A stretch of DNA of 35,094 bases. It comes from Candidatus Woesearchaeota archaeon. Its GTDB lineage: Archaea > Nanobdellota > Nanobdellia > Woesearchaeales > CG1-02-33-12. Every line of letters begins with the position of its first letter. Position 1 is the stretch's first letter. The stretch is taken from positions 1 to 35,094 of the forward strand of contig JAGYOA010000003.1 of NCBI GenBank assembly GCA_018399355.1, read 5' to 3'. The notes beneath the pieces are model-generated. The model had not been told where the DNA came from. It did no database searches and was given only the letters and a program-made list of their open reading frames with translations. Position numbers and translations under genes: made by a program. This document shows, in pieces, positions 1 through 35,094 of this stretch.

Positions 1-138
1 ATTATATAAGATTAAATTGACATAAATACTTATTTTTTAAGTAAAATAACATTTTAAATACTTAATATTTAAGAATAATTTATATAAACCTTATTTATTA
101 AGACTAAATAGAAAAAAAATTATTGAATAATAAAAAAA

Positions 139-882
139 TTAATCGTTCTCAACTCTTGGGGCCAAAACAAAGCTTAATGCAACCTTATCCACTTCCTTGT
201 ACTCTAACTTTAGAGGATAGTCTTTGTTGAACTGGATTATTACATTATCTGAAAGCTTTGAGCCATTAACCATCTTTTTAAGGTATTCAATAGAATATCT
301 GGATTTTATTTTTTCTTTTGAGTCTGAAACAATATTAGTGTCTTCTCCCTGATTCATATCAACAGTTGCCTTATTCAAATCTCCCTCTGCTTCGATAGTA
401 AACTTGTTTTGCTCTGCAATAAAGCTTACTGACTCTGCAACAATATCAGCATCCTCTATAGCGCTTGTTAAAATATCTGATTTTGTTTTTATTGTAACAG
501 GAAATGTTAACTGGGGAATTTTCTGCTCTTTTTCCTCAATCTCTATAACAGGCAAAGAAAATACCCTTGTTGTTTTTGACTTCAGCTGTATCTTCAGCTT
601 GTCTTCCTCTAAATCAATAGTAAGAATATCATTTGGACTTGCCCTTCTCAAGACCTGCTTCATCCTGCTAAGGTCAATAGCTATCTTAACCTCTTCCTTA
701 ACATCATACTCAACAAAGCAGCTTGACAACAATTTAAATATAACCATAGCCACATTTGCAGGGTCCATGGCAACCATCTCTACTCCATTGGGCCCAATCT
801 TAAACCTGGCTTCATTAACAAGTTCTGATATAACTGATATGCTGTCCTTTAAATATTTTGGTTCTGCAAGTGTAAGTTTCAT
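139..882 (-). CDS. pcn: DNA polymerase sliding clamp (PCNA)
   Basis: 247-aa ORF; MKLTLAEPKYLKDSISVISELVNEARFKIGPNGVEMVAMDPANVAMV and C-terminal LSFVLAPRVEND match archaeal PCNA pattern. Confidence 0.96.
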   Translation of the reverse strand: MKLTLAEPKYLKDSISVISELVNEARFKIGPNGVEMVAMDPANVAMVIFKLLSSCFVEYDVKEEVKIAIDLSRMKQVLRRASPNDILTIDLEEDKLKIQLKSKTTRVFSLPVIEIEEKEQKIPQLTFPVTIKTKSDILTSAIEDADIVAESVSFIAEQNKFTIEAEGDLNKATVDMNQGEDTNIVSDSKEKIKSRYSIEYLKKMVNGSKLSDNVIIQFNKDYPLKLEYKEVDKVALSFVLAPRVEND

Positions 883-918
883 TTTATACCCCCAATAGAA
901 TAATAAAACACTATCTAT

Positions 919-2277
919 TTATAAATTTTGTTGTAAAACAACACGCTGCCCGTTCTTCATCATATGGACATTTTTTTCTTTATAGCCCATCTCAATCGCA
1001 AGCTCTTTCATGGCCATAGTCATCTTCTGCTCTCCATGAGCAGGCATTATGTGTTTTGGCCTAACCAAACTAATCAAATCGCGCAAATCCTCTCTTGCAG
1101 CATGGCCTGAAACATGAATCCCAGTAAACAATCTTACGTGCTGGCTTTTCAGGTTTTCCTCTAAAACCTTTCTATTCTCTATATTTGTTGGGGTAGGAAT
1201 TGTGTTGCAGGAAAATATAATATGGTCATCTTCCTTCAGCTTAAAATCAAGCTCCCTGTTTGCCAGCCTTGACAATGCGGCCTTTGGTTCTCCCTGATGG
1301 CCAGTCAAAACAACAAGAAACTTTTCCATTCCCATCTTGTTCATTTTCACAAGGCTTTTTTTTATCTCTTTTCTGTACTTAAAAATCTTGACATCATTGA
1401 ATTTTGCAATGCCTGCTTTCTCACTTGCAGTGCAGTATCTCTCCAAAGACCTTCCCATAAAAACAACCTTCCTGTTCAGCTTTTTTCCGAGGTCTACAAT
1501 GCTTCTTAATCTTGCTATATGAGAAGAAAAAGTGCTTACAAATATTGCCTTACCTTTGTTTCCAGTCCCAAGCAAAACGTCTTTTAGCATTTCTTTTGCA
1601 ACAGACTCAGAAGGGGTTTTCTTATGGCTTCTTGAATATGTTGAATCAACTATTAAGCATAAAACCCCTTTTTTGCCAATCTCTTTCATCCTTTTGTAGT
1701 TTGGCTTTTCCCCTATTGTTGGGAAATTGTCAAACTTAAAGTCATTTGCATAAAGGATTATTCCATATTTTGTATGCAGTGCAACCATCACTGTCTGAGG
1801 CGTTGAATGAGTTATATTGATAAACTCCATCCTAATATTTTTAGATATCTGAAAAACAGAATTCGAGGCTAATTTCCTTATCTTGTTCTTTATCTTTATC
1901 CCTTCATTTTTTAGTATTGCTTTTAAAACCTCTATAGTAAAAGGTGTTCCAAGAATAGGAGCATCATAATTATCTGCAAGATAAGGAATCGCTCCTAAGT
2001 GGTCAAGGTGGGCATGAGTAGGGATAATTGCCTTAACCTTATCTTTCCACTCTTCTATCTTTGTTATATCAGGAACAGCTCCTACTTTTATAAGTTCAGA
2101 AGGGTCAACATTGAGAAGATCTTCGTCTTCTGTATATTTGATATAACTTTCAAGATGAATACCCATATCAATTATTACTACTTCATTATCAATCTTGATG
2201 GCAGTCATGTTTTTTCCAACTTCATTATAGCCGCCAACAGCACATATTTCTATCATTTCATTAAAGAAAAAATACAT
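919..2277 (-). CDS. rnj: RNase J-type metallo-beta-lactamase/beta-CASP exoribonuclease (start possibly at internal Met, MIEICAVGG)
   Basis: GGYNEVGKNMTAIKI, THAHLDHLGAIPYL (HxHxDH), beta-CASP segment VSTFSSHIARL, C-terminal HVSGHAAREDLRDLISLVRPKHIMPAHGE. Confidence 0.92.
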   Translation of the reverse strand: MYFFFNEMIEICAVGGYNEVGKNMTAIKIDNEVVIIDMGIHLESYIKYTEDEDLLNVDPSELIKVGAVPDITKIEEWKDKVKAIIPTHAHLDHLGAIPYLADNYDAPILGTPFTIEVLKAILKNEGIKIKNKIRKLASNSVFQISKNIRMEFINITHSTPQTVMVALHTKYGIILYANDFKFDNFPTIGEKPNYKRMKEIGKKGVLCLIVDSTYSRSHKKTPSESVAKEMLKDVLLGTGNKGKAIFVSTFSSHIARLRSIVDLGKKLNRKVVFMGRSLERYCTASEKAGIAKFNDVKIFKYRKEIKKSLVKMNKMGMEKFLVVLTGHQGEPKAALSRLANRELDFKLKEDDHIIFSCNTIPTPTNIENRKVLEENLKSQHVRLFTGIHVSGHAAREDLRDLISLVRPKHIMPAHGEQKMTMAMKELAIEMGYKEKNVHMMKNGQRVVLQQNL

Positions 2278-2300
2278 CTTATTTAAAAAGGTTTTGTAAA

Positions 2301-2429
2301 TGCGGGGGAAGGGATTTGAACCCTCGTATCCACTAAGGAAATGGATATCGCATAATGCTTAAATCATCGCCGAAGCTCATCACTCAAATAACTTGAGTCC
2401 ATCGCATTTGACCGCTCTGCCACCCCCGC
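2301..2429 (-). tRNA. tRNA-Leu(CAA), class II, with a putative ~45-nt intron at 37/38 (intron about 2347-2391)
   Basis: Minus strand GCGGGGG...CCCCCGC-A acceptor; D-arm GCAGAGCGGTCAAATGC; anticodon stem ATGGA/TCCAT with loop CTCAAG; variable arm TTCCTTAGTGGATAC; T-arm GAGGGTTCAAATCCCTT. Confidence 0.93.
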
Positions 2430-2473
2430 ATATGTTTAAGAATTGGATTTTATTATAAAAAGCTTTTGAAAAC

Positions 2474-3700
2474 TTACCTTATAAATCTCAGTAAACCATA
2501 TTTTTTTAGTTTTTCATAAATACTTCTGTTTAAGTCATAGTTTCCTCCATGCTCACATTCCTCATCCAATAAAAGGTTCCCATCTCTCATCACAAAATTT
2601 TCCTTTAAACCACAGTCCCTGGCTATAACCCTCATTTTATTATAATTTTCTGAAAGCCAAATATCCTTAAATCTTTTATCTTCAAGGCTGTCAATTATTT
2701 TATGCGCGCAACAGAAAGAAATTCCATCAGAAACCCAATATCTTGAAAAATACCAACCAACAAAACACCCTTTATCCTTATAAAAATTTGCCTCCCAGTT
2801 ACCTGACTTAGGTTCAAAGCTTTTTATCTGGACATTTATATTATTTTGAATGTTAATATTATAATCATTGGCCTTTTCCTTAACTTTTTTTAAAATATCA
2901 TTAAACTCAGTCTTTTCTTTCTCACTTAACATAATATTTTTCAATTTTATATTGTGCATCAGCTGAAATCTTATTTCATTTGCTCCAACATTGTTGGCCC
3001 ACTCTAACATATCCATGGTTTCCCTGTAATTTAATTTGTTTATAACCTCAATTATTATTATCCTTGGCAATGATTTATTCTTCTGTTTTTTATATGATGA
3101 AAGAAACGATATGTTATCCTCTATTTTTTTAAAAATATTTTTGCCTGAAAAGGGATGCAACTCCTCATAAGTTTTGCTGTTTGATGCAGATATGCTGCAA
3201 TACAGTTCTTCTAATCCCATATCAACTAGTTTTTTTGAATAATCCTTATTTAAAAGTACAGCATTAGTAAAGATTTGCAGATGAATATCTTTATTTTTTA
3301 CATACCTTGCCATCTCTATTACATCTGGATGGGTTAATGGTTCTCCCGCACCACTGAAAAAAATAAGTTCTGTACTAAGCTCATCAAGGTCATCAACTAA
3401 TTCTTTGAATTTTCTTAATTCTATCTTTTTCTTCTTCCACTCTTCAGAATAATACCTGTCTGCTGCATCCTTAGAGTGAAACCAACAATATAAACATTTT
3501 AAGTTGCAGCTGTTTGATATATCTAAATGAAAATATGCGGGACCAACAATTGCCTTGCAGCAGACTATACCCAAAAGCCTTAGTACATCTTCTTTACTTT
3601 CATATTTTGATATTTTTCTGAATATTTCAGTTAGCTCTTTTTTTTCACTTAATTTAAAACTAGAATTGTTCAAATTTTCAACTACTTGGTTTATGACCAT
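2474..3700 (-). CDS. Radical SAM protein with C-terminal Cys-rich (SPASM-like) region
   Basis: LDISNSCNLKCLYCWFHS (CxxxCxxC), FFSGAGEPLTHPDV; C-terminal CFVGWYF...FCCAHK...C...C. Confidence 0.88.
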   Translation of the reverse strand: MVINQVVENLNNSSFKLSEKKELTEIFRKISKYESKEDVLRLLGIVCCKAIVGPAYFHLDISNSCNLKCLYCWFHSKDAADRYYSEEWKKKKIELRKFKELVDDLDELSTELIFFSGAGEPLTHPDVIEMARYVKNKDIHLQIFTNAVLLNKDYSKKLVDMGLEELYCSISASNSKTYEELHPFSGKNIFKKIEDNISFLSSYKKQKNKSLPRIIIIEVINKLNYRETMDMLEWANNVGANEIRFQLMHNIKLKNIMLSEKEKTEFNDILKKVKEKANDYNINIQNNINVQIKSFEPKSGNWEANFYKDKGCFVGWYFSRYWVSDGISFCCAHKIIDSLEDKRFKDIWLSENYNKMRVIARDCGLKENFVMRDGNLLLDEECEHGGNYDLNRSIYEKLKKYGLLRFIR

Positions 3701-3749
3701 TTACTTAGAAATCTTACTGCTGTTTTTATATCTTATGGTGTTATAAAAA

Positions 3750-4112
3750 TCACATGCTGTTAAGCCTTGCCTCTATTTCAGCTAAGTCTGTTTCAAGCCT
3801 CGCTATTTCCTCATTCTCTATTTTAACCTTTTTTTGAGTTTGTTTTCCTGTTCTTGTTTTAGAACTTTCTTTTGACTCAGTTTGAATGCCTTGCCTTGGA
3901 AATGTCTTTTTTAAAAAAGAGAAAAGTTCTGTTATTTCATCAATCTTTTTCTTGAATTCAGCTGTTTTTTTGCTTTTTTCCTCTCTTATTGACATTATCT
4001 TTTCATAATCTTTTAGATTTTCTATTATCTTTTTAGAGGATTCAAGAAGGCTTTTTCTTACTTCTTTTGGCTTTTTTACGCCAACATAAAAATTATCATC
4101 AGTTTTTGCCAT
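3750..4112 (-). CDS. Small charged coiled-coil protein, function unknown
   Basis: 120-aa ORF, Lys/Glu-rich predicted coiled coil, closely spaced behind two similar small genes. Confidence 0.7.
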   Translation of the reverse strand: MAKTDDNFYVGVKKPKEVRKSLLESSKKIIENLKDYEKIMSIREEKSKKTAEFKKKIDEITELFSFLKKTFPRQGIQTESKESSKTRTGKQTQKKVKIENEEIARLETDLAEIEARLNSM

Positions 4113-4128
4113 TTTAAATTATTTAAAT

Positions 4129-4350
4129 CTACAATTTTCCAAGTTCCTGGTCAACAAGCTTTATTCTTTTTTCAATATCTTCAAGGTTTGAATCCCATTT
4201 GCTGAGCTGGTTATATTCCTGAATCTTCAGCTCGCTTATGCTCTTCAGTATTTCCTTTGCCTCTTCAAGCTTAACTTTAAGCAGATTAACTGTGCTGATT
4301 ATCTTTTTATAATCTTCAATTTTTATAAATACCTGTGCGCTTTCCTGCAT
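4129..4350 (-). CDS. Small coiled-coil protein, function unknown
   Basis: 73-aa ORF; heptad-like MQESAQVFIKIEDYKKIISTVNLLKVKLEEAKEIL; between two co-directional genes with short spacing. Confidence 0.72.
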   Translation of the reverse strand: MQESAQVFIKIEDYKKIISTVNLLKVKLEEAKEILKSISELKIQEYNQLSKWDSNLEDIEKRIKLVDQELGKL

Positions 4351-4354
4351 TGTA

Positions 4355-4987
4355 TCACCCTTTTGATATTATATCATCAACAATCATTATTTTTCCTTGA
4401 AGCCCTTCAAGAGACTTTTTTAATTTTTCCAGCTCTAAATAATCTTTCTGCTTTAATTTTTCCAGCTCACCAACAGACTGTTCAAAATTTCTTGCAATAC
4501 CTGAAACTTCAATATAATTCACTATTCCACTATATTTTTTTACATTCACAAAAACAGGTCCTTCCTTTGTTTCCTCCTCAAAGGACTCTTTATCTAATAT
4601 TCTGGGTTTTTCTTTATATTGTTTTTTATCTGGTTGTTTAACTTGTTTTTTTTCATTGAAAGAAGAAACCAGTTCTGAAAAATGCTCCATTTCATCTTCT
4701 ACATTTTTACCTTGGTTGTGATCTTGAAAAGTTTCTTCTTGCTTTTTGACAGCTGGCTTTAATATTGGTCTTTCATCCATAGAAGGAATAGAAATCTCAT
4801 TTTTGTTTAGGTCTTCAAGCGGCTCTATTTTCGGCAGAGGAGCTATTCCTTCATCAGGCATTGTCGGAAATTCAGGAAGCTCTGTTAGATTATCAGAGCT
4901 ATCATTTATCTCAAGAGAAGGGGCCTCGGTTGGCATTTCTTCATCTTTTATCTCCTCTTTTTTCTTGTTGAAGTTAAACATGGCCAT
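4355..4987 (-). CDS. Disordered/coiled-coil protein, function unknown
   Basis: 210-aa ORF; Pro/Glu-rich N-terminal half, helical C-terminal half; 4-nt gap to downstream small gene. Confidence 0.75.
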   Translation of the reverse strand: MAMFNFNKKKEEIKDEEMPTEAPSLEINDSSDNLTELPEFPTMPDEGIAPLPKIEPLEDLNKNEISIPSMDERPILKPAVKKQEETFQDHNQGKNVEDEMEHFSELVSSFNEKKQVKQPDKKQYKEKPRILDKESFEEETKEGPVFVNVKKYSGIVNYIEVSGIARNFEQSVGELEKLKQKDYLELEKLKKSLEGLQGKIMIVDDIISKG

Positions 4988-5172
4988 TATATCACAGTAA
5001 TAAATTCCTCTTTATTAAAAACTTTTTGTAGTACTCAATAATAGTTACATTTATTTAAAAATGATTTCTTCAGCTAAATGAATCAAATATTTTATGTTTT
5101 TTAATTTTTTCAAAGAATTTTTTCCAGTTTTTTGTTTTGTTGCATTAATTTAACTTTATTTTTTGTCGCTTT

Positions 5173-5295
5173 TCAGCTTTGCATATTTTCAAAAGCCCTT
5201 TTTATCAGCTCAGGACTTGAGCCCCAAATTCCTGAGGACAAAACTAAGGGATTTTTTATTTTTATTCTGTTAATTTTTGTGCTTAAGTCTGTCAT
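5173..5295 (-). pseudogene. pyrD: Truncated N-terminal remnant of dihydroorotate dehydrogenase (pyrD-like)
   Basis: Manual translation of minus strand 5295-5173: MTDLSTKINRIKIKNPLVLSSGIWGSSPELIKRAFENMQS*; matches the PyrD N-terminal pattern (DLS.K..GI..KNP.vLaSGi.G.s.e..kr); no barrel continuation recognised after the stop. Confidence 0.7.
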
Positions 5296-5360
5296 TTTAT
5301 ATTTCAGTTTATTTTTTCAATAACTTAAACTTTTCTACAAATAAAAAAATAAAAAATAAA

Positions 5361-6593
5361 TTATACTGCTGGCTTATCCTCTCTTCCTGGGAGTGTAAGA
5401 TTAAGCAAAACTCCAACAACACTTGCAAGGCCTATCCCTGCAATTGAGAAAGTTCCCCATGAAAGCACAGCACCCCCTATTCCTATTGTCAGGATTATTG
5501 ACACTATCACAAGGTTTCTTGTCTTGTCCATGTTTGGCCTTGCCTCTAGCAAAGTCCTTACTCCGACTGCAGCTATCATTCCAAACAGCAAAATCATTAT
5601 TCCTCCTAAAACCGCTCCGGGAATTGTCTGAAGAATTGCCCCAAGCTTTCCGACAAATGCAAGTATTATCGCTGTTACTGCAGCTATCCTCATCACGACA
5701 GGACTGTAAACCTTTGTTAATGCAACAGCTCCTGTAACCTCAGAGTATGTTGTGTTTGGAGGACCTCCAAAAAATCCTGCAAGCATGGTTGCAATTCCAT
5801 CACCTAATATTGTTTTGTGTATTCCGGGATTTTCAACAAAGTTTTTTCCTGTAACCTTGCTTATTGTGTATATATCCCCTATGTGCTCAATCAATGGAGC
5901 TATTGCAACAGGAGCAAAATAAATTATCGCGCTCCAGTTAAACACAGGAAAGGTAAAATTTGGAATTGAAAGCCATGCAGCTTCTCTTATTGGAGTGAAA
6001 TCAACCAATCCCATAACCAATGCAACTGCATATCCTCCTATTATTCCACCTAAAATAGGAATAAGTTTCAGCATACTTTTTCCAAAAGTTACCATTAATA
6101 CCGCAACAACCAATGATATTATTGCCAAAAGCCAATTTCCCTTTGCCATATCTATTCCAGTCGGTGCCAAGGCAAGGCCTATGGACATAATCACTGGGCC
6201 GATAACAACTGCAGGGAAGTATTTTTCAACTATCTTTATTCCTTTTTTTCTTACAATCAATGAAACAAGCACATAAATAAAGCCTGCTGCAATTAATCCT
6301 CCTAAAGCTCCGGGCAGACCATAAAGCTTAATTCCTCCTACAATCGGCGCTATAAATGCAAAGCTGCTTCCTAAAAATATTGGAACCTTGCCCTTTGTAA
6401 TGAAATGAAACACCAGTGTTCCAATTCCTGCTGTAAACAACGCAACTCCAGGGTCAAGCCCTGTAAGCAAAGGCACAAGAACAGTTGCACCAAATGCCAC
6501 AAAAAGCATCTGCACTCCTAAAACAAGCTTCGCAGCACTGCTAAGTTTTTTAACTTCTTTGTTTGCTGTATTAGACACAGCATTTTTTTCCAT
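5361..6593 (-). CDS. uraA: Uracil/xanthine permease (NCS2 family)
   Basis: 410-aa multi-TM protein; LGVQMLFVAFGATVLVPLLTGLDP, FAPVAIAPLIEHIGDI, GFFGGPPNTTYSEVTGAVALTKV typical of UraA; next to upp. Confidence 0.93.
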   Translation of the reverse strand: MEKNAVSNTANKEVKKLSSAAKLVLGVQMLFVAFGATVLVPLLTGLDPGVALFTAGIGTLVFHFITKGKVPIFLGSSFAFIAPIVGGIKLYGLPGALGGLIAAGFIYVLVSLIVRKKGIKIVEKYFPAVVIGPVIMSIGLALAPTGIDMAKGNWLLAIISLVVAVLMVTFGKSMLKLIPILGGIIGGYAVALVMGLVDFTPIREAAWLSIPNFTFPVFNWSAIIYFAPVAIAPLIEHIGDIYTISKVTGKNFVENPGIHKTILGDGIATMLAGFFGGPPNTTYSEVTGAVALTKVYSPVVMRIAAVTAIILAFVGKLGAILQTIPGAVLGGIMILLFGMIAAVGVRTLLEARPNMDKTRNLVIVSIILTIGIGGAVLSWGTFSIAGIGLASVVGVLLNLTLPGREDKPAV

Positions 6594-6623
6594 TTTTACA
6601 CCCCCTTTATCGCTTAAAACGAT

Positions 6624-7259
6624 TTATTTTGTTCCAAATAACCTATCCCCTGCATCACCTAATCCTGGAAGAATATAACCTACATCATTTAAGCACTGGT
6701 CAATTGATGCTGTATAAACATCAACATCAGGATGCTTTTCCTGTATTTTTTTTATTCCTTCTGGGGCTGCGACAAGGCAGATTGCCCTTATTTTTTTGCA
6801 GCCATTGTTTTTCAGAATCTCTATTGTTTTTATCATTGAGTTGGCTGTTGCAAGCATAGGGTCAACAATAACAGCCATTCTTTCCTGAATATCATTTGAC
6901 AGCTTAGAATAATATTCCACTGCCTCAAGAGTTTCATGATCGCGGTAAAGCCCTATAAAATTTACTTTTGCAGAAGGAATCATTTTCAATAGGCCGTCAA
7001 GCATTCCAATGCCTGCCCTCAAAATCGGAACAGCCACAAGTTTTTTCCCTTTTATCTCCTTAACCTTAGTTTCTTCAGCCCATCCATTTATTGTTTTTTC
7101 CTTTAAAGGTAAATCACGTGTTGCCTCGTATGTAAGAAGTGATGCGATTTCGCTGGTTATTTCCCTGAACTCTTTTGTGTTAAGACCAGGATTTCTTAAG
7201 AGGCCAAGCTTGTGCTCAATCAGTGGATGCTTAACCTCAATAACTGCGATAGCTATCAC
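6624..7259 (-). CDS. upp: Uracil phosphoribosyltransferase
   Basis: [66 protein letters not shown]. Confidence 0.96.
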
Positions 7260-7445
7260 CCGTTAACATTTTAATGCAAACAAGAAAGGTATTGCCTAGA
7301 AACAGCTTAGAAAACTTTTTTTTATGAAAAAAACACATTCTAAAAAAGAATAAAGGAAGGTACTCCTTTATATACTTTTATTTTTTGCAGAATATGCTTT
7401 TCTAGAAAATAAATATTTTAATACTAATCTTTCTTATTATAACAT

Positions 7446-8450
7446 ATGAAAGAGGCAAGCTATTACAAAAAACTAAATAACGATAATGTTCAGTGCGAGC
7501 TCTGTCCTAGGAATTGTATTATAAAAGAAGGGGATTATGGTTTTTGCAATGCGCGTAAAAACATTGATGGAACTCTTTATTCTATAGTATATGCAAAGCC
7601 ATGCGCAATGCATATTGACCCAATTGAAAAAAAGCCATTATATCATTTTATGCCTGGTGAAAATGCTCTTTCAATTGGAACTTCTGGATGTAACCTTGAA
7701 TGCAAACACTGCCAGAACTGGAGCATGTCCAGATCAAAACCAGAGGATTTTTTTGTTAAAGAAATAACACCAGAACAGGTTGTAGAGAATGCAATTGATA
7801 ATAATTGCAAAATAATTGCCTATACTTACAATGAGCCCACTGTTTTTTATGAGTACATGATTGAGTGTGCAAAACTTGCAAAGAAAAAAGGAATAAAAAA
7901 TGTTATAGTATCCAATGGTTTTATTAACCAAGAGCCTCTTAAAGAGCTCTGCAAATACATAGACGGGGCAAATATTGACTTAAAATCTTTTGATAATGAT
8001 TTTTATAAAAAGATAACAAACTCATGGATTCAACCAGTGCTTGAATCTCTCAAAATTCTAAAAAAGAATAATGTATGGCTTGAAATTACAATGCTGATAA
8101 TACCAAAACTTAATGATGACCCTGAAAAAATAAAGCAAATGTGCAACTGGATAAGAGATAATCTTGGAAAAGATGTTCCACTGCACTTCAGCGCATTCTA
8201 TCCATGCTACAAGCTGCTTGGATATCCTCCTACTAAAAAAGAAACACTGTTAAAAGCAAGGAAAATAACATTAGAAACTGGTTTAAAGTATGTTTATGTT
8301 GGAAATGTTGGGCCTTCAGATGAAAACAATACGCACTGTTACGAATGCAATTCAATTGCTATTGAGCGTTTATCATTCGGGGTTGTTAAAAATAACCTAA
8401 AAAAAGGAAAATGCCCCTGTGGTGAGAACATTCCCGGTGTTTTTGAATGA
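7446..8450 (+). CDS. amrS: AmmeMemoRadiSam-system-type radical SAM enzyme
   Basis: CELCPRNCIIKEGDYGFCNARKN, YHFMPGENALSIGTSGCNLECKHCQNWSMS, AYTYNEPTVFYEYM, LHFSAFYPCYKL. Confidence 0.9.
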   Translation: MKEASYYKKLNNDNVQCELCPRNCIIKEGDYGFCNARKNIDGTLYSIVYAKPCAMHIDPIEKKPLYHFMPGENALSIGTSGCNLECKHCQNWSMSRSKPEDFFVKEITPEQVVENAIDNNCKIIAYTYNEPTVFYEYMIECAKLAKKKGIKNVIVSNGFINQEPLKELCKYIDGANIDLKSFDNDFYKKITNSWIQPVLESLKILKKNNVWLEITMLIIPKLNDDPEKIKQMCNWIRDNLGKDVPLHFSAFYPCYKLLGYPPTKKETLLKARKITLETGLKYVYVGNVGPSDENNTHCYECNSIAIERLSFGVVKNNLKKGKCPCGENIPGVFE

Positions 8451-9316
8451 AAAAAGATTATTCAATTGATGCAGTTTTGCTGGCAGGGAAAAGCGATAAT
8501 TATGACTTAGGAGTTGAATACAAACCTCTTCTTGAAATAAATAAAAAACCAATGATTAAGTATGTTGTTGATGCACTTTATAATTCTAACTATGTTGATA
8601 ATATTCACATTGGAGGAGAAAAAGAATTAAATAATGTTTTTGGAAACTATAATTCAAGGGTTTCTGTTTTAGAATCAAAGGAAAATATTGTTGATAATAT
8701 AATGATGCTTACGGAAAAAGCAGATAGTAAAAATGTTTTTATAATAACTTCTGACCTCCCTCTTGCAACAAACAAAAACATTGATAATTTCATTGAAAAA
8801 TGCACAAATGAATCTTATTTTGATTTTTGCATTTCATACTTTCTTAGAGATGAAAATTATTACAAAGAATTCAAAGAAGTTAAAAAAAGCTCTTCTTTAA
8901 AAATTCCCTTATTAAAAAATATACCTGGAATTAAAAATGGATGTGTGTTTATGGCAAACAGGGAATCCCTCCTTAAATTAAAAGAGGATGAAAAGATTTT
9001 AGAAATAATGAACTCTCTTTACAGTGATAGGAAAGGAAAACCTTATGAATATGTCAAAAAAGGTATAGAAAAAATTGGAATAAGAAAAAAGCTTTTAATC
9101 TATACTATTTTAAAAGGACTTATAAAATCCCCTTTTCATATAGGTGGCTCAAACTTGTTTTCAATTTTAAAAAAAGATTTAGGAAACCTTATAGAAAGAA
9201 AAACAGGTTATTCTTTCTTAATCAGGCAGTGTCATTCAAATCTTGGGGTAGATGTAGACAGTTTAAGTGAAGCAAAAGAGATTGAAAAAATATTAAAGAA
9301 AGAAAATAAAAGTTAA
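8447..9316 (+). CDS. MobA/GlmU-like nucleotidyltransferase
   Basis: DAVLLAGKSDNYDLGVEYKPLLEINKKPMIKYVVDAL; overlaps upstream radical SAM gene by 4 nt. Confidence 0.8.
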   Translation: MKKDYSIDAVLLAGKSDNYDLGVEYKPLLEINKKPMIKYVVDALYNSNYVDNIHIGGEKELNNVFGNYNSRVSVLESKENIVDNIMMLTEKADSKNVFIITSDLPLATNKNIDNFIEKCTNESYFDFCISYFLRDENYYKEFKEVKKSSSLKIPLLKNIPGIKNGCVFMANRESLLKLKEDEKILEIMNSLYSDRKGKPYEYVKKGIEKIGIRKKLLIYTILKGLIKSPFHIGGSNLFSILKKDLGNLIERKTGYSFLIRQCHSNLGVDVDSLSEAKEIEKILKKENKS

Positions 9317-11865
9317 GCAGAGTGCCTCTTCCTTATCTCCTTCTCCTTTAGCTCGTTTAAAAGTTCTTTTCTCTTGCTGTAGTTGTTATACAGGTCAACC
9401 ATCCTGTTGTAGTTTGCAGTCAAATATGGATTCCTTTCAACAGTTGGTATTATACCAGGTCTGTTGGTTATCTCCTCCATCTTTCTCTGGAATTCTTCCT
9501 CTATTTCAACTATATCCTTCTGGGTTTTTCTCCTTGTTTCAATCTGCTCTTCGTAATAGCTGTATATATCAACAAGCCTGTTATAGACCCCAGCTATCTT
9601 TCTGCCTGATTTTATAACAGTCATTATATGCTTGTCATTTGCAAGCTCCCTCATCTCAAACATGAAATCATTTATCAAATCAAGCTCTTTATTTTTGTCT
9701 GTTTTTTTCCTTTCAATATGTTTTTTTAATTTTTTCAGGCTTTCCATAACATCCTTGAATTCAAAATAGTTTCTTGAGAGATTGATGAAAATTAATTTAG
9801 ATAATATATTTTTAATCCTTGCAATCTGCTGGTTATCTGTTTTAACATCAGAAAGTATTATTTTTCTCTTTTCCACGCTCCTCCTTATTATAGAGTATAT
9901 TTCTCTTGCCGCTTTTGATATTTTTTCATCAAGTTTTGAGTTGCTTATGTCATTGTAAAGATTGATTCCTAACTTTAGCTCCATATTCTTTAATGATTCT
10001 TCCTGGACTTTCACTATGCTTTCTGTGTTTCTCTTGTCCATTTCCATCATTTTCCTTTCCACTCTCCTCTTCCTGAATTCATCATAAGTCCACTTGCTGT
10101 TGAGATAGCTAAGTCCTGCAACTGCTATTGCAGTTATGACTGGAATCCAGAAGTAAAAAAGCCAGTAGAGGTTTTTGCACTGGTTGAGGTAGATGTAAAG
10201 GGAGATTATTATTATGACAGAGCATAGAGCAACTGAGACAGCATAAATCCTACGCCTTATTTTTTTGTATTTAATCATTAATTTCCTGTATTCCCTGAGC
10301 TCTTTCTTTGTTATTTTCTTTATGTAAACATGGTCTCCTGCTGTTGTCATAAACATTACTACTGAAACCAATAAAAGTAAAACCCATGGGTATTTTGCTA
10401 TACAGAAAGGACCTTCAAAAAGAGGAACTTCTGCATGTTTTTTTATCTCACATGGCTCACACGGCCCACCACAATCAATCCCTTCCTCACAAGAGCCGTC
10501 ATGGCAGTTCTGTATTCCATCATAGCAGCTTGGAGGTACAGCACATGGCTCACACGGCCCACCACAATCAATCCCTTCCTCACAAGAGCCGTCATGGCAG
10601 TTCTGTATTCCGTCATCACATGTTCCAATATAAGTGCATTCCCTTTTTTCTTCTGGCTTGTCTTCTGTTGTTCCGCACTTGTTTACGTCAATACATGTCC
10701 TGTATTGGAATCCTTCCGGCTTGCATTCTGACCATGCAGTGCACTCCCACTTTTCGTGGCATACACTTGGATAGGTTCTTTTTTTGTATTGAGTTTCTTC
10801 CTCACTGCCAGCATCTTCTTCACCTTCATCTCCTGTAGATGGTTTTGTAGGCGGTTGAGGGCATGGCCCGCAGTCCTCAGGGCAGTTATTGCAGTTTTCA
10901 TCTATCCCGCAGACTCCATCACCGCAATACGGGCCCCGAACAATCCTGAAATGTATAACCTCCCAGTCCCAGTAAAACCCGTCTGTAACAGAAATATTTA
11001 TAGAATAATTTCCGACCTGGCTTACCTGCGGAGTGAAGTTTATTATTGCGCTTCTATTGTTTATGTTCTCAATTTCAAAAAGAGAGGTATTTGCATAAAA
11101 GGTTAGGTTGTCATTGATATCATTATCAGTTGCATTTATGTATAATGTGAAACTCTCATCTGTTACAGCTATTTGGTTTCCTATTGAGGATAACACAGGG
11201 GCGTTATTCACATCGTAAACAGTTATGTTCAATATTCCCGAGGTATTTAATCTTCCATCACTCACTGTTATATTAACTGAATGATTTCCGACGTGCTCAT
11301 CTCTTGGAGTCCAGTTAATCAGGCCATTGTTTAGGATTATATTAAACATGGATGTGTTGTCATAATATGTTAGGTTATCCCAATAGTTCAAATCAGAGGC
11401 ATTTATATCATAAATGAATATGAAGGTTTCATTAATATATTGGTGTGTTAGGTTATGTAGAAAATAAGGAGGAAAGTTTTGGGCAGATAAGTTAACCTCA
11501 TTAAATGTTCCTTCTCCCCATGTATTATTTCCAAACATAACAGCCCTTTCATTATTAATAAAGAAAAACAGACTTTCATTTGCTTCTGCGCCCTCATCAA
11601 CATTATTTGTTTCATTATCTTCTCCCTTGCATGAGACAAGGCCATAATACCCTTCTTCCACTATTGTAAAGCTTCCGCACAAAACATTATCTGAATCATA
11701 CACTGTTACATTCATTCCAGCAGAGGCATTTGTCCAGTTAACAGATGCAGCGCCGTAAAATTCTGCTGCAATAGGAGGAAATGAGGATACTAATGGAAGG
11801 TTAAATAAAACAAGTAAAACTAGGATGATGAGTTCACCTTTCCATTTTTTTTGCTTTTTTTTCAT
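9313..11865 (-). CDS. Large secreted/membrane surface protein: cadherin-like repeats, TSP1-like module, tandem Cys-rich repeats, TM segments, C-terminal cytoplasmic coiled coil
   Basis: Start placed at internal Met (11865, ATGA overlap with upstream stop); signal-like LIILVLLVLFNLPLVSS; WECTAWSECKPEGFQYRTCIDVNKCGT; two DGIQNCHDGSCEEGIDCGGPCEPC repeats; TM helices then long charged helix region. Confidence 0.85.
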   Translation of the reverse strand: MKKKQKKWKGELIILVLLVLFNLPLVSSFPPIAAEFYGAASVNWTNASAGMNVTVYDSDNVLCGSFTIVEEGYYGLVSCKGEDNETNNVDEGAEANESLFFFINNERAVMFGNNTWGEGTFNEVNLSAQNFPPYFLHNLTHQYINETFIFIYDINASDLNYWDNLTYYDNTSMFNIILNNGLINWTPRDEHVGNHSVNITVSDGRLNTSGILNITVYDVNNAPVLSSIGNQIAVTDESFTLYINATDNDINDNLTFYANTSLFEIENINNRSAIINFTPQVSQVGNYSINISVTDGFYWDWEVIHFRIVRGPYCGDGVCGIDENCNNCPEDCGPCPQPPTKPSTGDEGEEDAGSEEETQYKKRTYPSVCHEKWECTAWSECKPEGFQYRTCIDVNKCGTTEDKPEEKRECTYIGTCDDGIQNCHDGSCEEGIDCGGPCEPCAVPPSCYDGIQNCHDGSCEEGIDCGGPCEPCEIKKHAEVPLFEGPFCIAKYPWVLLLLVSVVMFMTTAGDHVYIKKITKKELREYRKLMIKYKKIRRRIYAVSVALCSVIIIISLYIYLNQCKNLYWLFYFWIPVITAIAVAGLSYLNSKWTYDEFRKRRVERKMMEMDKRNTESIVKVQEESLKNMELKLGINLYNDISNSKLDEKISKAAREIYSIIRRSVEKRKIILSDVKTDNQQIARIKNILSKLIFINLSRNYFEFKDVMESLKKLKKHIERKKTDKNKELDLINDFMFEMRELANDKHIMTVIKSGRKIAGVYNRLVDIYSYYEEQIETRRKTQKDIVEIEEEFQRKMEEITNRPGIIPTVERNPYLTANYNRMVDLYNNYSKRKELLNELKEKEIRKRHSA
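10449..10616 (-). repeat. Intragenic tandem direct repeat, period 93 bp (31 codons), two copies with ~75 bp near-identical cores
   Basis: cacatggctcacacggcccaccacaatcaatcccttcctcacaagagccgtcatggcagttctgtattcc(a/g)tcat at 10449-10523 and 10542-10616; one mismatch seen in 75. Confidence 0.95.
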
Positions 11866-12539
11866 ATTACAAATAATAGTCCTGAGCTGCTCATTTTCAA
11901 CCAATATCCCTTGTATTTTTCCATTTCAGTTATTGTTCCATTTTCTGAAGATGCATTATAGTAATAATAAGTATCATCAGTTGTGTTGTACATCCACACA
12001 ATATCATAACTTCCACTTATTGTTTCCAATGCTTCTGTTATGTTTTTTGAGTTATTTGCAGGATAACCTATTAAGTTCCATCCCTCTGAAAGAGGTATCA
12101 TATTTGGTTGTGTTAGGGTTCCATTTATGTGAAAATTGTTTTGGTTTTTCATGTTTATCCAGTATCCTTTTAAGTCGCTTATTTCATTTAAATCATTCAC
12201 AACCCAATGCGGAAGGTCAGGATTGTATGCTTTCCATGGGTCTGTTTTATCATTTAGGTCATATCCATGGATAGAGGAATAATTTCCTTTTATGGATGAA
12301 AGAACAAAACTTACTGATTTGTTTTCAGTTGCGCAGGGATTTGATACAAGGTTCCATCCCTCAAAAAATGTTGCGCTGCAGCTGTGGTTTACAGTAAGCC
12401 CTGTAACAAAGACTTTTGTAATACTTATTGAACTTCCTATTATAGAGGGGTCTGTTATTATCTGTTTTATTGGAACTATGGTTATCAAAACTAGTAAAAC
12501 CAAAAGCACAACAATTAGTTTTGTTTTTTTGTCTTTCAT
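11862..12539 (-). CDS. Secreted/membrane-anchored protein with two 'GWNLVSxP...GYW' repeats
   Basis: FFEGWNLVSNPCATENKS...LKGYWINM and LSEGWNLIGYPANNSKNITEALETISGSYDIVWMYN...KGYWLKM; N-terminal TM KLIVVLLVLLVLITIV. Confidence 0.85.
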   Translation of the reverse strand: MKDKKTKLIVVLLVLLVLITIVPIKQIITDPSIIGSSISITKVFVTGLTVNHSCSATFFEGWNLVSNPCATENKSVSFVLSSIKGNYSSIHGYDLNDKTDPWKAYNPDLPHWVVNDLNEISDLKGYWINMKNQNNFHINGTLTQPNMIPLSEGWNLIGYPANNSKNITEALETISGSYDIVWMYNTTDDTYYYYNASSENGTITEMEKYKGYWLKMSSSGLLFVI

Positions 12540-12540
12540 C

Positions 12541-15090
12541 TTATGTCAGCTCCACATAAAAGTAATATGGTGTTGAACTTGTCCATGTTGGCGCTCCATT
12601 TTCCGGCACAATCATCTGGAAGTCAAACTGGTTATTGTTATATCCTGCAAGGTCCTGTTCGAGTATTGTTGCATAGACTATATCTCCATTTGAATGGTCT
12701 GTTCCGTCATAGAGTATTATCTCTTCAAAATCAGAGTCTTGTGATTCATTATTCACATTTGTATGGATCGAATAACATTGGTCTGTGTTTATTTTTATGC
12801 TTCCTATATACACCTCTTCATGGTTTTTAACATTGAAGGTTGCGGTTATGTTGTCATCTGGATTTGATGTATGGCTTAATGCAACCTCTTCATTATACAT
12901 ATGGGTTTCATTAGAGCAATTTATGCTCCCCCATGACACTGCTGTAGAGCTTCTTGTCGCATAAACCTCTCCTAAAACAGTGCTTAGTGTCCAGTCATAA
13001 ACAGAGTAATTATATGAATCTGCAAGAGTAAGCTTGCCTGAAACATTTCCAACAAATGCCTTCCATTTAAGGTTTTGCGCAGTCATATTGAGTTCCATTG
13101 TTGTTATTGAGCCGCCATTATTTGTCACATTAAATTCTGAAGGAATCAATTCAATAAAATCAAATGTTTCAGCCCCATTATATGATATAATCCTTATAGA
13201 TGAATCAAAATCACCAATCCATGGGTCTGTTGTTGCAGGAATATCTCTTAAGATGTCAAACTCATAATAATCTTTTACAATGAAATAAGAGCCCATTGTG
13301 CTGTTTACATCATCAGATAATGCGCTTACAAACAAGGAGTAATTTCCTTCTGCATTTGTTTCAGAATAAGATGCTTCATAAATCCCTTCTTCGGTTTCAA
13401 CTATTGTTTGTTCTGAAGTTGAGTAATGTGATGTTTCATTTGATGGGCTTGTAATTATCAACCCAACATCTGCATCAGTAACAAGCCTGCCCAATTTGTC
13501 CAAAACAACCATTATAATTTCTGCTTCCTCGCCTGGATGATAAATTGACTTTCTTGTGTTTACTGTTGCAACACCTATCTCAAACAACTGCTCTGAAAGC
13601 ATTGGCACATTCCATTCAACTTTGTCATAAAGGCCATTATTATCTGAGTCTATAAACTTAACATCATAATCAGGATTCTCTGTTACATCAATTTTTGAGT
13701 TGTTAATGAGATGATAAATCCTCAAATTTTCAATTCCCTCTGGTATATCCGAATAAGATTTTATATTATAATAGTGGAAAGAAACATCAGAGTGAATCTT
13801 TATTCTTTTTATTGCATTTCCATTCACATTGAAAATCTCATCTTTTATTGGCGCAGGGGTTTCATATTCAATATTATACTCTGTTTTGCTTTTATTTACT
13901 TTGTCTTTGATTACAAAATTCTTTTTGCTTTTACTTGTTCCACTAAATTCAAACAATGGCCCATCTTCAGAACGTCCAAGACTTAAAAGCGCACTTAATA
14001 TTCCTGTTCTTTTTTCATTTATCTCTTTATCATCTTTCTTTACAACAATATTTTCTGCTTTCTCAGGAACATCAAAATCAAGATTAACATCTCTTGATTC
14101 ATTTGCAAAATTTTCCAGGTTTATCTTTTTAGTCCACTTAACCGGTTTTCCAATCTCTGCATATCCTTGTTTTAAATTTTCAGTAGCATAAATGCTTTCA
14201 TTGTTTGAAGGCAGAACTGTCATAAAACTATTATTTGAGCTTGGCATCAAAATAATAGTTTCATTCCACTTTTGTATTTTAATTCCATCAAACCTAATAT
14301 CAACAGAATAATTCCCAGGGCTTAAATCAGATGTATCAATTTCAAATAATGCTTCACCATTTTCATCAGTTGTTCTTGTTTCAAAAAGATTATTGTTTAG
14401 ATACAAACTTATGTTCATAAGACTAATAGCACTATCATTAACATATTGAAGTGTTGAATAAACATTTTGAATTTCTCCTTTTGAAATCTCATTTTGCTCA
14501 ATATAATTAGTTATTCTTGTTCCTACACTTATTCCTTTCCTGAAAGCTGCATCAAGAGAGCTTATCTTGCTGTAATAAACCTTTGAGTAAGGATTTTCCT
14601 CCTTTAAACTATAATCAACATGAATAACCTGCGCACTTACTTCATTGTTGTTTGTTGCCCCGTATTTTCCATAATAAATGTAAAAGATATCATCCCACTT
14701 AGATGATGATGGACTCATTTCAATGAAATTGCAGCATTTTTCAGCCCCATAACATAAAGTCAAGGAGCTTTCATTTTCAATAGAATAAACATTCCATCTT
14801 GTGCAAAGATTGCTTTCATTCAATGACTCATCTATTTCTGTATTTTCAACATTAAAATCAACAATGCCATCTAATTTTTCAATTCCATCATTATCAGAAT
14901 CATAAGATGAATTTTTGTTGTACTCAATGTTTATCTTTATTTTACTTTGGTTTATATTATTCCCTATAATGCTGTCTGAAGCAAATATAAAAGGAATTAT
15001 AATTATTGATGAAACAAGGAGGAACATAATTAATGAGTTGTTTATCTTACCTAATCTTTTTCCCATTCCTCTTTTTATTTTAAGACTCAT
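12541..15090 (-). CDS. Large secreted surface protein, multi-domain beta-rich
   Basis: 849-aa ORF; N-terminal hydrophobic SLIMFLLVSSIIIIPFIFA; many NxS/T sequons; start overlaps upstream regulator stop (ATGA). Confidence 0.85.
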   Translation of the reverse strand: MSLKIKRGMGKRLGKINNSLIMFLLVSSIIIIPFIFASDSIIGNNINQSKIKINIEYNKNSSYDSDNDGIEKLDGIVDFNVENTEIDESLNESNLCTRWNVYSIENESSLTLCYGAEKCCNFIEMSPSSSKWDDIFYIYYGKYGATNNNEVSAQVIHVDYSLKEENPYSKVYYSKISSLDAAFRKGISVGTRITNYIEQNEISKGEIQNVYSTLQYVNDSAISLMNISLYLNNNLFETRTTDENGEALFEIDTSDLSPGNYSVDIRFDGIKIQKWNETIILMPSSNNSFMTVLPSNNESIYATENLKQGYAEIGKPVKWTKKINLENFANESRDVNLDFDVPEKAENIVVKKDDKEINEKRTGILSALLSLGRSEDGPLFEFSGTSKSKKNFVIKDKVNKSKTEYNIEYETPAPIKDEIFNVNGNAIKRIKIHSDVSFHYYNIKSYSDIPEGIENLRIYHLINNSKIDVTENPDYDVKFIDSDNNGLYDKVEWNVPMLSEQLFEIGVATVNTRKSIYHPGEEAEIIMVVLDKLGRLVTDADVGLIITSPSNETSHYSTSEQTIVETEEGIYEASYSETNAEGNYSLFVSALSDDVNSTMGSYFIVKDYYEFDILRDIPATTDPWIGDFDSSIRIISYNGAETFDFIELIPSEFNVTNNGGSITTMELNMTAQNLKWKAFVGNVSGKLTLADSYNYSVYDWTLSTVLGEVYATRSSTAVSWGSINCSNETHMYNEEVALSHTSNPDDNITATFNVKNHEEVYIGSIKINTDQCYSIHTNVNNESQDSDFEEIILYDGTDHSNGDIVYATILEQDLAGYNNNQFDFQMIVPENGAPTWTSSTPYYFYVELT

Positions 15091-15608
15091 TTTATTTTCA
15101 TCAGTTTTTCATTTGCTCTTTTGTATGATGTCCATACAGTCCTTTCATTCCTGTTAAGAATATCGGCAATCTCATGGTTTCTCATACTTTCATTCTCTTT
15201 CAGATGTTTTGTAAGCGCTTCCAATAATCCAATATCACGGTTTGCAAACACAGAAACAGGAATATCTTTTGGGTTGTCTTTTAAAATAAAGCTGCCTTTG
15301 AACTTTTTCCTTGCATTATTGTAGCTCGCCCATATGATGCGGTCATCCCTGTTTAAAAGCAAGGCAATCTCATGGTAGCTAAGATTAAGCTTATCCTTAA
15401 GGTAGATAGTTAATGATTCAAGAATTCCAAGAGTTCTTTTTTTGAATATACAGCACGGAACATTTATTTTAGTTCCATTTTCTTTTTCCTTAAGAATATC
15501 AACGAATTTTTCAAGAGAAAGGTTATTTTTTTTAAGAATTGATTTTAAGAAAACCCCGACTGCATCTACTTCTCTCTCTAACTCTTTCTCTAACACTTGC
15601 GCTTGCAT
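15087..15608 (-). CDS. Transcriptional regulator with two tandem sigma-region-4-like HTH repeats
   Basis: Internal duplication: VPCCIFKKRTLGILESLTIYLKDKLNLSYHEIALLLNRDDRIIWASYNNARKK versus IPVSVFANRDIGLLEALTKHLKENESMRNHEIADILNRNERTVWTSYKRANEK. Confidence 0.85.
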   Translation of the reverse strand: MQAQVLEKELEREVDAVGVFLKSILKKNNLSLEKFVDILKEKENGTKINVPCCIFKKRTLGILESLTIYLKDKLNLSYHEIALLLNRDDRIIWASYNNARKKFKGSFILKDNPKDIPVSVFANRDIGLLEALTKHLKENESMRNHEIADILNRNERTVWTSYKRANEKLMKIK

Positions 15609-15689
15609 TAAATCCCTCTTTTTTTAAATTCCCTGTACTTCTATGAATAATTCTTAAGATTATTCTATTTAAATCTTTCTGTTTTATTA

Positions 15690-15746
15690 CATATCTTGTA
15701 GGATAAAATACATATTGTGTAAGATTTATAACCTATTCAGTAAGAA
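15690..15746 (-). promoter_or_regulatory. Three direct repeats WTCYTACWNRATAKG at exact 21-bp spacing, upstream of TATA-like TTTAAATA
   Basis: Minus-strand copies: ttcttactgaatagg (15732-15746), atcttacacaatatg (15711-15725), atcctacaagatatg (15690-15704). Confidence 0.7.
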
Positions 15747-15765
15747 AAAAAGAATTAAAATATGA

Positions 15766-18255
15766 TTAAAACTGCCTTCCCATTCTTTTTTGCAGCTCAA
15801 TACATTTGTTAAATACAAGGGCCTTTTCATTCTTCGGAAGGTTCTTGTAAAGGAATTCTATTCTTGGGTAAAGGCGTTTTGCCTCTTCCATTTCATTGTT
15901 GTTCAGGTGGTTATGCCCCCATTCAACAAGCTCTTCTATTATATCAATCTCTTTTCTTGCTATTAACCTTCCTCCAAGCTCAGCGTATTTAGAATTTATC
16001 TCTTTCATGTTTAAATTTTTCATCTGCTTATCAAAATTATAACTGGCCCTGTTAAAACTCCTGTCTGCGCTATAGCTCCTTCCTATAAAAACCTGGTAGC
16101 CAACCAGGGCCCCAATAACTAAAATGCCTACAATTATGAAAATCATATCTCTCCTTTGTATTCCAAGGCCCATATTTAATATTGAGAAACCAGTCAGCTT
16201 GCTTATATCCTGCTCAAGCTGCACAGGCCCAATCAATGCAACAGACGCGCTGTTCTTTACATCATTTATATTAACCCTTTTGTCAACAATATATTTTATT
16301 TCCTGTCCTGTAAAACCTATTTCTGCAAACCCAAATTTTATTATAGGGTCTTCCTCTACAACATTATAATTCTTTGTCAAGAAGGTTATATCTGATGAGC
16401 TCTGCGCTATGCTCTTTGGGATTATTTCATATAATATTACATCCTTTGCACTTTCTGTGCCCTTGTATGATATTGATTTTATTATGAGACTTTTTTCCTC
16501 AATCTCATTATCAATAAATTCTATTTCAATATTGTACAATGTTACCAAAACCTCAATATTCTCCTGTATTTTCATATTCTGGTTTTTGTATTTTGTTTTG
16601 TCTATTGTTTCAAATTCAGGATTCTCAAATAATTTTTCTATTGCAAGGTCAATGCTTCCCTCTCCTAAACCCTGCACATTATCGCTTTTTTGTATAACAC
16701 TCACATCTCTTGGAGTTGTCTGCCTTATCTTCTTTAGCTCAAGCTCAATTTTATCAATCTCATTATCAAGCTGTGATTCTGTCATATACCTGTCTTTTAA
16801 TCCTTCAAAGTCATTTTTTATTTTTTCAAGTTTTGATTTTGCCTGGCTTATTTTTTCATTTAGGTTTAGATATCCAACAAGCTCTTTTTCTTCTTTATTC
16901 TTAAGCATTGAGGATATTTCATCTATATCTATGAGTAAAGTTTCAACTTTTTTTATTTCATCATTCACCTTATAAACAAGGTTTGGAGGCAGCACTTTCG
17001 GCGCCTCCTCCTTGCTTTCGCTTACACTCTCTTTTTCCTTTGATGAATCCTTTACAGAGGTTGCGTAAACCTCTTCAGAAAGCTGGCCCATGTTTCCTGC
17101 CTTGTCAACAGCATTTACCTTATAATAATAAGTTGCCCTGTCTTCTGTTGAATAGTCTATGAACCTTGTTATATTTCCTGTTTCAGAATAAAAGTCAAGA
17201 TAATCAACTCCTGATGAAGTTGACCTGTAAATTCTAAAGTAATCTATGTCCTCTCCCTCATAATACCAGTTAAGCTCAATTCTTCCGTCATCCCTTGATT
17301 TTGCCTCGATATTCACTGGTTTTGGCGGCTTTTTAGTGTCAACAACAAAGATTTTTCCCTCTTTTATTGTGTTGCCTGTTACTCCATTTTCATTTCTTCC
17401 TGAGAAATAAAATGTCCCGACTTTATTATCATCTGTTTCAGTTATTATCATATATCCTTTCCATATTCCCTCATCTTCTGCTAGGGAAACAAGCCTTTTT
17501 GATCCTGGGGATGTATCAAAACTGTATTCAAGTTTTGGAGTTTCCTGCAGTTCTTCTGATGGGATAAGTGTAACCTCGATTGTCCCTGCTGTCAAAGGAG
17601 ACTCATCACTTAAAACTATTTCAGCATAAGGAGGAAGGTCAATTGTAAATGTTATTTTCTCTGACTCATTCATCTTGTATCCGTTTAAGTCCTTGCATCT
17701 TACAAAATATTCATGCGTTCCATCTGAAAGCTCTGATATTATCTGTTTATGAGTCTTCTCCCCTGTAACCTCAAATGTTTTTGGCAGATTATCATAGTTT
17801 GCGTTGCTTGTTCCATACCTGCATGTAGCATCCTCATTTGTTGTTACTTCTAATGTTACTGAATCTGAGCTAACAACACCAGAAGGATATGTTGATAATA
17901 TTTCAGGAGCAGAACTCTGAATATTTCCTGTTATCTGCTTTGTGTCCACTATTGTTCCATTTGTTGCAATCAAGTCTGCAGAAATAGTATACTCTCCTGG
18001 ATTAATCCCCTTGAAGTTTCTTGTTATTTGTTTTGATAATGTGTTTTCGAGCTGTATTATCTCATCAGAAATGTCAAGATTGGTGTAATCAATGTATAAT
18101 GTCCCGTTAAAAGGAGAACTTGAAGAGAGTGAAACTGTTAATGTTTCAGTTTCGCCCTGCATCACTAAATTTGGGGCTGACAACCCTATTGATTCTGCAT
18201 GGACTACTGGAACTATTAAGATGAGTACCAATAGGGCTGTCAGTTTAGCGTTCAT
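15766..18255 (-). CDS. Surface protein with Ig-like/Fn3 domains, coiled coil, C-terminal TM and cytoplasmic helical domain
   Basis: 829-aa ORF; signal peptide; PPKPVNIEAKSRDDGRIELNWYYEGEDIDYFRIYRSTSSG...YYYKVNAVDKAGNMGQLSEEV (Fn3); MIFIIVGILVIGALVGYQVFIG TM. Confidence 0.87.
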   Translation of the reverse strand: MNAKLTALLVLILIVPVVHAESIGLSAPNLVMQGETETLTVSLSSSSPFNGTLYIDYTNLDISDEIIQLENTLSKQITRNFKGINPGEYTISADLIATNGTIVDTKQITGNIQSSAPEILSTYPSGVVSSDSVTLEVTTNEDATCRYGTSNANYDNLPKTFEVTGEKTHKQIISELSDGTHEYFVRCKDLNGYKMNESEKITFTIDLPPYAEIVLSDESPLTAGTIEVTLIPSEELQETPKLEYSFDTSPGSKRLVSLAEDEGIWKGYMIITETDDNKVGTFYFSGRNENGVTGNTIKEGKIFVVDTKKPPKPVNIEAKSRDDGRIELNWYYEGEDIDYFRIYRSTSSGVDYLDFYSETGNITRFIDYSTEDRATYYYKVNAVDKAGNMGQLSEEVYATSVKDSSKEKESVSESKEEAPKVLPPNLVYKVNDEIKKVETLLIDIDEISSMLKNKEEKELVGYLNLNEKISQAKSKLEKIKNDFEGLKDRYMTESQLDNEIDKIELELKKIRQTTPRDVSVIQKSDNVQGLGEGSIDLAIEKLFENPEFETIDKTKYKNQNMKIQENIEVLVTLYNIEIEFIDNEIEEKSLIIKSISYKGTESAKDVILYEIIPKSIAQSSSDITFLTKNYNVVEEDPIIKFGFAEIGFTGQEIKYIVDKRVNINDVKNSASVALIGPVQLEQDISKLTGFSILNMGLGIQRRDMIFIIVGILVIGALVGYQVFIGRSYSADRSFNRASYNFDKQMKNLNMKEINSKYAELGGRLIARKEIDIIEELVEWGHNHLNNNEMEEAKRLYPRIEFLYKNLPKNEKALVFNKCIELQKRMGRQF

Positions 18256-18401
18256 TTTTTGTTCTCCTTGAGTATGAATTTTTTTAGATCTTCGATTATC
18301 AGGCTCTTAATATAATCAGATTTAGCAAGGCCCATCCTCTTAGAAATATCCTCTAATTTCTCATTTAGCTCGTCTTTAATTGAAAAGTTGATTTGGGCCA
18401 T
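18252..18401 (-). CDS. Ribbon-helix-helix (CopG/Arc-type) DNA-binding protein, 49 aa
   Basis: Manual translation, absent from the ORF track: MAQINFSIKDELNEKLEDISKRMGLAKSDYIKSLIIEDLKKFILKENKK*; RHH pattern (short beta strand, two helices with G(L)xKSxYI); 4-nt ATGA overlap with the 829-aa gene. Confidence 0.86.
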   Translation of the reverse strand: MAQINFSIKDELNEKLEDISKRMGLAKSDYIKSLIIEDLKKFILKENKK

Positions 18402-18419
18402 TTTATGTTTCTGCCAGCA

Positions 18420-18506
18420 GTTACTGAAATAATACTAATAATATACTAATAACTACTAATATAATACTATTAATATACTATTTATACACTATTTCATTAC
18501 TATTTA
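18420..18506. repeat. Tandem TACTA(A/T)T iterons, 7-8 copies at ~11-bp period
   Basis: Plus-strand ACTA/ACTG cores begin at 18423 (degenerate), 18434, 18445, 18455, 18466, 18477, 18488, 18499; spacing 11,11,10,11,11,11,11; adjoining TATA-like tttatatataaa. Confidence 0.9.
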
Positions 18507-18634
18507 TATATAAACCTTTCGATTATTTTTCTTTTGAAATTCTTTCGTAAAAATAAAAGAAAATTCATAAAACCCAAAAAAACCAAGGCTTTAGCCTGCT
18601 TATTTTTTTAAATTTCAGATACAATACAACCTTT

Positions 18635-19261
18635 ATGAACAAAACAAGATTTGCTGTTTTAACTGGATTTTTTGTTTTACTGGTTCCAATTTTAGTCAGC
18701 GCAGATTTACAACTTCAGCCAATAATAGGAAAAGAGCTTGATATAGGCGAAATCTGCAAAAACCTTTTCAGGGTTGAAAATAAAGATTATTCCAGCAATG
18801 AAAAAAGCTGCATAGACGCATTTGTTTACTACAACATCTCAGGAAAAAACTTTTTTTATGAGGATCATTTCAATGTTAAATGCATCAATAAGTTTAAATC
18901 TTCTGGAACAGGAGAATTTACGCCTGAAAAATCAGGCAGATATGTTTTATGTGGGCTTATCATCAATTCAACTGCAAAACACAAAAATAATGCTTCATGC
19001 GCTGAAATTCTTGTGAAAGGCATTCCAAAAACATCCTTCAATGTTTCAATCAATGCAAATGTTGTTAACCAGGAAACTGCAGTTGTTAAAGATAAAGATG
19101 AAACTACTAATTCTAGGCAAACAAATCAAGATTCTTCTTCTCAGCCAATCACAGGAAAAACTGTTTATGAGTCAAGCTCTATGAAATCATTTAACATATC
19201 AAGATATATATTCATAGGAATTCTTGTTTTGTTTGTTGCATTGCTGCTTTTAAAAAAATAA
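18635..19261 (+). CDS. Secreted protein with C-terminal TM anchor and basic tail
   Basis: Signal peptide RFAVLTGFFVLLVPILVSA; C-terminal QPITGKTVYESSSMKSFNISRYIFIGILVLFVALLLLKK. Confidence 0.8.
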   Translation: MNKTRFAVLTGFFVLLVPILVSADLQLQPIIGKELDIGEICKNLFRVENKDYSSNEKSCIDAFVYYNISGKNFFYEDHFNVKCINKFKSSGTGEFTPEKSGRYVLCGLIINSTAKHKNNASCAEILVKGIPKTSFNVSINANVVNQETAVVKDKDETTNSRQTNQDSSSQPITGKTVYESSSMKSFNISRYIFIGILVLFVALLLLKK

Positions 19262-20062
19262 TCATTTAAGAAAAAATTTCAATTGCTTTGGATGAGCTTT
19301 TATTTTATCATAATTTTTTATTATATCATAAATATTATTGAACTCAAGAAAAGTCAACTCGCTCCTTGCGAAATCATCTTTTAGTTTTTGAATGTAAGAT
19401 TTATCATTATAGCTTTCATGGCTCCATGTCTCGCATGGAATAAGTATTCCATTTATTCCGGTTAGCCGTCCCTGCTGTATTGGCTCGGGCGCATTGTCAA
19501 CAAGAAAAACATTTCTCTTGTCAAGATTTTTTACAATTTCATTAAGAGTTTTAGCTTTTTTTTCATTAACTACATAGCAATCGTTTTCATTGAAATATTT
19601 ATAAAGACCATTCACCTTTACCTTTTCTCTCTGGAAATGAGGCTCTCCTCTTGTGCATATCATTATCTTATCTTTTTTTGTATTCTTAACGTAATCAAGA
19701 ACATCATAAGCCTTTTTTTTAACTGAATTTCTTGTTTGTGAAACTTTCTCTGCCAAATTTCTTATTTTTCTTATTTCATCTTCATTATATCTTTTATTGT
19801 ACTTTTTGCAGAAATATTCAAAAGTTTCCTGAAAGGATAAAATATATCTCTCTGTGGCATAAGGAATCTTTCCTTGTTTCTTGAAAATTTCAAAGTTTTT
19901 CATATCTATCTCTTCAAGAACCTCGCCAATTGTCTTTAAATCAACAGCATTTTCATTGAGCTTGTGCATAATCGCAGAGGCCAGCTTAGCTTGGGGAAAC
20001 TTGTAATTATGCTGTGTGCTTATCAGGGTATCATCAAGGTCAAATATGAAGGTCTTGTTCAT
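19262..20062 (-). CDS. HAD-superfamily hydrolase
   Basis: MNKTFIFDLDDTLIST (DxDxT motif I), KIMICTRGEP, VFLVDNAPEPIQQG. Confidence 0.88.
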   Translation of the reverse strand: MNKTFIFDLDDTLISTQHNYKFPQAKLASAIMHKLNENAVDLKTIGEVLEEIDMKNFEIFKKQGKIPYATERYILSFQETFEYFCKKYNKRYNEDEIRKIRNLAEKVSQTRNSVKKKAYDVLDYVKNTKKDKIMICTRGEPHFQREKVKVNGLYKYFNENDCYVVNEKKAKTLNEIVKNLDKRNVFLVDNAPEPIQQGRLTGINGILIPCETWSHESYNDKSYIQKLKDDFARSELTFLEFNNIYDIIKNYDKIKAHPKQLKFFLK

Positions 20063-20189
20063 TTTCTTTTATTTCATCTTGTCTTGTTTTTCAATATATA
20101 AACCTTTTGATTGTATTCATTTTATAATAGTAATAATACTTTAACTACTATGGAAACTTTTTTAAATTCATTTGATTTTTAGTTTCTGT

Positions 20190-20801
20190 ATGGATGAAAA
20201 AGAAAACAAAAAAACAGTGAGACAGAATATTGATGAAGGCAAGATTCTTGTGAGGGCAATTGTCGAGATAGTTGGAAAGCCGAAGGAGCATGTTGAAGAG
20301 GCATTGAAAGTTGTAATTAAAAAAATAAAAGAGGAAAAGGATTTAAAAGTAGTTGATGAAAAGGTTTTCAATGCAGAGCCTTATGAAAAAATGTTTAGTG
20401 CCTTTGCAGAAATGGAATTTCTTTTAGGCAGCATAGATTCTCTTGTAGGGTTTTGCTTTGATTACATGCCTTCTTCGCTTGAAATAATCGAGCCAGAAAA
20501 GCTGAAGTTCAATTCAGGTGAGTTAGCCTCAGTCTTAAATGATATGATAGGAAAGCTGCAAAACATAAATGTCAGGGCCACCCAGTCTGATATGGAGCAA
20601 AAATCACTAAAAAAGAATATGATAAAAGTCATCAGAAATATGATACTAATTCTCCTTAAATCAAAGGATATGGATATAAGAGAACTGTCAAAAAACAGTG
20701 GTATTGATGAGAAAAATCTAGAACAACTGCTTAATGTTATGGCAAAGGAAAATGTAATAATCTTAAAAGAAGGGGTTTACAGCTTAAAAAAAGATGGATG
20801 A
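20190..20801 (+). CDS. Conserved protein with C-terminal winged-helix-like region, adjacent to scpB
   Basis: ORF from 20172; more likely start MDEKENKK at 20190; overlaps scpB start at its 3' end. Confidence 0.75.
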   Translation: MDEKENKKTVRQNIDEGKILVRAIVEIVGKPKEHVEEALKVVIKKIKEEKDLKVVDEKVFNAEPYEKMFSAFAEMEFLLGSIDSLVGFCFDYMPSSLEIIEPEKLKFNSGELASVLNDMIGKLQNINVRATQSDMEQKSLKKNMIKVIRNMILILLKSKDMDIRELSKNSGIDEKNLEQLLNVMAKENVIILKEGVYSLKKDG

Positions 20802-21453
20802 GCTTAAAAAACAGGCGGAAGCAGTGCTGTTCGCAGCCGGAGACAGAATTGAATTAAACGATATTGCAAGGCTTTGCAAAACCAGCCCGAATAATGTTAA
20901 AAACGCCCTTAATGAGCTGAAAAAGGCTTATAAAAACAATGATTCAGGGCTTATGGTTGTTGATGATGGAATCTTCTGGAAAATTACAGTCAGGGAAGCA
21001 TATATCCCTTTAGTGCAACAGATCAATCCAAGAACAGAGCTTGATAGAACAACTATTGAAACACTGGCTGTAATAGCATGGAAATCTCCTATTCTTCAGT
21101 CAGATGTTATAAAGACAAGAACAAATAAGGCATATGACCATATAAAAGAGCTTGTTGATTCAGGATTTTTAGTTAAGCAAAGGCACGGCAGGAGCTATAT
21201 TCTCAGACTATCTAAAAAATTCTTTGATTACTTTGATTTAAGCGATAAAGAGGATATTAAAAACCGCTTCAAGGATTTTGTTGATATAAATGAAGATGAG
21301 CTCATAGAATTAGAGAAAGAAAAAATAAAAGAAGAGCACGAAAAACAAGATATTGATGAAGAAATTCCTAAAGAAACCCAAAAACAGCTGGAAACTCAGC
21401 AAGAGCAATCCACTGAAAACAAGAGTGAAAACCTTTCTGATGAAGTAAAATGA
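20794..21453 (+). CDS. scpB: Segregation and condensation protein B (ScpB)
   Basis: QAEAVLFAAGDRIELNDIARL, RTTIETLAVIAWKSPILQSDVIKTRTNKAYDHIKELVDSGFLVKQRHGRSYILRLSKKFFDYF. Confidence 0.92.
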   Translation: MDELKKQAEAVLFAAGDRIELNDIARLCKTSPNNVKNALNELKKAYKNNDSGLMVVDDGIFWKITVREAYIPLVQQINPRTELDRTTIETLAVIAWKSPILQSDVIKTRTNKAYDHIKELVDSGFLVKQRHGRSYILRLSKKFFDYFDLSDKEDIKNRFKDFVDINEDELIELEKEKIKEEHEKQDIDEEIPKETQKQLETQQEQSTENKSENLSDEVK

Positions 21454-22151
21454 AAATAGGGGTGTATTCTGCTCACGATGATGATTCTATTTTAGGTGTT
21501 GGCGGAAGAATTGCCCAATACATTAAAAAAAAGGATGATGTTTATGTTGTTATCTGCAACCCTGGAATGAATGCGTACACAGTTAATTTCGATATAAACG
21601 AAAATCCATCTCCTGTTGAGTTAGGCAAAGCAAGGAAAAATGAAATCATTAACGCATTAAAAATTTTAGGAGTGAAAAAAGAAAGATTGTACTTTTTGGA
21701 CCTAGACAAAAAAAACAAAAGGGTTCGCGAAAACATGGCAAAGGCAAAGGAGCAGCTTTTAAAAATTACAGAAAAAGAAAAACCCAATATTATTTATTTT
21801 CATCATCCTGATGCACATGCAGAACACAGGGCAGTAAATAAGATAATACTTGAAATTTTAGATGAAATAAATAAGAAACCACAATCTTTCGAGTTTGTTT
21901 TATGGACAAAAGAGCTTGCCAAAGGAAGAAATGATGTTAATGAGAATTTTGTTCCCGAGATTAAGGAAACCACCATAAAAGTTAATATTAAGGAAGAGAT
22001 TGAAATGAAAAGAAAAGCCATAATGCAGATGAAAAGCCAGGTTGAAAAAAATCCTTATCCTGAATGGCAAGTTTTGGAAAGGCCTGTGATTGACAAAAAA
22101 GCTATTGATTATTTTTTAAAGGAAGATGAGATTTTTGTAAAGGTGGAATAA
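21450..22151 (+). CDS. PIG-L/LmbE family deacetylase
   Basis: GVYSAHDDDSILGVGGRIAQY; IIYFHHPDAHAEHRAV. Confidence 0.9.
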   Translation: MKIGVYSAHDDDSILGVGGRIAQYIKKKDDVYVVICNPGMNAYTVNFDINENPSPVELGKARKNEIINALKILGVKKERLYFLDLDKKNKRVRENMAKAKEQLLKITEKEKPNIIYFHHPDAHAEHRAVNKIILEILDEINKKPQSFEFVLWTKELAKGRNDVNENFVPEIKETTIKVNIKEEIEMKRKAIMQMKSQVEKNPYPEWQVLERPVIDKKAIDYFLKEDEIFVKVE

Positions 22152-22318
22152 TGCTGTTGTTAAGATGCCCTAAATGCAAACAAAAGATGAAATATGATGC
22201 TGCGAACAATAGAAATATAAACAAAAAAAGAAAAAAATGTGTTTACTGCGGGCATTCTTTTAAAGTGATTGGAAATATTATTAAAAAGGTTGATTTAAAA
22301 CGCCAAAAGCTTAAATAG
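22151..22318 (+). CDS. Small zinc-ribbon protein, 55 aa
   Basis: Manual translation MLLLRCPKCKQKMKYDAANNRNINKKRKKCVYCGHSFKVIGNIIKKVDLKRQKLK*; two CxxC knuckles; start overlaps upstream stop. Confidence 0.8.
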   Translation: MLLLRCPKCKQKMKYDAANNRNINKKRKKCVYCGHSFKVIGNIIKKVDLKRQKLK

Positions 22319-22366
22319 TTGAAGTTTTCTTTAATAAATAACTGAACAAAAGCTTCGGTTAAAAAG

Positions 22367-22855
22367 GTGATAAGAATAAAACAAGAAAAACCTGAAACAA
22401 TTTTAAAAGTTAAAAGGCTTTTAAAAGATGCAGAGCTTCCTGAGTACGCCTTAAACACAGATATTGGAATTGACATAAGAGCAAATGAAACAATAGTAAT
22501 TCCTGTTTCTGAGCAAAAGACAATAAAGACAGGACTGGCAATAGAAATACCTGAAGGCCATGTCGGCTTAATAAGAGACAGGGCAGGGATTATAACAAAA
22601 ATGGGAGTTCATACAGCAGCAGGCACATTTGATCCTGCATATAGGGGAGAAGTTTCAATAGTCCTTGTTAATTGCGGAGAGGAAGATGTTGAGGTTGAAA
22701 AAGGAATGAGGATTGCACAGATGATAATACTTCCTGTGGCAAAGGCAAAGATACAAGAAGTTAAACAACTGTCTTCCACTGAAAGAGGAGAAAGGGGCTT
22801 TAGCTCAACAGGTTTCAAGGAAGTAATCAAAGATCTTGACAAGATAAAAAAGTAA
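22367..22855 (+). CDS. dut: dUTP diphosphatase (dUTPase/dCTP deaminase fold)
   Basis: DIGIDIRANE, GLIRDRAGI, HTAAGTFDPAYRGEVSIVLVN, GMRIAQMIILPV, RGERGFSSTG; likely GTG start. Confidence 0.93.
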   Translation: MIRIKQEKPETILKVKRLLKDAELPEYALNTDIGIDIRANETIVIPVSEQKTIKTGLAIEIPEGHVGLIRDRAGIITKMGVHTAAGTFDPAYRGEVSIVLVNCGEEDVEVEKGMRIAQMIILPVAKAKIQEVKQLSSTERGERGFSSTGFKEVIKDLDKIKK

Positions 22856-22946
22856 TTTTCTTAATTTTTTTAGCTTTTCTGATTTTACTCTTTTAATCAA
22901 CCCAAAAGATATATAAACTATTGCAGATTACTATTTATCGAGGAAA

Positions 22947-25900
22947 ATGGATGAAAATATTGCGGAAAAAAACACTGAAAAAAAACAGGAAAAAATAGTA
23001 AAAAGGCTTGTTTCAGAAGAGATGAAAGAGTCATACCTTTCATACTCTATGAGTGTTATAGTAGGCAGGGCCCTTCCTGATGCTAGAGATGGCCTGAAGC
23101 CAGTTCACAGAAGAGTTCTTTACACTATGTATGAGAATGGATTACTTCATAACAAGCCATTCAGAAAATCTGCAAATGTTGTTGGAAACTGCATGGCCAA
23201 ATACCATCCTCACGGAGATTCAGCTATTTACGATACTTTGGTCAGGATGGCCCAGGATTTTTCATTGAGATATCCTTTAGTTCAGGGTCACGGCAACTTT
23301 GGCTCAATTGATGGGGATTCTGCGGCTGCAATGAGATACTGTATTACAGGAGATTCATTAATATTGACAGATAAGGGGATGTTAGATATAAAAAATATTT
23401 CCAATAAAAAAGAAGCAAAAATTAATATGAAAATTTTATCTTTCAATAACAAAAAAAATACAGCTTCAAAATTTTTTAATTCTGGAAAACATGATATTAT
23501 TTCGTTGCAGACTAATTTAGGATATAAAATCAAGGGCTCATATAACCATCCAGTTATGTGCTGGGAAATAAAAAACAAAATTCCAGAAATACAATGGAAA
23601 CTTCTTGAAGATATTAAAGAAGGAGACATGGTTCTTTTGAATAGAAATTCATCCTTATTTGCAAAAGCAGATTTAAACTTAACCAAATTCAAGCCAAAAT
23701 TCAACAAGAAAACAAAGAGCATACAATTGCCTTCAAGGATGAACAAGGAATTGGCTTTTTTATTAGGGGCTCTAATTTCAGAAGGCTCTTTCCATCAAAA
23801 TAGAATATATTTTAGTAATTCAGATATGGAATTTTATAATTATGTGAAAAAAATAATTTATGACCAATTTAAAGGAGTTTTATTATATGAAAGAAAAATA
23901 ACTGGAAATTGTTTAGAGTTAAATATTTATCATAAAAATATTGTTGATTTTTTAAAAAACATAGGCTTTAAGGATGAAAAGTCAAACAAAAAAGAGATTC
24001 CATTTTCAGTATTGCAATCATCTAAAAAGGTTGTTTCAAGCTTTTTAAGGGGTTTATTTGAAGGGGATGGCTCAGTTATATACAAAACAGACAAAAGGCA
24101 CAATGGAAAAAGCATTGAGTTAACCTATAATTCAAAAAGCGAAGTTTTGATCAACCAATTAAAAATTTTATTGCTAAATTTTGGGATAGTTACAACACAT
24201 CCTTACAAAGACAAAAGAAACGGGTGTTATAAGCTAATAATTTCTGGTTATTATTCCATTAAAAAATTTAAGGATGAAATAAACTTTTTCTCAATAAGAA
24301 AAAAAGAAGCTGTTCTTAAAATTGATGAAATAAACTCAAAAAGGATGAGCAAAACAGATTATATTCCTTTTTTAAGCGCTTATCTAAGGAAAAAGTATAA
24401 ATCAACCTTTATAGCAAAAAATAATTTTGACAGATACTCTAATTTAGAAAAAAATTATAACAAATTAACAGCAATTATTGATGGAAAGGACAAGAAAATT
24501 ATTGATATGCTTATTAAACAAAAATACTTGTTTGATAAGGTAAATTTAACCAAAAAACTGGATAAAAAAGAAGAAGTGTTTTCAGTGAAGGTTAACAGCA
24601 ATTGCCATTCTTTTGTTTCTAATGGATTTATTAACCATAACACAGAAGCACGCCTTCCAAAAATCTCAGAAGAGATAATGGAAGATATTGAAAAAGATAC
24701 AGTTGATTTTAATCCAAATTTTGACGGCTCTGCAAATGAGCCATTAGTTCTTCCCTCAAAGGTTCCAAATCTTCTTTTAAACGGTTCATCAGGAATTGCA
24801 GTTGGAATGGCCACAAATATTCCTTCTCATAATCTTAATGAGGTTGCGGATGCAATAATAAAGGTTATTGACAATCCAGATACAAACATTGATGAGCTCA
24901 ATCAGATAATTAAAGGGCCAGACTTTCCTACAGGTGCTTTAATCTGCGGAAGAAACGGAATAAAAAGCGCTTACAGCACTGGAAGAGGAAAGGTAATAAT
25001 AAAATCAAAAGCAGAAATAACAGAAGAAAAAGGCAAAAAAAGAATCATTGTTTCTGAAATTCCATATATGGTCAATAAGGCTGTGCTCATGGAACAGATA
25101 GCTGATAATGTAAGAAACAAAGTAATAGAAGGAATATCTGATCTTAGGGATGAATCTGATAGAGAAGGAATTAGGATAGTTATTGAGTTAAGAAAGGATG
25201 CAAATTCTGAGGTAGTGCTTAACCAGCTTTACAAGCACACAAGGATGCAGGACTCTTTTGGGATAATAATGCTTGCCCTTGTTAAAAACCAGCCAAGGGT
25301 TCTTAATCTTAAAGAAATCATTCTCTGCCATATAAACCATAGAAGAGATGTAATAAGAAAGAAAATACAGTTTGAACTTAAAAAAGCAGAGGAAAGAGCA
25401 CACATTCTTGAAGGGCTTAGGATAGCTCTTGCCAATATAGACTCTGTTGTTGACATGATAAAAAAAGCAGAATCAACTGAAGATGCAAGACAGGTTTTAA
25501 TGAGTGCATTCAGCCTTACAAAAAAACAGGCAAATGCTGTTCTTGACATGAAACTCCAGAAATTAAGCTCCTTGGAACAGAAAAAGCTAAAGCAAGAGCT
25601 TGAGGAACTTATTAAGAAAATAGAGGAATACAAATCAATACTTGCATCAGAGCAAAAAATCCTTGATATAATAAAAAAAGAGCTTATTGAGCTCAAGCAA
25701 AAATATGGTGATGAGAGAAGAACACAGATTATTGATGGAGAGGAAGAAGATATAGATATAGAGGATTTAATAGAAGATGAAGAGGTTGTTATAACTGTAA
25801 CTCATGCAGGATACATAAAAAGGATCCCTTTAACTGAATACCGCGAACAAAGAAGAGGGGGGAAAGGAGTTATAGCAACAAGAACGAGAGAGGAAGATTT

Positions 25901-26699
25901 TGTTGAAAATATATTCATCTCATCTACACATTCATACCTTTTATTCTTTACAAACAAAGGAAATGTTCATTGGCTAAAAGCTTACAAGGTTCCTGAAGAA
26001 TCAAAACAGGCCAAAGGAAAAGCAATTGTAAACCTTCTTGAACTTAAGGATGAGTATGTAACCACTGTTATTCCAATAAAGGAATTCAATAAAGGTTATT
26101 ATCTGTTTATGGCTACAAAAAAAGGTTTTGTAAAGAAGACAGAACTTGACTTGTTTTCGAGACCAAGGGCAGGAGGAATAAGGGCATTAAGCCTGGATGA
26201 AAATGACGAACTGGTAAATGCAGTCCTTACAGATGGAACAAAGAACATTCTTCTTGCAACAAAAAATGGAATGGCTGTAAAATTTAAGGAAAACAATGTT
26301 AGGCCTGTTGGAAGGACAGCAAGAGGAGTTAGAGGAATAAGGCTAAAAAACAATGACGAGATAATAGGAATGATAATGGCCCATGATGCTTACACCCTTC
26401 TTACTGTTACAGAAAATGGATATGGAAAAAGAACAAAAATAGAAGATTACCGCCTTATAAACAGAGGTGGCTCAGGAGTTATAAACATTCAATGCAGTGA
26501 GAGAAATGGAAAAGTTATTGCAGTTATGTCTGTTGATGGTGAAGACGGAATAATCATAATTAGCAGAAAGGGAATTGTGATAAGGATGCTTTCAAGCGGA
26601 ATATCTGTTATTGGAAGGAATACCCAGGGAGTAAGATTAATGAGATTAAGCGATGATGATAAAGTAGTTTCAGCAGCAAAAGTAATCAATGGCGAATAA
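22947..26699 (+). CDS. gyrA: DNA gyrase subunit A with in-frame intein
   Basis: SYLSYSMSVIVGRALPDARDGLKPVHRRVLYTMYENG, DSAAAMRY|TEARLPKI flanking the intein, GyrA box QRRGGKG, repeated beta-pinwheel segments. Confidence 0.97.
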   Translation: MDENIAEKNTEKKQEKIVKRLVSEEMKESYLSYSMSVIVGRALPDARDGLKPVHRRVLYTMYENGLLHNKPFRKSANVVGNCMAKYHPHGDSAIYDTLVRMAQDFSLRYPLVQGHGNFGSIDGDSAAAMRYCITGDSLILTDKGMLDIKNISNKKEAKINMKILSFNNKKNTASKFFNSGKHDIISLQTNLGYKIKGSYNHPVMCWEIKNKIPEIQWKLLEDIKEGDMVLLNRNSSLFAKADLNLTKFKPKFNKKTKSIQLPSRMNKELAFLLGALISEGSFHQNRIYFSNSDMEFYNYVKKIIYDQFKGVLLYERKITGNCLELNIYHKNIVDFLKNIGFKDEKSNKKEIPFSVLQSSKKVVSSFLRGLFEGDGSVIYKTDKRHNGKSIELTYNSKSEVLINQLKILLLNFGIVTTHPYKDKRNGCYKLIISGYYSIKKFKDEINFFSIRKKEAVLKIDEINSKRMSKTDYIPFLSAYLRKKYKSTFIAKNNFDRYSNLEKNYNKLTAIIDGKDKKIIDMLIKQKYLFDKVNLTKKLDKKEEVFSVKVNSNCHSFVSNGFINHNTEARLPKISEEIMEDIEKDTVDFNPNFDGSANEPLVLPSKVPNLLLNGSSGIAVGMATNIPSHNLNEVADAIIKVIDNPDTNIDELNQIIKGPDFPTGALICGRNGIKSAYSTGRGKVIIKSKAEITEEKGKKRIIVSEIPYMVNKAVLMEQIADNVRNKVIEGISDLRDESDREGIRIVIELRKDANSEVVLNQLYKHTRMQDSFGIIMLALVKNQPRVLNLKEIILCHINHRRDVIRKKIQFELKKAEERAHILEGLRIALANIDSVVDMIKKAESTEDARQVLMSAFSLTKKQANAVLDMKLQKLSSLEQKKLKQELEELIKKIEEYKSILASEQKILDIIKKELIELKQKYGDERRTQIIDGEEEDIDIEDLIEDEEVVITVTHAGYIKRIPLTEYREQRRGGKGVIATRTREEDFVENIFISSTHSYLLFFTNKGNVHWLKAYKVPEESKQAKGKAIVNLLELKDEYVTTVIPIKEFNKGYYLFMATKKGFVKKTELDLFSRPRAGGIRALSLDENDELVNAVLTDGTKNILLATKNGMAVKFKENNVRPVGRTARGVRGIRLKNNDEIIGMIMAHDAYTLLTVTENGYGKRTKIEDYRLINRGGSGVINIQCSERNGKVIAVMSVDGEDGIIIISRKGIVIRMLSSGISVIGRNTQGVRLMRLSDDDKVVSAAKVINGE
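23340..24641 (+). mobile_element. Intein (434 aa) with LAGLIDADG homing endonuclease, at the GyrA active-site Tyr
   Basis: Starts C(ITGDSLILTDKGMLDI) and ends (SFVSNGFI)NHN followed by Thr; GSYNHPVM block B; LLGALISEGSF and LRGLFEGDGSV dodecapeptides. Confidence 0.96.
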
Positions 26700-26767
26700 T
26701 TCTTTATGCACAGAAATGTTTGATAAAACCCTTATTTTGTTATTATAGGAATCATTTCTGGCATCCT

Positions 26768-26788
26768 AAAAATCCATAATGGATTTTT
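26768..26788. promoter_or_regulatory. Perfect 21-bp palindrome in the gyrA-thyA intergenic region
   Basis: AAAAATCCAT-A-ATGGATTTTT read directly. Confidence 0.6.
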
Positions 26789-26871
26789 ATGATATATTTT
26801 GATTAATAACAATCTTTTTAAATGATATATGTTTCTAAAATTTGGGGTTGATTTATTAAAAGAGGTATATT

Positions 26872-27738
26872 ATGAAAGCTTATCTTGATATAATTAAGAG
26901 TATTATTGATAAAGGAGTTCTTAAGAAAAATCGTACAGGGGTTGACACCATTGCAGTTGCAGGGGTTATGTTTGAGCATGATATGAAAGATGGTTTTCCT
27001 CTTTTAACAACAAAAAGTGTTCCTTTAAGGTTAGTTGCTTCTGAGCTTGAGTTCTTCATAAAAGGAATAACAGATAAAAGATGGCTTCAGGAAAGAAACA
27101 ATCATATCTGGGATGAGTGGTGCACTCAAAAAAAAGTGCCTTACAACCATGATGAGGAAACAAAGAAAAAAATGTCTGAAGAGCGCGACCTTGGGCCGAT
27201 ATACGGATGGCAGTGGCGAAATTTTGGTGCAAAGTACGATTCTTTTGATAAAGAGCCAGTTGGAAATGGAATAGACCAATTAAAAAATCTTGTTGAAACA
27301 TTGAAAAAAAATCCAAACGATAGAAGAATGATTGTTTCAGCTTGGAATCCTGTTGATTTAAAGGATATGGCTTTGCCGCCATGCCATTACTGTTTCCAGG
27401 TTACTGTTATTGACGGCAAGTTAAATCTTTTATGGAACCAGCGCTCTGTTGATGTTGCCTTAGGATTGCCATTTAATATAGCGAGTTATGGTTTGTTATT
27501 GCACTTGCTTGCAAAAGAAACAGGGCTTAAGGAAGGAAAATTAGTTGGTTTTTTAGGAGATACTCATATTTATGTAAACCATTTAGATGGTTTGAAAGAG
27601 CAGATTGAAAGAAAGCCACTTCAACTCCCAAAGATAAAAACAGAAAAATTTACATCAATATTTGAATGGAAATATGAGGATTCAATTGTTGAGGATTACA
27701 ATCATCACCCAAGAATAAAATTTGAGGTTGCTGTATGA
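26872..27738 (+). CDS. thyA: Thymidylate synthase
   Basis: NRTGVDTIAVAG, GPIYGWQWRNFGA, PPCHYCFQV, NQRSVDVALGLPFNIASY, GDTHIYVNH. Confidence 0.97.
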   Translation: MKAYLDIIKSIIDKGVLKKNRTGVDTIAVAGVMFEHDMKDGFPLLTTKSVPLRLVASELEFFIKGITDKRWLQERNNHIWDEWCTQKKVPYNHDEETKKKMSEERDLGPIYGWQWRNFGAKYDSFDKEPVGNGIDQLKNLVETLKKNPNDRRMIVSAWNPVDLKDMALPPCHYCFQVTVIDGKLNLLWNQRSVDVALGLPFNIASYGLLLHLLAKETGLKEGKLVGFLGDTHIYVNHLDGLKEQIERKPLQLPKIKTEKFTSIFEWKYEDSIVEDYNHHPRIKFEVAV

Positions 27739-28229
27739 AAGATATTATAATAATTGCTGCTGTTGCTGAGAACAATGTTATTGGAAAAGATGGAAAAATC
27801 CCCTGGCATATAAAGGAGGATTTCCAACATTTCAAAAAACTTACAATGGGATGTCCATGCATTATGGGAGACAAAACATATGAGTCACTTCCAATAAATC
27901 CATTACCTGGAAGAGAAAATATCATACTAACCTTTAATAAAGATTATCATCCAGAAGGAACAGTTGTAAAATACTCATTTGAGGAAGCATTAGAGCATTG
28001 CAAAAACAGTGAAAAAATCTTCATAATAGGAGGAGCAAGCATATACAAACAGGGATTGAAGTTTGCAAACAGAATGGAGCTAACAAGAATACATAAAAGC
28101 TATGATGGAGATACTTACTTTCCTGAGTTTGATGAAAATGAATGGATTATTGAGAAAAAGAAAGACCATGGAAAATATTCGTTCATAAGCTATGTTAAAA
28201 AAGGAGGTAATGAAGATGATAAATCTTGA
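27735..28229 (+). CDS. folA: Dihydrofolate reductase
   Basis: [53 protein letters not shown]. Confidence 0.95.
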
Positions 28230-29517
28230 TGAGCTTAATAAGTCAGACCATTTAGTTGCAGATGCAGTTAAAATGGAGCTTAACAGGCAGCGCAATTCTG
28301 TTGAATTAATCGCGTCTGAAAACTTTGTTAGCATCCCTGTACTGCAGGCAATGGGAACTTGGCTAACAAACAAATATTCTGAAGGATATCCACACAAAAG
28401 ATACTACGGCGGAAATAAGTTTATTGACATGAGCGAGGACTTGGCAATAGAAAGGGCTAAATTATTATTTGATGCAGAGCACGCAAATGTGCAGCCGCAT
28501 GCAGGAAGCCAGGCCAACATGGAAGTTTATTTTGCACTGCTCAACCTTAAAGATAAAATTTTAGGAATGGACTTATCACACGGCGGCCACCTAACTCATG
28601 GAAGCCCTGTAAATTTCTCAGGAAAGTTTTATGATTTTGTTTCATACGGAATTTCAAAAGAAACAGAAAGAATTGATATGGATGAGGTAAGAAAAATTGC
28701 ATTAAAGGAAAAACCAAAACTGATTTTAGCAGGCTACAGCGCTTATCCAAGGAATATTGATTTCAAGGAATTCAGGGAGATTGCAGATGAGGTTGATGCT
28801 TATTTAATGGCAGATGTTGCTCATTTTGCAGGAATTATTGCTGCAAGAAAGCACATGATGCCCTTTCCTTATTGTGATGTTGTAACAACAACAACACATA
28901 AAACATTAAGGGGACCAAGGGGAGCGATGATACTCTCTATGCAGGAAGACCGCTTAAAGGAAAAATATCATCCTGATTCAAAGAAAAATCTTGCGAGAAT
29001 GATTGATTCTGCTGTCTTTCCAGGAATGCAGGGCGGCCCATTAGATCATGTGATAGCTGCAAAGGCAGTTGCTTTCGGAGAAGCTTTAAAACCCGACTTT
29101 AAGGATTATATAGAGCAAGTATTGAAAAACGCAAAAGCACTCGCAAGTGATTTAATGTATCATGGATTTAAGCTAATAAGCGACGGCACAGACAATCACC
29201 TTATGCTTATTGATTTAAGCAATAAAGATGTTACAGGAAAACAGGCAGAAGCTGCTTTAGATGAGGCAGGAATAACATGCAATAAAAACATGGTTCCATT
29301 TGATGAGAGAAGCCCATTTGACCCAAGCGGAATAAGGATTGGAACTCCTGCAATAACCACCAGGGGATTTAATGAAAATGACATGAAAGTAATTGCAGAC
29401 TCAATGAACAAAATAATTGAGAACATAAATAATAAAGAAATAATTGAAAAGGTAAGGCAGGATATTGTTGAGATTTGCAATGAGCATCCTCTTTATCCTG
29501 AAATAAATCTTGATTAA
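28216..29517 (+). CDS. glyA: Serine hydroxymethyltransferase
   Basis: [48 protein letters not shown]; start MINLDELNK favoured about 7 nt after GGAGGT (ORF track starts at 28192). Confidence 0.96.
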
Positions 29518-29518
29518 T

Positions 29519-30205
29519 ATGAAGGGAAAACTTATTGTTATAGCAGGAACAGACGGAAGCGGAAAAGCAACGCAGGTTAAGTTTCTTGAAGAGAAACTAA
29601 TAAGAAAAGGTTATGATGTTAAAGTAACTGATTTTCCACAGTACGGCCAGAAAAGTGCTGCGCTAGTTGAAGAATACCTTAATGGAAAGTACGGCTCTCC
29701 TGAAGATGTTGGACCTTACAGGGCATCTATATTTTATGCATGCGACAGGTATGCTGCATCATTTAAAATGAAGGAATGGCTTGATGAGGGCAATATAATC
29801 ATTTCAAACAGGTATGTTTCCGCAAACATAGGTCATCAGGGAGGAAAAATAAATGATATCAATGAAAGAAACAAATACCTTGACTGGCTTTTTGACCTTG
29901 AGTTTAATATTTTTGGGATTCCGAGGCCAGACAAAAACATACTTCTTTATGTTCCACCTGAAGTAAGCCAAATGCTTGTTGACCAAAAAGACTTAAGAGA
30001 ATACATAGAGAACGGAAAAAAAAGAGACATACATGAGGAAAACTTAAATCATCTTAAGAATGCTGCTGATGCTTATCTTTATGCTGCTGAAAAATACAAC
30101 TGGGATAAGATTGAATGTGCGCCTAATGGAAAACTCAAAACAAAAGAAGAGATTTCAGAAGAAATTTGGGAAAAGGTAATTGATCTGATTAAAACTGATT
30201 CTTAG
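29519..30205 (+). CDS. tmk: Thymidylate kinase
   Basis: KGKLIVIAGTDGSGKATQVKFLEEKL (P-loop), SNRYVSANIGHQG; in the thyA cluster. Confidence 0.92.
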   Translation: MKGKLIVIAGTDGSGKATQVKFLEEKLIRKGYDVKVTDFPQYGQKSAALVEEYLNGKYGSPEDVGPYRASIFYACDRYAASFKMKEWLDEGNIIISNRYVSANIGHQGGKINDINERNKYLDWLFDLEFNIFGIPRPDKNILLYVPPEVSQMLVDQKDLREYIENGKKRDIHEENLNHLKNAADAYLYAAEKYNWDKIECAPNGKLKTKEEISEEIWEKVIDLIKTDS

Positions 30206-30240
30206 ATAGATTTATAAATTTCTTTATTAAGCCAGATAAG

Positions 30241-31434
30241 ATGAAGCTTACAGACATTGATATAAACTCTATTGAAAAAGTCTTATTGGTTGAGAGAAAG
30301 GCAAAGACATTTGGTCTTGAGGGAATAAAAAAATTTCTAAGCTTGATTGGAAATCCTGAAAAAAAATTAAAGATAATCCATGTTGCAGGAACAAACGGAA
30401 AAGGTTCTGTGTGCGCAATGATATCATCTGTTTTAAATGAAGCTGATTTTAACGCAGGTATGTTTACTTCTCCTCATTTAATAAAAGTCAATGAAAGGAT
30501 AAGGATTAATGATGAGCTTATAAGTGATGAGAATTTCAGAAGAATAGCTGATTTTGTTTACGAAAAAGAGAAGGAGAATAACATTAGCTTAACTTTTTTT
30601 GAAACATTGACAGTTATGGCCTTTATTTACTTTAATGAAAAGAAAGTTGATTATGCTATTATGGAAACAGGAATGGGCGGCCGCTTGGACGCAACAAATG
30701 TTTCACAGCCAATAATTTCTGTTATAACAAATATTGGTTTAGAGCATAAAGATGTTTTGGGCAATACAATAAAAGAGATTGCAAATGAAAAGGCGGGAAT
30801 CATAAAGTCAAATACAACAATTGTTACAAGCGCAAAAGGAAAAGCGCTTTCTGTTATTGAGAATATTGCTGAGAAGCATAACTCAAAACTTGTTGTTGCA
30901 AAAAAACTTAACAATATTGAGTTAAGATTAAAAGGAGAGTATCAAAAAGAGAATGCCTCAACTTCATATGCAGCTTTAAAGGAGATTGGTTTAAAAGAAG
31001 ATGTAATATTAAACGGGTTGAAGAAGGCTTACTGGCCGGGCCGTTTCGAGTTCATAGGTGGAAATATCTTACTTGATTGCGCCCACAATCCAGACGGAAT
31101 AAATGCTCTTGTAAATTCTATAAAAAGGCTTGAGTACCATAATCTTATAGTTGTTATTGGAGTTATGAAAGATAAGGATATTAGTTCAATTGAAAAAAAG
31201 CTTGAAAAACTTAATCCTTTTGTTATTGCAACAAAGGCCTCTGTATCAAGGTCAAAAGAGCCAGAGGAAATTGCAAAATATTTTGAAAATGCAGTGGTTA
31301 TACCTAACTTAAAAGATGCAATAAACCACTCTATTGAAAAAGCTGAAAAAAATGATCTTGTGTTAATAACAGGCTCAATCTTTGTTGTTGGAGAGGCATA
31401 TCCTTTTCTTACTAAACATTTAAATAAACTGTAA
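30241..31434 (+). CDS. folC: Folylpolyglutamate synthase-like Mur ligase family protein
   Basis: KIIHVAGTNGKGSVCAMISSVL, GMFTSPHLIKVNERI, METGMGGRLDATNV, DCAHNPDGI. Confidence 0.94.
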   Translation: MKLTDIDINSIEKVLLVERKAKTFGLEGIKKFLSLIGNPEKKLKIIHVAGTNGKGSVCAMISSVLNEADFNAGMFTSPHLIKVNERIRINDELISDENFRRIADFVYEKEKENNISLTFFETLTVMAFIYFNEKKVDYAIMETGMGGRLDATNVSQPIISVITNIGLEHKDVLGNTIKEIANEKAGIIKSNTTIVTSAKGKALSVIENIAEKHNSKLVVAKKLNNIELRLKGEYQKENASTSYAALKEIGLKEDVILNGLKKAYWPGRFEFIGGNILLDCAHNPDGINALVNSIKRLEYHNLIVVIGVMKDKDISSIEKKLEKLNPFVIATKASVSRSKEPEEIAKYFENAVVIPNLKDAINHSIEKAEKNDLVLITGSIFVVGEAYPFLTKHLNKL

Positions 31435-31448
31435 TTTTACTTTTTTCT

Positions 31449-32588
31449 ATGAAAGGAATTGCAATAACACACAAAGGATTGGAAGATATAGCTGCCTTGG
31501 AGATTAAGGAGATAATCAAAGCTGAGTCTGAGGTTAAGGAAACAACTGTAGTTTTCAGTCCAAAAAATCTTGTTGATTTGTGCACTCTGGCTTATAAGGC
31601 ACAGTCTTTGATAAAAGTTCTTTATCTTTTTGACATTTTTAAGGTTAAGAATGATGAAAAATCAATTCTTGATAAAATCAAAAAAAGCGTTGAAAAGATT
31701 GATTTTAAAGAGTGGTTAGATAAAGAAAAGACATTCAGGGTTTCATGTAAACATGTTGAAAATGAGATAAGCAGCCAGGAAATAGAAAAGGAAACAGGAG
31801 CTATTTTAATAGACAAGATACAAAAGACAGGTAAATACGACCAAAAGGTTGATCTTGATAATCCTGATGTCATATTTTACATTTACATTTATGAAAACCA
31901 ATGTTACATTGGAATTGATTTCTGCGGTTTTGACTTAAGCAAAAGGGATTATAAAGTTTTCAGCAATCCAGCTGATACAAAAGGAACAATATCATACTCT
32001 GTTTTAAGGATTGCAGAATATAAAAAATCAGATACATTGCTTGACCCTTTCTGCAGCTCAGGAACTATTCCGATTGAGGCAGCCTTGTTTAAGCTTGGCT
32101 CTGTGAATTTTTACAGAAAAGACAGGTTTGCTTTTTTAAAACTTAAGCAGTTTGAAAATCATGATTTCAAAAAATTATTTAGCAATGAATATGATGAAGA
32201 AAAACCAAACATACTTGCATCTGATGAAAGGCTTTACAACATGAGGGCAGCAAAAAAGAACGCAAAAATAGCTTCTGTTAATAAAATGATTGAGTTTTCA
32301 AAAATTGATGTTGACTGGCTTGACACAAAGTATGAAAAACAAAGCATTGATTTAATAGCAACAAAACCAATTTTCCTTAAGTATGAACTTGATAAGACAA
32401 AAAAAATTTATGATGGATTTTTTTATGGCGCAAAATATATTCTTAAGAATAAGGGAAAAATAGTAGTCATTTCAAAGGGAGATGATTTAATAGAAGAGAT
32501 ATCTAAAAAACATGGATTTAATATTTGCCATGAAAGAGTTGTTTTTCAGGGCAGTCAGCAGCTTAAGGTAACTGTTTTTCAAAAATAA
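31449..32588 (+). CDS. THUMP-domain class I methyltransferase (Trm14/TrmN-like tRNA MTase)
   Basis: N-terminal THUMP-like region, then FSNPADTKGTISYSVLRIAEYKKSDTLLDPFCSSGTIPIEAAL. Confidence 0.85.
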   Translation: MKGIAITHKGLEDIAALEIKEIIKAESEVKETTVVFSPKNLVDLCTLAYKAQSLIKVLYLFDIFKVKNDEKSILDKIKKSVEKIDFKEWLDKEKTFRVSCKHVENEISSQEIEKETGAILIDKIQKTGKYDQKVDLDNPDVIFYIYIYENQCYIGIDFCGFDLSKRDYKVFSNPADTKGTISYSVLRIAEYKKSDTLLDPFCSSGTIPIEAALFKLGSVNFYRKDRFAFLKLKQFENHDFKKLFSNEYDEEKPNILASDERLYNMRAAKKNAKIASVNKMIEFSKIDVDWLDTKYEKQSIDLIATKPIFLKYELDKTKKIYDGFFYGAKYILKNKGKIVVISKGDDLIEEISKKHGFNICHERVVFQGSQQLKVTVFQK

Positions 32589-32627
32589 ATCAAAAGGTTT
32601 ATAAATAATATTTATTAAGGAGATAGT

Positions 32628-33398
32628 ATGGAAAAAAGAGGTCAGGTAAGCATATTTATAATCATTGGATTTGTTTTTATCATCACTATATCCTTGTTTT
32701 TTTTAATAAGGAACACCAATTTAAAGTTTGGCTTTGCAGGTTCCCCTGACACAAGGCCGATAGAACACTACATTGAGCTTTGCATAAAATCATCTGCTTC
32801 TGATGCTATTTATCTTGCAGGTATGCAGGGCGGCTACACAACAACTCCAAATATTTACTTTGAGTCAGGTTATGCAAGAACAGCATACTGGTATAATCAA
32901 GGAGAAGACACTTCTCCTAATGTAGAAGAAATAGAACAGGAGCTTTCATCTTACATAAACAATGTTTTGCCTGACTGTATTGAGAGCCTTAGGATTTTTG
33001 AGGATATGGGATATGAATTTGAGTTTGGAAACCTTAACACAGAAGCAACCATATATGAAAACAAAGTTGATTTTAATATTCAATATCCTATAAAAATAAA
33101 GAAAGGAGAATCAATTTCAGAGATAAAAGATTTTCAGCAAAGCTTTGATGTGAGGCTCGGGCATATAATTAATATAGCAAAAGAAATAGTTGAAATGGAA
33201 ATTAATGATCCAGACTGGATAGACATGACTTACATGACAGAGCAGGACATTGATTTTAAGATTTATCCATATGATGAAAACATAATAATTTATTCATTGG
33301 TTGATACTGATTCAAAGATAAGCAACAACCTTGACTTCGTATTTCTTTTTGCTAACCGTTTCAATGAAAGCGGGCAAGCTTTAAATAAAAATGAATAA
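32628..33398 (+). CDS. Secreted/pilin-signal-like protein of unknown function
   Basis: MEKRGQVSIFIIIGFVFIITISLFFLI N-terminus (class III-like KRGQ + hydrophobic stretch). Confidence 0.78.
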   Translation: MEKRGQVSIFIIIGFVFIITISLFFLIRNTNLKFGFAGSPDTRPIEHYIELCIKSSASDAIYLAGMQGGYTTTPNIYFESGYARTAYWYNQGEDTSPNVEEIEQELSSYINNVLPDCIESLRIFEDMGYEFEFGNLNTEATIYENKVDFNIQYPIKIKKGESISEIKDFQQSFDVRLGHIINIAKEIVEMEINDPDWIDMTYMTEQDIDFKIYPYDENIIIYSLVDTDSKISNNLDFVFLFANRFNESGQALNKNE

Positions 33399-35094
33399 AA
33401 AGAAGATTATTTCCTTAGTGAAAACTCCTTTAATTTTCCTAGTTTTATTCTCTTTGTTGTTGGTTTCTGTTTATGCTCCAGTTTCGCAGGATTTATTAGA
33501 CAAACTTAAAGACAGATATGATATTGATAACCAGGAATCTGATTTAGAAAATGAAGATACTACTTCTAATACTGATTCAGGAGATGCATATGAAAATGAA
33601 GATGATATCCTTAGCGATTTAAATGATGTTACATTAGATGAAGGCAATCTGGATGTTTCAAAATCAACAGGAAGCACTACTCTTTCAAGTGAGGAAATAG
33701 AAACATTAGGACTCAAAAAGATTTTTTCAAAGAATGAGGTTATTAATATTGAGAATGCAAACATTGAGCTAATATCTATTAAGGATGGAATTACAAAAAT
33801 TACATTTGCAAAATCAGACACGGCTAATGAAATAACCTTTGAAGTTAATGGTGAAACACATACAGTAAGTGCTGAAAAGGGAACAGTTGAATGGATTGAT
33901 GGAGAGATGATTTTCAGTGAAGGAGTAACCATTAAAACACAGGATGGAAAATCATTTACATCATTGCAAGAAGGAACAAAAATAAAACTGGGAGAAGTAA
34001 CTGAAGTACAGGGAAAGGCATCTCTTGAATACAAACAGGATTTTTTAGCTGAGATTAAAGTTGTTGGAAAAGATAGTTCTCTTTTCATAGAAAAATCAGA
34101 AAATGAAAAAACAGAATTTACAACTATTGATGGAAAAGATATGACAATAACAACAGGAGAGTTTCACAACAGCGAGGAATGTCAAGGAAACTGCATTTCT
34201 TACAAAGATATGGGGGCATGGAGCAAGGCAAAGATTGACGGCAATGTACTCTTTGTTAAATATACTGGAGATGAAAAAAGAACAGTAAGGTTTGAGGATA
34301 AAAAGGTTTATCTTTACTCAAAGGACGACCTTAAAACATTTCAGAAAGAGTATGATTTTGTTCAGAAAATGGTAATAAATTACAACAATGGCATACCTGT
34401 AGTAGTTGAAAATACAGGAGAGGTCAAGACAGATACATATGAATTTTATGATGAGCAAAATCCAGAAAAAGTTGTTGTTGAAAATCAAGATACACCAATA
34501 CCTGAAACTCAAAACCCACAAACCCAAAAAGTTACTGAAGGACAACTTACAGAGTTTGAAAATAAGGCAAAAACTGTGATAATAAACGGAGAGTCCCTAT
34601 ATGACAAGGTCACAGAAATCTACAATGAGTATGAAGGAGGAGATATTTCCAAACAATTGTTTATTTCATTAATAGAAAAAGAATCTTTAATGGATGAAGA
34701 GGGAGCATATTATTATTCTTATGGATTAACCCAGTCAACATTAAGCTCGGTAAAAGATTTGATATTAAATGAGCCAGATGAATACAGCAAATACAAGGAT
34801 TACAGCGATGAGGAGATTGTTAACCTGCTTAAGTCAGACCCAGTTTTTAATTTAAGAGCAGGATTTGATTATCTTAAACGAATTGAGGAACATTATGGAA
34901 GATCTTACGGCTTTTCAGAACCAAAGCAAACATATAATTATGATGGTGATGAAGTTGATATTTACCTCCTGGCTTACAATGCAGGCCCAACAGTAACAAA
35001 CAAGCTAATGAAATCATTCAATGAAGAAGGGGGAGGAGACTGGGAAGACTTAAAGATATTCATTAATTCAGATAAAGGAGTATCAATCCTTGGG
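33391..35094 (+). CDS. Secreted protein with lytic transglycosylase (SLT)-like C-terminal domain; 3' end outside window
   Basis: Manual translation, open to window end (568 codons), absent from ORF track: MNKKKIISLVKTPLIFLVLFSLLLVSVYA...; C-terminal LFISLIEKESLMDEEGAYYYSYGLTQ...FNLRAGFDYLKRI...DIYLLAYNAGPTV matches SLT motifs (ES, GLxQ, N..AG..YL, AYNAGP). Confidence 0.87.
   Translation, partial: MNKKKIISLVKTPLIFLVLFSLLLVSVYAPVSQDLLDKLKDRYDIDNQESDLENEDTTSNTDSGDAYENEDDILSDLNDVTLDEGNLDVSKSTGSTTLSSEEIETLGLKKIFSKNEVINIENANIELISIKDGITKITFAKSDTANEITFEVNGETHTVSAEKGTVEWIDGEMIFSEGVTIKTQDGKSFTSLQEGTKIKLGEVTEVQGKASLEYKQDFLAEIKVVGKDSSLFIEKSENEKTEFTTIDGKDMTITTGEFHNSEECQGNCISYKDMGAWSKAKIDGNVLFVKYTGDEKRTVRFEDKKVYLYSKDDLKTFQKEYDFVQKMVINYNNGIPVVVENTGEVKTDTYEFYDEQNPEKVVVENQDTPIPETQNPQTQKVTEGQLTEFENKAKTVIINGESLYDKVTEIYNEYEGGDISKQLFISLIEKESLMDEEGAYYYSYGLTQSTLSSVKDLILNEPDEYSKYKDYSDEEIVNLLKSDPVFNLRAGFDYLKRIEEHYGRSYGFSEPKQTYNYDGDEVDIYLLAYNAGPTVTNKLMKSFNEEGGGDWEDLKIFINSDKGVSILG

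Follow-up and report, generated by a model that had tools for sequence, protein, structure and literature searches.

Introduction

Ribbon-helix-helix (RHH) proteins that repress their own promoters from tandem repeats are an already known kind of regulator. Dimers of the omega repressor of pSM19035 bind cooperatively along short direct repeats at promoters; the repeats have a 7-bp period, and the protein acts as both a global regulator and a centromere-binding protein of a bacterial plasmid. The operator of the phage P22 Arc repressor consists of two half-sites, not of a long array. In archaea, the 55-aa RHH repressor F55 of the fusellovirus SSV1 binds, in a concentration-dependent manner, tandem 11-nt sites (ATAGATAGAGT) that overlap the start site and the BRE, both at the promoter of its own gene and at other promoters (PMC5569661, PMC9608457). 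Archaeal viral RHH regulators act by promoter occlusion at their own promoters, where the sites are filled towards the BRE/TATA (PMC5569661). ParR of plasmid R1, a type of protein that is typically RHH, binds the 11-bp direct repeats of parC (PMC9426499). The small bacterial autorepressor RptR heads its own operon in a restriction-modification/defence island and binds cooperatively to three 9-bp direct repeats; it is not called RHH in its paper (PMC12255303). The 55-aa archaeal RHH protein CdrS is reported to be encoded at the head of an operon whose second gene, ftsZ2, it controls as an activator; it is reported as absent from DPANN, and a repeat array is not among its features considered here (PMC7439475).

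Here we describe a locus at which a gene for a 49-aa RHH protein, a periodic array at its promoter and a large surface-protein gene stand together. The window, i.e., the whole stretch of DNA that was analysed, is one complete contig (C23) of 35,094 bp in a 918-kb, 85-contig archaeal draft genome (G000). The locus resembles that of F55 in placing tandem sites at the promoter of a small archaeal RHH gene. F55, however, is viral, serves several target promoters with two tandem repeats per site and has its release linked to DNA damage via RadA, whereas the present pair is chromosomal and has up to eight boxes, in an array that occurs once in the genome, with a surface gene as the second cistron. 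Cooperative binding to direct repeats, which we infer for this locus, would be shared with omega, from which the locus differs in its period and in lacking the bacterial plasmid role. CdrS is likewise the product of a small archaeal RHH gene placed first in its operon, but the 49-aa protein was not identified as CdrS, the next gene being that of the surface protein and not ftsZ2. RptR finds a parallel in two distant relatives of the 49-aa protein that also precede N6 methylase genes. In very small archaea with few transcription factors, surface-protein regulation is largely unknown, and this locus offers a tangible case of a regulator with a single target and an operator that can be recognised in the sequence.

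Organization of the locus

The features of the locus are as follows.

18503..18521, minus strand: archaeal core promoter predicted for the RHH operon, with a BRE-like CGAAAGG followed by the TATA box TTTATATATAAA
18422..18508, minus strand: putative operator array of eight 11-bp units, core TAGTA (TACTA on the plus strand), with one 10-bp step
18498-18502, 18476-18480, 18465-18469, 18454-18458, 18444-18448 and 18433-18437, minus strand: six exact TAGTA cores
18487-18491 (TAGTG) and 18422-18426 (CAGTA), minus strand: variant cores with one base changed each
18453..18473, minus strand: 21-bp segment of two units (11+10), present in G000 and absent from G001, G002 and G008 (DNA alignment A5)
18252..18401, minus strand: 49-aa RHH protein MAQINFSIKDELNEKLEDISKRMGLAKSDYIKSLIIEDLKKFILKENKK, predicted DNA-reading strand Q3-I4-N5-F6-S7
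15766..18255, minus strand: 829-aa predicted secreted/membrane-anchored surface protein with a signal-peptide-like N-terminus and a weak Ig-like match
18635..19261, plus strand: predicted secreted 208-aa protein with a C-terminal hydrophobic anchor, divergent from the RHH gene

On the minus strand, the order is therefore BRE/TATA, eight-unit array, 49-aa ORF and 829-aa ORF, and the boxes read in the direction of the RHH gene are spaced by 11,11,11,11,10,11,11 bp. The preliminary description had reported a periodic TACTA array of seven clear copies and one degenerate copy, running from a TATA-like element towards the start codon of an RHH gene whose stop overlaps the start of the surface gene. 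The array proved to be real and its direction correct, the copies resolving into six exact cores and two one-base variants, which is near enough to the original count; the overlap is seen as ATGA, formed by the RHH stop TGA and the surface-gene ATG. As at the operators of F55- and omega-type RHH autorepressors, regularly spaced short repeats lie at the gene's own promoter. The 829-aa protein also contains a hydrophobic stretch near residues 705-725.

When a 135-bp region was searched for chains of any 5-mer core (4/5 matching, 10-11-bp steps), the best chain comprised 8 boxes, a length reached by 1 of 1000 dinucleotide shuffles. In the window, TAGTA pairs with at most one mismatch numbered 8 against 1.65 expected, and none of 100 shuffles reached 8. 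A three-box pattern allowing up to two mismatches gave four matches in the whole 918-kb genome, all of them in this array and with 0 or 1 mismatch; since the pattern read backwards as a control also gave four matches in the genome, the evidence lies in the common location and the few mismatches of the three-box matches and not in their count alone. The operator array occurs once in the 918-kb genome, in which no close paralogue of the RHH protein was found, indicating that the RHH/array pair is self-contained.

The chromosomal neighbours in the window include genes for PCNA, an RNase J-like protein, ScpB, gyrase A with an intein, thymidylate synthase, SHMT, DHFR and thymidylate kinase (TMK). 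Since ParR proteins are typically RHH and R1 ParR binds only where two or more 11-bp direct repeats are present (PMC9426499), the array could be read as a partition centromere of the ParR-parC type. The R1 locus, however, is a partition system with ParM, and the ORFs scanned in this window contained neither a ParM-type filament gene nor any other ParM/ParA-type gene. With housekeeping chromosomal genes all around, we did not assign the locus to ParMRC, and we regard a centromere as extremely improbable.

An RNA structure in the mRNA leader was also considered. The G000 leader folds somewhat better than its shuffles (z = -2.1), but the leaders examined in six relatives show no such advantage (z -0.72 to +0.44), and no Rfam family scored above its cut-off. 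As the G000 hairpin is not conserved in relatives, an RNA-leader function was rejected as very improbable.

The 49-aa RHH protein

The 49-aa ORF matched the Pfam family RHH_3 (PF12651) with E = 1.9e-5 and 25.0 bits, above the curated cut-off of 21.6, and the copy in G008 scored 25.4 bits against the same profile. Several EIRF and other homologues had no RHH match above the cut-off when tested singly, and their link to the family runs through alignments A1 and A3. The AlphaFold monomer model (mean pLDDT 83.9) has helices at residues 5-23 and 27-48 and a poorly ordered N-terminus with no strand, as is expected where the RHH strand forms only in the dimer. Foldseek returned weak matches (all E above 0.2), of which the top ones were nearly all RHH proteins (CopG, Arc, ParG, PutA and TacA), CopG and Arc chains ranking highest. 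Residues Q3-I4-N5 align with Q-x-N in the strand of Arc, a match that serves as a lead only; the third contact residue is R in Arc and S in the 49-aa protein.

A type II toxin-antitoxin module of the RelB/VapB kind was rejected. The protein has 49 aa, and in the model its second helix extends to residue 48, leaving no antitoxin tail; the next gene encodes the 829-aa secreted protein and not a toxin partner; RelB and other antitoxin models stayed below the cut-off, and there was no PADLOC match.

Periodicity at the promoters of RHH leader genes

A scan of the named genomes with the RHH alignment yielded 18 loci, all in Candidatus Woesearchaeota or Nanoarchaeia; the same genomes scanned with the 829-aa surface protein as the query gave nothing. 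We compared the DNA upstream of 38 RHH-type leader genes with dinucleotide shuffles by a motif-free autocorrelation; the test interval of G003, which has extra sequence between the array and the start codon, was shifted by hand, and the upstream DNA of G081 was limited to 70 bp. The combined z was 18.6 at lag 11 and 10.8 at lag 22, with the other lags from 4 to 26 lying between -5.3 and 2.8; these z values overstate the evidence because the 38 promoters are not independent lineages, although the control set was drawn from the same genomes. By group, the lag-11 z was 10.5 for the 7 AQINF promoters, 13.7 for 16 promoters (MxEIRF plus G089), 6.3 for 5 MSIQIRI promoters and 5.8 for the 10 others. 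Among 75 other promoters from the same loci, used as the control, the lag-11 z was 0.9, and 2.7% reached a z of 2. The individual promoters without an 11-bp signal (z below 1) were those of G089, G105, G365 and G148b, none of which belongs to either main group.

An 11-bp array was present at the promoters of 7/7 AQINF-type RHH homologues and of 15/15 of the MxEIRF type, which are more distant. In nearly all homologues it sits between the TATA box and the start codon, and most have a TATA-like element upstream. Relatives that keep the RHH gene without TACTA repeats, which the preliminary description had named as evidence against its proposal, did not turn up among the close homologues, all seven of which carry a TAGTA array. 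Its proposal that the RHH protein autoregulates its operon through the array gains comparative support from these arrays, from their absence at the control promoters and from the uniqueness of the array in the genome.

Operator letters and the predicted DNA-reading strand

Box consensus sequences were derived from a chain model fitted to each strand-defined group, with the register set by hand. All seven AQINFS proteins go with TAGTA boxes (44 boxes), and all fifteen MxEIRF proteins go with TTTARTMC boxes (64 boxes), in which the last C is invariant among those counted and the steps are nearly all of 11 bp. Between these groups, Q3/N5 of the AQINF strand give way to E3/R5 in MxEIRF, at the positions that align with the DNA-contacting residues Q9 and N11 of Arc. 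The operator letters thus appear to change together with the predicted DNA-facing residues, maybe through one or a few evolutionary events; because the consensus was fitted within strand-defined groups, the correlation may rest on very few of them. The consensus sequences obtained for the side groups Q-R-T, E-K-S, Y-K-K and Q-K-S were weak or wrong and were discarded as unreliable, the Y-K-K fit having picked a GC-rich stretch distant from the start codon. If the pattern holds, it is a natural experiment in beta-ribbon recognition in which the 11-bp geometry stays constant while two predicted contact residues and the box co-change, so that swapping residues could put the recognition code to the test.

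A very high AT content and a period near one helical turn would be expected if the array were mere drift in AT-rich sequence or helically phased curved DNA, and the region has both. However, the signal exceeds that of shuffles preserving the dinucleotides and is missing from the 75 control promoters, boxes with a conserved C (TAGTCC) keep the same period in other clades, and the cores are conserved whereas the spacers are free (between-genome identity in the array of 66-91% at core positions and 44-54% at spacer positions). We consider drift or curvature highly unlikely.

History of the locus and occupants of the leader position

Across G000, G001, G002 and G008, the element CGAAA-n-GTTTATATA is invariant in the DNA alignment; the core promoter and most of the boxes are conserved, and the spacers drift. 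The single 10-bp step of the G000 array comes from the extra 21 bp (11+10) that it has relative to these three nearest relatives, an expansion that allows one to ask how the response depends on the number of sites.

Orthologues of the 829-aa gene lie behind the same RHH gene in G001, G002, G003, G081 and G292. In G008, the same RHH gene and array precede a different gene, for a 2039-aa predicted secreted protein. Conversely, distant orthologues of the 829-aa gene (G022, G113, G071, G077, G095, G111, G009, G028, G066 and G030) are preceded by another leader family of 51-62 aa, KRVNIGLKDxxHTKAKVIAVLKGxTLNEYLEKAIEEA (loci L022, L023, L025, L033, L035, L036, L037, L040, L041 and L045), often with an ATGA overlap. 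This family had no Pfam match, compared weakly with the RHH set by profile and has ParG as its nearest solved chain (E = 0.033); it is possibly RHH. The nine promoters measured for it showed no lag-11 signal (z from -2.0 to 0.7). The leader position is therefore conserved, and its occupant and operator differ by clade.

These exchanges bear on whether a different protein reads the array, the adjoining RHH gene being incidental. Binding of the RHH protein to the array is so far predicted from sequence, which leaves room for such a reader. Against it, array and RHH gene accompany each other in several families, also in G008 with its different downstream gene; distant surface-gene orthologues without this RHH gene are also without the periodicity; and the operator letters track the RHH strand type. 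A separate reader thus seems quite improbable.

At the class level, N6 DNA methylase genes follow two of the MxEIRF RHH genes that have TTTAGTCC arrays (G546 and G476; L112:2407-5116 and L113:2322-4647), and further RHH genes precede ABC-transporter-like or other membrane genes, as judged from the N-terminal sequence. The switch is therefore not exclusive to surface proteins: its earlier designation as a switch for a surface protein does not cover the whole family, in view of the two distant members ahead of methylase genes. The MxEIRF RHH genes ahead of N6 DNA methylase genes look like restriction-modification controllers of an RHH kind.

Four genomes of family f9 (G216, G214, G239 and G099) contain tandem RHH gene pairs (L079, L083, L084 and L088); from these duplicated genes, heterodimers could form. 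A separate small leader family (MSIQIRITVSKEIN...; L124, L125, L126, L127 and L128) also has 11-bp periodic promoters (z = 6.3 for the five) and mostly precedes a protein of ~700 aa with a pilin-like N-terminus (KKxQATxFIIIGI). A viral origin of the module was not adopted, the scan of viral contigs having found no relative.

Proposed mechanism

We think it likely that the 49-aa RHH protein is a cooperative, dedicated autorepressor with its operator downstream of the TATA box. The protein would dimerise via its N-terminal strand, and the resulting two-stranded ribbon would read the TAGTA core in the major groove. RHH dimers would stack cooperatively every 11 bp, about one helical turn, along one face of the DNA. 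The array begins at the downstream edge of the TATA box and spans the predicted transcription start, so a filled array would keep the transcription complex from assembling or from escaping, and the RHH-surface operon would be switched off. Since the RHH gene heads the operon, with a stop that overlaps the next start, surface-protein output would be tied to the repressor level, and the many cooperative sites should give a steep, homeostatic switch. A 49-aa protein has no room for a sensor domain, which leaves dilution, proteolysis or a partner protein as options for relief. We infer binding, its cooperativity, the repressive sign, co-transcription and translational coupling.

Sites of archaeal activators usually lie upstream of the BRE/TATA, unlike this array, whose boxes run downstream from the TATA box over the predicted start, where occupancy would hinder initiation. 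An RHH protein that activates from the array, or that activates at low and represses at high occupancy, is therefore unlikely, although CdrS is reported to be a small archaeal RHH leader that is co-transcribed with its target and activates ftsZ2 (PMC7439475).

Beyond autorepression at this locus, we suggest more tentatively, and with some doubt, that swappable single-target leader switches might be broad in Woesearchaeota and related archaea. Each would consist of a 45-60-aa RHH gene with its own 11-bp ladder ahead of genes for surface proteins, membrane transport or restriction-modification. A private operator 'address' would be set by strand positions 3, 5 and 7, and an unrelated leader with a different operator could take the slot. 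If this were true, private addresses would let several switches share one cell without cross-talk. In the open-access papers searched, we found no description of this arrangement in Woesearchaeota. As far as checked, the novel features are that a chromosomal switch with a single target stands ahead of large surface genes, that it is broad in these archaea, that operator and strand change in step, that the arrays of close relatives differ by two units and that the leader occupant changes.

Neighbouring genes

Homologues of the divergent 208-aa gene adjoin the RHH gene in G001, G002 and G008 (four genomes counting G000); none was found at the G003 or G292 loci. Co-regulation of this gene by the array, raised in the preliminary description, is no more than possible: the array lies ~130 bp from the start of the gene, beyond the RHH TATA box.

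Elsewhere in the window, the gyrase/topoisomerase IV subunit A gene (22947-26699, plus strand) is split by an intein that contains a LAGLIDADG domain. Downstream of the surface gene (12541-15608, minus strand) follow genes for a 173-aa protein, with a Sigma70 region-4-like HTH match barely above the Pfam cut-off, and then an 849-aa protein with weak Ig/MG-like matches, and both are kept in G001.
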